Assembly: GCA_021737045.1 (NCBI GenBank)
Contig: JAIPES010000001.1
Location: forward strand, 1-64,000
Direction: 5' to 3'
Origin: Desulfobacteraceae bacterium
GTDB taxonomy: Bacteria > Desulfobacterota > Desulfobacteria > Desulfobacterales > Desulfosalsimonadaceae
Length of the DNA: 64,000 nucleotides
How positions within the stretch are numbered: the first letter of the stretch is position 1; each line of letters starts with the position of its first letter. Position numbers and translations under genes: made by a program. Shown one piece after another: positions 1-64,000 of the stretch. The notes under the pieces were generated by a model that worked only from the letters and a program-made list of their open reading frames with translations, was not told where the DNA came from and did no database searches.

Positions 1-270
1 GATTTTGCCCCCTGAGGCCTTGTGCCCGAACAGCCGGGCCGGAATCACTTTTGTGTTGTTGATCACCAGCACATCACCTGCACATAGAAGATCCGCAAGC
101 TGGTAGAAGCGCCGGTGCGCTGTAGCCCCATCCGCCCTGGAAAGGACCAGCAGGCGCGAATCCTGGCGGCTGTCTGCCGGGTGCTGGGCGATTAATGCCT
201 CGGGCAGGTCATAATCATAGGCGTCAATGGCATAGGGGCTCTGCTCCGGCGTGACATTGTTTGGGGTCAT
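1..270 (-). CDS. queA: S-adenosylmethionine:tRNA ribosyltransferase-isomerase QueA, N-terminal part (truncated by window edge)
   Basis: Reverse-strand translation MTPNNVTPEQSPYAIDAYDYDLPEALIAQHPADSRQDSRLLVLSRADG...VLVINNTKVIPARLFGHKASGGK matches the QueA N-terminal signature; runs off the left edge. Confidence 0.88.
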   Translation of the reverse strand, partial: MTPNNVTPEQSPYAIDAYDYDLPEALIAQHPADSRQDSRLLVLSRADGATAHRRFYQLADLLCAGDVLVINNTKVIPARLFGHKASGGKI

Positions 271-461
271 TTGAAATAACTCCGGCCGATATAGGTCAGA
301 ATCAGCCCCAGGAACATGAGCACGAATCCGAAAATGCGCAGGGTCTGATCCGGCAGTTCCAGCACCCGGGCCATCATTTCCTTCATCCGGTCGGGAAAGG
401 CAAAATAAGGCAGGCCTTCAATAATCATGACCATGCCGATGACACACAGAAAAAAATCCAT
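267..461 (-). CDS. DUF2065 family small membrane protein
   Basis: 64 aa ORF, two hydrophobic segments, MDFFLCVIGMVMIIEGLPYFAFPDRMKEMM...; overlaps the queA start by 4 nt. Confidence 0.75.
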   Translation of the reverse strand: MDFFLCVIGMVMIIEGLPYFAFPDRMKEMMARVLELPDQTLRIFGFVLMFLGLILTYIGRSYFK

Positions 462-645
462 AAATAGTATCCTTGGGTTGCTGTATTATTCAAATCGTTT
501 ACTATATCTGCCGGGTTGATGGATTGTCAAAAATAAAACCGCCCGGGACTTGAAAAAGATTAGCAGCCGTGGCAGATAAGGAGTTTGAAACCACGGCATT
601 TATCAAGCTTTTCAATTTTACGTAAAACAGGTTAAGGATCTGCAC

Positions 646-2076
646 ATGCGCTATGAACCCGTCATCGGCCTGGAAGTCCATGCCCAGCTCAAAACCCGGA
701 CAAAAATATTCTGCGGATGCTCCACTGCATTCGGCGCCCCGCCCAACACCCATGTCTGCCCGGTATGTCTGGGCATGCCCGGTGTTTTGCCGGTTTTAAA
801 CCGCTCTGTTGTGGAATATGCCATGAAAATGGCCCTTGCCACTGGCTGCCAGGTGGAGGGCACCAGCCGGTTTGCACGGAAAAATTATTTTTACCCGGAC
901 CTGCCCAAGGGATACCAGATTTCCCAGTACGAGCTGCCCATTGCCAGAAACGGCTGCGTGGACATTGCCCTGGAAGACGGCATTACCCGGCGCATCGGCA
1001 TCACCCGCATTCACATGGAAGAAGATGCGGGCAAGCTCATCCATGATCCGGACCGGCCCGTGAGCTACGTGGATTACAACCGCACCGGCGTTCCCTTGAT
1101 TGAAATCGTATCCGAGCCGGATCTGCGTTCTCCTGCAGAGGCCGGGGCCTATCTGCGGCAGCTGCGCGCGGTTCTGCGTTATCTCGATATTTCAGACGGC
1201 AACATGGAGGAAGGCAGTTTCCGCTGTGATGCCAATGTATCGGTCCGGCCCGGGGAACAGGAGCAATTCGGCACCCGCACGGAGTTAAAAAACCTCAACT
1301 CCTTTAAGTTTGTGGAAAAAGCCCTGGCCTGGGAAATCGACCGCCAGACCGAAATCCTGGAGCAGGGCGGGGAAATTGTCCAGGAAACCCGGCTGTGGGA
1401 CACGGACAAGGGGCGGACCATATCCATGCGGGGAAAGGAAGAAGCCCATGACTACCGCTATTTTCCCGATCCGGACCTGGTGCCGTTGGTCATTGACCGC
1501 ACCTGGATTGATCAGGTCCAAAAAGACCTGCCCGAACTGCCGGACCAGCGGCGGGCCCGGTTTATCTGCGATTTCGGACTGCCGGAATACGACGCCGGGG
1601 TCCTGACCGCATCCCGGGAGTTTGCCGATTATTTTGAGCAGTGCCTGGGGCTTGTCAACCGGCCCAAGCTGGTGAGCAACTGGATGATGGGCGAGCTCAC
1701 GGGCCTGTTAAACGCCCGGGGTATCAACATCACTGAATCGCCCATATCCGCAAGCCGGTTTTCCGGTCTTATCGAGCTGCTCGACAGCGGAGTGATCAGC
1801 GGCAAGATCGCCAAGACTGTTTTTGATGAAATGGCGGACTCTGAAGATGAGGCCAAAACCATTGTTGAAAAAAAGGGCCTGGTGCAGGTCAGCGACCAGG
1901 GGGAAATCGAGGCCATCGTGGACCGGGTGGTGGCCGATCATCCGGATGAGGCTGAGAAATACCGCCAGGGCAGGAAAAAGCTCATGGGATTTTTTGTGGG
2001 ACAGGTCATGAAGGAGACCAGGGGCAAGGCCAATCCCCAGGTGGTCAACGAGGTGCTAAAAAAGCGCCTTGGCTGA
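646..2076 (+). CDS. gatB: Asp-tRNA(Asn)/Glu-tRNA(Gln) amidotransferase subunit GatB
   Basis: 476 aa, [46 protein letters not shown]... Confidence 0.97.
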
Positions 2077-2098
2077 CTTCCTGATAAATGACGGATTT

Positions 2099-3895
2099 TC
2101 ATACGATCCGGTGAAACCGCTTTTCCAGGTGCGAAACCGGCCACCGGATTACCGTGGGCCGGCCGTGGGGGCAGTGAAAGGGGTTTTGACAGGCATCGAG
2201 ATCTTTTAGCAGGGCGGCCATCTGTTCGGGCGCAAGCCTCTGGTTGGCCCGGATGGCGCCGTGGCAGGCCATGACAATGATGCATTTGTCTTTGAGCCGG
2301 GAAAGTTCCGGGGCCGCGCCCGTGGTTTCCGCGGCTTCGGCCATGTCGGCCACGAGCCGGCCGATGCCCTCGCCCCCGAGCATTTCCGGTACGGCCTGGA
2401 CCACGAAGGTCCGGTCCCCGAAAGGTTCGATTTCAAACCCCATAGCCTTAAATTCTTCAAGAAGCTGCTCGATGACCGGGGCCTGCCGGTAGGTGAGTTC
2501 AACAGTTTCGGGCATCAGCAGCCGCTGGGCCGGGGGGGCTGCCTGATTTTCGCCCGTAGCGGCCAGCTGCTCGTATAAAATGCGCTCATGGGCGGCGTGC
2601 TGGTCCACCAGCAGAAGCTCATCGGGTTTTTCGCAGATAATATAGGTGTTGCGGAACTGGCCGATGATGGCCGCATCTGCAAAAAAAACGGATTGATGCG
2701 GCACCGGTGCGGCCTCAGGGGCAGTTTCAGCCGGGGATTTTGAAGATACCGGGGCCTGAGCCCGGGTTTGCGGTTCAGGAAAAGGCGCCGGTATGGATTC
2801 GGGTGTCTCTGAAGCTTGCTGGTATGCGGCTTTGGGCTCAAACAGGCTTGTCTGTTCCCATGGCAAGCCTTTTTTTTCCATGCGGGCCGCAGGGCGCGGC
2901 TGCGGGCGCTGCCAGGTGTTTTCAACAGCCCTGCGCACGGCCCCAAGCACGTCTTTTTGGTTTAAAAACCGCACTTCCTGCTTCGCCGGGTGCACATTGA
3001 CATCCACTTCTTCTGCCGGCACCTCCAGAAATACCACAGCCACCGGAAAACGGCCCTTCATGAGCCGTCCCCGAAAGCCTTCACAAAGGGCGTAGATAAT
3101 GCCCCGGTCCCGGATAAACCGGCCGTTGACAAACACGTAGATCCGGGCCGTGGAACTGCGGGTGGCAGAGGGATCAGCCACCCACCCGGAGACCCGGGCC
3201 CGGGTGTCGCTGTATACCAGGGGATAAAGCAGGGACGAAAACTCGCTTCCAAGCACATCCGCCACCCGCCCGGCCGGCTCTGCGGTTTTGGGCCAGTCCC
3301 GGACCGGCTTTTTGTTGTGCAAAAGCTGGAATCCGATATCAGGCCGGGAAAGGGCAATGCAGGCAACGGTTTCGGAAATATGGCCCATTTCCGTGTTCAC
3401 GGTTTTTAAAAACTTGCGCCGGGCCGGGGTGTTGAAAAAAAGCTGGCTGACACTGATCAGGGTGCCGGCCGGGGCCCCGGTCTGCTTGACGGCCTTGATT
3501 TTTCCACCGTCGACGATGATCTCGGTGGCGGCATCGGCCTGCCGGCTGCGGGTGACCATGCGAAAGCGGGAAACCGCGGCAATGCTGGGCAGGGCCTCCC
3601 CCCTGAATCCCAGGCTGGAAATGGCGTGCAGGTCTTCGGCGTGCCGGATCTTGCTGGTGGCATAACGCTCAATTGAGAGCAGGGCATTGTCCTGGTCCAT
3701 GCCTGCACCGTTGTCAGAGACCCGGATCAGGGAGCGTCCGCCCTGCTCGATTTCCACCCGGATGCGGTCGCTTTGGGCGTCAATGGCGTTTTCCAGCAGT
3801 TCCTTGACCACGGAGGCCGGCCGCTCCACCACCTCGCCGGCAGCGATCTGGTTGGACAAAATTTCCGGCAGAATGCGGATGGCTGTCATTTCCAT
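2099..3895 (-). CDS. mutL: DNA mismatch repair protein MutL
   Basis: 598 aa, IRILPEILSNQIAAGEVVERPASVVKELLENAIDA...GFRGEALPSIAAVS, C-terminal ACHGAIRANQRL...CPHGRPT. Confidence 0.97.
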   Translation of the reverse strand: MEMTAIRILPEILSNQIAAGEVVERPASVVKELLENAIDAQSDRIRVEIEQGGRSLIRVSDNGAGMDQDNALLSIERYATSKIRHAEDLHAISSLGFRGEALPSIAAVSRFRMVTRSRQADAATEIIVDGGKIKAVKQTGAPAGTLISVSQLFFNTPARRKFLKTVNTEMGHISETVACIALSRPDIGFQLLHNKKPVRDWPKTAEPAGRVADVLGSEFSSLLYPLVYSDTRARVSGWVADPSATRSSTARIYVFVNGRFIRDRGIIYALCEGFRGRLMKGRFPVAVVFLEVPAEEVDVNVHPAKQEVRFLNQKDVLGAVRRAVENTWQRPQPRPAARMEKKGLPWEQTSLFEPKAAYQQASETPESIPAPFPEPQTRAQAPVSSKSPAETAPEAAPVPHQSVFFADAAIIGQFRNTYIICEKPDELLLVDQHAAHERILYEQLAATGENQAAPPAQRLLMPETVELTYRQAPVIEQLLEEFKAMGFEIEPFGDRTFVVQAVPEMLGGEGIGRLVADMAEAAETTGAAPELSRLKDKCIIVMACHGAIRANQRLAPEQMAALLKDLDACQNPFHCPHGRPTVIRWPVSHLEKRFHRIV

Positions 3896-3910
3896 AGACT
3901 CCCGGGCGGG

Positions 3911-4099
3911 TTACTGGCCGGGGGCATCCACTTCTCCCCGGAGAAAACGATACAGAAATTCTGTGTCAGTGGGCGAAAGATCAAATTTTCTGGAGGCCTC
4001 TTCCACCAAGTCCTGGTTGGGCGCATCCGGGCGTTCGTATTTTTTGACCTGGCTGATCCATTTCACCGCTTTTCGTAAATCTTCCTTTTTGGGCTGCAT
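3911..4099 (-). CDS. small conserved hypothetical protein
   Basis: 62 aa ORF between mutL and gatA on the same strand; fits the spacing of the operon. Confidence 0.5.
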   Translation of the reverse strand: MQPKKEDLRKAVKWISQVKKYERPDAPNQDLVEEASRKFDLSPTDTEFLYRFLRGEVDAPGQ

Positions 4100-4146
4100 C
4101 AGGATTTTCCCCCTTTCGGGTTTGGGTCTGGTGTTAAGCGCTGTTT

Positions 4147-5625
4147 TTAAGCCGCCGGCAGATCCGGTTTTTGACCGCAGACCCCGGCTGCCTGCTCAAA
4201 GGCGTATGCCGCCTGCAAAAGCCTGGCCTCGGCAAAATGCGGGGCCATCATCTGCAGGCCGATGGGCAGTCCGTTTTCGGAAAACCCGCACGGAAGCGAC
4301 AGGCCGGGAATTCCGGCCAGGTTGGCCGACAATGTGAAAATGTCAGACAGATACATCTGCAGCGGGTCATTGGTTTTTTCGCCCAGGCCAAATGCCGGTG
4401 TGGGGGCCGTGGGGGAAACAATGATGTCGCAGGTTTGAAATGCAGCGGCAAAATCATTTCGGATCAGGGTCCTGACCTGGGAGGCTTTTTTGTAATAGGC
4501 ATCGTAATAACCCGCTGAAAGGGCGTAAGTGCCCAGCAGAATCCGCCGCTTGACCTCAGGGCCAAACCCCCTGGAGCGGGTTTGTTCATACATCTGCTTC
4601 AAACCCCCGGCCTCCTTGTGCCGGAATCCGTACTTGACGCCGTCGTAGCGGGCCAGGTTGGAGCTGGCTTCTGCCGGGGCGATCAAATAATAGGCGGCCA
4701 CGGCATGCTCAGTATGCGGAAGGGAGATTTCCACGCATTTGGCTCCGGCATGGGTGAGCCGGGCAACCGCCTTTTCCACCGCCGCTTTTACCCCGGGGTC
4801 CATTCCCTCGGCGTTTTGGTATTCCATTGGAATACCAAAGGTCAGGCCCTTGATCCCGGCATCAAGCCCGGCCGTATAGTCGGGCACATCATTTTTGGCG
4901 CAGGTGGAGTCTTTGGGGTCATGGCCGGAAATGGCCCCGAGCAGGATGGCCGCATCCGTGACATCCTTGGCAAGGGGGCCGATCTGATCCAGAGACGAGG
5001 CAAAGGCCACCAGCCCGTAACGTGAAACCCGGCCGTAGGTGGGTTTTAACCCCACCACCCCGCAATGGGCCGCAGGCTGTCGGATGGAGCCGCCTGTGTC
5101 TGATCCCAGTGCGCCCAGGCACATGTCGGCTGCCACGGCCGCAGCAGAGCCCCCGCTGGAGCCGCCCGGGGTCCGGGATCGGTCCCAGGGATTGCGGGTG
5201 ATCTGAAATGCGGAATTTTCCGTGGACGAGCCCATGGCAAATTCGTCCATGTTGAGTTTGCCGGTCATGATCGCGCCCGCGGAAAACAGTTTTTCCATGA
5301 CCGTGGCGTTGTACGGGGGCACAAAATCGGCCAGCATCCGGGATGCGCATGTGGTGGCAATCCCTTTTGTGCAGATCAGGTCTTTTATGCCCAGCGGGAT
5401 TCCCGTAAGCGGGCCGGCGCTTCCCGCCCGGATATGGGCATCGGCCTGCGTTGCCTGCTGTCTGGCCGCATCTTCGGCCAGTGTGATATAAGCGCCGATT
5501 TCCGGATCCAGCTGCCGGATGCGGCCGAAAACCGCATCACTTAACTCCCGGGCGCTGATTTGCCTTTTGGCCAGAAGCCCTTTGGCTTCATGGATGGTCA
5601 GTTCATATAGTTTGGTTGATGTCAT
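4147..5625 (-). CDS. gatA: Asp-tRNA(Asn)/Glu-tRNA(Gln) amidotransferase subunit GatA
   Basis: 492 aa amidase; [32 protein letters not shown] signature. Confidence 0.97.
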
Positions 5626-5652
5626 GGTCCGCTCTTTTCTGTTGCTGGATGA

Positions 5653-5940
5653 CTATTCAATGACCTTTGGGACCACAAAGCTGCCGTCTTCGGATTCCGG
5701 GGCGTTGGCCATGGTGTTTTGGGCATCGAGATGGCCGGCCACTTCATCTTGTCTGAAGGCATTGCAGATTTCCACGGCATGGGCCGTGGGGGACACACCC
5801 GTGGTGTCGGCCCGGCTTACACTTTCGGCATAGGCCAGGATATCTCCCAGGTTTCGGGCAAAGCCGTCCACATCGGCTTCATCGATGGTCAGCCGGGCCA
5901 GTGCGGCCACGTGGGCCACTTCTTCTCTGGAAATTTTCAT
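5653..5940 (-). CDS. gatC: Asp-tRNA(Asn)/Glu-tRNA(Gln) amidotransferase subunit GatC
   Basis: 95 aa, MKISREEVAHVAALARLTIDEAD..., upstream of gatA. Confidence 0.92.
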   Translation of the reverse strand: MKISREEVAHVAALARLTIDEADVDGFARNLGDILAYAESVSRADTTGVSPTAHAVEICNAFRQDEVAGHLDAQNTMANAPESEDGSFVVPKVIE

Positions 5941-6006
5941 GGATTTTCCTTTCGGGCCCCTATTGCCGCTTTTCCCTTAAACGCCGGCCCCGCACCTGAA
6001 AGCCTT

Positions 6007-6690
6007 TCAAAACCCGGGCTCATGGGGCAGAAGCATGGCATCCACGCCGGCTTTCTGGAGCCGGGTCAGATCGTTTTCCGCCTGGCTTCGGTTCGTGTAA
6101 GGGCCGATGCGCACCCTGTGCCAACGGCCCTGGCCTTCCACTGCGGCTTTCTGGGTAAAAGCGGGATAGCCCTTGTTCTTGTATTTGTTTTTTACGGTTT
6201 CGGCTTTTTGCCTGTCGCGCAGGGATGCCACCTGGATGGCGAATAATTTCCTGGAATCCGGCTCGGTCACTTCCGTTGAAGCAGGCTGGGCCGGCATCGG
6301 CTCGGCGGCCGGCTTGGTCCGGGGCGGCTGGATCCTGCTTTCTGCCAGATCCGGTTTTGGGTATTTCGGTGCCAGTACCCGCGGCCGTCCCTGAGCATGC
6401 TCGTCGATCTCTGATTTTTCCCTGAGCCGGTCGTAAAATTCAAAGGAAATGTCATCCGGCAGCCGGCCGTCAGTGCCCTCCTGTTCTCCGGGCTCGGAGA
6501 GCACGCTGCTTTGCAGCTGGGACAGTTTTTCGTCCAGGTGCTGCATGTCAAAATGCAGTGGTGCGGAATTGCGTCCCACCAGGACCCCCAGGATAAACAT
6601 GCATCCAGAGGCAATAAAGATCATCAGCACCCAGCCGGAAGTACTGCCGCGGGTGCTGAAGGAATCGGTTTTGGGAAAACTGCCGCCCAT
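6007..6690 (-). CDS. SPOR domain-containing protein
   Basis: N-terminal TM helix; C-terminal FAIQVASLRDRQKAETVKNKYKNKGYPAFT...WHRVRIGPYTNRSQAENDLTRLQK. Confidence 0.85.
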   Translation of the reverse strand: MGGSFPKTDSFSTRGSTSGWVLMIFIASGCMFILGVLVGRNSAPLHFDMQHLDEKLSQLQSSVLSEPGEQEGTDGRLPDDISFEFYDRLREKSEIDEHAQGRPRVLAPKYPKPDLAESRIQPPRTKPAAEPMPAQPASTEVTEPDSRKLFAIQVASLRDRQKAETVKNKYKNKGYPAFTQKAAVEGQGRWHRVRIGPYTNRSQAENDLTRLQKAGVDAMLLPHEPGF

Positions 6691-6710
6691 GATTTTTTAT
6701 AAAGTCCCTG

Positions 6711-8381
6711 CTACATGATTTCCGGGGTGCTGACCCCGAGCAGTTTCAGGCCGTTTCGGATCACCTTCTGCACGGCCACCACAAGATGCAGGCGGGCCGT
6801 GCTCAGCTTTGTGTCATCGGTAAGCACCCGGTGCTTATTATAATAGGCATGAAACAATGCCGCAAGGTCCATGAGATAGTAGGCGATCCGGTGGGGCTCC
6901 ATAAGGGCGGCGGCACCGGAGAGAACCTCCGGGTATTTTCCCATTTTTTTGATCAAAGCGATTTCCTCGGCTTCGCTCAGCCGCTGCAGGTCCGCGGATT
7001 CCGGGCTTTTTTGCGCATCCGGGTTTTCGTCTGCAGCCTTTTTGCATATGCTTGATATCCGGGCATGAACATATTGCACGTAATACACCGGGTTGTCGTT
7101 TGTTTTGGCCTTGGCCACCTCCAGGTCAAAATCCAGGGGGCTTTCATGGTGCCGGGTCAGAAAGATAAACCGGGCTGCATCCCGGCCCACTTCGCTGATA
7201 ACGTCGCTGAGGGTGACAAACTGACCGGCCCGGGTGGACATGGAAACCGGCCGGCCCTTTCGCAGCAGATTGACCAGCTGGGTGAGAATGACGGTAAACT
7301 GGCTGCTCTGTCTGCCCATGGCCGAGATGGCGGCTGTCAGCCGGGGCACGTACCCGTGATGATCCGCGCCCCACACATCAATGACCCGATCATATCCCCG
7401 CTCGTATTTTTCCAGGTGATAGGCAATGTCTGAGGCAAAATAGGTGGTCTGGCCGTTTTGGCGCACCACCACCCGATCTTTTTCGTCCCCGAATTCGGTG
7501 GCGCAAAACCACAGGGCCCCTTCGTGCTCATAAATCAGGTCCTTTTGTTTCAAAAACGCGATGGCGGCTTCCACCTTGCCGGTATCATAGAGGGTTTGCT
7601 CACTGTACCAGCGGTCAAAACAAACACCGAGATTTTCAAGATCCTGTCGGATGCCGGCCAGGATTTGTTCGGCGGCCTGCCCGGCAAGCTCTTCTTCAGC
7701 CTTGTCCCGGGGCATGTCAAAAAGGCTTTGGCCTTTTTCCGCGATCACGGATCGGGCAATGTCTTTGATGTAATCGCCCTGATAGGCGTCTTCGGGAAAT
7801 TCCACATTCTGCCCGGCAAGCTGGCAGCAGCGCAGATACACGGATCTGCCCAAAGTCAGAATCTGGCGGCCGGCATCATTGATATAATATTCCCGCTCCA
7901 CGCGGTATCCGCAGAAATCCAGCAGCGCGGCTATGCTGTCACCCACCACCGCTCCCCGGCCGTGGCCGATGTGCAGGGGGCCGGTGGGATTGGCGCTGAC
8001 AAATTCCACCTGGACCTTTTGCCCGTCGCCAAGGTTTTCAGTCCCATAGGCCATGTCCTGCTGGTGGATTTCCTGGATTACCGGCAGCCAGGCCGAGGGG
8101 CGGATGAAAAAATTGATGAATCCGGGTCCGGCGATTTCGGTTTTTTCAATCAGGCCATCCGGGTCCGTGATATGGTCCACAACAGCTTCAGCGATTTTGC
8201 GCGGGGCCATTTTCTGGGCTGCGGCCCCGGCCATGGCGAAATTGGTGGCAAGATCGCCGTGAGCACCGATTTTGGGTTCTTCCAGTATGATATCCGGAAA
8301 ATCGTCTGATGCCAGCACTCCGGCCGCATGGGCGGTGCGGGCCGCGTCAAGCACCATTTGTTTTACGTGTTGTTTGATCAT
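6711..8381 (-). CDS. argS: arginyl-tRNA synthetase
   Basis: 556 aa; VEFVSANPTGPLHIGHGRGAVVGDSIAALL (HIGH motif), DALR domain C-terminus. Confidence 0.97.
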   Translation of the reverse strand: MIKQHVKQMVLDAARTAHAAGVLASDDFPDIILEEPKIGAHGDLATNFAMAGAAAQKMAPRKIAEAVVDHITDPDGLIEKTEIAGPGFINFFIRPSAWLPVIQEIHQQDMAYGTENLGDGQKVQVEFVSANPTGPLHIGHGRGAVVGDSIAALLDFCGYRVEREYYINDAGRQILTLGRSVYLRCCQLAGQNVEFPEDAYQGDYIKDIARSVIAEKGQSLFDMPRDKAEEELAGQAAEQILAGIRQDLENLGVCFDRWYSEQTLYDTGKVEAAIAFLKQKDLIYEHEGALWFCATEFGDEKDRVVVRQNGQTTYFASDIAYHLEKYERGYDRVIDVWGADHHGYVPRLTAAISAMGRQSSQFTVILTQLVNLLRKGRPVSMSTRAGQFVTLSDVISEVGRDAARFIFLTRHHESPLDFDLEVAKAKTNDNPVYYVQYVHARISSICKKAADENPDAQKSPESADLQRLSEAEEIALIKKMGKYPEVLSGAAALMEPHRIAYYLMDLAALFHAYYNKHRVLTDDTKLSTARLHLVVAVQKVIRNGLKLLGVSTPEIM

Positions 8382-8476
8382 GGGCTTGCAACTGTCCTTG
8401 CAATGGGTTTAAGCAATGGTAAAATCTAAACTTTTAAGTGTTTTTTCAGGCCAAGTCAAGGAGTCATTGCAGGGCG

Positions 8477-9166
8477 TTACCCCTGGACGGTGCGCGAGAG
8501 GATGTGGTTTAGGGTGTCGAGCAGGGGATGGATTTTTTCCCGGTGTTCCGGAGGGATCATCAGTCGGGTGACGGGCCGGTTGGTTATGGTGACGCATTTT
8601 TTGACCATATGCGCGGGATCAGATCCCAGACAGAGCATTACGTCAATGAGACTGCCAAAAAAACCGGATTGGTCCAGGTGCTCGATGACCTGGAGAAAAA
8701 GGGTGTTGACAGTCAATGTCAGCTCATCGATATGGGCGCTGCCGGTGTTGCGGCATTTGGAGAAAGAAACCATGCACCGGCATCCAAACGGACGGATCGG
8801 ATAAATGGAGCAAAGGTCGTTTTCCAGCAAAGGACAAGGCAACGACGGTTCCGGCGGGGTTTCTTCGGCCGGGGTTTTGTTCTCCAGACACATTTGGGCA
8901 TAGGCGTTGGTGGTCATGGCCGGCTGATACCGGGGGGTATAAAGATGGCCGCGCATCTGCTGGTATAAGGCCGCCTTTTTCTGCCCGTCTAAGAAATGAT
9001 CAATGAACCGGCCTTCCAGGCTGGTCAGGGTAATGGCAGTGGTGCAGCATTCTGCGCAGAATTTCTCGCAGGCAAAGGAGAAGCTGCCCATGTAGTCGTC
9101 ATACAGGCGGTAAATTTTGCCCAGGGCATCGATGTGGCTCACTGGTTTGGGTTGGCTTATGGGCAT
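8477..9166 (-). CDS. YkgJ-family cysteine cluster protein
   Basis: Cys cluster CEKFCAECC...CPLLENDLCSIYPIRPFGCRCM. Confidence 0.75.
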   Translation of the reverse strand: MPISQPKPVSHIDALGKIYRLYDDYMGSFSFACEKFCAECCTTAITLTSLEGRFIDHFLDGQKKAALYQQMRGHLYTPRYQPAMTTNAYAQMCLENKTPAEETPPEPSLPCPLLENDLCSIYPIRPFGCRCMVSFSKCRNTGSAHIDELTLTVNTLFLQVIEHLDQSGFFGSLIDVMLCLGSDPAHMVKKCVTITNRPVTRLMIPPEHREKIHPLLDTLNHILSRTVQG

Positions 9167-9178
9167 GGTATTGGCGGC

Positions 9179-9811
9179 TTATTTTTCCACTCTGCGGTAT
9201 TGTTTGTAGCAGGAAAGCACTTTTTGCACGTACTGCCGGGTCTCGGGGTAAGGCGGGATGCCCTTGTAGTGATCCACCCTGGAGGGCCCGGCGTTGTAGG
9301 CCGCAAGGCTCAGATTCAAATCCCCGTTGTAGCGCTTGAGCAGATCGCTTAAATAGCGGGTCCCGGCGGTGATGTTCTGCCTGGGATCAAAGGGGTCTGA
9401 AATTCGGTGTTTTTTTATGTGTACCGGCATGATCTGCATCAGCCCCCGGGCTCCGGCCCGGGAAACCGCCGTGGGGTTGAATCCGGATTCAACCCGGATT
9501 ACGGCCTGGACCAGTTCCGGCCGCACCCCGTAAGTAGCTGCAATGCTTTTGATTATTTCAGTATACCGCATCCCATCCGGCACCGGCGGCCGGGGCGCTT
9601 CAAGATGCGGGGTTGGTATGTAATCCGCTGATTTGGGGCTATCCGTGAAATGGTATCCGCCTTTGTCGTCAATATACATATACATTTCCGCCCGGGCGGG
9701 GGTTGGCGTCAGGCAGGCAATGGCCAGGCACGCAAGGCCGGCGGTCAGAAAACAAAAAAAATTTGCGGATATGGTCCGGGTTCTGGCAGTCATGGGCCGT
9801 GTCAATGGCAA
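9179..9811 (-). CDS. lytic transglycosylase (SLT domain)
   Basis: 210 aa with signal peptide; VQAVIRVESGFNPTAVSRAGARGLMQIMP...NITAGTRYLSDLLKRYNGDLNLSLAAYNAGPSRVDHY. Confidence 0.92.
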   Translation of the reverse strand: MPLTRPMTARTRTISANFFCFLTAGLACLAIACLTPTPARAEMYMYIDDKGGYHFTDSPKSADYIPTPHLEAPRPPVPDGMRYTEIIKSIAATYGVRPELVQAVIRVESGFNPTAVSRAGARGLMQIMPVHIKKHRISDPFDPRQNITAGTRYLSDLLKRYNGDLNLSLAAYNAGPSRVDHYKGIPPYPETRQYVQKVLSCYKQYRRVEK

Positions 9812-9939
9812 AAAAACCGTTTGGGTGCTGCTGGCCGAAAGGGCCGCTTTTCCGATAGTTATGCCCGATATTTATTATATTGTATACATGAAATCCCTAT
9901 GCGGGGTCAAGTAAAACGTGGGTGCGCCCACAATCCGGT

Positions 9940-10860
9940 TCAATCCTCTTCGGGTACAAAGGCGGATACTTCATCGATGGTTTCAGCGTTGGCAAGCAGC
10001 ATGGCCAGCCGGTCAATGCCCAGGGCATTGCCTGCGGCCGGCGGCATTCGGCCAAGGGCGGCAAGAAAGGCCTCGGGCATCGGGCCGGCGGCAAGGCCTT
10101 GTTTTTCACGCCGCTGCAGTTCCGCCTCAAAGCGCCGGCGCTGCTGGTCAGGATCAATGAGTTCGGAAAATCCGTTGCAGATTTCCAACCCTCCGATATA
10201 GGCTTCAAAGCGTTCGGCCACATGCGGATTATCATTTCTGAGGCGGGCCAGGGCGGCTTTTTCCGCCGGGTAATCATATAAAAACAGTGGCCTTGCGGGA
10301 TCCAAAGCAGGTTCGATTTCCATGGCCATGCGCTCGTCAAAGCTCTGATCAGCCAGGGCCGCGTCCATGGTGGTGTGGGTAAAACGCTGAAAAGCCTTTT
10401 CGACCGTAATTTTCGGCCATGGCCGGTCCAGGCGGATAACCGTGCCGTGGCGCCTGAGATGCCGCGTGCCCAGGACCTTTTCACAGGTCTCGCGGATCAG
10501 GCTTTCGGTTTGGTTCATCATCTCATGATAGGTAAAATCGGCCGCATACCATTCCAGCATGGTGAACTCCGGCAGGTGCCGGCTTCCGCGCTCCTTTGCG
10601 CGGAAGGTCTTGCAGATCTGAAAAATCCGGGGATACCCGGCAGCAAGCAGGCGTTTCATGTAGAGTTCAGGAGATGTCTGCAGAAAGGCGCCTTCAGCTG
10701 AGATGGCCTCAATGTGGGCTTCGGGCGCAGGTGCAGCGGTGCGCACCGGGGTTTCCACCTCCAGAAAATCGTGGCGGCAGAAAAAGGCACGCACCGCATT
10801 TAACAGCCGGTGACGGATCTGCAGGCAGTGGCGGAGCCCCTGTTGACGAAACATGGTCAT
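9940..10860 (-). CDS. epmA: EF-P lysine aminoacylase EpmA/GenX-like (class II LysRS paralog)
   Basis: 306 aa; FLEVETPVRTAAPAPEAHIEAI...LQTSPELYMKRLLAAGYPRIFQICKTFRAKERGSRHLPEFTMLEWY; ends with class II motif 3-like GNALGIDRLAMLLA. Confidence 0.88.
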   Translation of the reverse strand: MTMFRQQGLRHCLQIRHRLLNAVRAFFCRHDFLEVETPVRTAAPAPEAHIEAISAEGAFLQTSPELYMKRLLAAGYPRIFQICKTFRAKERGSRHLPEFTMLEWYAADFTYHEMMNQTESLIRETCEKVLGTRHLRRHGTVIRLDRPWPKITVEKAFQRFTHTTMDAALADQSFDERMAMEIEPALDPARPLFLYDYPAEKAALARLRNDNPHVAERFEAYIGGLEICNGFSELIDPDQQRRRFEAELQRREKQGLAAGPMPEAFLAALGRMPPAAGNALGIDRLAMLLANAETIDEVSAFVPEED

Positions 10861-10875
10861 AGCAGCCGGGCAGTC

Positions 10876-12192
10876 CTATTGTTTTCGTACCCGGTACTGG
10901 TCTTCGGGCCGGTCCTGGAGCAGGATCATGTCATAGGGGCCCATATCGGTTTTTTCAAACCACTGGTATCCGGTTTTGCGGCAGTTTTCACAAGCTTTGC
11001 GGGGAATGTGGACAGCCAGCACCCGCATTTTTCTTTCCACGGAAGAGTCGATTTTCAAAACTCCGCTGCATTCCCGGCACACCTGCAGGGTTTCATGCTG
11101 GGTTTCATAAAAACCGTCCGTGTCGTAAAAAACGGTATTATTGCGCTCGGCATAAATCACGTTTTCCTGCATGCGGATGCGGATGTTTTGCCGGTCGTTC
11201 CAGGTATCTATGACCTGCTGGCAGGTTTTTTCAATGGTTGCGGTGATGCTGGGGCCCTGGCGGAGACGTTCGGCCGAGTACTCGGGTTCCACCACGTGGC
11301 TGTAATCCATGCCGGCCATGGCCAGAATGAGGCCGACATTGACGTAGGGAAGTGCGCTTTCAATGGAATATCCGCCTTCGAGCACGGCAATGTCGGGCTT
11401 GAGCCGGGCGGTGAGATCTGCGTACCCTTTGGCGGAAAAATTCATGTTGGTCAGCGGGTCTGTGAAATGATTGTCCTGGCCGGCGGAATTGACGATCAGA
11501 TCCGGCTTGAACTCCTGGAGTATGGGCAGCACGGCTTTTTCCAGAACGGTGAGAAAACCTTCCTCCGAGGTATAGGGCGGAAGCGGGATGTTTAAGGTGG
11601 TGCCCGCAGCCGTTGGACCGCCGGTTTCATTGTTAAAGCCCGTGCCCGGAAACAGGGTCCGGCCGTCCTGGTGCATGGAGATAAACAATGTGTCCGGATC
11701 ATGCCAGTAAATGTCCTGAGTGCCGTCGCCGTGGTGGCAGTCCGTGTCAATGATGGCCACCCGGTCAATGCCATAGGCCTTGCGGAGGTATTCGATCATG
11801 ATGGCTTCGTTGTTGACGTTGCAAAAGCCTCTTCCCCCATGGACCACGCGCATGGCATGGTGGCCCGGGGGCCGGACCAGGGCAAATCCGCGATCCACAA
11901 GACCGTCCATTTTGGCCTTGCCGATGGTTTTGGCACCGCCGGCGCTGATGAAATGCGATTCGGTCATAACGCTTCTGGCGTCCGGCACGCAGAAATGAAC
12001 CCGCTGTACATCCTCGATATCCACCACACCGGCCTTGAATTCGTCAATGCCTTCAACGTCAAGAAGGCCCTCCTCGGAGATCTGGTCCTGGGTGTAAAGA
12101 AGGCGCTCTTCGCGCTCCGGGTGAGTGGCGCTGATGGCCCAGTCGTATGCCGGGAAAAAAACCAGGCCCGTATGGGTCTTGGCCTTTAGCAT
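10876..12192 (-). CDS. histone deacetylase family protein (acetoin utilization/HDAC fold)
   Basis: 438 aa; LVRPPGHHAMRVVHGGRGFCNVNNEAIMIEYL...VAIIDTDCHHGDGTQDIYWHDPDTLFISMHQDGRTLFPGTG. Confidence 0.9.
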   Translation of the reverse strand: MLKAKTHTGLVFFPAYDWAISATHPEREERLLYTQDQISEEGLLDVEGIDEFKAGVVDIEDVQRVHFCVPDARSVMTESHFISAGGAKTIGKAKMDGLVDRGFALVRPPGHHAMRVVHGGRGFCNVNNEAIMIEYLRKAYGIDRVAIIDTDCHHGDGTQDIYWHDPDTLFISMHQDGRTLFPGTGFNNETGGPTAAGTTLNIPLPPYTSEEGFLTVLEKAVLPILQEFKPDLIVNSAGQDNHFTDPLTNMNFSAKGYADLTARLKPDIAVLEGGYSIESALPYVNVGLILAMAGMDYSHVVEPEYSAERLRQGPSITATIEKTCQQVIDTWNDRQNIRIRMQENVIYAERNNTVFYDTDGFYETQHETLQVCRECSGVLKIDSSVERKMRVLAVHIPRKACENCRKTGYQWFEKTDMGPYDMILLQDRPEDQYRVRKQ

Positions 12193-13895
12193 GGGGTTTC
12201 TCCGTTTCGGGATTGTTTTTTGATTTGTGCGATGATCTTTTCATACTGGCCGATGAGTCCGGGCCGGACCTGGACCTTGATGCGGATGTTTTTGCCGATC
12301 ATCCGGAAATCGCGCACCATGTTAAATTCCAGCGCCTCGGTGACATCGGTGACAAGGTCGCCTGAGCTGGCCCCTTCCCTGAGGGCTTTTTTCTCCAGCA
12401 GTTCCGTGGCCATTTCCGTGGCATCGGCCATTGTAAAACCCGGCTTCAGCGCCTGGACAAACATTTCCTCAGGGGCCGAGGCCTCAAGCTTGTAGGTGTC
12501 TGCAAACAGGGTCACTTCGCATGTGGTGCGCGAAAGGGCCGTGCCCACGGCGTTGGCTACGTCCCAGTGGGGTACCACGCTGACCTGGTAATCAGAAATA
12601 GCCGTAAAATTTTCTGCAAACATGGGTGCCGGCCCGCCGAGTACCAGCAGCCGGGTGGGCTTGATGCGGTGGCCGTGAAGGGCCTCGCGGACCGTGTAAA
12701 CGGGCCTGCTGTTGATCAGGCTCACCATTTGCCGGGCGGAATCCAGAATTTCCCGACAGGTCTGGTCAAATATTCGCCGGGCGGCTTCAGCAGTGGAAAT
12801 TCCCAGAAGCTGCGCAATGGCCTCAATGCCTTTTTCCGCCTTTTCCCGGTCGCCGTTTTGGGCCTTGCCCAAAACAAAAAGAGCGTCTGTGGGGGTGGGT
12901 TCCGGCCCGCCATAGGCCATGGCCGGACCGGTTCTGTCCGGTCCGATAAACAGGTGTCCGTGTTCCACCCGCACCGTGCTGTCACCGCCCAGGCCCACGG
13001 AATAGGAGTGCAGGGCCCGGATCAGGGTTTTGTGTTCAGCGATTTCGATTCCGTAGGGTGCCAGCACAGGCACGCCATTGATGAGCACGGCCATATCCGT
13101 GGTTGTGCCGCCGATATCGAGCACGATGGTCTCTTGGTCATCTGCGGCAAAACCGATGGAGCCCATCACGCTTGCCGCCGGTCCGGAGAGAATCGACTGG
13201 CCGGGAAAGTCAATGGAGGTTTCAAAATCCATGGTCCCGCCGTCTGCCTTGAGGATATATATGGGTATCTGGATGCCTTTTTTGTCCAGAGATTGCCGGA
13301 CGGCCTCAAAGAAGCGTTTGTGCAGGGGATACACGGATGCGTTTAAAAAAGCCGTGGTGATGCGGCGGGGAAAGCTGAAGTTGCCCGAGACGTTGTGCCC
13401 GAGAAAGACCTTTTCGAACATGGGGGAAATGATTTCCCGGATGCGTTTTTCATGGGTCGGGTTGCGGATGGAAAATTTGCCCACCACGCCCACGTACTCG
13501 ATGCCTGCCTCCCGCATGCGGGATGCGGCATCTTCCACCGCTTTTTCATCGAGCTTGACAATTTGCCTGCCGCTGTGGTCCATTGCCCCGGCCACCCGAT
13601 AGTATTGCTCGCAGGTGCGGAAATATTCCGGGTCAATGCCGGGTCCGCAGGTCACGATCATACCAACGGCCGGAAGCTTGTCCTGTACAATGGCGTTTGT
13701 GGTCAGGGTGGTGCTCAAAACCGCGTGGGAGATTTGGCTGATGTCAATATCGCGGGTGATGTGTTCCAGGCCGGAGAAAACCGCATCAAAAAGCGCCGAT
13801 GTGTCGGTTGGCACCTTGATCCGTCTTTCCAGGCCGTTTTCGCCCACAAGAACAACGTCGGTATGGGTTCCGCCAACATCTAATCCGATGATCAT
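12186..13895 (-). CDS. hydantoinase/oxoprolinase family protein
   Basis: MIIGLDVGGTHTDVVLVGENG...VLDIGGTTTDMAVLINGVPVLAPYGIEIAEHKTLIRALHSYSVGLGGDS; start placed at 13895 rather than the ORF-track 14156. Confidence 0.88.
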   Translation of the reverse strand: MIIGLDVGGTHTDVVLVGENGLERRIKVPTDTSALFDAVFSGLEHITRDIDISQISHAVLSTTLTTNAIVQDKLPAVGMIVTCGPGIDPEYFRTCEQYYRVAGAMDHSGRQIVKLDEKAVEDAASRMREAGIEYVGVVGKFSIRNPTHEKRIREIISPMFEKVFLGHNVSGNFSFPRRITTAFLNASVYPLHKRFFEAVRQSLDKKGIQIPIYILKADGGTMDFETSIDFPGQSILSGPAASVMGSIGFAADDQETIVLDIGGTTTDMAVLINGVPVLAPYGIEIAEHKTLIRALHSYSVGLGGDSTVRVEHGHLFIGPDRTGPAMAYGGPEPTPTDALFVLGKAQNGDREKAEKGIEAIAQLLGISTAEAARRIFDQTCREILDSARQMVSLINSRPVYTVREALHGHRIKPTRLLVLGGPAPMFAENFTAISDYQVSVVPHWDVANAVGTALSRTTCEVTLFADTYKLEASAPEEMFVQALKPGFTMADATEMATELLEKKALREGASSGDLVTDVTEALEFNMVRDFRMIGKNIRIKVQVRPGLIGQYEKIIAQIKKQSRNGETPC

Positions 13896-14070
13896 GGTCT
13901 GCCCCTGGTCTATGGGATCGTTTCGGCGTATCCGGCGGCTGGCCGGACAATGCGTGTCTCTAACATTGCTAACCGATATGATCATCGTTGTCAACCGAAT
14001 CATCGGGCCCCGGGCAGCGGTGGCGGATTTTGGTTTGCTTTGTGAAGGGGCTTGCCCGCTGTCTTTTAGG

Positions 14071-14178
14071 GGTTTTCGCATGATGCGGGCCGGTGGGGGC
14101 GGTTTGCTCCCTGCTGATTGCTTGCGCGCCCAATGCGACTCGCAACCCCCCCCCACCGGCCCGCATCATGGCCAGCGC
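14071..14178 (+). repeat. covarying-arm hairpin element, copy A (core in + orientation)
   Basis: ggttttcg flank; arms 14079-14106 and 14143-14170 are complementary (26/28); core CTCCCTGCTGATTGCTTGCGCGCCCAATGCGACTCG shared with three other loci. Confidence 0.85.
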
Positions 14179-14400
14179 CCGTCCTTGGACTTCCTTGGCC
14201 GTGCTTCCCCGGAGCAAACCCCGGGATCGCGCATGAACAGCAACTTTTTTGGAGTAAGTCAGAAGAAGTTTAAACAGTTTCATGGCGATTTTTTTATGTG
14301 GGCCTGGCTCACGCGACAGGAACAGGCGTTTACAATTTGCATTTTTCGTGGAAAAATGCCAGTGCTTGCAGAAAAACTTTCTCGGCCCCGGAAGAGCGTT

Positions 14401-14516
14401 TCCAAGGAAGCCCAAGGGCGGGGTCGGTTTTTGATGCGACATTGAGCGTTTACGAATCTTTTCCGTAAACGCTCAGGAGCGAAAAAACTGACCCCGACCG
14501 CAGGGCTTCCTTCCTG
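14401..14516. repeat. long inverted repeat / hairpin (family 2, short-apex version)
   Basis: tccaaggaagcccaagggcggggtcggtttttgatgcgacattgagcgtttacg pairs with cgtaaacgctcaggagcgaaaaaactgaccccgaccgcagggcttccttcctg; related sequence at 30346-30547. Confidence 0.85.
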
Positions 14517-14598
14517 AGAAACATCCAGGCGATGTAAAAAACTTTTACGAAAGCATCAATTCTGATGCGGCCGGATAAAAAGAGGTGAAAGCACGCGC

Positions 14599-15147
14599 AT
14601 GGACCATCAGAAAGTCGATGAAATCTATATGCAGGCGGCCCTGGACCAGGCGCAGCAGGCCCTGGATGCCGGGGAGTTTCCCGTGGGATGCGTGATTGCC
14701 GGGCCCGGCGGGGTGATTGCCGGCGGGGGGCGCACTCACAGCCGTCAACAGAGCCCCAGTGAGATTGATCATGCGGAGATCAATGCGTTAAAACAGTTCT
14801 ACGAATTGTCGTATACGGGCGATTCGCGTCAGTTGAGCATTTACACCACCCTGGAGCCCTGTCTGATGTGTTTTGCCGCAATTCTGATCGCGGGCATCGG
14901 CAGAGTCGTTTATGCCTATGAGGATGTCATGGGCGGGGGCACGGCCTGCAAAATTGATAATCTGCCGCCCCTTTACAGAAACGCCGGGGTCCGGGTGGTG
15001 TCCAACATGATGCGCCGGCAGAGCCTGGATCTGTTTTTCCGGTTTTTTTCCGATCCGGAAAACACCTATTTGTGTCACTCCATGCTGGCGGCCTATACCC
15101 TGGCCCAGAAGCCCGGAGGACGGCCATCCCTGTTTCCCCGGCAGTGA
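14599..15147 (+). CDS. nucleoside deaminase (CMP/dCMP deaminase-type zinc-binding)
   Basis: 182 aa; HAEINAL...TTLEPCLMCFAAILIAGIGRVVYAYED. Confidence 0.88.
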   Translation: MDHQKVDEIYMQAALDQAQQALDAGEFPVGCVIAGPGGVIAGGGRTHSRQQSPSEIDHAEINALKQFYELSYTGDSRQLSIYTTLEPCLMCFAAILIAGIGRVVYAYEDVMGGGTACKIDNLPPLYRNAGVRVVSNMMRRQSLDLFFRFFSDPENTYLCHSMLAAYTLAQKPGGRPSLFPRQ

Positions 15148-15158
15148 AAGGGACTTTT

Positions 15159-18050
15159 ATGCCTTACACTTCGCCAATAACCAGGATATCGATGCCCGAT
15201 GACCTGAAGGCCGCGGCCCGGCAAAAGGTGTCAGACTGCAGCAAGGCGCTTGAGAGCGCAGGCCGTCAATCGCTTTTTTCCATGGTGGATGAGGACGATC
15301 TCTGCCGGGTGTTTGCTTTCAGCGAATACGCGGCCCGGCAGTGCCTGCGCAACCCTGGGATGATCCGCGAGCTTTTGGAAAGCGGTGATCTGGAAAGGCT
15401 TTATCCCACGGATCAGTACCAGCAATACGTGGCCCGGGCCGCCGGCCAGGCCGCTGATGAGGACGGTCTGGCAGTGGCGTTGCGGCGGCTTCGGCACCGG
15501 GAAATGGTGCGTATTGCATGGCGGGATTTGACCGGCCGGGCGGATCTGTTTGAAACCATGGCCGAATTGTCCGCCCTTGCAGATGCCTGTGTGGCCCGGG
15601 CGCTGGATTTTTTGTATCCCTTGCTGTGCGCAAAATACGGCCAACCCGAGGATGCAGGCGGAAATGCCCAGCAGATGGTGGTCTTTGCCATGGGCAAGCT
15701 CGGCGGGCGGGAGTTGAATTTTTCCTCTGACATTGATCTGATGTTTGCCTTTCCCGAGGCCGGACATACCCGATCGGAAGAAAAATCGATTTCAAATGAG
15801 GAGTTTTTCACCCGCCTGGTGCGCCGGCTCATTGATGTGATCGGTAAATCCACCCCCGAGGGGTTTGTTTTCCGGGTCGACACCCGCCTGCGGCCCTATG
15901 GCGATTCCGGGCCCCTGGTCATGAGCTTTGATTCCATGGAAAATTACTACCAGATGTTTGGCCGGGAATGGGAGCGCTACGCACTTGTCAAGGCCCGCCT
16001 GATAGCCGGGGACAAACAGCGGGGAGAGGCCTTTTTCGACCGGCTCCGGCCCTTTGTGTTCCGTCGGTACCTGGATTACGGAACATTTGAGTCCATTCGG
16101 GAGATGAAGCAGAAAATTGTGCGGGAAGTGGTCCGCAAGGGGCTTGCCGACAATATCAAGCACGGCTACGGCGGCATACGGGAAATAGAGTTTTTCGGCC
16201 AGGTCTTCCAGCTCATCCGGGGCGGCATTGACCCGGCTTACCAGGAGCGAAGCATCTTAAAGGTCCTGCAGGTGATGAGAAAGGACAGGGGCATCACGGG
16301 CAAGGTATACGAGGAGCTGAGCTCTGCCTACGTGTTTTTGCGAAACACTGAAAACCGCCTTCAGATGTATGAGGACATGCAGACCCACAGCCTGCCCGCA
16401 GATCCGCGCGCCCGCACCCGACTTGCGCTGAGCATGGGATTTGACAGCGAAAAAGGCTTTATCCGTGCCCTGGACGCGCACATGTCCCGGGTGCATTTTC
16501 ATTTCAATCAGCTGCTGGGCCAGGAAAGCACGGAAGCCGAAGCCCAAAGCGAAACAGGACTCGGCAGTGTCTGGCTGACGCCCGGACAAACCGATCAGAA
16601 CAGGCAGAACCTGGAGGCGGCGGGTTTTGAGGAGCCTGATACGGTTCTTCGCCTGCTGGGTGAGTTCCGGGACAAAACCGGATATGGTGAGGACGGCCAT
16701 ATTGCCACGGCACGGATCAACCGGCTGATGCCCCGGGTCCTGGGTGCGGTGGCGGAAACCGACCGTCCCCTGCTGGTGTTAAAGCGGATCATGACCCTGC
16801 TGGATGCGATTTTGAACCGAAGCTGCTATATCTCCCTGCTTCTTGAAAACCCGGGGGCTCTTGAACACCTTGTCCGGCTGGCGCGCATCAGCCCCTGGAT
16901 TGTGTCTTTTTTAAGCCAGCACCCCCTGCTTCTCGATGAACTGCTGGATGTGCGCTCCATGTATGCCCCCCTGGACCGGGCTGCTCTGGCCGGGGATCTG
17001 CGGCAGCGGCTGGAAAAATCCGGCAGGGATGACCCGGAGTTACAGATGGATGCCATCCGGGTTTTCAAGCAGGTCAACATGTTCCGCATCGTAGCCGCCG
17101 ACGTGACCGGTCATCTGCCCCTGATGCAGGTTTCAGACCGGCTGACCTATCTGGCTGAAACCATACTGGATGCCGCCCTGGATCTGACCTGGCACCAGAT
17201 GGTGGAACGCTACGGCAAGCCTTCGGCGATTGACGGTGATCCGGGCAATACCGGATTTGCAGTGATCGCCTACGGCAAGCTGGGCGGATATGAACTGGGG
17301 TACCGCTCGGATCTGGACCTGGTTTTTCTGCATACCGCCCAACCCGGACAGACCACGGGCGGCCGGCTGCGGCCCATTGACAACAGCGAGTTTTTCGGCC
17401 GGCTGGGCCAGCGCATCATCCATTTTCTGTCTGCGCCCACGTCAACGGGAAAGCTTTATGAAATCGACATGCGGCTGCGTCCCTCGGGAAATGCCGGCAT
17501 TCTTGTCAGCCATATGGACGCCTTTGAGGAATACCAGTCCAGACACGCCTGGACCTGGGAGCATCAGGCCCTGATCAAGGCCCGGCCGATTATCGGGGAT
17601 TTCCAGGTGGCCCGGCGTTTTGCCGATGTGCGCACGCAGGTGATTGCCGCCCGGCGCAATACAGAACAGCTGGCCGGGGCGGTGCTGGAAATGCGGGAAC
17701 GGATGCGCAGTGCCCGTGAATTTTTACATAATGGCTTATTTGACTTAAAGCAGGATCCCGGGGGAATCGTGGATATCGAGTTTCTGGTCCAGTTTTTGAT
17801 TCTGTGCCATGGCAGCCGGCACGAACAACTGGGTCAGTGGACCGATGTGGTGCGCCAGTTAAATGCCCTGGCCCTTTGCGGCATTATTGCCGATCTCGAC
17901 GCCCATGCCTTAAAACAGGCCTATTTGATTTACCGCTATTTTGTCCATCGCATGAATCTCCAGGAAAAAAAGGCGGTACTGCCGGAAAACCGGTTTGCCG
18001 AACTGCGCAGAAGGGTTGTGCGGATATGGCGGAAAGTCTTTGGGCAGTAA
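15159..18050 (+). CDS. glnE: glutamate-ammonia-ligase adenylyltransferase
   Basis: ~963 aa, two nucleotidyltransferase halves (FAMGKLGGRELNFSSDIDLMF; IAYGKLGGYELGYRSDLDLVFL); start placed at MPYTSPITR. Confidence 0.95.
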   Translation: MPYTSPITRISMPDDLKAAARQKVSDCSKALESAGRQSLFSMVDEDDLCRVFAFSEYAARQCLRNPGMIRELLESGDLERLYPTDQYQQYVARAAGQAADEDGLAVALRRLRHREMVRIAWRDLTGRADLFETMAELSALADACVARALDFLYPLLCAKYGQPEDAGGNAQQMVVFAMGKLGGRELNFSSDIDLMFAFPEAGHTRSEEKSISNEEFFTRLVRRLIDVIGKSTPEGFVFRVDTRLRPYGDSGPLVMSFDSMENYYQMFGREWERYALVKARLIAGDKQRGEAFFDRLRPFVFRRYLDYGTFESIREMKQKIVREVVRKGLADNIKHGYGGIREIEFFGQVFQLIRGGIDPAYQERSILKVLQVMRKDRGITGKVYEELSSAYVFLRNTENRLQMYEDMQTHSLPADPRARTRLALSMGFDSEKGFIRALDAHMSRVHFHFNQLLGQESTEAEAQSETGLGSVWLTPGQTDQNRQNLEAAGFEEPDTVLRLLGEFRDKTGYGEDGHIATARINRLMPRVLGAVAETDRPLLVLKRIMTLLDAILNRSCYISLLLENPGALEHLVRLARISPWIVSFLSQHPLLLDELLDVRSMYAPLDRAALAGDLRQRLEKSGRDDPELQMDAIRVFKQVNMFRIVAADVTGHLPLMQVSDRLTYLAETILDAALDLTWHQMVERYGKPSAIDGDPGNTGFAVIAYGKLGGYELGYRSDLDLVFLHTAQPGQTTGGRLRPIDNSEFFGRLGQRIIHFLSAPTSTGKLYEIDMRLRPSGNAGILVSHMDAFEEYQSRHAWTWEHQALIKARPIIGDFQVARRFADVRTQVIAARRNTEQLAGAVLEMRERMRSAREFLHNGLFDLKQDPGGIVDIEFLVQFLILCHGSRHEQLGQWTDVVRQLNALALCGIIADLDAHALKQAYLIYRYFVHRMNLQEKKAVLPENRFAELRRRVVRIWRKVFGQ

Positions 18051-18065
18051 AGAGAAAATCAAGGG

Positions 18066-18554
18066 TTATCTGAGCAGGTAAAATCCGATGATATTGTCGT
18101 ATGAATGGGCTCTGGCGTAAGTTGCCCCCACGTCCAGGCCCTTGATATGCTGGACGATCACTTCTCGCTTGATCAGGGAGTTGTTGGCATCATCGAGCCG
18201 GAATTCCACCGTGATTCGCTCCCCGACCTGGAAGCGGGGCTGGACGTTTAATTTCATTCGGATACCGGTTCTGGAAATATCGGTGACAACCATGCTGCCC
18301 CAGTGTTGGGCGCTTTTGGAGGCACTGTGGGCAGGGACATAGAGATAGGTGCCCCGCAGTTCAGTGGATTTGCGGTACTGTCTTCTTCTTTCCAGAAACA
18401 CCGTAAAGGCATGGCCGCACGGGCATTTGGCCTTAAGCTTGATCATGTTGTCGGCTTCGGCGTATCTCGACACATCCTTGATAATGGTTTTCTGGCATTC
18501 CGGGCAGGTAATGGCTGCGGTGTTGTCGCTGGCAATAAAGCTTTTGACGATCAC
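18066..18554 (-). CDS. PilZ domain-containing protein
   Basis: 162 aa; RKSTELRGTYLY...GSMVVTDISRTGIRMKLNVQPRFQVGERITVEFRLDD. Confidence 0.75.
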   Translation of the reverse strand: MIVKSFIASDNTAAITCPECQKTIIKDVSRYAEADNMIKLKAKCPCGHAFTVFLERRRQYRKSTELRGTYLYVPAHSASKSAQHWGSMVVTDISRTGIRMKLNVQPRFQVGERITVEFRLDDANNSLIKREVIVQHIKGLDVGATYARAHSYDNIIGFYLLR

Positions 18555-18687
18555 ATCTGGTATCCCCGTTGCTGTAACCCCATGGATTTTCTCCCGAAAC
18601 GGGTTTATTTTTGCCGGATTATCATGGTAGGCATTGACTTATAACGATTCATATATTAAATAAAAGAACTTTGTCAAGCCAAAATAA

Positions 18688-19116
<429 letters not shown>

Positions 19117-19120
19117 CCCG

Positions 19121-20653
19121 CTAATGGTATTGCCGCGGATTGATGCCGTATTTGTGCACCTTGTAAGAGATTTTTCGCAGGGTGGTGCCCAGGGTTTGGG
19201 CGGCCTGGCTCATGTTGCCCCGGGTATGCTTCAGGGCATCCACAATCATTTCCATTTCCAGCTTTTCCACGGCTTCTTCCATGGTCTGGGACGGAAGCGT
19301 GCCCGACTCCTTGCCGGTCTGCAGGGTGGGCGGCAGGTGATAGCCGTGGATCACCTTTCCCTCGCAAAGCAGTACGGCCCGCTCGATGCAGTTTTCCAGT
19401 TCCCGGACGTTGCCGGGCCAGTGGTAGGCCATGAGCATGTCAATGGCAGGGGTGGAAAAGCGGACAATCTCCTTTGCGTTTTCCCGGATGTATTTGTCCA
19501 GGAAAAAATCGGCCAGGGCCAGGATATCGGTTTTTCTCTCCCGAAGCGGGGGCATGTAGATGGGAAACACGTTGATCCGGTAATACAGGTCGCTTCGGAA
19601 ATCGCTTTCGGCAACGGCTTCTTCGAGGTTTTTGTTGGTGGCCGCAACAATGCGCACGTCCACCCGGATGGTCTTGTTGCCCCCTACCCGCTCGATTTCA
19701 CGTTCCTGCAGCACCCGCAGCAGCTTGGCCTGGACTTCACCGGTAATGGATCCGATTTCATCGAGAAACAGGGTTCCCTTGTGGGCCAGTTCGAATTTGC
19801 CCGCCTTTTGCTGAATGGCCCCGGTAAAGGCGCCTTTTTCATGGCCGAACAGTTCGCTTTCAATGAGGTTGGCGGGCAGGGCGGCACAGTTGACCTTCAC
19901 AAAGGGATGGCTGGACCGGCTGCTGTTGTAGTGGATGGCATTGGCCACCAGTTCCTTTCCGGTGCCCGATTCTCCGCGGATGAGCACGGTGGCGTTGCTT
20001 CTGGCCACCTGGGAGATCATCTGGTAGACCTCGCGCATTTTGTTGCTGTTGCCCACGATGTTTTTGATCCGGTATTTTTTTTCCAGTTCCATCTGAAGCC
20101 GGTCGTTTTCAGCTTTCAGCTTTTCCTTTTCCCTGCGGATGCGCTCTAGATGAATGACCTGGGTGGCAATCATGGCCGCCACCACGGTGAGAATCTTTTC
20201 CCCCTCGGCCAGGGGGTATTCCGGGTCATAGGGCAAATCCACACCCAGAGCCCCGATGACCTGCTGTTCTTTTTTAATGGGCACGCAGATAAACGACAGT
20301 TCCCGCGCGCCGGGTCCGCTTCTGGATTGGGTGCGGTTTAAAAAATCCGAAGATTCGCTGATTTTGGCGATGCTCACCGGCTGGCCGGATTCAATCACCC
20401 GGCCGGTCACCCCTTCTCCGAGTTTATAGATGCCTTTCTGCATGGCGGACCGGGAAATGCCGTGGGCCACTTCGATGCTGATTTCATCGCTTAAGGGGTT
20501 TAGGATGGTGATCATGCCCCGGGACATGTGCATGTTTCCCGAAAGGATGTCCAAAACCGTGTACAGGGCCTTTTTGAGGTCCGTATGGCGGTTTAGGGAC
20601 TGGCTGATGTCGTAGAGCAGGGTGATTTCATCAATTTTTTTCATGATCGGCAT
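19121..20653 (-). CDS. NifA-like sigma-54-dependent Fis family regulator with GAF domain
   Basis: 510 aa; GAF N-terminus, [26 protein letters not shown] motif, C-terminal [36 protein letters not shown]. Confidence 0.92.
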
Positions 20654-20700
20654 GCAGCGGTTTTTGGGTTTGCGTGTTTTGTTGATGGTGCAGGAACCGG

Positions 20701-21309
20701 TTAATCATACATGAAATCCGATACAGCGGTTTTCAGCTCCGCCATACCGCTGGAAAAGAAGTGATCCGCTCCGGAAATCACCCGCAGTTCGGCCGCCGGG
20801 TTGATCCGGGGCAGCAGTTTTTCCACCAGTGCCGGCGGTGCGATTTCATCCTCGCTGCCGGTGACCGCCAGTTTCAGCCGGGAACATGGCCGAAGTCCGT
20901 CAAAATTCATCATGGCCGCAGGCGGGGCAATCATGAGCATTCTGCCCGGCGGCAGTTTTCCGGTGTCGGCATGGGCCAGCACCCATGCACCAAAGGAATA
21001 TCCGATCAAATCGATTGCGCGGGCGCCCCGGGCCTGCACATAATCGGCTGCGGCCAGCAGGTCTTTTTGCTCGCCGGCGCCCTGGTCATAGGCGCCCCGG
21101 CTTTGTCCCGCCCCGCGGAAGTTGAACCGAAGCGTGGTCAGGCCCCGGGCCCGGCATGCAGCAGCAATTTCGCAAATCACCAGGTTGTCCATGTTGCCGC
21201 CGTACAACGGGTGAGGGTGGGCAAGGATGGCCGCCTGGTCATTGCCGGGAAAAAGGGCGCCTTCCAGTTTAATTCCATCTGAGGCCGGAAAAAAGATTTT
21301 TTGTTCCAT
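20701..21309 (-). CDS. alpha/beta hydrolase
   Basis: [22 protein letters not shown]...[14 protein letters not shown]...[18 protein letters not shown]...[11 protein letters not shown]. Confidence 0.85.
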
Positions 21310-21316
21310 GGTCCGC

Positions 21317-22441
21317 TCACATTTTAATCCACTCATGGCCGAACATGTCCTTTTGCCACGGCTTGAGATCTGCAATGGCATCCAGGTCCTCCAAATTGCG
21401 GGGCTGGTCTTCGGCGATTTGTTTCAGGGCGTTTTTGTTGACAATCAGGTACGGATCAATTTCCAGGGCTTCGGCTTTTTGCTGCCGCCACTGCTTTAGC
21501 TGTTTGATCCGGCGGGTCACGGCCGCAGGAACGGGCTTTGACTTCTGCTTCGGGTACCTGGGCCACTGCTCCGGGGAAAGTGCCATGGCAAAATCAACGG
21601 CCTGCAAAATGGCTGTGCCGTACATCTGGATTTGTTTGCGGCTCAACAGGCCGCTTTTTGTGAGTTGAGCGCTGTTTTTCGGTTTCTCCCGGGCCAGGGA
21701 CAAAAGGGTCTGATTGCCCAGGATTTTGAAAGCAGGCCGGTCTTTTTTTCGGGCGATTTCCATCCGGAAAGCCAGCAAGGCTTCAAGCACGGCCAGGCTT
21801 TTGGGGTCCAGGCGGCCGGCGCCCTTGATCCGGACAAAAAGCGGGGTGTCTGCATCCGGGGTTTCCGGCCGCACCCCGGCGATTTCTTCGCAATGCTGGC
21901 GCACCCATTCCATCCGGCCCCGGTTTTTGAGCTCGGCTTTCATTTCCTGGTACAGGGTGACCAGGTAACGCACGTCATTTGCGGCATAGGCGATCATTTC
22001 ATCGGGCAGGGGCCGCACGGACCAGTCCTTTTTCTGGAATTTCTTGTCCAGTTCCACGTTAAAATGACGGGCCAGCACCGCTTCCAGGCTGGTGGCCCCG
22101 TAGCCCAGAAACCGGGCAGCCAGCTCGGTGTCAAACAGGTTTGCCACGCTGATGCCGAAATCCCGGTACAGGCATCGCATGTCATAATCGGCCCCGTGAA
22201 AAACCTTGACAATGCCGGGGTCGGCAAACAAGGGGGCCATGGCCGAAAGGTCCCTGACCGCCAGGGGATCGATAATATAGCAGGCACTTGGGGTGCCCAT
22301 CTGGATTAGGCAGACCTTTTCCTCGAAATGATGCATGCTGTCGGCTTCCAGGTCCACGGCCACAGCCGGCTCTTCTGCCAGTCGCCCGGCCAGGGCGGAT
22401 ATCTGGTCTGCTGTATTGATGTATGTAACCGGTGAAGATTC
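21317..22441 (-). CDS. rnd: ribonuclease D
   Basis: DEDD exonuclease: AVDLEADSMHHFEEKVCLIQMGTPSACYIIDPLAV...VFHGADYDMRCLYRDFGI...YAANDVRYLVTLYQEM; HRDC-like C-terminus. Confidence 0.9.
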   Translation of the reverse strand, partial: ESSPVTYINTADQISALAGRLAEEPAVAVDLEADSMHHFEEKVCLIQMGTPSACYIIDPLAVRDLSAMAPLFADPGIVKVFHGADYDMRCLYRDFGISVANLFDTELAARFLGYGATSLEAVLARHFNVELDKKFQKKDWSVRPLPDEMIAYAANDVRYLVTLYQEMKAELKNRGRMEWVRQHCEEIAGVRPETPDADTPLFVRIKGAGRLDPKSLAVLEALLAFRMEIARKKDRPAFKILGNQTLLSLAREKPKNSAQLTKSGLLSRKQIQMYGTAILQAVDFAMALSPEQWPRYPKQKSKPVPAAVTRRIKQLKQWRQQKAEALEIDPYLIVNKNALKQIAEDQPRNLEDLDAIADLKPWQKDMFGHEWIKM

Positions 22442-22590
22442 CATTTTGAACTGCAATGTACGGACTTGCCCATCCTTTCCGTGTGCTGACTTTTTCCTTG
22501 ACCCTGTTTTGCAGATTCATTACATAGGGCCTTAACGCGCGTGATCCCGAAGTTCCATCCCCTATATGAATGACCAAATGGACAGAGTCA

Positions 22591-24513
22591 ATGATCAATA
22601 TCACATTTCCGGATAAAACACAGCGGCAGTTTGAATCCCCCGTGGACGGATATACTGTGGCTGCAGGCATTTCCGAAGGATTTGCCAGAAATTGCGTGGC
22701 CATGGAAGCAAACGGCCGGCTCATGGACATTTACAGCCAGCTGCAAGAAGATGCCAGTATCCGCTTTATCACCCCAAAAGATCCGGAAGCGTTGGATATC
22801 CTCCGGCACACAGCCGCCCACATCATGGCCCAGGCCGTGCTCCGGCTTTACCCGGATGCCCAGCCCACCATCGGCCCGGTGGTGGAAGACGGATTTTATT
22901 ATGATTTTGACATGGAGCCCATCTCTGAGGAGGATTTTCCCAAAATCGAAGCCGAGATGAAGCAGATCGTCAAGGAAAAGCTTCCGGTTCGCCGGCAGGA
23001 GGTCACCCGGGACCAGGCCATTGAGCACTACCGCCATGAGCCCTATAAGCGCGAGCTGATCGGCGAGCTGGAAGACGGCACCATTTCCTTTTACGTCCAG
23101 GGCGAGTTCACGGATCTGTGCCGGGGGCCGCATCTTCCGCATACCGGATTTGTCAAAGCCTTTAAACTGCTGCGGGTCTCCGGGGCCTACTGGCGGGGAG
23201 ATTCCGACCGCCCACAGCTTCAGCGGATCTATGGAACCGCGTTTTTTGACAAAAAGGATTTAAAGCAGTACCTGACGTTTCTCGAAGAGGCCAGAAAACG
23301 GGACCACCGCAAAATCGGTGCGGCCCTGGACCTGTTTTCCTTCCATGAAGAGGCTCCGGGAATGCCTTTTTTTCACGCAAACGGAATGGAGCTGTGGAAC
23401 GCGCTGCTTGATTACTGGCGCCGGGAGCACCGGGCAGCCGGATACGTGGAAACCAAGACCCCGATTATCCTTCACCGGAGCCTGTGGGAGCAGAGCGGGC
23501 ACTGGGAAAATTACCGGGAAAACATGTATACCCTGGTGGTGGATGAAACAGAGTCTGCCATCAAGCCCATGAACTGTCCCGGGGGCATGCTGTTGTTTAA
23601 GCAAAAGCGCCACTCCTACCGGGATCTGCCCATCCGGGCCGCAGAGATCGGCCTGGTGCACCGCCACGAGCTTTCCGGCGTGCTCTCCGGCCTGTTTCGG
23701 GTGCGGGCCTTTCACCAGGATGATGCCCACATTTTCATGACCCCGGAGATGATCGAGCCGGAAATCCTCGGGATTTTACAGCTGGTCCGGCGCATGTATG
23801 CCACATTCGGGCTTGGTTTTCACCTGGAGCTGTCGACCCGGCCGGAAAAATCCATTGGCACCGATGCCCAATGGGAGCAGGCCACCGGCGGACTGACCGC
23901 CGCGCTGGATGCATACGGGGCCGATTATAAGATCAATGAGGGCGACGGGGCCTTTTACGGGCCCAAAATCGATATCCACATCAAGGACGCCATCGGCCGG
24001 ACCTGGCAGTGCGGGACCATCCAGCTGGATATGTCTTTGCCCGAGCGTTTTGATCTGGCCTATGTGGGCCGGGACAATGAAAAACACCGGCCCGTGATGA
24101 TCCACCGGGTGGTTTTCGGATCAATTGAGCGGTTTCTGGGAATTTTGATCGAGCATTTTGCCGGAAAATTCCCCCTGTGGCTGGCCCCGGTCCAGGCGGT
24201 GATTCTGCCCATCAATGACACCCTGGCCCCGTTTGCCAAAGAGATCTGCCAGCGGCTTTTTGCCGCCGGCCTGCGGGCATATGTGGATGACCGGACCGAA
24301 AGCCTCAACAAAAAGGTCAGGGAAGCGCAGCTGGCCAAAATTCCCCTGATCCTCACCGTCGGCGACAAGGAAAAAAGTGCGGGCACCCTGGCGGTGCGCA
24401 CATTGGACGGGGCCGTGCATCACGGCGCGTCTGTGGACGGTTTTATTTCAGCGGTCTGTGACAATGTCGCCCAACGCAGACTCGACATGGAGGAGCTGCT
24501 GTCGGGCCTGTAG
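22591..24513 (+). CDS. thrS: threonyl-tRNA synthetase
   Basis: TGS + editing + class II core: DILRHTAAHIMAQAVLRLYPDAQ..., MNCPGGMLLFKQKRHSYRDLPIRAAEIGLVHRHE. Confidence 0.96.
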   Translation: MINITFPDKTQRQFESPVDGYTVAAGISEGFARNCVAMEANGRLMDIYSQLQEDASIRFITPKDPEALDILRHTAAHIMAQAVLRLYPDAQPTIGPVVEDGFYYDFDMEPISEEDFPKIEAEMKQIVKEKLPVRRQEVTRDQAIEHYRHEPYKRELIGELEDGTISFYVQGEFTDLCRGPHLPHTGFVKAFKLLRVSGAYWRGDSDRPQLQRIYGTAFFDKKDLKQYLTFLEEARKRDHRKIGAALDLFSFHEEAPGMPFFHANGMELWNALLDYWRREHRAAGYVETKTPIILHRSLWEQSGHWENYRENMYTLVVDETESAIKPMNCPGGMLLFKQKRHSYRDLPIRAAEIGLVHRHELSGVLSGLFRVRAFHQDDAHIFMTPEMIEPEILGILQLVRRMYATFGLGFHLELSTRPEKSIGTDAQWEQATGGLTAALDAYGADYKINEGDGAFYGPKIDIHIKDAIGRTWQCGTIQLDMSLPERFDLAYVGRDNEKHRPVMIHRVVFGSIERFLGILIEHFAGKFPLWLAPVQAVILPINDTLAPFAKEICQRLFAAGLRAYVDDRTESLNKKVREAQLAKIPLILTVGDKEKSAGTLAVRTLDGAVHHGASVDGFISAVCDNVAQRRLDMEELLSGL

Positions 24514-24536
24514 AATTTTTGCAGGGTTGAAACAGA

Positions 24537-24573
24537 AAACCGGGAGCCTTTATTTGAAAAAAACTCCCGGTTT
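24537..24573. terminator. bidirectional terminator-like hairpin between convergent thrS and Hdr-like gene
   Basis: aaaccgggag - cctttatttgaaaaaaa - ctcccggttt, 10-bp stem. Confidence 0.7.
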
Positions 24574-24601
24574 GATATTTGTGCTGATATTTTTTGGGTT
24601 T

Positions 24602-25909
24602 TTACGCGCCGTACATGGCCACGTTTTTCAGATCCTCTCCAAGATATTCCCGTTCATTTTCTCCCAGAACGCCCAGAGACAGGCAGATCAGGGTCCACAG
24701 ATGAACTGTCTGCCAGGGGTGTTCCCGGATTTCGCTTAAATCATGGACCTGGGCGTGACAGTTGTGGCACGGGGTAATGCAGTAATCCGCACCGGTGGCC
24801 AGGATCTGGTTGGCTTTTGCCTCGCCGTACTGGCGCCGTTCCTCGGGATATCCGGACTGCAGAAATCCGCCGCCGCCGCCGCAGCAGTAGTTGTTGGAAC
24901 GATTGGGGCTCATGTCGATGAAGTTTTCCTCGCCAACCACGTTTTTGACCACGTAGCGCAGATCTTCGGCCACCGGGTCGCCAAAGGACTTGCGCACCAA
25001 CTGGCACGGGTCCTGAACCGTGAATTTGACCTTGAGGTCCTTGTTCCAGTCAGGGGTCACCTTGAGCTTGCCCTCCCGGATCCACTGGGCGTAGAGCTGG
25101 ATAATGCTTTGGATTTCAAAGTTGTAGGGGATGTTGAATTTTTTCAGTCCGGCCCGGACTGCGAAAAGTTCGTGCCCTCATTCGGTGTTGAGCCAGACCT
25201 TGCAGCCAAGATCCTCCACAGCTTTGGCCTTGACCTCCACAATATGTTTCCACGCCTCGTCATCGGCCATGAACATGCAGTAGTTCTCAGCCGCCCATCC
25301 CTTGGTGCCGTAGGTCCAGTCCGCGCCCACCAGGTGCAGGATTTTCCACAGGGGCACCATCTCATCCGGCTCGGTTACGGGCTCGCGGGAGTTCTGATTG
25401 AGAAAGTAATAGGCGCCCTGCTTGTTCACCGGCGCTTCCATGTCTTTGAATTCTGGCTGGGCCTCCCGGTATTCCTCGAGCACGTCCTCGACCACGAACT
25501 CAAAATCTTCTTCTGTGGCGCCCATTGCGCTGCAGGTGTCATTTCGCAGGGCCATGTCACAGGATCCGAGAATGCCCTTAGGCCGCTGGTCCCGGGGCCA
25601 GCTCTGGCGTGCGTAAAACACAAGCTGCGGGATGTTGATCTGCATGGGGCAGACGTAAATGCAGCGCTGGCACATGGTACAGTGCCAGACCCAGGGGGAC
25701 TGCTGGATCTCTTCATCCATGCCAAGGGCTGCCATGCGCAGAAACTTGCGTGCATCCATGCCGCCGATGCCCGTTGCCGGACACCCCGAGGAGCATGCGC
25801 CGCAGGTCAGGCACAGATCCAGGTTGCCGCCTTCGGGCAGCAGGTCTTTGACCTTGTCGATAAAAGTGCTTGAGCGCTTTGTCCCAAGCTTGATTGCAGG
25901 TTCTCCCAT
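24602..25909 (-). CDS. (Fe-S)-binding heterodisulfide reductase/DsrK/TmcB-like protein, candidate selenoprotein (in-frame TGA 25178-25180 read as Sec)
   Basis: N-part CLTCGACSSGC...CTMCQRCIYVCP (two 4Fe-4S motifs) and C-part CQLVRKS...NYCCGGGGGFL...CHNCHAQ (CCG-type) are contiguous in one frame across a single TGA: ...VWLNTE-U-GHELFAVRAGLKKFNIPYNFEIQSII... Confidence 0.82.
25145..25161 (-). promoter_or_regulatory. candidate bacterial SECIS hairpin
   Basis: mRNA sense CAGTCCGGGCCGGACTG: perfect 6-7 bp stem, G in the apical loop, 16 nt downstream of the TGA. Confidence 0.65.
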
Positions 25910-26010
25910 ACAATACCCTCCGTTGATGCCCGGTGCGGGCACGGCTTTTGCCTGCGGGCCCGGGCATTGATTGATGATGATGATATCACATGCCGTATGC
26001 CGACAGTTGG

Positions 26011-26038
26011 TTGAAGGTTGACCTTAGTTGACTATAAT
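26011..26038 (+). promoter_or_regulatory. putative sigma70 promoter for the GerMN-fusA operon
   Basis: TTGAAG - 16 nt - TATAAT. Confidence 0.5.
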
Positions 26039-26040
26039 CA

Positions 26041-26074
26041 TTTGCAACCCAAAACAAAAACCTTGGGTTGCAAA
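26041..26074. promoter_or_regulatory. 12-bp stem inverted repeat just downstream of the putative -10
   Basis: tttgcaacccaa - aacaaaaacc - ttgggttgcaaa, perfect. Confidence 0.6.
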
Positions 26075-26219
26075 AATGAAACCAAATTTTTTCCTGCCAT
26101 AAACAAGCCGGTAAAGTCAAGCACAATCGAAGGGTTGCATCAGGTATCTGAAATTCGGCTTTCTCGCATTGACATGGGTGCATCTGTGGCTTATGATAAA
26201 TTGATTTTAAGGGGGTAAA

Positions 26220-26759
26220 ATGGGATTGAAGCGATGGTGCAGGCGGCTGTCGTGTTTGTGCCTGGTCATATGGCTTGTTTTCGCCGGGGCCGCTGCCGGC
26301 GCACAGAACACGGCCTCAGAGCGGCACCCCGAGGGCGAAATATTTTTATATTTTGTTGATCCGGAGGCCGGATATCTTGCAGGCGAACCCCGGAATATGG
26401 ATTTTTCCAATGAGCGCAAGGGTCCGGGCCAATTTTATACCCGCATTGTAGAAGAACTGATCAGCGGTCCGAAAACCAGGCTTGAGGCTCCCCTGTCGGC
26501 GCAAACCAATGTACGGGCGGTGTATGCCGGTGCCGGTGGGTTGGCTTACGTGGATTTGTCAGCAGAAGCGGCGGATCTGCACACGAAAGGCGTGCGCAGC
26601 GAACTGCTGAGCGTCTATAGCATTGTCAATACACTGATACTCAATTCCAACGGCATCCAGGCGGTCCAGATCCTGATAGAGGGCAGTCCGGTGCAAACCC
26701 TGGCCGGGCACGTGGATATCCGTTTGCCGCTAAACGCGCAGATGTTGCTGGTGAGATGA
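26220..26759 (+). CDS. GerMN domain-containing (lipo)protein
   Basis: 179 aa, signal peptide; [20 protein letters not shown]...IVEELISGP...[47 protein letters not shown]. Confidence 0.85.
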
Positions 26760-28780
26760 AAAAAATCGGACAAATAAGAAATATCGGCATTATCGCCCAT
26801 ATTGATGCAGGCAAGACCACGGTCACCGAGCGGGTGCTGTTTTACACGGGCCGGTCTCACAAAATCGGCGAGGTCCACGACGGCGAAGCCGTGATGGACT
26901 GGATGCCCGATGAGCAGGAGCGGGGCATCACCATTACCTCAGCGGTGACTACCTGCCAGTGGGACAAATGCGACATTCAGATTATTGACACCCCGGGGCA
27001 CGTGGATTTCACCATTGAGGTGGAGCGCTCACTGCGCGTGCTCGACGGAGCGGTTGGCGTGTTTTGCGCCGTGGGCGGCGTGGAGCCCCAGTCTGAAACC
27101 GTCTGGCACCAGGCAGACGATTATCTGGTGCCAAAGATCGCCTTTGTCAATAAGATGGACCGGGTGGGAGCGGATTATTTCCGGACCATCGATATGATGA
27201 AAGAACGCCTGCATGCCCGCCCCCTGGTGCTTCAACTGCCCGTTGGCAGCGAGGACGGGTTTCGGGGCGTTATTGATTTATTGCACATGCGCCAGATGGT
27301 CTGGGAGACCGGCGGGCCGGAAATGCCGTTTGTCACCGGCGAAATCGACCCGGATCTGCTGGAAACAGCCCAACAGTACCGCGAAAAACTTATCGAGACC
27401 GTGGCTGAAACCGACGATGCCATCATGGAGGCCTACCTGGAAGAAGCCGATATACCGGTTCAGAACCTGGTGGCCGCCATCCGGAAGGCCACCATCGGTC
27501 TGCACCTGGTACCGGTGCTCTGCGGTTCGGCTTTGAAAAACAAGGGCATCCAGCCATTGCTCGATGCGGTGGTCAATTACCTGCCCAGTCCCCTGGAGGC
27601 TCCGCCCATTCAGGGCACAATGCCCGACTCCGGGGAAAAAGTTGCCTTTGAGGCAAAGCCCAAGGGGCCCACGGTGGCCCTTATTTTCAAGGTTTCCATG
27701 ATCGAGGGGCGAAAGCTGTCCTATGTGCGGGTTTATTCCGGCAGCATCAAGGCCGGCGCAGAGATCTACAATTCCATCCGGGAGAAATCGGAAAAAATTT
27801 CCCGGATTTTAAAGATGCATGCCAACAAGCGCGAGCGCTTAGACGAGGCCGGCCCGGGTGCCATTGTGGGCGTGGTGGGGCTAAAGGACTCCTCCACCGG
27901 CGAGACGCTCTGCGACAGGGACAATCCGGTGCTGCTGGAACAAATGAAATTCACCAAGCCGGTGATCTCCATTTCCATTGAGCCCAAAACCCATGATGAT
28001 CAGGAAAAACTGCCACAGGTGCTGGAAAAGCTCATGGCCGAAGATCCCACTTTGCATGTCAAACAGGACGAGGACACGGGCCAGACCCTTTTGTCCGGCA
28101 TGGGCGAACTGCACCTGGATGTGATTATCAGCCGGATGCGGCGTGAGTACAAGACAAACGTCAATGTGGGCAAACCCCAGGTGGTCTACCGGGAAACCAT
28201 CGCAAAGCAGGCATCCGGCCATGGTGTGTTTGATCGGGAGGTGGCCGGCCAGCGGCATTTTGCCGAAGTCGCGCTCACAGCCCGGCCCCTTTCCCGCGGC
28301 AGCGGGATGCGCTTTGCCGCAGAGGTCTCAGAGGATATCATCCCGGCCCAGTTTATCCCGGCGGTTGAAAAGGGCGTTCGTGAAGCCATGGAATACGGAG
28401 AGCTGATGGGATATCCGGTGGTGGACCTGGAAGTGAAAATCACCGGCGGAGCGTTTCGCGAATCACTGGGATCTTCTCTGGCCTATTCCGTTGCCGCCGC
28501 CATGGCCTGCCGGGAAATGTTTGCTGCAGCTGATCCTTACCTGCTCGAACCCATCATGAACGTGGAGGTCTACGTTCCGGAATCGTTTATGGGCGAGGTG
28601 ATCGGGGATTTAAATTCCCGGGGGGGCAAGATCGAATCCATTGCCGCAAAGGGCGACAACCAGATCATCACCGCCATCGCCCCTCTTTCAAAGATGTTTG
28701 GCTATACCACGGCCCTGCGTTCGGCCTCCCAGGGCAGAGGCACCTTTACCATGAAATTTTCCCATTTTGACCGGATGTAG
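26756..28780 (+). CDS. fusA: elongation factor G (paralog outside a ribosomal-protein operon)
   Basis: 674 aa; [23 protein letters not shown]..., [19 protein letters not shown]. Confidence 0.93.
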
Positions 28781-30251
28781 ACCGGGTCTCAAACACGCCG
28801 GCGCCGGCCTGCCCGGAAAAGTAAAAATCCCGGTAAGGGCTGTTTTCGTCTGTTTTCTCCTTTTTTTCCGGCATTTTTTTGGTTTCTGCCAGTTCCTTGT
28901 GGATTTTTTCTGCAAGGGTTTTGCTTCCGGTTTTGTCCAGGGCCCGGTTAAAATGGAATCTCGCATTTTCTGCATCCCCGGTTTTCCGGTAATAGCGGCC
29001 CAGGTAATAATGGGCCTGATCCAGACGGTTTTGTTCGCCGTAGCAATTGCCCAGAAAATAAAGTGTGCGTTCATGATCCGGAAATTTCCGGTTGATTTTC
29101 TTGAAGGCGGCAATGGCTTTATCAAAATCGCCCCGGCTCATGTGGCTGCGGCCCAGGTAAAACAGCCCGTCAGGCCCGTAGCGGGAAATGTTGTCAATTC
29201 CGGAAAGGGTGTGGATGGCTTTTTCATGTTTTCCGGAAAGAAAAAGGATCCGTCCCAGGTCAATGGCCATGAAAGAATCATCCGGCCGTCGGGCGATACT
29301 TTTTTTTATGGCCTCCAGGGCGGATTCGGGCTGGCCGCTTTCGGCCAGAGCCAGGGCCAGTCCGTATAGGGCGGCCTGATCTTCAGGATTTTTTTCAAGC
29401 TGCTGGCGGAAGTGTTTGACAGCCCGGCCGGACTGCCCGTAAAGGGCTTTGAGCCGGGCGCGGGTGCGCTGGAATGCAAAACTGTCAGAGGGTTTGGACT
29501 CCGGGCGGTGCATCAGCATGTTTTCCAGGTTGGTCAGCCGTTGACGGGTGGCCGGATGGGTTTTGAGATAAGTGGGAACCTGCTCTTCTCCGTACCATTC
29601 GCGATCACGGATTTTGCGCAGGGCTTCCCTGAGGCCGTAGAGGTCATAGTCGGCTGCGAGCAGATACTGGCGGCCCAGAAAATCGGCTTCCAGTTCGTTT
29701 TCCCGGGTATAGGCCAGAATCATGCTCTGGCCGGCGGCCAGCGAACCCATGGAAAGGGCACTGCCCACCGCCGAAGCCCCGCCCAGGCCAACGAGGATGC
29801 CGGCAATCATTCCGGCCATGGAAAGGATCTGGCTTTTTTTGGATTTTTCAATCATGTCGGATATGTGCCGGGCCGAGACATGGGCGATTTCATGGGCCAC
29901 GATTCCGGCCAGTTCGCTTTCGGTGTCCATGGTTTCAAACAGCCCGGAAAATATAAAGATATTTCCGGCCGGGCCGGCAAATGCATTGACCGTGTCCTGG
30001 TTGATCACATGGAACTTGTAGTCAAAGGGCTGGGGCGGCAGGTTTTCGAGAATGCGCCCGCCAAGGTCATTGATATATTCGTGGATGATAAAATCGTCGA
30101 TTACATGGTAATGCTTGTGGATCGTTTCAAGGAATTCTTCCGCCAGCTCTTTTTCCTCCTTGACGGTCATGGCATCGGCTGTGGAGCCTGCGGGCCACAG
30201 CAGCAGGCATAATGTCAGCAATAAGGCGATGGCTTGCTCGATTCGTTTCAT
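28746..30251 (-). CDS. M48 family metalloprotease with C-terminal TPR repeats (BepA-like)
   Basis: 501 aa; signal peptide; [10 protein letters not shown] (HExxH), TPR repeats. Confidence 0.9.
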
Positions 30252-30345
30252 GGCTTGCTCCCGGATATATCCTCGGATTTCTCTTCTTGGGATCTGTATC
30301 CTTGATGGTTTCGTAAAAAGCTTTTTACCGCGTCCGCTGTTGTTG

Positions 30346-30547
30346 CAGGAAGGAAGCCCTGCAGCCGGGGTCAGTTTTTTCGCTCCTGACCGTTTACGGA
30401 TTCAGCCAATGCCTTCGCTTAAAATTTCAAGAACTCGGCCTGTCGGCCTCAAACAGTTTGAAATTTTTTAGCTCCGGCATTTGCTGAATTTTTCCGTAAA
30501 CGCTCAATGTCGCTTCAAAAACCGACCCCGTCCTTGGACTTCCTTGG
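30346..30547. repeat. ~200-nt near-palindromic hairpin (family 2, extended-apex version)
   Basis: Outer arms caggaaggaagccctgcagccggggtcagttttttcgctcctgaccgtttacgga / tccgtaaacgctcaatgtcgcttcaaaaaccgaccccgtccttggacttccttgg, with nested attcagcc..tgctgaat and atttcaa..ttgaaat pairs. Confidence 0.85.
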
Positions 30548-30664
30548 AAGTCCTAAAACTGGTATAATCGCCAATCAATAAAAAAATAACTTTTTGATTT
30601 TACTTAACACTTAATCACTTAAAACTTAACACTGCCTGTAAAAAAGACTTTTTACAGGCTTATC
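30548..30664. repeat. ~117-bp intergenic repeat, inverted relative to 46931-47047
   Basis: aagtcctaaaactggtataatcgcc...gattttacttaacacttaatcacttaaaacttaacactgcctgtaaaaaagactttttacaggcttatc. Confidence 0.88.
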
Positions 30665-30711
30665 ATTCTTGAATTTGCAAACAATTATTTTTATGGTACA
30701 GAGGTTTTATT

Positions 30712-31512
30712 ATGGCACATATGATCTGCATTGCAAATCAAAAGGGAGGGGTGGGCAAAACCACCACCGCCATCAATCTGGCTGCCGCCCTGGCCCATGC
30801 CGGCAAAACCACTCTTCTTGTGGACTGTGATCCCCAGGCCAATGCCACCACTGGCCTGGGGATCGACAAAAGCGGACTGGAAAAGACCCTGTATCATGGT
30901 TTGATCGGCCATGCCGATGCCCAAGACATCATTGTTGAAAGCGGTGTGCCGCGGCTCTGGCTGATGCCGTCCCGGGTGGAGCTAATCGGTTTTGAGGTGG
31001 AGATGTTAGGCGATGCCTCACGGGAGCGGCTGCTTCAGCAGTTGCTGTCCCCGTGCAGTCAGGCATATGATTATATCCTGCTGGATTGTCCGCCTTCTTT
31101 GAGTCTGCTGACCGTCAACGCCATGACCGCCGCCCACGGGGTTCTGATTCCCCTGCAGAGCGAGTTTTACGCATTGGAAGGCCTGGGTCAGCTTCTGCAG
31201 ACGGTCAAGCGGATCAAGCAGCGGATGAACCCGTCTTTGAAAATCGAGGGAATCCTGCTGACCCTTTTTGACAAGCGGACCAATCTTTCCGGTCAGGTAG
31301 CCGAGGATGCGGAAAAATATTTCAAAGACATGGTCTATGATACGCGGATTCCCAGGGCCGTGCGTCTGGCCGAGGCCCCCAGCTACGGCAAACCCATTCT
31401 TTCCTATGACCCGGCCTCGCCGGGGGCGGTGAGCTACAGTGCTCTGGCAAGGGAAATGTTACGGAAGCACAATGCACCCGGAGCCCCGGGGCTGCAAAAG
31501 ACCGCCAGCTGA
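30712..31512 (+). CDS. parA: chromosome partitioning ATPase ParA/Soj
   Basis: MICIANQKGGVGKTTTAINLAAALAHAGKTTLLVDCDPQANATTGLG. Confidence 0.95.
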   Translation: MAHMICIANQKGGVGKTTTAINLAAALAHAGKTTLLVDCDPQANATTGLGIDKSGLEKTLYHGLIGHADAQDIIVESGVPRLWLMPSRVELIGFEVEMLGDASRERLLQQLLSPCSQAYDYILLDCPPSLSLLTVNAMTAAHGVLIPLQSEFYALEGLGQLLQTVKRIKQRMNPSLKIEGILLTLFDKRTNLSGQVAEDAEKYFKDMVYDTRIPRAVRLAEAPSYGKPILSYDPASPGAVSYSALAREMLRKHNAPGAPGLQKTAS

Positions 31513-31537
31513 CAGATGCTCATGAAAAGGGGGGACC

Positions 31538-32428
31538 ATGAAAGCCGATGATGCCGGCGCAACCGAGAAAAAACGCAAGCGCGGCCTTGGAAAAGGCCTG
31601 GATGCGCTGTTCCCGGATATTGAAATCGGGGACCAGAACCAACAGCCGGATTATTTTCCATGTGATATCAATCGCATCTGTCCCAATCCCTTTCAGCCCC
31701 GCAGGCAGTTTCCCCGGGAAGAAATGGCCGAACTGGCCGAATCCGTCAAAATCCATGGTGTGCTTCAGCCTCTGCTGGTTCGGGAAGCCAAAAACGGCTA
31801 TGAACTCATTGCCGGCGAACGCCGGCTTCGGGCAGCCAAGATGGCGGGCCTGTTTACCGTGCCGGTGGTGGTTCGGGGCATTGGCGATCAGCAGCTGCTG
31901 GCTCTGTCCATTATTGAAAACATCCAGAGGGCTGATCTCAATGCCATGGATGAAGCTGAAGCGTATCAGCGGCTGCTTGACGAGTTTGGCTTAACCCAGG
32001 AGCAGGTGGCCGGCCAGGTGGGCAAAAGCCGCTCGGCAGTGGCCAATTTTCTGCGGTTGAACCAGCTGGCCGACACGGTCAAAGAGCATGTGCGCACCGG
32101 GGATCTGAGCATGGGTCATGCCCGGGCCCTTCTGGGCGCGGACAATGCCTCTTTGCAGCAAACCGCCTGCCGGACAGTGGTCTCGCGCAAGCTTTCCGTC
32201 CGGGAAACCGAAAAACTGGTTGCCCGGTTAAATAGCCGGACCAGTGATCAACCGCAGCCTGCAGCTTCCAGCGAAGAAATCCATTTTGCCGGTCTTGAAG
32301 AGGACCTGGGGCGCAGGTTCGGCACCCGGGTGAAAATCAAGCGGCGAGGCAAAAAAGGCCGCGTGGAGATCGAGTTCTATGATGACAATGATCTGGATCG
32401 GCTCCTGACTTTGCTCAAAACCGATTAG
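31538..32428 (+). CDS. parB: chromosome partitioning protein ParB/Spo0J
   Basis: GLGKGLDALFPD...PNPFQPRRQFPREEMAELAESVKIHGVLQPLLVR...YELIAGERRLRAAKMAGL. Confidence 0.95.
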   Translation: MKADDAGATEKKRKRGLGKGLDALFPDIEIGDQNQQPDYFPCDINRICPNPFQPRRQFPREEMAELAESVKIHGVLQPLLVREAKNGYELIAGERRLRAAKMAGLFTVPVVVRGIGDQQLLALSIIENIQRADLNAMDEAEAYQRLLDEFGLTQEQVAGQVGKSRSAVANFLRLNQLADTVKEHVRTGDLSMGHARALLGADNASLQQTACRTVVSRKLSVRETEKLVARLNSRTSDQPQPAASSEEIHFAGLEEDLGRRFGTRVKIKRRGKKGRVEIEFYDDNDLDRLLTLLKTD

Positions 32429-32431
32429 ATC

Positions 32432-32959
32432 ATGGCCCTGCATCTGATCATAGACGGTTACAACCTGATCCGCAGGTCTGACCGATTGCGCCGCGCTGAA
32501 GACAAAAGTCTCGAACTCGGGCGCCGGGCCCTGATTGATGAACTGGCCGCTTATAAGCGGATCAAGGGCTACAAGATTACCGTGGTATTTGACGGCGGCC
32601 AAAACAATGAGCCTTTTGAGGCCAGGTCTGCAGAAAAAGGAATACGGATCCGGTTTTCACGGTACGGGCAGACCGCGGACTCGGTGATCGTAAATATGGC
32701 CTGCCGCGATGCGCAAAAGGCCATGGTGGTTACTGCGGATCGGGAACTGGCCGCCAAAGTGGCTGCAAAAGATGCAGTGCCCGTGGATCCGGGTGAGTTT
32801 GAAGAAAAAATGGAAATGGCAAGACTGATGGAAATCAAGGGTACCGGCGAGGAAGACGGGGATCGCCAGGGCTGGGTGCCGACCACCCGGAAGAAAGGGC
32901 CGGCCCGGCGCCTGCCCAAAAGCCGCCGCCGGCAGCTTCGAAAGGTGAAAAAATTATAG
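32432..32959 (+). CDS. NYN-domain (YacP/DUF901-like) RNase-fold protein
   Basis: LHLIIDGYNLIRRSDRLR...KITVVFDGGQNNEP...ADSVIVNMACRDAQKAMVVTADRELAAKV. Confidence 0.82.
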   Translation: MALHLIIDGYNLIRRSDRLRRAEDKSLELGRRALIDELAAYKRIKGYKITVVFDGGQNNEPFEARSAEKGIRIRFSRYGQTADSVIVNMACRDAQKAMVVTADRELAAKVAAKDAVPVDPGEFEEKMEMARLMEIKGTGEEDGDRQGWVPTTRKKGPARRLPKSRRRQLRKVKKL

Positions 32960-32960
32960 A

Positions 32961-33386
32961 ATGAAAACCATTTGTGTCATAGACGGCCAGGGCGGCGGTA
33001 TTGGGGCGGCCATCATCAAGCGGCTGCGGACGTTGTTTGAAGAGGACGTGGAGATTGTGGCCCTGGGCACCAATGCCATTGCCACCGCCCAGATGCTCAA
33101 GGCCCGCGCCAATCGGGGCGCATCCGGAGAAAATGCCATTGTGCAGACCGTGGCCCGCATGGATGTGCTCATCGGGCCCCTGGGCATTGTCATGGCCAAT
33201 GCCATGATGGGCGAGGTAACACCGGAAATCGCCGGAGCCGTTGCATCCAGCCCGGCACGCAAGATGCTGGTGCCCCTTTCCCAGGAAAATGTGGCGGTGG
33301 TGGGCGCATCCAGCATGCCCCTGCCCCACCTGCTGGATGTGCTCATTGCAGAGCATCTGCAGCCCTGGCTGGACGAATTCAACTGA
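32961..33386 (+). CDS. DUF3842 family protein
   Basis: 141 aa; MKTICVIDGQGGGIGAAIIKRLRTLFEEDVEIVALGTNAIATAQMLKARANRGASGENAI. Confidence 0.75.
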   Translation: MKTICVIDGQGGGIGAAIIKRLRTLFEEDVEIVALGTNAIATAQMLKARANRGASGENAIVQTVARMDVLIGPLGIVMANAMMGEVTPEIAGAVASSPARKMLVPLSQENVAVVGASSMPLPHLLDVLIAEHLQPWLDEFN

Positions 33387-33405
33387 AACAGGAGAATATT
33401 GAAAA

Positions 33406-33600
33406 ATGTGCGAAGCCAATGCATATCTGATAAAAGATCAGGAACCGGAACTGATCATGGAGGCCGTGGATACCATCGAACCTGAAGACGGGGGGTTTAA
33501 ACTGGTCAATATTTTCGGGGAGCAGAAATTCGTGCGGGCGGCCATTCATTCCCTTTCCCTGGTGGATCACAAGGTCTTTTTCAAAAAGGATGAATCCTGA
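33406..33600 (+). CDS. CooT-family small nickel-binding protein
   Basis: 64 aa; MCEANAYLIKDQEPELIMEAVDTIEPEDGGFKLVNIFGEQKFVRAAIHSLSLVDHKVFF (N-terminal MC). Confidence 0.7.
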   Translation: MCEANAYLIKDQEPELIMEAVDTIEPEDGGFKLVNIFGEQKFVRAAIHSLSLVDHKVFFKKDES

Positions 33601-33634
33601 ATCCGCTGCCTGGCCAACAGTCCCCGGGAGATGC

Positions 33635-35368
33635 ATGAAGATTACAATCGCAACAACGGCCGGGTTCTGCATGGGCGTGCGCCGGGCGGTGGAACTGGCC
33701 CTGGATTCCGCCAACCAGGATGGCGGGCCCATTTATACCTATGGTCCCCTGATTCACAATCCCCAGGTTTTGGTCATTCTCCGGCAAAAGCAGATCTCTG
33801 TGCTGGAAGAGATCCCGGAAACCGGCCGGGGCACGGTGATCATCCGGGCCCACGGCGTACCGCCGGAAGATAAGCATGCTTTAAAAGATGCCGGTTTCAA
33901 GGTCATAGATGCCACCTGCCCAAGGGTCATCCGGGTCCAGTCCATTATTGCCCGGCACGCAAAGCAGGGTTTTGCCGTGATTATCGCAGGAGACCGGGAG
34001 CATCCCGAGGTGCGGGGGTTGCTTGGATATGCCGGCAGCCGGGGTCATGTGGTCAATTCCTTTGAAGAGATAGAGGCCCTGCCGGCCTTTGAAAATGCCA
34101 TCATCGTTGCCCAGACCACCCAGAACACCGCGTTTTTCGAAAAGGTCAAGCAATGGGCCGGAGACAACCGGCCCCATTACCGGGTTTTTGAAACCATTTG
34201 CGACTCCACGGAAAAGCGTCAGGCAGAGGTTCAGGCTCTGGCCCGGCAGGTGGATGCCGTGGTTGTGGTGGGCGGCTATAACTCCGGCAATACCCGGCGG
34301 CTGGCCGATATCGCGGGCCGGTCCGGAAAAAAGGCCTTTCATGTGGAAACCGCAGAGGAGCTTCCGGTCGGAGAGTTGGCGGAATGCCGGAGCATCGGCA
34401 TTACCGCCGGTGCATCAACGCCCAACTGGACCATGCGCCAGGTCGTGCAGCACATGGATCGGCGGCTGACCGGAAAAGGTGGCCGATGCAGGCGATTTGT
34501 GCATATGCTGATGCGGTGCCTGATGCTTTCCAACCTGTATCTTGCCGTGGGGGCCGCGGGTCTGGCCGCAGCAGGCGCCTGGCTGCAGGGTGTGCCTTTA
34601 AAGCCCCATTATCTGGGTGTTGCGGCATTATACACCCTTTCCATGCATACCCTGCACCATATGCTCGACCGGATGGCAGACCGGTACAATGACCCGGACC
34701 GGGCGCGGTTTTACCAGGAAAACCGGTATGCCCTGACAACCCTGGCCGGTGCCGCCGGTCTCGGGGGTCTGGGTGTGGCCTGGGCAATGGGGCCGTTGTT
34801 TTTCTGGCTGCTGCTGTGCATGAGCCTGCTCGGGGTGGTCTATAACCTGGAAATCGAGGGAAAAGGGCCGGGTGTGGAGAAAATTTCTGTTTTTAAGCGC
34901 ATCCCCGGCTCCAAGACAGTGCTGGTGACCCTGGCCTGGGGGATGGCCGCGGCCCTGTTTCCGGCACTGGACGCCCAGGGCTACTTTACTCCGGCCAGTA
35001 TTGCGGCATTTGTCTGGATTTCCGCCCTGGTGTTTGTGCGAACAGCGTTTTTTGACATCAGTGACATGCAGGGAAGCCGGATTGTGGGCCGGGAAACCAT
35101 TCCCATCATTCTGGGCGAGCGGCGGACCCTTTTGCTGCTCAAAGGCGTTCTGGCGTTTCTGATTGTGCTGCCGCCCCTGGCTGCGGCTGCAGGGGTTCTG
35201 CCCTTTTTATCGTCCGTGTTGAGCCTTTGCCCGGCAGCCATGCTCGCATTTTTGGTGAACCATGAGCGCAACGGGCATTTTCCGGGCGTGTTCCAGGGGT
35301 TTATAATGGAAAGCCATTTTGTGTTTGCAGGCCTTCTGGCCTTTATCTGCACAGCCCTGGCCGGATAA
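33635..35368 (+). CDS. ispH: 4-hydroxy-3-methylbut-2-enyl diphosphate reductase (IspH/LytB) fused to a C-terminal UbiA-like integral-membrane prenyltransferase domain
   Basis: IspH: MKITIATTAGFCMGVRRAVELAL...RAHGVPPE...DATCPRV...AGASTPNW; then ~270 aa multi-TM region with DRMADRYNDPDR and DISDMQGSRIVGRETIPIILG Asp-rich motifs. Confidence 0.88.
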   Translation: MKITIATTAGFCMGVRRAVELALDSANQDGGPIYTYGPLIHNPQVLVILRQKQISVLEEIPETGRGTVIIRAHGVPPEDKHALKDAGFKVIDATCPRVIRVQSIIARHAKQGFAVIIAGDREHPEVRGLLGYAGSRGHVVNSFEEIEALPAFENAIIVAQTTQNTAFFEKVKQWAGDNRPHYRVFETICDSTEKRQAEVQALARQVDAVVVVGGYNSGNTRRLADIAGRSGKKAFHVETAEELPVGELAECRSIGITAGASTPNWTMRQVVQHMDRRLTGKGGRCRRFVHMLMRCLMLSNLYLAVGAAGLAAAGAWLQGVPLKPHYLGVAALYTLSMHTLHHMLDRMADRYNDPDRARFYQENRYALTTLAGAAGLGGLGVAWAMGPLFFWLLLCMSLLGVVYNLEIEGKGPGVEKISVFKRIPGSKTVLVTLAWGMAAALFPALDAQGYFTPASIAAFVWISALVFVRTAFFDISDMQGSRIVGRETIPIILGERRTLLLLKGVLAFLIVLPPLAAAAGVLPFLSSVLSLCPAAMLAFLVNHERNGHFPGVFQGFIMESHFVFAGLLAFICTALAG

Positions 35369-35412
35369 ACATTCGCAAATCAACCCGGCCGGGAAGAATC
35401 CGGGCAAAAGAC

Positions 35413-35700
35413 ATGGATGAATTTGTTGAAATTCCGATAACCGGGGAACTGGATCTGCACACGTTCAGGCCTTCGGAAGTCGGCGACTTAATCGATGATT
35501 ATCTGGAGGCGTGCCTGGAAAAAGACATTACCGTGGTGCGCATCATTCACGGAAAAGGCACCGGGAAACTCCGGCAGCGGGTGCATGCGGCACTCAAGCG
35601 CCACCGCCTGGTGGCCCGTTTTGAACTGGCCTTCCCGGATTCCGGCGGCTGGGGCGCCACCCGGGTGTGGCTCAAGTCCCCGCACGCCGGTGAAGCCTGA
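35413..35700 (+). CDS. Smr domain-containing protein
   Basis: ELDLHTFRPSEVGDLIDDYLEACLEKDITVVRIIHGKGTGKLRQRVHAALK. Confidence 0.88.
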   Translation: MDEFVEIPITGELDLHTFRPSEVGDLIDDYLEACLEKDITVVRIIHGKGTGKLRQRVHAALKRHRLVARFELAFPDSGGWGATRVWLKSPHAGEA

Positions 35701-35709
35701 CAGGCATTG

Positions 35710-36909
35710 ATGGAAAAATTTCCCAGAAAAGTTTTTGCCACCCTTTTTTTTGCTATTTTTGTATCGGTTACAGGGGTGGGCATCGTGGTGCCTCTTTTGC
35801 CGGTATATGCTCATGAGATTGGCGCCAGCGGTTTTTCCATCGCCCTGATTTTCGGCGGTTTTTCCCTTTCGCGCACGTTTTTTCTTCCCTGGTTCGGCCG
35901 GCTTTCTGATGCGCACGGCAGAAAACCCTTCCTGGTAATGGGGCTGTTTTCCTATTTTGTTATTTCCGTTGCATTTGTCCTGGCCCATCAAATTCACAGC
36001 CTGATTGCCATCCGGCTCATCCAGGGGGTGGCCTCGGCAATGATCATGCCCGTGGCCCAGGCGTATGTGGGGGATATCACCCCGGAGGGAAAAGAGGGCA
36101 TCACCATGGGCGGATTTAACATGTCCGTTTTTGCTGGCCTGAGCATTGGCCCTCTCATGGGCGGAGTGATCCAGGATGTCTTTGGTTTGAACATGGCCTT
36201 TGCCTGCATGGGCGGCCTGGCGTTTTTTGGTTTTTGCCTGGCTGCGGTTCTTCTTCCCCCGGCGGCCGCAGAGCGCATTTATTCCGTGGGCCGGACCCCG
36301 GTAAAATGGGGCCTGCTTTTGCGCGACCGAATGCTGGTTGCCCTGTTTTCCTTCCGAATGGTCTATACCACCTGCATCGGCATTATCTGGGGGTTTTTGC
36401 CTGTGTATGCAAATGATGCCTTTGCGCTATCAAGTTCAGCGGTTGGGGTTTTGGTGATGCTGGGGGTTTCTGTGAGCGGATTGATTCACATCCCCATGGG
36501 AATGCTGGCAGACCGGTGCGACAAGCGCCTTATGGTGGTGGCCGGCGGAATTGCCGTGATTGTGGCAATGCTGTTGATGGGTGCGGCCGGGGGTTTTTCC
36601 GGGCTGTTTGCGGCAAATGTAGTATTTGGAATCGGCGGCGGCATTGCCATGCCCGCAGTCATGGCTTTGGCCGTGATCCGGGGCCAGAAGATCGAGGCCA
36701 TGGGGTCGGTGATGTCGATGATTACCGTGGCCCACAGTCTGGGCATGCTCATGGGATCGATTTTTGCCGGGTTGGTTATGGATTGGTTTGAACTCAGGTA
36801 TGCATTTTTTCTGGGCATCCTGATTATGGCTGCGGGCACGGTTCAGTTTTTTGCCGGCACCCGGCATTCAGACGCAGCCGCCAGGCACGCACAGGAAAAA
36901 ACATCTTAA
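35710..36909 (+). CDS. MFS transporter
   Basis: ~400 aa, 12 hydrophobic segments; FGRLSDAHGRKPFLVMGL motif A. Confidence 0.9.
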   Translation: MEKFPRKVFATLFFAIFVSVTGVGIVVPLLPVYAHEIGASGFSIALIFGGFSLSRTFFLPWFGRLSDAHGRKPFLVMGLFSYFVISVAFVLAHQIHSLIAIRLIQGVASAMIMPVAQAYVGDITPEGKEGITMGGFNMSVFAGLSIGPLMGGVIQDVFGLNMAFACMGGLAFFGFCLAAVLLPPAAAERIYSVGRTPVKWGLLLRDRMLVALFSFRMVYTTCIGIIWGFLPVYANDAFALSSSAVGVLVMLGVSVSGLIHIPMGMLADRCDKRLMVVAGGIAVIVAMLLMGAAGGFSGLFAANVVFGIGGGIAMPAVMALAVIRGQKIEAMGSVMSMITVAHSLGMLMGSIFAGLVMDWFELRYAFFLGILIMAAGTVQFFAGTRHSDAAARHAQEKTS

Positions 36910-36913
36910 AAGG

Positions 36914-36960
36914 TTTTTACCGTGTCCGATGTTTGTCAGGAAGGAAGCCCTGGGGCCGGG
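36914..36960. repeat. half-copy of family 2 repeat
   Basis: tttttaccgtgtccgatgtttgtcaggaaggaagccctggggccggg, related to 30322-30368 and to the reverse complement of 51641-51685. Confidence 0.7.
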
Positions 36961-37142
36961 CATGAAAACAACGCTTTTTAAGATTTGAATGTGTTCCTCC
37001 CGACTCCCTTGGTGTGAAAGTTTGCACACAGCCGGCATCATGCGAAAATTATAGAACCAAGTACGAACAGCGACTTTTTTGAAGTTAGAAGAAGGCCTTT
37101 TCATGTGGCCGGGGCGGAAAAACAGCACCAAAGAGGGAGTTT

Positions 37143-37808
37143 ATGGAGCCTGACGGCAAATATGCCGTGATAACCGGCGATTTTATAGGGTTTTCGGGTA
37201 TGGATGCCCGGGTGCGCCGGTCCATGCCCGGGCTTATGGACAAAGCCGGCAAGGCTTTTTGCTGTCTGATGCCCGGGGTGATGCCCTATGCCATCTCCGT
37301 GTTCCGGGGCGACAGCTGGCAGGCGTTGTTTTCCGATCCGTCCTGCGCTTTGCGGGCGGCGGTGTTTATCCGGGCTTATATCCGGGCCTTTGGCGGCCAT
37401 CCGGGTTTTGACACCCGCATGGCCATTGGCATCGGAGAAGTGGATTACGTTCCTGAAAAACAGGTGACAGCCGGAGACGGCACGGCTTTCCGGCGTTCGG
37501 GAAAGATGCTGAGAAAAATGGGTTCGCCCCGGGCCGGGAATCTTCGCTACGCTTTTGACAATGTCCCGTTTGAAGCCGTCATTGATGCCCTGGTGCGCGC
37601 CACCGGGGCCCTTATGGAAACCTGGCGGCCGCTTCAGGCCAGGGCGGTCATCAGCCGCCTGGAGGGCTTAAAGATTGCCCAAATCGCGGATGATTGGCCC
37701 GGGCCGGTTTCACCCCAGGCCGTGTCCCGGCACCTGAAAAAAGCCCGCTGGAATGCAATCCGCCACGCCATTTCGGTGTTTGAGCAAATTCATAAAGAAA
37801 CCATATGA
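37143..37808 (+). CDS. SatD-like / degenerate nucleotide-cyclase-fold protein with C-terminal HTH-like region
   Basis: YAVITGDFIGFSGMDARVRRSM...VFRGDSWQALFSDPSCALRAAVFIRAYIRA...DTRMAIGIGEVDYVPEK...AQIADDWPGPVSPQAVSRHLKKARW. Confidence 0.55.
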   Translation: MEPDGKYAVITGDFIGFSGMDARVRRSMPGLMDKAGKAFCCLMPGVMPYAISVFRGDSWQALFSDPSCALRAAVFIRAYIRAFGGHPGFDTRMAIGIGEVDYVPEKQVTAGDGTAFRRSGKMLRKMGSPRAGNLRYAFDNVPFEAVIDALVRATGALMETWRPLQARAVISRLEGLKIAQIADDWPGPVSPQAVSRHLKKARWNAIRHAISVFEQIHKETI

Positions 37809-37846
37809 AGTTTAATTTTTATACTAAATCTTATGTGATTTAATTT

Positions 37847-37885
37847 TTACGGCGCCATCTGAAATCAGACTTTTTACGGTGCTAT
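37847..37885. repeat. partial family 3 repeat unit
   Basis: tttttacggcgccatctgaaatcagactttttacg, inverse copy near 47073-47112. Confidence 0.7.
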
Positions 37886-37930
37886 CAATTTTGCCTGGCT
37901 TCAAAACCTGCTGCAAAAAAACATTTTCAC

Positions 37931-38037
37931 GGGTTTTCGCACGCGGGGCGGTCGGGGAACGGTTTGCTCCCTGCTGACCGCTTGCGCGCTCAATGCGACT
38001 CGCAAACCGTCCCCCGCCCGCCCCGCGTGGCCGGCCA
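37931..38037 (+). repeat. covarying-arm hairpin element, copy B
   Basis: arms 37940-37966 (cacgcggggcggtcggggaacggtttg) and 38003-38029 (caaaccgtcccccgcccgccccgcgtg) complementary 25/27; core CTCCCTGCTGACCGCTTGCGCGCTCAATGCGACTCG. Confidence 0.85.
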
Positions 38038-38192
38038 CAGGTCTTTGATGGGTAGGGCAAAAACAAGTGATGGGTATCCGTGGGGTATCTCGGTGAACTC
38101 CGGTCCGGGTGCGGCAGCCGGGCCTGCACCCCACCGGGGACCACGCGAAAAACGCGAGGAATGCATAGAAATGCCAAGGTGCTCGGGCTGGC

Positions 38193-40007
38193 TCAGGATT
38201 TTCTTTTTCGGCTTACAGGGGTCATGACAACGCGGAATCCCAGGTAATTACCCTTGAAATCCGCATTCACGCTGGCCCTGTAGGAGCAGCGCAGTTCGCT
38301 GGCAAAGTTGCACCAGCTGCCGCCCCGGATCACCCGGCGGGGACCGTCAGCGGAATGCACGGGGTTTTTGTAGCCGTGGCGGCGGTATGCCTCTTCATGG
38401 TAAGTGTCTTCGCACCACTCATAGATGTTTCCGGCCATGTCGTGCAAATCCAGGTCATTGGGATCCAGGCCCCCCACCGGATGGGTCCGCATGCCGCTGT
38501 TGGCCGAATACCACGCGATCTTGTCCAAAGGCTTGTTTCCCGGGTATTTTTCCTGGCGGCCGGCACTTCTGCAGGCGTATTCCCACTCGGCTTCCGTGGG
38601 CAGGCGGAAATGATACCGCCCCTTGTTCATGGCGGCGAGTTTCTGGATAAAATCCCGGGCGTCATGCCAGGAGACCTGCTCCACGGGATGAAGACCGCTT
38701 TGCTTGAACCAGGCCGGGTTTTTGCCGCGGACCTTCTGCCATAGGGTGCCCGAGGCCACCTTTTTCCACTGTTCCTGGGTGACCGTGTATTTGGCCAGCC
38801 AGAATCCGTCGATAAACACCTCGTGCACAGGCATTTCATCGCGGTTGCCCTCGCCGTCCCAGGTTCCGCACCCCATCTGAAAAACTCCGGTGGGAACCCA
38901 GGTAAAAACCATTCCGATGGTGGGCTCCACCCAGTTGTCCCCTGGCTGGTGCGGGCCGGATGCAGCAGGCAGCAGGCGGGGCTTGTCTTTGGAGGCCTGC
39001 CGTTCTGACCCGGTTTTTGATCGGGATTCAGGCCCGGATGCCGGGGCGGCAGAAGAAATCTGCTCTGCAATACCTGTCACGGCGGGCCCGGGCGTTTCAG
39101 GGTCTGCAATTTTGTTGGCGCCGCCTGTGCCGGTTTCCGCAAAAGAAGCACTGCCCCGCAGATAACCAAGGATGGCTTCAAAATCCCGGGGACGGTCCTG
39201 GGGGCGGAAGTTCAGACACTGGCTGATTAAAATCTGGATACCAAAGGGCAGGTCCGGGCGGGTAAATTCCAGGTCATGTTCCTTGATCCGCCGAAGCCTT
39301 TCACTGAAGGTTTCCTGTTCATACGGAAGCGCACCGGCCCAGATGAAATAGCTGACAAACCCGTAGGAAAACACCAGGCTGGAGATGCCCGCCTGGCTGC
39401 TGTGGGCCAGGAGCTCCGGGGCCGACCAGTTGGGGGTGAACTGAGCGCTGGAGGAAACCGAGGTGCTGCTGATGCGCTCCAGTCCCCCGAGATCCCCGAT
39501 AATTAACCGGTTGTGCTGGTTGATCAGCAGGTTTGAGGGTTTGAGATCCTTGACGATAAATGATTCACTGGTTCTGTCGGAAAGCCGGTTTAAGATTTCA
39601 GCCAGTTCCAGCATGAGCTTTTCCGCATCTTCCGGGGGCAGGGGAAAATGGTCCAGAACCCGATCGAGCAGGTTATACGGACAGAATTCCATCAAGATCA
39701 CCAAATATGCCCTGGCCTCCTGTTTGGACACCTGTTTGTCCACCAGGTGAAAATCATAGATCTCAATGACGCCTTCGCCCTTGATCTTGTGGTAATATTC
39801 CTGGATGGCATAAAAATCATGGGAAATTTTGGAGTCCAGGTCCCCCGGGGTGCGGTGGGACAGGGAACGCTCCACCATGATGGGCACCACCTTGACCGCC
39901 CGCTCCTTGAGATTGTCCTTTACATGGTAGACCACTCCGTACACACCGGATCCGATTTTCCGGACAACCTCGTAGGTGGGAAGGCATTTTTTAATGATGT
40001 CCTTCAA
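38193..40007 (-). CDS. serine/threonine protein kinase fused to a formylglycine-generating enzyme (FGE)-sulfatase domain
   Basis: 604 aa; kinase IGSGVYGVVYHVKDN...VKDLKPSNLLINQHNRLIIGDLGG; C-terminal MVFTWVPTGVFQMGCGTWDGEGNRDEMPVHEVFIDGFWLAKYTVTQEQW...PVEQVSWHDARDF...RLPTEAEWEYACR...VIRGGSWCN. Confidence 0.92.
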   Translation of the reverse strand: MKDIIKKCLPTYEVVRKIGSGVYGVVYHVKDNLKERAVKVVPIMVERSLSHRTPGDLDSKISHDFYAIQEYYHKIKGEGVIEIYDFHLVDKQVSKQEARAYLVILMEFCPYNLLDRVLDHFPLPPEDAEKLMLELAEILNRLSDRTSESFIVKDLKPSNLLINQHNRLIIGDLGGLERISSTSVSSSAQFTPNWSAPELLAHSSQAGISSLVFSYGFVSYFIWAGALPYEQETFSERLRRIKEHDLEFTRPDLPFGIQILISQCLNFRPQDRPRDFEAILGYLRGSASFAETGTGGANKIADPETPGPAVTGIAEQISSAAPASGPESRSKTGSERQASKDKPRLLPAASGPHQPGDNWVEPTIGMVFTWVPTGVFQMGCGTWDGEGNRDEMPVHEVFIDGFWLAKYTVTQEQWKKVASGTLWQKVRGKNPAWFKQSGLHPVEQVSWHDARDFIQKLAAMNKGRYHFRLPTEAEWEYACRSAGRQEKYPGNKPLDKIAWYSANSGMRTHPVGGLDPNDLDLHDMAGNIYEWCEDTYHEEAYRRHGYKNPVHSADGPRRVIRGGSWCNFASELRCSYRASVNADFKGNYLGFRVVMTPVSRKRKS

Positions 40008-40009
40008 TT

Positions 40010-40762
40010 TTATTCCTCGATCCGGGCAATAATGAAACTGGTATTGTCGGTCAGTCCTTTCCTTCTGGCGGCGTTTGCCAGCCTGGCACCGTTTTTTATC
40101 GGTTCACGGCCAAGTAGCTCATGAATTTTGGAATCCGGAAAAATATCCGTGAGTCCGTCAGAACAGATCAGGTAGGTGGCTGAACCATTGACGGGATGCA
40201 GGTCTGTATAAATTTTGCGCTGGGGCCACACCTGGGAAAATACCGGTCCGATCCCGAATTCGATTAAATGTTTGTAAGGATGGGTGGCGGCTTTTTCCGC
40301 ATTGACCATTTTCTGGTCCACCAGGTCCTGGACCAGGGAATGATCATGAGAGACGTATTCGATAAAATCCGAATGGAAGCGGTAAACCCGGCTGTCTCCG
40401 GCATTAAAGACAATGGCTGTCATCCCGTCGCAAAGCAGCCCGGCAATAGTGGTGCCGCAGTGCAGCGGCAGATCTTTTTCGGCCCGGGCCTGAATGGAGT
40501 TTAAGGCATCGCGCACTGCCTGCCGGGAGATACCGTTGGTCCAGTTATAGCTTTCAATCTGTCTGCAGGTAAACTGGCTGGCTTCCGCCCCGCCCTGGTG
40601 ACCCCCCATGCCGTCGCAGACAGCGAGCAGCAAAGTGTCTGTGGAAAAACTGTGTCTGCGGCTCAAAAGATCGGCCTGAAACAAACTCTGTCCGTCGACT
40701 ATGCAGTCCTCCTGCCGGTGGCGGGGTCCGATCATCATGGCTGAAAATATCTGGCATTGCAT
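40010..40762 (-). CDS. PP2C-family serine/threonine phosphatase
   Basis: RHRQEDCIVDGQ...LLLAVCDGMGGHQGGAEAS...GTTIAGLLCDGMTAIVFNAGDSRVYRF...ICSDGLTD. Confidence 0.9.
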   Translation of the reverse strand: MQCQIFSAMMIGPRHRQEDCIVDGQSLFQADLLSRRHSFSTDTLLLAVCDGMGGHQGGAEASQFTCRQIESYNWTNGISRQAVRDALNSIQARAEKDLPLHCGTTIAGLLCDGMTAIVFNAGDSRVYRFHSDFIEYVSHDHSLVQDLVDQKMVNAEKAATHPYKHLIEFGIGPVFSQVWPQRKIYTDLHPVNGSATYLICSDGLTDIFPDSKIHELLGREPIKNGARLANAARRKGLTDNTSFIIARIEE

Positions 40763-40889
40763 AAGATTGGCCGCAAAAGTGTGATTTCAGATCGTGGACA
40801 TCATGGCAAAACCGTTTGGATTTTGCAAGACTGTTTTTCTTCGGTTTTTTTCCGGGGCTGCAGCAGGCAAGGTGTTTTTCACAGGTTGG

Positions 40890-41321
40890 CTACCGGAGCA
40901 AGCCTGTCTGGCGGAGCCGGTAAATATATATGCACACTGCAATCAGGATGCCGTAGCCCAGGACATATCCGCCGATCATCTCCGTTGTGGTGCCGGAAAA
41001 GCCCGGGGGAGAAGGCAGGCTGGAAAATATGGGCAATGTCAGCCGGACTGCGAGCAGGCCCGTGAAAATCGGAAACGCCATGCGCCGCATAAGGAAAAGA
41101 CTGACAGCGCCTGCAATGTTGGCCGCGGGCAAAATTCCCCACAAGGAAGCCTGCAGAAGCGTTTTCATGCTGTTGACTTCTTCCGGCCCGGCCCCGCCCC
41201 GGTAAAGAAGAATCAGGACCATGGCCACGGCCATCAGCCCGGACACACCGAATCCCAGATAAAAAACCGAGATCAGCCATACCCAGATGGAACGACGCGT
41301 TTTGGGCTTTGCCGGGTTCAT
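40890..41321 (-). CDS. small multi-TM hypothetical membrane protein
   Basis: 143 aa, 4 hydrophobic segments, MNPAKPKTRRSIWVWLISVFYLGFGVSGLMAVAMVLILLY. Confidence 0.55.
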   Translation of the reverse strand: MNPAKPKTRRSIWVWLISVFYLGFGVSGLMAVAMVLILLYRGGAGPEEVNSMKTLLQASLWGILPAANIAGAVSLFLMRRMAFPIFTGLLAVRLTLPIFSSLPSPPGFSGTTTEMIGGYVLGYGILIAVCIYIYRLRQTGLLR

Positions 41322-41370
41322 TTTACGGCCTTCAAAACAGAGGGTGTCAGGGGTCCGCATCCCAAATTGG

Positions 41371-41417
41371 CAGGGCACCCAAAAAATCTTTCCACCTTGA
41401 TCTTTTTGGGTGCCCTG
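41371..41417. terminator. terminator-like hairpin
   Basis: cagggcacccaaaaaatc ... gatctttttgggtgccctg. Confidence 0.55.
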
Positions 41418-41449
41418 TTGATTAATGCCGGTGGTCGGGCAACTTGGGG

Positions 41450-43084
41450 TTAATGGGCCGCGCCCTCGGCAGCCTTGGATAAGTCCGCGGCGCCGCTTTT
41501 AAATACTTGCGTGGCCGTCTCCAGGACATCCGGGGGAAAGCCAACGACCTTGAACATCACCCCAAAGGCCAGCACCCAGACCACCACCAGACAGATGACC
41601 CAGAGGATAAAGCCGTATTTCAGAAAATCGATGGGAGCAATGGCGCGCTCGCCGGTGTCCGGATAAGTGCCAAGCCCGTAGACAATGGCGTTGTTGGGCG
41701 TTCCCACAATGAGAAAATGGGCAAACGAAGTGGCAAACGCCACAGCCATGCCGGATGCCCAGGGTTCGCCGGCAACCTCGGACATAATGCCCATGGGGAT
41801 GACAATGGGGCCGAGAAGGGCCGTGGTTCCGGCATCAGACATGAAGTTGGTCATAAGGCCGGAAAATGCGGACAATCCCACCCAGAGACCGAATCCCTGG
41901 CTCATGCCCGCATAGCTCAAAATGCCCATAACGCTTTGGGCCAGCCACAGGGCGGCACCGGTTTCCTTGAGCAGGGCGCCCAGTGTCAGGGCGCCGCAGT
42001 ACATAAACCAGGCGTCCCAGGAAATGCCGCCCAGAATTTTGTTCCAGGCCGTGGTACGGAATATCACCGGGATGATCAGGGCCAGCAGCGCAGGGCCGCC
42101 CAGGCCGAGATCAGCGAAAATCCAGAGCCCCAGGATAACAATGAGCATGGCAAAGGTGACATATTCCGCGTATTTCATTTTGCCCATTTTCCGGGTTTCT
42201 TCCTTCATGGCCGCAAGGCCCGGGGTCAGGTCCTTGTGTTTGATTTTCCCGGAAAACAAAACAATCATGTACACGGCCACGATCAGGCCGAGAACCGGCA
42301 CCATGGGAAATCCGTAGGTCATCCAGGTAAAAAAGTCCATGGGCACATTATAGCCCTGCCAGAAACCCATCATGATCACGTTTCGCCCGCCGGCGGCCGG
42401 AGATCCCACGCCGCCCACGTTTAAGGCAAAACATAAGGCAAAAAGCAGAAATTTGGCCAGGTTGGGGTCGTGCTCGATTCTTCCGCCGGTGCTATTTTCA
42501 GATACCACCCCGAAATAAACCGCCATCATCACCGGGGTCATGAATGCACACATGGCATGGGCGGAGATAAAAGAGCCGATAATGGCCATGCTGATACACA
42601 AAACAAAAATGGGCGTGTAAAATCCTTTGGTCCATCCCAGAATCCATGTGGCCAAACGCTTGTGCAGGCCCACATCCACCACAGCCACCCCCATGGCCAA
42701 AACCCCAAGCAAAAAAAGCGGGGCATCACCGGCAAAGGTTTTTCCGATCATGCCCCGGGGAAGAAGACCGAGAAAATAAGCCAGAAGCGGCATCAGGATG
42801 CCGGTCAGGCCGATGGGAATGGCTTCTGTGGCAAAAAAGATAATGGCCATGGGGATGATGCCCAGCACGGTCATGGCCTTGTCTGCGGCATGGTCCAGAT
42901 CCTGTGCAATGCCCCAGTCGATCATTTTGCTGGCAATGCCGTGTTTGTCAACGGTTTCCACCAGGCTTTCCGGGGTGGGTAAAATAAATCCGACCACAAC
43001 AAAAAATGCAATACCGACAATCAGCCAAAGGGTCTTGTTGGCCAGAATCCCGCCCTGGCCGCCGGTGTCTATTTCATGGCTCAT
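41450..43084 (-). CDS. SLC13/DASS family anion transporter
   Basis: 544 aa, multi-TM; FFATEAIPIGLTGILMPLLAYFLG, NVGGVGSPAAGGRNVIMMG, SDAGTTALLGPIVIPM, VGTPNNAIVYGLG. Confidence 0.9.
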   Translation of the reverse strand: MSHEIDTGGQGGILANKTLWLIVGIAFFVVVGFILPTPESLVETVDKHGIASKMIDWGIAQDLDHAADKAMTVLGIIPMAIIFFATEAIPIGLTGILMPLLAYFLGLLPRGMIGKTFAGDAPLFLLGVLAMGVAVVDVGLHKRLATWILGWTKGFYTPIFVLCISMAIIGSFISAHAMCAFMTPVMMAVYFGVVSENSTGGRIEHDPNLAKFLLFALCFALNVGGVGSPAAGGRNVIMMGFWQGYNVPMDFFTWMTYGFPMVPVLGLIVAVYMIVLFSGKIKHKDLTPGLAAMKEETRKMGKMKYAEYVTFAMLIVILGLWIFADLGLGGPALLALIIPVIFRTTAWNKILGGISWDAWFMYCGALTLGALLKETGAALWLAQSVMGILSYAGMSQGFGLWVGLSAFSGLMTNFMSDAGTTALLGPIVIPMGIMSEVAGEPWASGMAVAFATSFAHFLIVGTPNNAIVYGLGTYPDTGERAIAPIDFLKYGFILWVICLVVVWVLAFGVMFKVVGFPPDVLETATQVFKSGAADLSKAAEGAAH

Positions 43085-43124
43085 ATGTTCAATCTCCTCG
43101 TGTTGTAAACGATTTGAACTCAGA

Positions 43125-43694
43125 TTAGAGGCTGCATTCCTTCATTGCGTCCACGACCTGCTTAAATACGTCGGTCAATCGCAGAATGCCAACAATGCTG
43201 TCCCGGTTGTCTGTCACCAGCAGGGATTGGTGCTGCCCCATGACCAGCTGGTTGATGGCCACATCCAGGGAATCTGTATTTTTAACAAATTCACCTTCTT
43301 CAGGAACGTGCATACAGTCTTTTGCCTGCATGCCGGCCGCCTTTTTGCAGATATCCATCAGCGGCTTGTCCCAAAGGGAAAACTGCTTGACCATGGAGCG
43401 CAGAAATTCCTGGCTGAATCCGCTGGCCATCATCCGCCCGGCATTTCCGCCGGCGGCCTGTTTGTATTTTGGCTCCAGGCTGCGCAGGATGTCGAGCTGG
43501 CTGAGTTTTCCCACAACCCTTTTTTGTTTGTCATAGACCAGAATGGCCCTGTGGGGGTATTGGGCGCCAGGGCGCTTGTATTGCTCCTGGGCTTTTTCCA
43601 GCGCCATGACCGCGTCAAACAAGCTGGCGTTCTGGTCGATGGTGGCGTATTCTTCAAGCGGCACCATCATGTCCTGGACAGTAATTTTTTTCAT
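43125..43694 (-). CDS. CBS-domain protein
   Basis: MKKITVQDMMVPLEEYATIDQNASLFDAVMALEKAQ...HQSLLVTDNRDSIVGILRLTDVFKQV; start at 43694 preferred over the ORF-track 43940. Confidence 0.85.
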   Translation of the reverse strand: MKKITVQDMMVPLEEYATIDQNASLFDAVMALEKAQEQYKRPGAQYPHRAILVYDKQKRVVGKLSQLDILRSLEPKYKQAAGGNAGRMMASGFSQEFLRSMVKQFSLWDKPLMDICKKAAGMQAKDCMHVPEEGEFVKNTDSLDVAINQLVMGQHQSLLVTDNRDSIVGILRLTDVFKQVVDAMKECSL

Positions 43695-44125
43695 GGCAGC
43701 ACTCCTCTTGTTTTCCGGTTCTGTTACCGGGTTTTGCTCATATCTTCCTGAATTTTTATAAAATTGATTTAATCTTTGTTCAGCTTTTTGGGTATTGCCC
43801 GCTATCTCTTCATTCCGGGCAATCTTCCATGGATTAAAGATTGTGGACTTACTAAATTTTCTTTTTTGTGTCCAGGTTTTTGTTTCAAGTTGTTTATGTT
43901 CCAAAATGTTTCGATACGCATGTCTGCGGGATTTTTCCAAGGATCTGGAGGCATTGAAAAAATGGTCAAATCCACAATGTGCACAAAAATCGGATTATAA
44001 TCTTTCTGGCAGGTTGCAGGCAACCCTTAAATTTTGTATACTCGGCCTGAATTTTTGTTGAACTTTTTACGGTGCCATCTTCGTTGGAAGTCTATCATCT
44101 TTTTTTGTTTTTGACAGGAGAATCA

Positions 44126-45028
44126 ATGATTCTGCAAGCTACCGGTTCTGTGACGCCTTTGCTGCATGTGCTCGGTCCGTCTGATCTGCCGGCATTCCTG
44201 ATTCAATCTGATCCGCCGGTTCTCATTGATGCGGGCATGAGCGCCGTGGCCCCGCAGTATATCCGTGAGGCAAAAGCTTTATTAAAAAGCCGCGGTCCTG
44301 CTGACCTGTTTTTGACCCATGTGCATTATGATCACTGCGGGGCTGCGGCATGGCTGAAAAAGGCTTTTCCGGAAATGCGCATCTGCTGCTCAGAAACCGG
44401 AAAAGATCTGCTTGCGCGTCCCAATGCGGTTTCCACCATCGGAAAGTTAAACCATGCCGGTGCCGGTTATCTCCAACAGATGGGCCAGGCTGACAGAAAA
44501 GCCCCGGAATTTGAAGTTTTTGAGGTGGACCGTGTCATAGAAGACGGCCAGAGCATTGCCCTGGCACCGGAGCTGAGCCTGCAGGCGTTTGCCACCCCGG
44601 GCCATACCCGGGATTCCATGAGCTTTTACGTCCCGGAACAAAAGATCCTGTTTACCGGAGAAGCTGCCGGCATCATGGCCCCGGACGGCTATATTTTTTC
44701 CGAATGGCTCACGGATTACACCGATTATATGAATTCCCTGGAAAAACTGGCCGATCTGGAAGTCGAGATTCTGTGCCCCGGCCACGGGTTTGTTCTCACC
44801 GGAAAAGATGCCGCCGATTATATGCCCAGGGCCATTGAAAGCGGCCACAGGTTCCGGGAACTGATTGAAACCACCCTTGAGCAAACCGATTGGGATGTGG
44901 AGCAAGCCAGGCAGCACATCAAGCAGATCGAGTATGACCCGCTTGCCGATCCCAAGCAGCCGGAGTTTGCCTATCTGTTAAACCTGGATGCAAAGATCCG
45001 CGCGGTTATGCGCGTTTGCACCCAGTGA
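44126..45028 (+). CDS. MBL-fold metallohydrolase
   Basis: LFLTHVHYDHCGAAAWLKKAF...ATPGHTRDSMSFYVPEQKILFTGEAAG. Confidence 0.9.
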   Translation: MILQATGSVTPLLHVLGPSDLPAFLIQSDPPVLIDAGMSAVAPQYIREAKALLKSRGPADLFLTHVHYDHCGAAAWLKKAFPEMRICCSETGKDLLARPNAVSTIGKLNHAGAGYLQQMGQADRKAPEFEVFEVDRVIEDGQSIALAPELSLQAFATPGHTRDSMSFYVPEQKILFTGEAAGIMAPDGYIFSEWLTDYTDYMNSLEKLADLEVEILCPGHGFVLTGKDAADYMPRAIESGHRFRELIETTLEQTDWDVEQARQHIKQIEYDPLADPKQPEFAYLLNLDAKIRAVMRVCTQ

Positions 45029-45063
45029 ACCGGTGATTGTCGGCCAAGAGTCCACGCCTTGCG

Positions 45064-46446
45064 TCAAAAAGCATCCGCTTGCTGCCGGGAAGAGCTTTCC
45101 AGGTCAATGACAAGGCGGTTGTCTGCCGGTGGCAGGTCGGTCCACCATCCTTCCACCAGGTCTTTTTGAAAAAATAAAACCAGTCTGCCCATTATCCCGG
45201 TGCCCTTTGCGCTGATAACCGTATCGGGTTTGTCCTCGTCGCCTGCCAGATGGGCCAGGTAGGCCTCTGCGATTTGCGGGGCAAGCAGATCCATGCCTTT
45301 TTCTGAAACATGGTATTTTTTCAGTGCATCCCTGCCCAGGCCCACGGTGCCTTCCAGGGCAAAGTTGCGGGCGTAATCCGAAAATCCCTCTGGCATGGAA
45401 TCAATGGCTTTTATAAACCGGCTTTCAATGGTGCAGGTCTGCCCGACTGAAATGGTGATTTCGCGCCACGGGCAGGGCCAGGTCACCAGGGAGCCGGTTT
45501 CAATGTCAAATACCGGGTTTGGAAGATCTTCAAACTGTTTTACCGTTATGTCCTGGGCGTGGAAATGGCCGGTAAACACAAGGCGCACCCCGTAGGCGGC
45601 CAGCAGCCGGGCAATTGTTTCACTGTGATCCACCACATATTCGCCGTAGTATTTTTCATTTCCGGGGTAATGCGCCACCAGTCCGTGATGCATCATTGCA
45701 ATGGCGGCCTTGTTGTTTTTCCGGGCCTGTATCAGCATATCCTCAAGCCATTTAAGGGTCTTGTCTGAAAAGCGGCCGTTTACCACCGGATGGCCGCCGG
45801 CCCTGTTTTTGCGCCACAGGCATGAATCCAGGGCAAAAAGCCAGAGCCCGTTCACGGGTTCGGCCACATAGCTCAAAGATGCGGGGTCACGGGCGATGGC
45901 ATTATCGTATCCGTAAGCGCCGTAAATCTCACCTAACTCTTCGGGCTCCACGCTTGCCACGCCCTGGCTGCCTTCATGGGTATAGCGCACCGCCTCGGGG
46001 TTGCGGACGTCATGGTTTCCCGGAACCACGTAGATGTCTGCCCTCGGGTGCAGACTGCTGATTTTTTCAGCTATCCGCAGATGGTTGATCCGCTCGCCGT
46101 CCTTGGTCATGTCCCCGCAAATGAGGATGAAATCCCCAGGTTCTTTTTGTATCTCAGAAGCGGCGGCTTCCAGGATTTCATCGCTTAGGGCCAGCATTTT
46201 CCGGTCTTCACGGATGTAACGGGCAAAATCCGGCCCCGAGGTGCCAAGGCCGGGGTGATAATAATGCGGATCAGTGAGAACAATAAAGCGGGCAGCGGGG
46301 TAATCGGCCCGCGGCGGCAGCGTATGGGAAAGCTTCGGGTCCTGCTGATACCGGAAAGAGGCCGGCTCCGGTCCGGATTTGCCGCAATTTGTGCAAAATA
46401 TGCAGGCGATGAATGACAAAATCAGGATAATGGGCCGGGTGCGCAT
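45064..46446 (-). CDS. metallophosphoesterase, putative lipoprotein
   Basis: Lipobox-like FIACIFCTNC; FIVLTDPHYYHP...LICGDMTKDGE...VVPGNHDVRNPEA...MMHHGLVAH...VFTGHFHAQD. Confidence 0.9.
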   Translation of the reverse strand: MRTRPIILILSFIACIFCTNCGKSGPEPASFRYQQDPKLSHTLPPRADYPAARFIVLTDPHYYHPGLGTSGPDFARYIREDRKMLALSDEILEAAASEIQKEPGDFILICGDMTKDGERINHLRIAEKISSLHPRADIYVVPGNHDVRNPEAVRYTHEGSQGVASVEPEELGEIYGAYGYDNAIARDPASLSYVAEPVNGLWLFALDSCLWRKNRAGGHPVVNGRFSDKTLKWLEDMLIQARKNNKAAIAMMHHGLVAHYPGNEKYYGEYVVDHSETIARLLAAYGVRLVFTGHFHAQDITVKQFEDLPNPVFDIETGSLVTWPCPWREITISVGQTCTIESRFIKAIDSMPEGFSDYARNFALEGTVGLGRDALKKYHVSEKGMDLLAPQIAEAYLAHLAGDEDKPDTVISAKGTGIMGRLVLFFQKDLVEGWWTDLPPADNRLVIDLESSSRQQADAF

Positions 46447-46589
46447 GGGCTGCCTCCTTAGCTGTGGAGATTTGCCTGATTTTATAGCACACAAGCAAGG
46501 CTGGTTTCACGCCAAATTCCACAGCGCGGGCAAAAAATCCGAACAAGGATTGAATTTGCAGTTGTGTGAAGGATATGGCAGGATCAGGG

Positions 46590-46862
46590 AATGGGGTTGA
46601 AATTGTCGGTGAATGTGTCCATGGCGCATGCTGCGGCAATCCCACATTGCGTGCCATCTATAATGCCAGCCTGGATCTGGCACAGCAGCTGGGCATGGAC
46701 CTGGTGGCCGAAGGCGTGGAAGACCGGGATGACAGGGATTTTCTGCAACAGACCGGCTGCCGGATGGCTCAGGGCTATTTTATTGCAAAGCCCATGGCCG
46801 CCGAAGATCTGCCCGGGTGGCTTGAGCAGTGGAAAAGCCAGCGCGGCCGCCTTGCGGACTGA
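46590..46862 (+). pseudogene. EAL-domain (c-di-GMP phosphodiesterase / response regulator) remnant
   Basis: One frame reads MGLKLSVNVSM, then another frame reads VHGACCGNPTLRAIYNASLDLAQQLGMDLVAEGVEDRDDRDFLQQTGCRMAQGYFIAKPMAAEDLPGWLEQW; the central EAL segment is missing. Confidence 0.8.
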
Positions 46863-46930
46863 AGACGGGATGAGCCATGCTTTTTTCGGGCTTTTACGGT
46901 TGGCGCCGGCCTGTTTTCATGTCTATTTTT

Positions 46931-47047
46931 GATAAGCCTGTAAAAAGTCTTTTTTACAGGCAGTGTTAAGTTTTAAGTGATTAAGTGTTAAGTAAAATCA
47001 AGAAGTTATTTCTTTGTTGGTTGGCAGTTATATCCGTTTTAAGACTT
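46931..47047. repeat. ~117-bp intergenic repeat (inverted partner of 30548-30664)
   Basis: gataagcctgtaaaaagtcttttttacaggcagtgttaagttttaagtgattaagtgttaagtaaaatcaa... Confidence 0.88.
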
Positions 47048-47086
47048 TTTACGATTCCATCAAGATTGAAGGCTTCGTAAAAAGTC
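47042..47086. repeat. hairpin (family 3)
   Basis: agactttttacg ... cgtaaaaagtct. Confidence 0.75.
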
Positions 47087-47094
47087 TGATTTCA

Positions 47095-47219
47095 GATGGT
47101 GCCGTAAAAAGTTCAAGATCAAGGCTTGCGCAATTTCGAAGAATGCAGCGTACTTATCCGTACGTGAAATTCTGAGAAATTGCGCGTAACGCAGATATTG
47201 GACTTTTTACGGTGCCATC
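47095..47219. repeat. ~125-nt near-palindromic hairpin (family 3)
   Basis: gatggtgccgtaaaaagttcaagatcaaggcttgcgcaatttcgaagaat ... attctgagaaattgcgcgtaacgcagatattggactttttacggtgccatc, apex cgtacttatccgtacg. Confidence 0.82.
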
Positions 47220-47252
47220 AAGATTGATTCCATGTTCCAGGGAGGCCTGCCC

Positions 47253-47768
47253 ATGTTTAAAGAAGTTGAGTCCATATTGTTTGCCACCAACCTTTCGGAA
47301 AGCTGCCGGCCGGCACTGGATGCCGCCATTGCCATGGCCACCCGGCATCAGGCGGAACTGGTGCTGCTCCATGTCATTGACCGGGAGGTGCCCGGCCAGA
47401 TTGAGGAGCATTTCAAGGCCGTTTTGGGCGAGGAAAAATGGGCGGCAATCAAACTGGAGCACGAACAGGATGCCCGCCAGGCGCTGATCGGGAAGATGTC
47501 CTCGGATAAACTCAGCCGGAAGGTGATCCAGCGTTACTGCCGGGATGCGGGCATGGACCCGGATGCCTGCGGCTTTGCCTGGCGGGAGGTTGTGGCCCTA
47601 AACAGCGACATTGCCGGCACCATTGTTTCCCAGTGCGATGGAAATAACTGCGACATGATTATCATGGGCAGCCGAAAAGGGTTTCTGGGGGGAAATTCTG
47701 TGGGGTCGGCCATCAAGGCGGTTTTGCGCAAATCCAAAATCCCGGTACTGGTGGTGCCGGCTCAATAA
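47253..47768 (+). CDS. universal stress protein
   Basis: VESILFATNLSESCRPALDAAIAMATRHQAELVLLHVID...CDMIIMGSRKGFLGGNSVGSAIKAVLRKSKIPVLVVP. Confidence 0.93.
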   Translation: MFKEVESILFATNLSESCRPALDAAIAMATRHQAELVLLHVIDREVPGQIEEHFKAVLGEEKWAAIKLEHEQDARQALIGKMSSDKLSRKVIQRYCRDAGMDPDACGFAWREVVALNSDIAGTIVSQCDGNNCDMIIMGSRKGFLGGNSVGSAIKAVLRKSKIPVLVVPAQ

Positions 47769-48151
47769 GGGCGGTTTGCGGACCTGGCCTGGTCCTTGAG
47801 CTGTTTTTTTGCGTATTTTACCGGAAAATCCGGATGCATAAGATACGGCCGCATGTTTTTGTCAAAATCCGCGCGCAGACTTTCAAAAACGCTGGTTTTC
47901 TCCTGCTGGTCAATAAACCTGCGCTGACGGGTATGCTCCCAGACAAGCGTTTCTCCCAGCCGGTTTATGACCTCCTCCTGCGGGGGTAGATCTTTGTCCT
48001 GGTTTGTTGCGTAAAGGCTGTGGACGGAAACAAGGAGGCGGGCCCGAAGGGTCACCAGCATCCGGTCTCCGATCTGGGTGACAGATGCGTCATAAATTTC
48101 CAGCACAGCCTGGTTGTCCAGAATCGTTTTTTCAATCAGTGTCTCTTCCAT
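47762..48151 (-). CDS. conserved hypothetical protein
   Basis: ~129 aa from MEETLIEKTILDNQAVLEIYDASVTQIGDRMLVTLRARLLVSV; upstream extension not convincing. Confidence 0.6.
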   Translation of the reverse strand: MEETLIEKTILDNQAVLEIYDASVTQIGDRMLVTLRARLLVSVHSLYATNQDKDLPPQEEVINRLGETLVWEHTRQRRFIDQQEKTSVFESLRADFDKNMRPYLMHPDFPVKYAKKQLKDQARSANRPY

Positions 48152-48185
48152 CAGATCTGTCTGCCTTATGGTTATTCGTGCTGAT

Positions 48186-51100
48186 TCATTGGGAAAACAA
48201 CTGCAATTGTATCTGCCTGGATTTTTTTGAAAAATTGCCTGAAGCCGGTTTTTTGAGATCCGCTGCGATTTCGGCTGTAAACGGTGAAGGTTTTTGCTGC
48301 CGGGTTTGACCGTAAATTTTCCGGGTCCGGGCCGAGCACAGAAACAGCTCGGACATGGCCCGGGTGATGCCCACGTAAAAAAGCCGGCGCTCCTCTTCAA
48401 TCTCTGTCGGTTTGCTGTCCGCCCCGTGATAGGGAATCAGCCCGTCTTCGCAGCCAGCCACAAAAACCACCGGAAACTCCAGGCCCTTGGCCGCGTGCAG
48501 GGTCAAAAGCGAGACCTTTTCACTGCCATCTTTGCAGAAATCGGCATCCGAGCAAAGGGCCAGCGTCTCTGTAAAACCACCGACATCTGCGCCAAAGGCC
48601 CCGGCCATCCGGCGCAGTTGCGCGATGGTTTCTTTTGTGCGCACGTCGGGTTCAGGCAAAAAGGGCCCGAGCCATTGGAAAATTTTTTCCAGTTTTTCGG
48701 GTGCCGGATCCTTTCGTGCGCTTGTTTTCAGGTCTGTCAACTGCTCAACAAAATGCCCCAGGCTTTTTGATGCCCCGGAACTCAGATTCTCCACCCCGCT
48801 CCGGTGGGCCTCTGCTATCAGGCCGTTGACCGAAAGCCCCCGTCTGCGGGCCCAAGCCTTGAGATCAGCCAGGTCTTTTTGGGGAAAGTCAGGGAAAAGC
48901 AGCGCCAGGACCCGGAGCAGGTCCCGGCTGGCCGCTGATCCCTCCAGGATCTTGAGGGCTGAAACCGGTTCTGCAATGCCTGCGGCCTCCCAGGCATGGG
49001 CCTTGCTGGCCAGCCGGCAGGGAATGCCGGCGTCCTGGAAAACCCCGGCAAAGACTTCGGCCTGGGCACGGGTGCGAAACAGAACGGCAAAATCGGCAAA
49101 TGAGTGTTGGCTCCCGTCTTTGGCAAACTGGTCCGCTTTGTCAAAATCATGGAAATCAAAGCCCATGCCGCCCACCATCTGCTCGATGGTTTTGCCCACT
49201 GCCACGGCTTCGCCCCGTTGATCCGCCGCCTGGATCAGATGAAGGTGAGGGGTGCCGGAAATGTCGGAAAAAACCGGTTGGCACTGCCGGTTGCCGCCTT
49301 TTTCGCCCAGGACCTGGCCGGCGGCAGAAAGAATGGTTTGCGTGGACCGGTAATTCTGTCGGAGGCAGATGCTTTGGGCACCTGGAAAATCATTTTCAAA
49401 ACATTGGAAATAGGCCGGATCCGATCCCCGGAATCCGTAAATGGACTGGTCCGGATCACCGATGACACAGATCTGTCCGTCTGCGGGGCAAAGTTGTCTG
49501 ACCAGCCGGTACTGGGCGTAATTGAGATCCTGGTATTCATCAATAAACACAAATGGCAGCCGCTCGCGCAGGGTTGCACACAGTGCCGGATCCGATTCCA
49601 GAAGCATGACGGTTTGGCAGATCAGGTCCTCGTAATCCCACAGGCGTTCGGCGTCCAGGATGTCCTGGTAGGCGCTGTAAATTCGGGAAAACACCGGGGC
49701 TGCGTCTCCGGCAATGGGTTCCAGGTCGTCATCCGGGCCAAGAATGCGCTGTTTTGCATTCGCCACCCGATCCATAAGGGTTTCAATCCGGTCGCTGATC
49801 TTTGTGCCCCTTGCCTTGACCCTGTCTGCGGCTTCGGCGAGCAGTGCACGCCGGTCCTGTTCATCGGCGATGCCGTGATTTGCCGTATTTTTGATTTCCC
49901 TGAGCAGGGAAAAACAAAAAGAATGAAAAGTCCGGGCTTCGGGCAAAACCGCATCCAGCCCCAGCAGGCCTGCTAAGCGCTGTTTCATCTGGTCTGCGGC
50001 CTTGTGGGTGAAGGTGACGGCCAGGATCTGTTCCGGGGCGGCGGCTTCGGTCTGCAGAAGCCAGGCGATCCGGCAGGTCAGGGTCCGGGTTTTGCCTGTT
50101 CCCGGTCCGGCCGATATGAGCAATGGGCCGCCGGCATGGGTTACGGCGCGGTACTGGTCCGGGTTCAGGCCGGAAAGAACCGGGTTTTCATGATTGTTTG
50201 CCAAAGGGGTTTGCGGGCCCGGGGTTTTTCCCGCGGGTTCGGGATCCGTGGCAGGGGTTTTGGTCTGTTTGGGTTTTGGCTTTTTTTTTACAGGTGCGGC
50301 CGGCAGGTCGAATAAAACCTGCTGGCCGGTTAAATGTTCGCGCTGCTCCGGGGTGAAAATGGTGACACTGCCGTACTGACCGTCAAATCCGGGTTGACGG
50401 TGGACCCGTCCCGCCCGCATGCGTTCCACGGCCTCGGCCAGAAGCCCGTTTCCGGAAGCCCGGATTTCTTCAACAGGCATGTCGTGAAGTACCCTTAATT
50501 CCGGGCCAAGGCGGCTGATGACCGTCTGCCAGGCGGAAATCACCTTTTTGCTCTTGGGCCCGACGCTGAGCAGTTCGGACAGGATTTCAGCCAGGGGAAT
50601 GAGACTGTAAAACGGATGGGTTTTTTGGGGTTTTTCGCCATCTTTTCGGCCGGCGAGCTGCTCGACCCGGTAGAGCACTCCCACGGTGACCGGGTTTCCG
50701 CATACCGGGCAGATACTGCTGTTTTCAATAGTTTGTCTGGGGTGCAGGTTGACCCCGCATTTGCGGTGGCCGTCCTGGTGGTATTTGCCTTCTTCCGGGA
50801 AAAATTCCAGGGTGCCCAGAAATTTTTCCGGGTCCCCGGTTTCAATGGCGCTGCGCATGGCATCATAACAGAGTTCGGTGTCAAACAGGTTGGCCTCCCG
50901 GCCCAGGTTGGCCGGTGAGTGGGCGTCGGAGTTGGACACCAGGGTGCGGTTGTCCAGATCCTTTATCCGCCAGTTCATGGGGGGGTCAGAGGACAGGCCG
51001 GTTTCCACGGCAAATATGTGGTCGGAAAGATCCTCGAAACATTCGGCCACCGAGTCAAACCCGGATTTGGACCCGAACAGGGAAAACCAGGGGGTCCAGA

Positions 51101-51593
51101 TATGAGCCGGGATCAGAAAACCCGATTCATGGGTTTCAAGCACGATTTCCAGCAGGCGTTTGGAATCCAGGCCCAGGATGGGCCGGCCGTCTGCCTTGAG
51201 GTTGCCGATCTGCGAAAGCCGGGCGTTGAATTTTTCCACATGGGACAGTTTGGGGAAAAACACCACATGGTGAAGTTTTCGCGTAACCCCGCCCTTTTTA
51301 TAAATGTTGCTGATCTCGGTGCTCAAAACAAAGCGCACCGGATAACCGCCGGCCACGGAAATCTGTTTTTCGCACTGCTGTTCCGGGTCGTCTTTGAGCT
51401 TGAACAGGCCCTGTTCGGCGGGCTCCAGGTATTGCCGGATTTCATCGAGCCATTGGGGATGGGTGTAATCCCCTGTGGCCACCAAGGTGATGCCCTTTTG
51501 CCGGGCGGCCATGTACAAATGGGGAAAATCCAGGTTTTTGGCCGTTGCCCTGGAAAAGCGGGAATGAATGTGCAGATCAGCGATATATTTCAT
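48186..51593 (-). CDS. EndoQ-like PHP-domain nuclease fused to UvrD/Rep-type superfamily 1 helicase
   Basis: N: MKYIADLHIHSRFSRATAKNLDFPHLYMAARQKGITLVATGDYTHPQW...VSNSDAHSPANLGREAN...KCGVNLHP...CPVCGNPVTVGVLYRVEQLAGR; C: LNPDQYRAVTHAGGPLLISAGPGTGKTRTLTCRIAWLL...FIDEYQDLNYAQYRLVRQL...GDPDQSIYGFRGSD...VSLLTLHAAKGLEFPVVFVAGCEDGLIPY. Confidence 0.93.
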   Translation of the reverse strand: MKYIADLHIHSRFSRATAKNLDFPHLYMAARQKGITLVATGDYTHPQWLDEIRQYLEPAEQGLFKLKDDPEQQCEKQISVAGGYPVRFVLSTEISNIYKKGGVTRKLHHVVFFPKLSHVEKFNARLSQIGNLKADGRPILGLDSKRLLEIVLETHESGFLIPAHIWTPWFSLFGSKSGFDSVAECFEDLSDHIFAVETGLSSDPPMNWRIKDLDNRTLVSNSDAHSPANLGREANLFDTELCYDAMRSAIETGDPEKFLGTLEFFPEEGKYHQDGHRKCGVNLHPRQTIENSSICPVCGNPVTVGVLYRVEQLAGRKDGEKPQKTHPFYSLIPLAEILSELLSVGPKSKKVISAWQTVISRLGPELRVLHDMPVEEIRASGNGLLAEAVERMRAGRVHRQPGFDGQYGSVTIFTPEQREHLTGQQVLFDLPAAPVKKKPKPKQTKTPATDPEPAGKTPGPQTPLANNHENPVLSGLNPDQYRAVTHAGGPLLISAGPGTGKTRTLTCRIAWLLQTEAAAPEQILAVTFTHKAADQMKQRLAGLLGLDAVLPEARTFHSFCFSLLREIKNTANHGIADEQDRRALLAEAADRVKARGTKISDRIETLMDRVANAKQRILGPDDDLEPIAGDAAPVFSRIYSAYQDILDAERLWDYEDLICQTVMLLESDPALCATLRERLPFVFIDEYQDLNYAQYRLVRQLCPADGQICVIGDPDQSIYGFRGSDPAYFQCFENDFPGAQSICLRQNYRSTQTILSAAGQVLGEKGGNRQCQPVFSDISGTPHLHLIQAADQRGEAVAVGKTIEQMVGGMGFDFHDFDKADQFAKDGSQHSFADFAVLFRTRAQAEVFAGVFQDAGIPCRLASKAHAWEAAGIAEPVSALKILEGSAASRDLLRVLALLFPDFPQKDLADLKAWARRRGLSVNGLIAEAHRSGVENLSSGASKSLGHFVEQLTDLKTSARKDPAPEKLEKIFQWLGPFLPEPDVRTKETIAQLRRMAGAFGADVGGFTETLALCSDADFCKDGSEKVSLLTLHAAKGLEFPVVFVAGCEDGLIPYHGADSKPTEIEEERRLFYVGITRAMSELFLCSARTRKIYGQTRQQKPSPFTAEIAADLKKPASGNFSKKSRQIQLQLFSQ

Positions 51594-51640
51594 GGCCTGA
51601 TTTTTTATCACACTGCCCGGAAGACTTCAAGGCAGGGTTG

Positions 51641-51685
51641 GCCGCAGGGCTTTCTTCCTGCAAAAACAGCGGACGCGGTAAAAAG
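51641..51685. repeat. half-copy of family 2 repeat abutting hairpin copy C
   Basis: gccgcagggctttcttcctgcaaaaacagcggacgcggtaaaaag = reverse complement of the 30322-30362 type sequence. Confidence 0.72.
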
Positions 51686-51693
51686 CTTTTTAC

Positions 51694-51796
51694 GGTTTTC
51701 GCATGAGCAGTCCCGGGTGGCAGCTTGCTCCCTGCTGACCGCTGGCGCGCTCAATGCGACTCGCAAGCTACCCCCGGTCCTGCTCATGGCCAGCCA
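51694..51796 (+). repeat. covarying-arm hairpin element, copy C
   Basis: arms 51702-51727 (catgagcagtcccgggtggcagcttg) / 51764-51788 (caagctacccccggtcctgctcatg); core CTCCCTGCTGACCGCTGGCGCGCTCAATGCGACTCG. Confidence 0.85.
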
Positions 51797-51901
51797 TCGT
51801 GTCAATTGCGGGTATCCGGGAAAAGTTCCCGGGGAAAATTTTCAGGGAGTTTTTGCAGATGGGTTAGATGTCATTAATTGACCTCACCGCGCTTGCAGAA
51901 A

Positions 51902-52003
51902 GTTGGCCATGGGGCTGGGCGGGCGGCGGTTTACGAGTCGCATTGAGCGCGCCAGCGGTCAGCAGAGAGAAAATCGCCGCCTGCCCAGCCCCATGCGAAA
52001 ACC
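51902..52003 (-). repeat. covarying-arm hairpin element, copy D (opposite orientation)
   Basis: arms 51908-51933 (catggggctgggcgggcggcggttta) / 51970-51995 (aaaatcgccgcctgcccagccccatg), mismatches mostly G-U compatible; core on minus strand CTCTCTGCTGACCGCTGGCGCGCTCAATGCGACTCG. Confidence 0.85.
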
Positions 52004-52168
52004 CCGCCAATCTTTCGATCGGGAAGAGAATTTCGGGCAGGCCCGGTGTAGAGGCTATGTGGTGGGGTTGCTCAATAAAGACAAACTCCGGCCTGAAAAA
52101 AGACTTGCCTGGAAAACCGGGGGCGGGTTATGAAGTGAACTTTGATACAAATCCCCCACTCAAATGAA

Positions 52169-52807
52169 ATGGATGAATTTATGCAGCTTTTGGCTTCCAC
52201 CCTTTCCGTGACCCGCTACCGGGTCCAGGGGAAACCGGCCGAGCCGGTGATGGACACGGTCCGAAACGGGCTCAAAGATCAGATGATCCGGGAGATCGAC
52301 AATGATCCGGCCCAGAAAAGCATCGGATGGACCGAATCGGCCCGGCCCTTTGCCCCGGATTTTGAGTCCGCCCAGTTCATGTTCGGCAATCATCTGGTGT
52401 TTTCCCTGCGCATGGACAAAAAATCGGTACCTGCAAAGATCGTTGCCAAGCATGTGAACATGGCCACAGCCAAACGCCTGGCCGATAACGGCCAGAGCCA
52501 TTTGTCAAAAAACGAAAAGCGCCAGATCAAGGACGAGGTCCTCCACCGGCTCTATACCCGGGTGCCGGCCACGCCCAATGTCTATGACCTGGCCTGGGAC
52601 ATGGAGGCCGGGGTTTTGTGGTTTTTCTCCAATTTGAAAGAGGCCAACGAGGAGCTGGAAACCCTGTTTTCAAAGTCGTTCCGGATTTCGCTGATCCGGA
52701 TGTTTCCCTATACAGAGGCTGATCTGGCCGCCGGGCTTTCAGATCATCAGCGCGATGCCTTAAAGCAGTCCGGACCCGCCCTGTTTTCCGGAGGTGGCCA
52801 TGCTTGA
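52169..52807 (+). CDS. RdgC-like recombination-associated protein
   Basis: SKNEKRQIKDEVLHRLYTRVPATPNVYDLAWDMEAGVLWFFSNLKEANEELETLFSKSFRISLIRMFPYTEADL resembles the RdgC core/C-terminus; start uncertain (52142 TTG or 52169 ATG). Confidence 0.65.
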   Translation: MDEFMQLLASTLSVTRYRVQGKPAEPVMDTVRNGLKDQMIREIDNDPAQKSIGWTESARPFAPDFESAQFMFGNHLVFSLRMDKKSVPAKIVAKHVNMATAKRLADNGQSHLSKNEKRQIKDEVLHRLYTRVPATPNVYDLAWDMEAGVLWFFSNLKEANEELETLFSKSFRISLIRMFPYTEADLAAGLSDHQRDALKQSGPALFSGGGHA

Positions 52808-53339
52808 TGTCTCTGTTGCCTATAACCGTTACAAGTTTCTGGGTCACGAGTTTCTGACCTGGCTGTGGTACATGATTGACACGGATTTTGAGGCCCTGCA
52901 GAAGGCGGATCCGGAAATGGACGCCCTTGCCATCGGCAACCGGATCGTGCTGGAAAACCACCGGCACAACCAGGATGAAACCATCACCATCCGGGGCGAC
53001 GGCGCGGGCCTGGAAGAAGGCGTCATGGCCCTGACCAAGGGGGCCAAGGTCACGGAAATGCATCTGATTTTCCGGGCCGGGGAACTGGAGTGGCGGTTTT
53101 CGGTCAAGGGCGAAAGCCTGAGCATCAGCAGCCTGAAAACCCCGCAGACGGCAAAGCTGGAATCTGCTGAGGATATTGAGGGTGCGGTGCTGGAGAAAAT
53201 TTATCTGGTGGAACGCGTGGTCAAACTGGTGGAGCAGTTGTATGCGCAGTTTGCAAAACAGCGGTTTGACCCGGACTGGGACAACAAAGTCGTGCACCGG
53301 ATCATGGCCTGGATACGGCAGGGTCCGGCAGCGGATTAG
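52794..53339 (+). CDS. conserved hypothetical protein, overlapping partner of the RdgC-like gene
   Basis: 181 aa ORF overlapping the preceding CDS by 14 nt; MAMLDVSVAYNRYKFLGHEFLTWLWYMIDTDFEALQ. Confidence 0.7.
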   Translation: MAMLDVSVAYNRYKFLGHEFLTWLWYMIDTDFEALQKADPEMDALAIGNRIVLENHRHNQDETITIRGDGAGLEEGVMALTKGAKVTEMHLIFRAGELEWRFSVKGESLSISSLKTPQTAKLESAEDIEGAVLEKIYLVERVVKLVEQLYAQFAKQRFDPDWDNKVVHRIMAWIRQGPAAD

Positions 53340-53373
53340 CATTGCGCCCGGATCCGGGGTGTTGAATCTTCTT

Positions 53374-53931
53374 TTAGAAGAACAGATCCGCAATCAGAAT
53401 CCGCGTGCCAATGGCTACGAGGATGATGCCGCCGGTCATTTCCATGCGCGGGCCGAATCTGCGGCCGAAAATACGGCCCAGGCGGATGCCGGCAAGGGAC
53501 ATGGCCGAAGTGATCACCCCGATCATGATGCTTGGATACCAGATGTCCACATTCATCATGGCAAGGGAAAAACCCACGGCCAGGGCATCAATGCTGGTGG
53601 CCACAGACAGCATCACCAGTGTCAGCCCCCGGGAGGGATCTTTTTTGATTTGCTCAGATGGGTTTTCAAGGCTGCCGCGGATCATGCGCAGGCCAACAAA
53701 CATCAGCAGGCCAAAGGCCACCCAGTGATCCACCGCAGATACCAGGTGGGCAATCCGGGACCCGGCATACCAGCCGAGTACCGGCATCATGAACTGGAAC
53801 AGGCCGAAATGAAAGGAAAGCCGGAATATGGCCCTGGGATGCAGTCTGCCGGCGGTGCCGGCGGCCACGGACACGGCAAAGGCGTCCATGGCCAGGGACA
53901 GGGCAATGAGTATGATTTCAGCGATATTCAT
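53374..53931 (-). CDS. mntP: manganese efflux pump MntP
   Basis: MNIAEIILIALSLAMDAFAVSVAAGTAGR...SVATSIDALAVGFSLAMMNVDIWYPSIMIGVITSAMSLAGIRLG. Confidence 0.9.
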   Translation of the reverse strand: MNIAEIILIALSLAMDAFAVSVAAGTAGRLHPRAIFRLSFHFGLFQFMMPVLGWYAGSRIAHLVSAVDHWVAFGLLMFVGLRMIRGSLENPSEQIKKDPSRGLTLVMLSVATSIDALAVGFSLAMMNVDIWYPSIMIGVITSAMSLAGIRLGRIFGRRFGPRMEMTGGIILVAIGTRILIADLFF

Positions 53932-54039
53932 CAGCGCGCAGGCCGGATTTCTATGATGCGTTGTTTGCCTGTGTGATTGTCTGCATTTGTGAGGTATCAA
54001 TATAAATTGGAAATATCAACCAGGAAAGGAGCAGGATGT

Positions 54040-55290
54040 ATGAAAGATGTGGTGATTGTATCTGCATGCCGAACCCCGATCGGCACCTTAGGCGGAACGC
54101 TCAAGAGCCTTACCGGTGCGCATCTGGCCTCGGTGACAATGAAGGAAGCCGTTGAGCGGGCGGGAATTTCGCCTGAAATCATTGATGATGTGCGTTACGG
54201 GTGCTGTATGGAGCCGGTGGACGCATTAAACGTCACCCGGGTGGCCTGGCTTCTGGCCGGCTTTCCCGATAGTGTACCCGCTGTAACCCTTAATCGCGTC
54301 TGCATTTCCGGCATGGAGGCGGTGCTCTCCGGTGCGGCCATGATCCAGGCGGAAATGGCGGATGTGATCCTGGCCGGCGGCGTGGAGCACATGTCCGGCG
54401 TGCCCTATGTGGTAGAAGAAGCCCGTTGGGGATGCCGGCTTCAGGATCAGACCTTCAAGGACGCGCTGATCCATGGGCTGCACTGCGGCTCCCATATTAT
54501 CCCGCACCCGGAAGACGGGCCGGTCAATGCAGATGAGCCGCCCCTTTCGTATTTCAAGGGCAAACCCTATATCATGGGCCACACTGCGGAGTTTATTGCC
54601 CAGCACATGGGCATTTCCCGGGAAGAAATGGACGATGTGGCCCTGCGGAGCCATAACAACGCCGAGCGGGCCAATCAGGACGGCTCCTTTACCGAAGAAA
54701 CCGTGCCCGTGTCCGTGCCCCGGCGCAAAAAAGATCCCCTGGTTTTTGCCCATGACGAGCATTTCCGGCCGGGCCTGACAATGGACGATCTTCAAAAACT
54801 GCCCCCGGCTTTCGTGCCCAAGACCGGCACGGTCACGGCCGGCAATTCCAGCGGAATCAATGACGGCTCTGCGGCCATGGTGATCATGAGCGCAGACAAA
54901 GCCAAAGAACTGGGCTTAACCCCGCTGGCAAAAATCCGGGCCACCGGAAAGGGCGCCTGTCATCCCTCGGTGATGGGGTTGTCTCCGGTCCCGGCCGTCA
55001 AGGACCTGGTGGCCAAAAGCGGCATTCAGACAGATGATTTCGAGTTGATTGAGGTGAATGAAGCCTTTGCTGCCCAGTACCTGGGCTGCGAAAAAGACCT
55101 GGGATTGAATCGGGAAATCACCAACGTCAACGGCTCGGGCATCGGGCTGGGTCATCCCGTGGGCGCCACCGGGGCCCGGATCATGGTCACCCTGATCCAT
55201 GCCCTTCGCAAACAGGGCAAAACCCTGGGGCTTGCCACCCTGTGCGGCGGCGGCGGGGTTTCCATGGCAACAGCGCTTGAGATTCTGTAA
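54040..55290 (+). CDS. thiolase / acetyl-CoA acetyltransferase family
   Basis: MKDVVIVSACRTPIGTLGGTLKSLTG...NRVCISGMEAVLSGAAMI...NSSGINDGSAAMVIMS...NVNGSGIGLGHPVGATGARIMVTLIHAL...LCGGGG. Confidence 0.95.
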   Translation: MKDVVIVSACRTPIGTLGGTLKSLTGAHLASVTMKEAVERAGISPEIIDDVRYGCCMEPVDALNVTRVAWLLAGFPDSVPAVTLNRVCISGMEAVLSGAAMIQAEMADVILAGGVEHMSGVPYVVEEARWGCRLQDQTFKDALIHGLHCGSHIIPHPEDGPVNADEPPLSYFKGKPYIMGHTAEFIAQHMGISREEMDDVALRSHNNAERANQDGSFTEETVPVSVPRRKKDPLVFAHDEHFRPGLTMDDLQKLPPAFVPKTGTVTAGNSSGINDGSAAMVIMSADKAKELGLTPLAKIRATGKGACHPSVMGLSPVPAVKDLVAKSGIQTDDFELIEVNEAFAAQYLGCEKDLGLNREITNVNGSGIGLGHPVGATGARIMVTLIHALRKQGKTLGLATLCGGGGVSMATALEIL

Positions 55291-55371
55291 CAGGCAAGGT
55301 TGGACAAAAGCGATGTAACGCATTTTCCGCAAAGGGGGGGGTTGTTTTTCCACCCCGCCTTTTTCGGATTC

Positions 55372-55830
55372 TTACGTGTATTCGGGCGACTGCTGCTGCG
55401 CGGAGTCGATCAGGTCTTTTACGACATTGAGCAGAGGCGGCTGCAGGTGCCGCCATTTGGGATGTATGGCCCGCCCCTGGTCCCAGACAAAATCCACGGC
55501 CACGTATTGCTCCGGGATTTCGTATTCGTTTCGCATGCCGTAGCGCACCGGGGGGTAATATTCCACATACAGCATCCGGTTGAAATCAATGGAGAAGTCC
55601 TGAATCACCCTGGTGGCAATATGGCCGGCACAGGACCGCACCGACATTTTGCTGTCGGCCACATCTGACACCACCACCACCTTGGGCCGCAACACCGTCA
55701 CTCGTTTTTCCATATCCGTCTGCCTGCGGTCAAAAATCCAAAGCCGGCATTTCCCGCTGGCCAGGCGCAGCTTGCCGCCCCAGCCCTCCCATTCGTAAAT
55801 GTCGTTGTAAATCAGCATACCTCTGGTCAT
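55372..55830 (-). CDS. conserved hypothetical protein
   Basis: 152 aa ORF, non-random composition: MLIYNDIYEWEGWGGKLRLASGKCRLWIFDRRQTDMEKRVTVLRPKVVVVSDV. Confidence 0.6.
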   Translation of the reverse strand: MTRGMLIYNDIYEWEGWGGKLRLASGKCRLWIFDRRQTDMEKRVTVLRPKVVVVSDVADSKMSVRSCAGHIATRVIQDFSIDFNRMLYVEYYPPVRYGMRNEYEIPEQYVAVDFVWDQGRAIHPKWRHLQPPLLNVVKDLIDSAQQQSPEYT

Positions 55831-55938
55831 TATCTCCTTGACAACAATGTGGTGATGCAGGCACTTACTATACGTTTCATCCAGGATGCTTTTCTGGAAA
55901 TCTTTTTATTTCTTAGAAAATAAGGATGCAAGTGCCGG

Positions 55939-57120
55939 ATGGCAAATGAATCACACAAACAAGCCCGGGGTGTCACCCGCCTGACGATTGACGGCAAAGA
56001 AATCGTGCTGGTGGGCACCGCCCATGTATCCCGGGAAAGCGCGGAACTGGCCGAATCGGTAATCCATGAGGAAAAGCCCGATACCGTGTGCGTGGAGCTT
56101 TGCGCCTCCCGGCACCAGTCCATCCGCAACAGCGCCCAGTGGCGGCAGATGGATATCATCAAGGTGGTCCGGGAAAAAAAGGCCTTTGTGCTTCTGGTCA
56201 ACATGATGCTCACCGCGTTTCAACGCCGCATCGGCAAAAAACTCGGGGTTCGGCCCGGCGAGGAAATGATCCGGGCCCTGGATGCGGCCGAGGCCGCCGG
56301 CGCCGGGGTCTGCCTGGCAGACCGGGATATCACGGTAACCCTTTCACGCACCTGGCGCAGCACGAGCTTCTGGAACAAAATCAAGCTGTTTTTTCAGCTT
56401 CTGATGTCCATGGGCGGCATTGATGATATTGACGAGCAGGCCATTGAAGAGATGAAGCAGGAAGACATCCTCCAGAGCCTGCTCTCGGAACTGGAAAAAT
56501 CCCATCCCTCCATCCGGCAGATCTTAATCGACGAACGGGACCGGTACCTGGCCCACAGGATACGGCATGCAGAAGGCCAAAAGATCGTGGCCGTGGTGGG
56601 TGCCGGGCATGTGCCGGGCATCAGCAAATATCTTTTTGACGACATCGATCCCGTCCCCCTGGAAAGGGTGCCGCCCCGGGGCAAAAGCCTGGTGGTGCTC
56701 AAATGGTTGCTTCCCCTGGCCATTTTATTGGCCATTCTGGTCGGTTTTTTTTTCGGCGGCGCCCAGACGGGCAAGTCCATGGTTTTCTGGTGGGTGGCGG
56801 CCAATGCGGTTTTTGCCGGTATCGGCACCGCAGCGGCGTTCGGACATCCTTTGACCATACTCTCTGCCATTGGTGCGGCTCCACTTACCTCATTGAATCC
56901 CATGATTGCTGCAGGCTGGGTGGCCGGTCTTGTGGAGGCGGGCTTGCGCAAGCCCAAGGTGGGGGACCTGGAGGATCTGTCCTCGGATATTTTGTCCATC
57001 CGGGGGTTCTGGCGCAACAAGGTCACCCGGATTCTTCTGGTTGTGGTGTTTGCCAATATTGGCAGCATGGTGGGCACTTTTGTGGCCCTGCCGCTGATGG
57101 CCCGGGTGCTCGGGGCCTGA
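55939..57120 (+). CDS. TraB/PrgY family protein
   Basis: LTIDGKEIVLVGTAHVSRESAELAESVIHEEKPDTVCVELCASRHQSI...VVGAGHVPGI; C-terminal TM domain. Confidence 0.9.
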   Translation: MANESHKQARGVTRLTIDGKEIVLVGTAHVSRESAELAESVIHEEKPDTVCVELCASRHQSIRNSAQWRQMDIIKVVREKKAFVLLVNMMLTAFQRRIGKKLGVRPGEEMIRALDAAEAAGAGVCLADRDITVTLSRTWRSTSFWNKIKLFFQLLMSMGGIDDIDEQAIEEMKQEDILQSLLSELEKSHPSIRQILIDERDRYLAHRIRHAEGQKIVAVVGAGHVPGISKYLFDDIDPVPLERVPPRGKSLVVLKWLLPLAILLAILVGFFFGGAQTGKSMVFWWVAANAVFAGIGTAAAFGHPLTILSAIGAAPLTSLNPMIAAGWVAGLVEAGLRKPKVGDLEDLSSDILSIRGFWRNKVTRILLVVVFANIGSMVGTFVALPLMARVLGA

Positions 57121-57133
57121 CAGGTCCGGCCCG

Positions 57134-57937
57134 TTAGGGCTGTATAATCTTTACCACCCGTCTTTGATACACCCGCCCGCCGGGCAGGGTGTGGGAGGTG
57201 TTGACCACCTCCAGCCGGTTTTGGGCAAACAGCCCGATGCATTCCGGATAAAGCGCCCATTCCCGGGTCAGGCCCTTTTTTTTTACGTCAGCAAGGGTGT
57301 CGGTTTCTTCGATGGCAAAACAGCGCTGGCCGATAATGGGCCCGGAATCCTCGCCGTAATCAATGAAATGCACCGTGCACCCGCCCACCTTGCAGCCGTA
57401 GCGGAAGGTGTCGCCATACCCGTCAGTGCCGGAAAACGCCGGCAGAAGTGCCGGGTGAATATTCATGATCCGGGGCCGGGCCGGGTCCGTGTTGACCCGG
57501 TCGATGAAATAGGGGGAAAGATTGCGCATAAACCCGGCAAGCACCAGCAGGTCAAATGGGTAGGGACGCATTTGTTGAATCAAGGCGGCTTCGGCAATGG
57601 CTCTTGTGCGCAAAAAAGTCCGAACCTTTTGCGCCTCTGCATCTGCGCTGAAAAAAGACTGTTTGGCCAGGATTTCCGCTTCGTTGAAATCCGGCGGCAG
57701 GGTTTGGGGCCGGGGACCGGCACGGTAATCCCGGATGATTTTTTTGTAGTTTACCACAAACGTGGCAATGCCGCGTTTGCCGGCTTTTTTCAGGCCGGCG
57801 GATTCGGGGTTGTCCGAGCCGGTAAATACCACCTGTCCGTTGATCTGTCCGGTTTCACAGGCCCTTAAAATGGCTTCCAGATTGGTGCCCGATCCGCTGA
57901 TCAGTGCACCGATACGAAGTCGGGATGGTGTTTGCAC
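57134..57937 (-). CDS. purN: phosphoribosylglycinamide formyltransferase (with an internal insertion)
   Basis: RIGALISGSGTNLEAILRACETGQI...LLVLAGFMRNLSPYFID...RIMNIHPALLPAFSGTDGYGDTFRYGCKVGGCTVHFIDYGEDSGPIIGQ. Confidence 0.9.
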   Translation of the reverse strand: MQTPSRLRIGALISGSGTNLEAILRACETGQINGQVVFTGSDNPESAGLKKAGKRGIATFVVNYKKIIRDYRAGPRPQTLPPDFNEAEILAKQSFFSADAEAQKVRTFLRTRAIAEAALIQQMRPYPFDLLVLAGFMRNLSPYFIDRVNTDPARPRIMNIHPALLPAFSGTDGYGDTFRYGCKVGGCTVHFIDYGEDSGPIIGQRCFAIEETDTLADVKKKGLTREWALYPECIGLFAQNRLEVVNTSHTLPGGRVYQRRVVKIIQP

Positions 57938-58126
57938 GGTTTTTTTCTTCCCTGGTTGTTCTCACTGCTTGACACAGTTATGCCGATACATTAAAGAATG
58001 TGACTTCTTAGGCGATGATGCGGATATCATCCATGTTGAAATGCGTATAAAAAAAAACTTTTTTTGTAAACAAGGAATCCGGGCGCACAATCGCTTCAGG
58101 CGGTCCGCCCGGTCAAGGAAAGCGAT

Positions 58127-58891
58127 ATGAAGGAAATGGACCGGCTGGTTGGCATTATGGAAACGCTGCGGGCCCCGGGGGGGTGTCCCTGGGATGCCGC
58201 GCAGGACCACGAAAGTCTGGTGCCCGCCTTAATCGAGGAAGCTTATGAACTGGCCGAAGCCATTGAATCCGGCGATTCGGCCGCCATGGCCGAAGAACTC
58301 GGCGATGTGCTGCTGCAGGTGGTGTTCCACAGCATCATCGGCCGGGAGCAAGGCGCATTCAGTCTTTCCGATGTCATCGGGCAGCTCTGTCAAAAGCTGA
58401 TTTATCGCCACCCCCACGTGTTTGGCCAAACCCGCGTCGCGGATGCCATGGAAGTGGCCCGTAACTGGGATCAGCTGAAAAACGGTGAAAAGGGCAAAAC
58501 AGACAGAACGGGTATTTCCGACGGCATTCCCTTGAGACTGCCGGCGTTGATGTATGCGGCCAAGCTTCAGACCCGTGCGGCCAAAACCGGCTTTGACTGG
58601 GCCGATGCCGCGGGGGTGATGGAAAAAATCCAGGAGGAAGCCGATGAAACCCGGGCCGCCCTGGAGGCCCGGGATCAATCGGATGCCGCAGATGAAATCG
58701 GGGATTTGATTTTTTCCGCGGTCAATCTGGCAAGAAAGCTCGGCATTGATCCGGAGGCCACGGTGCGCCGGGTAAATCGCAGGTTTGCAGATCGGTTTGC
58801 CCGGATTGAAAAGGCTGCTGCAGACCGGGGCATTTCTGTTGCAGATATTCCCATGGATGAAAAGGAGCGTATCTGGCAGAAGGCCAAGTAA
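58127..58891 (+). CDS. mazG: nucleoside triphosphate pyrophosphohydrolase MazG
   Basis: LRAPGGCPWDAAQDHESLVPALIEEAYELAEAIESGDSAAMAEELGDVLLQVVFHSIIG. Confidence 0.94.
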   Translation: MKEMDRLVGIMETLRAPGGCPWDAAQDHESLVPALIEEAYELAEAIESGDSAAMAEELGDVLLQVVFHSIIGREQGAFSLSDVIGQLCQKLIYRHPHVFGQTRVADAMEVARNWDQLKNGEKGKTDRTGISDGIPLRLPALMYAAKLQTRAAKTGFDWADAAGVMEKIQEEADETRAALEARDQSDAADEIGDLIFSAVNLARKLGIDPEATVRRVNRRFADRFARIEKAAADRGISVADIPMDEKERIWQKAK

Positions 58892-59289
58892 AAAAACGGC
58901 CCTTTCCGTATCCGGACCGTATTTTTTGCAGCGCGAACGGCCTGTTTTCATTTGAAGTGTTTATGCATTTATTGCAGTGGGTTATAACAAAGTGCCCCGG
59001 AACCGCCATGGGCCGGATGACAGCCGCGTGAATGTTTTTTTTTGGCGGATGATAAAAAAAATGACAAAGGCATTTATTTAAAATTTCAGTAGTTATGTGC
59101 ATATGTTCAAAAAATGTTTTTTGTTGTCTTGACAAGCCCTTAGCAGGGTGTTTTGATACTTTTTTTAAAAAATTGATGAAGACGTTACCCATGCAAAACA
59201 TATTGCAATTATTACGTATCGGGTTTATCCATCCTTAAACCGTGCCCGTGGGGCCTGGGGATAACTGCCTTACACAATGAGGTTCGATT

Positions 59290-60162
59290 ATGAATTTTAA
59301 GAAGAAGTTGTCAGCAGCTGAATTCGTGGTGCTTGCCGAGATGAATACCCCCAAGGGCGTGGATATCTCGGAGCTCGTGACCAATGCCAGGCGAGTAAAA
59401 GACCGGGTGGATGCCGTGGTGGTGCCGGACATGGACAACGGGGTGATGCGCATGAGCGCCCTGGCCGGGGGAGCATTGCTTCGCCGCGAGGGTCTGGAAA
59501 CCGTCGTGCATGTCTATGGCCGGGATAAAAACCGGATGGCCCTGCAGGGAGATCTCCTGGCGGCATATGTACTGGGCATTCCCCACCTGCTGGTGGTCCC
59601 GGCCGAGCCCATGTCAAACGGCGACCACCGTGAAGCCGTAACCGTTGACGACCTTGATGAGTCCGGGATTCTGCAAATGATCCGCTCCCTGCGCGAGGGC
59701 GTGGATTTGTCCGGCTTTGATCTCAAAGGAGCGCCGGATTTTACCTCGGGATGTGCCATGGCCCAGGTGGCAGACGACAGCGGTCTGGACCAGGAGATCG
59801 AGACCGTAAAACGGAAAGTCGAGGCCGGCGCCCAGTACATTGTCACCCCGCCGGTGTTTGATCTGGCCGCCTACGGCCGGATCGCGGATGCGTTAAAGCC
59901 CCTGGGCGTGCCGGTGATCGCCACGGTGTTTTTGCTGAAAAACGTTGGCATGGCCCGATATATGTCCATTCATGATCCGGGTTCCCGGATTTCCGAGGAC
60001 ATGATCCGGCGCATCCGCAAGGCCCCGGACCGGGAGGCTGAATGTATCCGCATGGCCGGCGAAACTGCGGCGGAACTGAAAAAAATGGTTCAGGGCATCA
60101 AGATTGCCACCCTGGGCTGGGAACACCGGTTGCCCGATATCCTGGCCAGCGCCGGGCTCTAG
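59290..60162 (+). CDS. metF: methylenetetrahydrofolate reductase
   Basis: 290 aa; AEMNTPKGVDISELVTNARRVKDRVDAVVVPDMDNGVMRMSALAGGALLRREGLETVVHVYGRDKNRMALQGDLLAAYVLGIPHLLVV. Confidence 0.88.
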   Translation: MNFKKKLSAAEFVVLAEMNTPKGVDISELVTNARRVKDRVDAVVVPDMDNGVMRMSALAGGALLRREGLETVVHVYGRDKNRMALQGDLLAAYVLGIPHLLVVPAEPMSNGDHREAVTVDDLDESGILQMIRSLREGVDLSGFDLKGAPDFTSGCAMAQVADDSGLDQEIETVKRKVEAGAQYIVTPPVFDLAAYGRIADALKPLGVPVIATVFLLKNVGMARYMSIHDPGSRISEDMIRRIRKAPDREAECIRMAGETAAELKKMVQGIKIATLGWEHRLPDILASAGL

Positions 60163-60250
60163 GCAGAAAGCCGGATTGTCAGTCGGCCGGGTGCCGGCTG
60201 ACCGCGTTTGAAATGCGGCAATCCAAATCATGCTATCAATGGGGGAACCC

Positions 60251-63200
60251 ATGCAGGAATATACGGATATGAATACCAGAGAAACGGACAAACAAAGCGT
60301 GCTGGTGATCGGCGGGGGCGTGGGCGGCATTCGTGCCGCCCTGGACCTGGCCGAGTCGCGGCGCGATGTGGTTCTCATTGATAAATCCTATTCCATTGGC
60401 GGGCTGATGACCCGCCTGGACCGGACTTTTCCCACCAACAACTGCGATCTGTGCACCATCTCACCCCATTTGTCCGAAAGCGGCCGGCAGCTTCGCCTGG
60501 ATTTAAAACCCATGACCGTTGTGGAACAGGTGGAGGGCCAGGCCGGTGATTTCAGGGTCACGATCCGGACGCTGCCCCGCTACATTGATGTGGAAAAATG
60601 TACTGCCTGCGGTGAGTGTGCGGAAAAATTTCCGGACTGGATCCGCTTTACCCCGGGCCTGGATCCAAGGGCGCCCACATGCATGCGCTATCCCCAGGCA
60701 ACACCGTATGCATTTTCCGTGGATGCCGATAAGGTCACGGATTTTGACGCACTGCAGAAGGCCTGTAAAGTCGGGGCCATTATCACGGATGACAAGGAAA
60801 AAACAGAGACCCTGTCTGTGGCTTCCATTATCCTTTCCACAGGCGCTGAATTATTTGATCCGGCGGTGCTGGACAATTTCGGCGGCGGCCAGTTTCCCAA
60901 CGTGGTGACCGGCCTGGAATACGAACGGCTCATGTCCGCCTCCGGACCCACTTTGGGCCAGCTGGCCCGGCCCTCGGACAACAAGCGGCCGGCCCGGGTG
61001 GCATGGATTCAGTGCGTGGGATCCCGGGGCATCAATCGCCAGGACGTGCCCTATTGCTCCAGCGTCTGCTGCATGTATGCCTTAAAGGAGGCCATTGTCA
61101 CCAAGGAGCGCTTTGCCGAAGATATCGAGGCCAGCATCTTTTACATGGACATGCGGACCTGCGGCAAGGATTATGAGCTGTATCTTAACCGGGCGGTAAA
61201 CGAATACGGTGTGAATCTGGTCCGGTCCCGGCCCCATTCCGTGGTTGAAGATCCGGAAACCGGCAACCTGGTCATCACCTATGCCACAGACGACGATGAG
61301 CGCCACAAGACCGAGGTCTTTGACATGGTGGTGCTTTCCACCGGCTTTCGAATTCCGGCCAGCACCCGGGAACTCGCCGGCCGCCTGGGCATTGATCTCA
61401 ATGAACACGGCTATGCGCAGACCAGCGGATTTTCTCCGGTGGCCACATCGCGTCCGGGCATTTATGTCTGTGGTGTGAGCGAAAGCCCCAAGGATATTCC
61501 CGAAACCATGATTCAGGCCAGCGCGGCAGCGGCCATGGCCGGAACACAACTGCACCTGGAACAAGATACCGGGGCGGAAGAAGAGGATTTCCCTCCGGAA
61601 ATCGATGTATCCGGCCAGGATCCCCGGGTGGGGGTGTTTGTTTGCGACTGCGGCCCCAACATCGGTGATGTGATCACGGTTTCCGCACTCGTGGAAGAGG
61701 TCCGTTCCTTTCCCGGGGTGGCCTATGCCGAAGCCGTGGGCTATGGATGCAGCAAGGAATCCATGGACAAAATGGAATCCCTGATCCGGGAGCACGGGTT
61801 AAACCGCGTGGTTATCGGCGGATGTTCACCACGGACCCATGAAACCAAGTTCCAGGACATGATGCGTTGCTGCGGCTTAAACAAGTACCTGGTGGAAATC
61901 GTCAATATCCGGGACCAGGATACCTGGGTGCATACGGACCGGCCGGCGGATGCCACCCGCAAGGCTGTAAAAATGCTGGAAATGGGAGTTCACGCGGTGG
62001 CCCGGGCGCATCCGCTCATGGAGCATTCCCTGCCCATGAATCAAAACGTGTTGGTGGTCGGCGGCGGGGTCACCGGAATGAATGCCGCCCTGATTCTGTC
62101 GGATCAGGGATTCCGGGTTTATCTGGTGGAGCGTGAAGCCCGGCTCGGCGGCATTGCCAGAAATATCCGCGCCACCCTGGAAGGCGACGATGTGGGCCGG
62201 TATATCACTGAACTGGCGGAAAAAGTGACGGCAGACCAGAGAATTCAGGTGCTGACCCAGTCAATCATCGTGGATCACAAGGGCATGCCCGGCCGGTTTA
62301 CCACCGGCATCCAGACCGGCCCGCGGATGCACTACATGCAGATCGAGCACGGGGTGAGCATCCTTGCCACCGGTGCTCTGGCCAACCGGCCCGGGCAATA
62401 CCTGCTCGGAGAAGACGACCGGGTCATGACCCAGCTGGATATGGATGCAAAAATCGCAGATGATCCGGAATCCGTCCGTAGCATGGAACAGGCGGTGATG
62501 ATTCAGTGCGTTGGCTCCAGGGAGCCGGGCAATCCCAATTGTTCGCGCATCTGCTGTCAGAGCGCCATTAAAAACGCCCTGCGGATGAAAAACCTCAATC
62601 CGGATATGCAGATTTATGTGTTATACAGGGATATGCGCACTTACGGCTTCCAGGAGGATTATTACCGGGAGGCAAGAAAGCAGGGCGTGAAATTTATCCG
62701 CTATGAACCCGAAAGGCGGCCGGAAGTCAGGGCGGATAAGGACGACCTGGCCGTTTGCGTCTACGATGAAGTCCTTGGCCGTTCTCTTGAGATTTCCGCT
62801 GATGCCCTTGTCCTGAGTACCGGTCTGATTGCCGACGATGAAACCACTGAGGATCTCTCGGTGATGTTTCATTTGCCCCGCTCAGATGACGGATATTTCC
62901 TGGAGGATCATGTCAAGCTGCGGCCCACGGACATGTCCGTGCGCGGCTTTTTCGTGGCCGGCACGGCCCATGCGCCCAAATCCATTCGCGAAAGCATCAC
63001 CCAGGCCCAGGCCGCAGCCGGCCGGGCCCAGACTTTGCTGGCAAAGCAGTGGATCAACCTGGGGGCGTCAGTGGCAAAGGTGGAAGGCGATAAATGCGCT
63101 GCATGCCTGATATGCGTCCGGGTCTGCCCCTATAACGTGCCTTATATCAATGCAGAAGGCTATTCGGAAATCGATCCGGCCAGGTGCCACGGCTGCGGTA

Positions 63201-63301
63201 CCTGCGTGGCGGATTGCCCTGCCCGGGCCATACAGCTCATGCAGTATGAAGATGATCAGATACTGGCCAAACTCGATGGGCTATTTGAGAGGATGAACTG
63301 A
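60251..63301 (+). CDS. tandem HdrA-like FAD/Fe-S protein (extra N-terminal FAD module + full HdrA)
   Basis: VLVIGGGVGGIRAALDLAESRRDVVLIDKSYSIGGLMTRLDRTFPTNNCDLC...; second module VGVFVCDCGPNIGDVITVSALVEEVRSFPGVAYAEAVGYGCSKESMDKM...NVLVVGGGVTGMNAALILSDQGFRVYLVEREARLGG; C-terminal 2x4Fe-4S ferredoxin motif. Confidence 0.9.
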   Translation: MQEYTDMNTRETDKQSVLVIGGGVGGIRAALDLAESRRDVVLIDKSYSIGGLMTRLDRTFPTNNCDLCTISPHLSESGRQLRLDLKPMTVVEQVEGQAGDFRVTIRTLPRYIDVEKCTACGECAEKFPDWIRFTPGLDPRAPTCMRYPQATPYAFSVDADKVTDFDALQKACKVGAIITDDKEKTETLSVASIILSTGAELFDPAVLDNFGGGQFPNVVTGLEYERLMSASGPTLGQLARPSDNKRPARVAWIQCVGSRGINRQDVPYCSSVCCMYALKEAIVTKERFAEDIEASIFYMDMRTCGKDYELYLNRAVNEYGVNLVRSRPHSVVEDPETGNLVITYATDDDERHKTEVFDMVVLSTGFRIPASTRELAGRLGIDLNEHGYAQTSGFSPVATSRPGIYVCGVSESPKDIPETMIQASAAAAMAGTQLHLEQDTGAEEEDFPPEIDVSGQDPRVGVFVCDCGPNIGDVITVSALVEEVRSFPGVAYAEAVGYGCSKESMDKMESLIREHGLNRVVIGGCSPRTHETKFQDMMRCCGLNKYLVEIVNIRDQDTWVHTDRPADATRKAVKMLEMGVHAVARAHPLMEHSLPMNQNVLVVGGGVTGMNAALILSDQGFRVYLVEREARLGGIARNIRATLEGDDVGRYITELAEKVTADQRIQVLTQSIIVDHKGMPGRFTTGIQTGPRMHYMQIEHGVSILATGALANRPGQYLLGEDDRVMTQLDMDAKIADDPESVRSMEQAVMIQCVGSREPGNPNCSRICCQSAIKNALRMKNLNPDMQIYVLYRDMRTYGFQEDYYREARKQGVKFIRYEPERRPEVRADKDDLAVCVYDEVLGRSLEISADALVLSTGLIADDETTEDLSVMFHLPRSDDGYFLEDHVKLRPTDMSVRGFFVAGTAHAPKSIRESITQAQAAAGRAQTLLAKQWINLGASVAKVEGDKCAACLICVRVCPYNVPYINAEGYSEIDPARCHGCGTCVADCPARAIQLMQYEDDQILAKLDGLFERMN

Positions 63302-63747
63302 TGACCGACTCCTTTGAACCCGAAATTGTTGCATTCTGCTGCCATTACTGCGCCTATACGGCCGCGGACATGGCCGGCAGCAAACGGATTTCCTATCCGC
63401 CAAACGTCAAAATCATCCGCGTGCCGTGCACCGGCAAGGTTGATGCCATTCATATCATGAAGGCCCTGGAAAAGGGCGCTGATGGTGTCTATGTGGCCGG
63501 ATGCCTGGAGGGGGACTGCCATTTCAAGACCGGCAATATCCGCGCGGCCCACCGGGTCAGGCGGGTTCAGGCGCTTTTGGAAGAAATCGGGGTGGAGCCC
63601 GAGCGGGTGGAAATGATCACCATGTCAGCCGGCATGGGAGAGCGATTTGCGAAAACAGCCCGGGATTTTACGGAAAAGATCCGGCAGCTCGGCCCCAGCC
63701 CGGTCAAAACCGCTGCCCGGGATTTTCGCCGGCGGGCGGTGAGTTAA
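63301..63747 (+). CDS. hydrogenase iron-sulfur subunit MvhD-like
   Basis: EIVAFCCHYCAYTAADMAGSKRISYPPNVKIIRVPCTGKVDAIHIMKALEKGADGVYVAGCLEGDCHFKTGNIRA. Confidence 0.9.
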   Translation: MTDSFEPEIVAFCCHYCAYTAADMAGSKRISYPPNVKIIRVPCTGKVDAIHIMKALEKGADGVYVAGCLEGDCHFKTGNIRAAHRVRRVQALLEEIGVEPERVEMITMSAGMGERFAKTARDFTEKIRQLGPSPVKTAARDFRRRAVS

Positions 63748-63776
63748 TCATTGAAATCGAATCTGGAGACAAAAAG

Positions 63777-64000
63777 ATGATCACGGCTGTACGAAAACCC
63801 ATGGAAGAGATTATCGCGTGTGTCGAACCTTATGACCGGATTCTTCTGGTTGGGTGCAATGAATGCGTCAGTGTGTGCTCGGCGGGCGGCCGAAAGGAAG
63901 TCGCGCTTCTGGCTTCGGCGCTGCATATGCATTTCATGAAACAGGGCAAAACCATGGATATCCGGGAGATTACCCTGGAACGCCAGTGCGACCCCGAGTA
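63777..64000 (+). CDS. MetV-like methylenetetrahydrofolate reductase C-terminal/Fe-S protein (truncated by window edge)
   Basis: MITAVRKPMEEIIACVEPYDRILLVGCNECVSVCSAGGRKEVALLASALHMHFMKQGKTMDIREITLERQCDPE. Confidence 0.8.
   Translation, partial: MITAVRKPMEEIIACVEPYDRILLVGCNECVSVCSAGGRKEVALLASALHMHFMKQGKTMDIREITLERQCDPE

Follow-up and report, generated by a model that had tools for sequence, protein, structure and literature searches.

REPINs are, in behaviour, the nearest known system to the repeat family described here. Compensatory changes are common in REPINs, the length of the spacer and the capacity to form a hairpin matter, and their spread is linked to RAYT (PMC3116915, Bertels and Rainey 2011). 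The present family resembles them in consisting of miniature, dispersed, non-coding hairpins with fixed ends, compensating stem changes and many copies per genome (PMC3116915). However, the ends of a REPIN are two inverted, near-invariant 16-mers tied to a RAYT gene, whereas the ends of this family (TTTTCG and TGGCC) are not inverted copies of one another, its apical core is conserved and RAYT is unlinked. The CGTC REPs form a REP super-family without a dedicated transposase (PMC3733652), and recognition of E. coli REPs is strand-specific and requires a conserved mismatch in the stem (PMC8266576). Both the GTAG- and the CGTC-tagged REPs are palindromic and contain subfamilies with alternative complementary stems (PMC3733652), but they measure 20-40 nt and carry a tetranucleotide tag, while this element is about 97 nt long and untagged, with a long interrupted stem and a structured core. 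ERIC and RU-1 to RU-3, set beside the family by description, are likewise intergenic repeats, of about 100-170 bp, with MITE-like behaviour (PMC2759123 for RU). Their host lineage is enterobacterial and differs from that of this family. Integron attC sites preserve their structure while the stem sequence varies, with one strand folded, and in these respects the family is similar. Unlike attC, it bears no RYYYAAC/GTTRRRY terminal boxes and no cassette array, and reading of the ends excludes that identity.

The elements were encountered in a window of 64,000 nt, the whole stretch of Desulfobacteraceae bacterium DNA that was analysed. The first-pass annotation recognised no REP, attC, riboswitch or terminator type in them, and the comparisons agree. 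Across copies and genomes, neither GTAG nor CGTC stands beside the stem, and the outer ends are not mutual reverse complements apart from the letters of the arms. Y1 (PF01797) genes occur in seven of the nine genomes of the genus, all from incomplete MAGs, and none was found in G000 or G002. Of the genus Y1 loci, 12 were examined with flanks of about 1.5 kb, and no element lies in these flanks. Because tag, ends and RAYT linkage all fail, the family is not REP or REPIN. Rfam gave no match in the window at the gathering score, and at E<1 returned for copy A just generic microRNA hairpins, far below threshold. The hairpin of copy A was not called as an intrinsic terminator; its stem is followed by GGCC on one strand and by GCGAAAA on the other. 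A literature search on the lineage found no description of such a hairpin repeat family.

A family united by its core and its outer ends

The four loci were located where the first-pass annotation had placed them. Their features, with window coordinates, are given below; boundaries of copies A-D are those of the covariance model.

14073 to 14173, better-folding strand minus (model match plus): copy A; ortholog in genome G004 at C1:157938-158032
14079 to 14107, plus strand: left arm of copy A, an inverted repeat of 29 nt, 93% complementary
14142 to 14170, plus strand: right arm of copy A, partner in the same 29-nt inverted repeat
14107 to 14142: conserved core of copy A, an internal loop and a small hairpin with a 4-nt loop; core pattern at 14111-14142, structure columns 49-75 of the alignment
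37934 to 38032, better-folding strand minus (model match plus): copy B, between convergent ORFs; ortholog in G004 at C1:133530-133629
51696 to 51791, better-folding strand minus (model match plus): copy C; orthologs in G004 at C1:120084-120180 and in G002 at C311:3008-3104
51905 to 52001, better-folding strand plus (model match minus): copy D, inverted relative to C; orthologs in G004 at C1:119928-120021 and in G002 at C311:3228-3324
36950 to 37061, plus strand: a hairpin-less site with the flanks of the majority subfamily and 11 nt of one arm; full copy in G004

Covariance models, one built from 16 copies of the window's own genome and one genus-wide, define an element of 97 nt. From its TTTTCG end it proceeds through an outer stem, which mostly opens with CATG or CAGG, and an inner TTTG/CAAA helix to an internal loop, and then through a small helix to a 4-nt loop, after which the mirror half follows; the termini across copies and genomes are TTTTCGCA... 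and ...TGGCC(A). As had been proposed, the arms are reverse complements of each other, in copy B over 28 nt and again at 93%. Folded as single-stranded DNA, copy A reaches z = -5.2 on the plus strand, where no shuffled sequence folded as well, and z = -6.4 on the minus strand. These copies are members of one family with a conserved core and conserved outer ends.

The genes next to the window copies are ordinary ones, namely Hydantoinase_A, deaminase, GlnE, kinase/FGE-sulfatase, UvrD helicase and RdgC-like genes. The gap that holds copy A is flanked, as first described, by a Hydantoinase_A gene and a cytidine-deaminase-type gene. A long GTG-started ORF (12186-14156) crosses this copy by extending the Hydantoinase_A gene upstream; the Pfam match of that gene is consistent with a start near 13900. 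The spacer that separates a UvrD-type helicase gene from an RdgC-like gene holds copy C and, about 110 nt away in inverted orientation, copy D (51696-52001); this inverted pair is retained in both G004 and G002.

Distribution, inheritance and neighbouring repeats

A search of the own genome (2.86 Mb) for the core pattern gave 27 occurrences with up to 3 mismatches (20 exact), and none for the reversed core pattern, used as a control. At least 32 copies are scattered over both strands of this genome, which bears out the expectation of dozens; the true number is probably higher, since several contigs end within or beside a copy. The arms had been called unique to each copy. This holds for the four window copies and fails genome-wide, as about two thirds of the own-genome copies share a common arm type (CATGATGCCGGCCCGG...) together with at least 40-60 nt of conserved flank. 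Copies A-D are an old, divergent minority.

The proposed covariance-model search of the genome and of other Desulfobacterota found the family in all nine genomes of the genus, whose named members are Desulfobacteraceae or Desulfobacterales MAGs, and in none of the 27 other genomes of the bacterial family or the 284 others of the class. The copies in each genome of the genus number roughly 4 to 40, and the model matches at E<=1e-5, including some antisense duplicates of one copy, 4 to 46. The majority arm type differs by species group, being CATGATGCC... in G000, G002 and G004 and CAGGG(T/C)CGGGCC... in G001 and G008; subfamilies have expanded separately in different species. Among all GTDB species representatives, the exact core fragment was found only in this genus, apart from single hits in Hyphomicrobium and Nocardia that the covariance model rejected as members. 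Viral contigs gave no exact match, and plasmids gave none.

All four window copies have syntenic counterparts in G004, and two of them, C and D, have these in G002 as well. The window copies were therefore inherited vertically and are not fresh insertions, so that they do not display the mobility or palindrome regeneration that the first-pass annotation had suggested. G007 carries an element of matching orientation about 500 nt upstream of its deaminase ortholog; it is likely, but not certain, to be orthologous to copy A, because the hydantoinase gene of G007 is on a different contig. The hydantoinase/deaminase spacer contains half an element in G008 and no element in G006.

Other copies differ between relatives. 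Two copies of G004 (C1:170339 and C1:147133) sit within composite inserts of about 450-490 nt that are missing at window positions 2077 and 24526, and the hairpin-less site at 36950-37061 would represent either excision or deletion of the hairpin; the direction of gain or loss in these comparisons of G004 with the window is not polarised. Some copies have been kept for long at orthologous places, and others occur in one species and are missing from the corresponding site in another. Sites with and without the element had been expected to reveal any target duplication. At the two polymorphic sites, whose unit is the larger composite, none is clear, and there is no terminal inverted repeat outside the stem.

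Two further repeats were observed in the window. The own genome has at least 54 matches to a near-perfect palindrome of 147 nt (47075-47221, termini GTAAAAAGT / ACTTTTTAC), and the other genomes of the genus have from at least 8 to at least 51 each. Among the matches listed, identity between species is mostly 95-99%, in a setting where orthologous genes are often just 70-80% identical; it may reflect recent spread, transfer or extreme constraint. The G004 composite insert that corresponds to window position 2077 contains this palindrome beside the hairpin. A separate dispersed palindromic repeat (GGGGTCGGTTTTTGA...GCGACATTGAGCGTTTACG ... CGTAAACGCTCAGGAGCGAAAAAACTGACCCC) is present at 14400-14559 and 30313-30550, with copies across the genus.

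Pairing, folding strand and competing explanations

The covariation expected of a structured nucleic acid is present. Neither outcome that would have refuted the first-pass proposal, a lack of covariation beyond chance or identity with a known family, was found. An alignment of 55 distinct copies has 95.4% of its cells paired, with 21 of the 30 pairs changed on both sides, and its covariation score is 0.414 as compared with 0.123 +- 0.007 after shuffling and at most 0.059 for slid partners. Relatedness was addressed through these slid-column controls and through counts among orthologs. Over 15 independent ortholog comparisons (500 pairs), 15 double-sided stem changes were found, 13 of them still paired, against 3.1 expected under independent mutation of the arms; none of 200,000 draws reached 15. 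All 20 ortholog comparisons together give 14 changes that compensate, 13 that keep a wobble and 40 that break the pair. Stem pairing is maintained, though broken intermediates are common, a pattern consistent with selection acting over a pool of copies or with correction by template switching.

The strand that folds better is not the one first described. Of 114 distinct copies, 107 fold more stably as the reverse strand under RNA parameters and 110 under DNA parameters, and the advantage of this strand is seen in the core and the arms separately. Read on the reverse strand, 101 of 115 copies have a GNNA loop, in which the two middle bases vary, and 114 of 115 close the loop with a C-G pair; in the main subfamilies, tandem G-A mismatches adjoin the outer stem. 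Moving outwards from the inner helix, 76 of 106 copies show A-C or C-A as their first mismatch, which becomes a G-U wobble when read on the reverse strand. Counting G-U against A-C as a strand test is neutral in the arms (18 G-T and 21 A-C cells, about equal), so the claim for the reverse strand rests on stability, the GNNA loop and the tandem G-A mismatches. The wobble pairs of the core favour the strand of the original finding, by way of one U-G pair.

It is probable, in our judgement, that the elements are genus-specific, non-autonomous, miniature hairpin-forming repeats, REPIN- or MITE-like in behaviour and recognised as a folded single strand. They are non-coding, many and dispersed, mostly intergenic by ORF context, and vary in presence and absence between relatives, as miniature repeats do. 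Their gene context is unbiased (12 convergent and 9 divergent pairs, 9 same-strand and 9 opposite-strand), as is expected of a dispersed DNA element and not of a terminator or cis-regulatory element; genes were called here by a simple longest-ORF rule, and 9 copies fall inside probably spurious ORFs. A host or transposon protein would recognise the folded strand, probably during replication, through the long stem, the tandem G-A internal loop, the GNNA loop and the fixed ends, and copies would thereby spread. If only foldable copies are recognised, the stem would stay paired while its letters drift, and settled copies such as A-D would then slowly decay. Against this reading count the results on the Y1 genes given above, the lack of a terminal inverted repeat outside the stem and of a clear target duplication at the two polymorphic sites, the stable orthology of the window copies and the larger composite nature of the polymorphic units; no movement was observed.

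The elements might instead be a multicopy structured RNA family transcribed from the reverse strand and folded into a long stem, a tandem G-A internal loop, a short helix and a GNNA tetraloop, with selection acting on the RNA, for example via protein binding. This is unlikely. It would account for the reverse-strand stability under both parameter sets, for the constant loop with its varying middle bases and for the mismatches beside the outer stem, and also for a hairpin identity that mostly exceeds that of the flanks between orthologs, a comparison biased towards copies that still match the model. However, the elements show no orientation bias relative to neighbouring genes; the sole promoter-like match near copy A is within chance and no terminator signal rises above it (a weak scan); an RNA gene would not usually have 4-40 copies per genome; the wobble counts favour neither strand in the arms and the other strand in the core; and GNNA loops and tandem G-A mismatches, stable in RNA, are stable in single-stranded DNA too. 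Equally unlikely is a genus-restricted multicopy structured nucleic acid with the reverse strand (GNNA loop, tandem G-A motif) as its functional form, possibly an RNA recognised by a dedicated putative protein, whose genome-specific arms are under pairing selection.

Pairing might instead be kept without selection, in inert hairpins whose paired changes arise by template switching at replication (quasipalindrome correction). The excess of broken over compensatory changes among orthologs agrees with this, as do the three double changes that cluster in ortholog set E and the retention of a G-U pair in 13 of 53 single changes, which points to weak selection against intermediates alongside an excess of double changes. 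Nevertheless, indiscriminate correction would erase mismatches, and here the core, the GNNA loop, the tandem G-A loop, the fixed ends and the recurrent A-C/C-A mismatch persist; spread within genomes would also require a separate cause. Selection is favoured over template-switch correction because mismatches and loops are conserved, and we regard inert hairpins as quite unlikely. REP or REPIN repeats moved by RAYT (TnpA-REP) are very improbable, for the mostly intergenic hairpins with conserved mismatches, the inverted pair C/D and the Y1 genes of the genus are met by the missing tag, the missing inverted 16-mers and the lack of any element beside the Y1 genes examined.

A well-supported hairpin repeat family, bigger and more structured than REPs, is added to those known, and, being without an adjacent transposase, it poses the same question as the CGTC REPs. 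It also opens the question of whether the pairing of a palindrome is kept by selection on the folded strand or by correction at replication. Natural experiments are available in the genus, in the form of orthologous copies with swapped arms and of matched sites with and without the hairpin.
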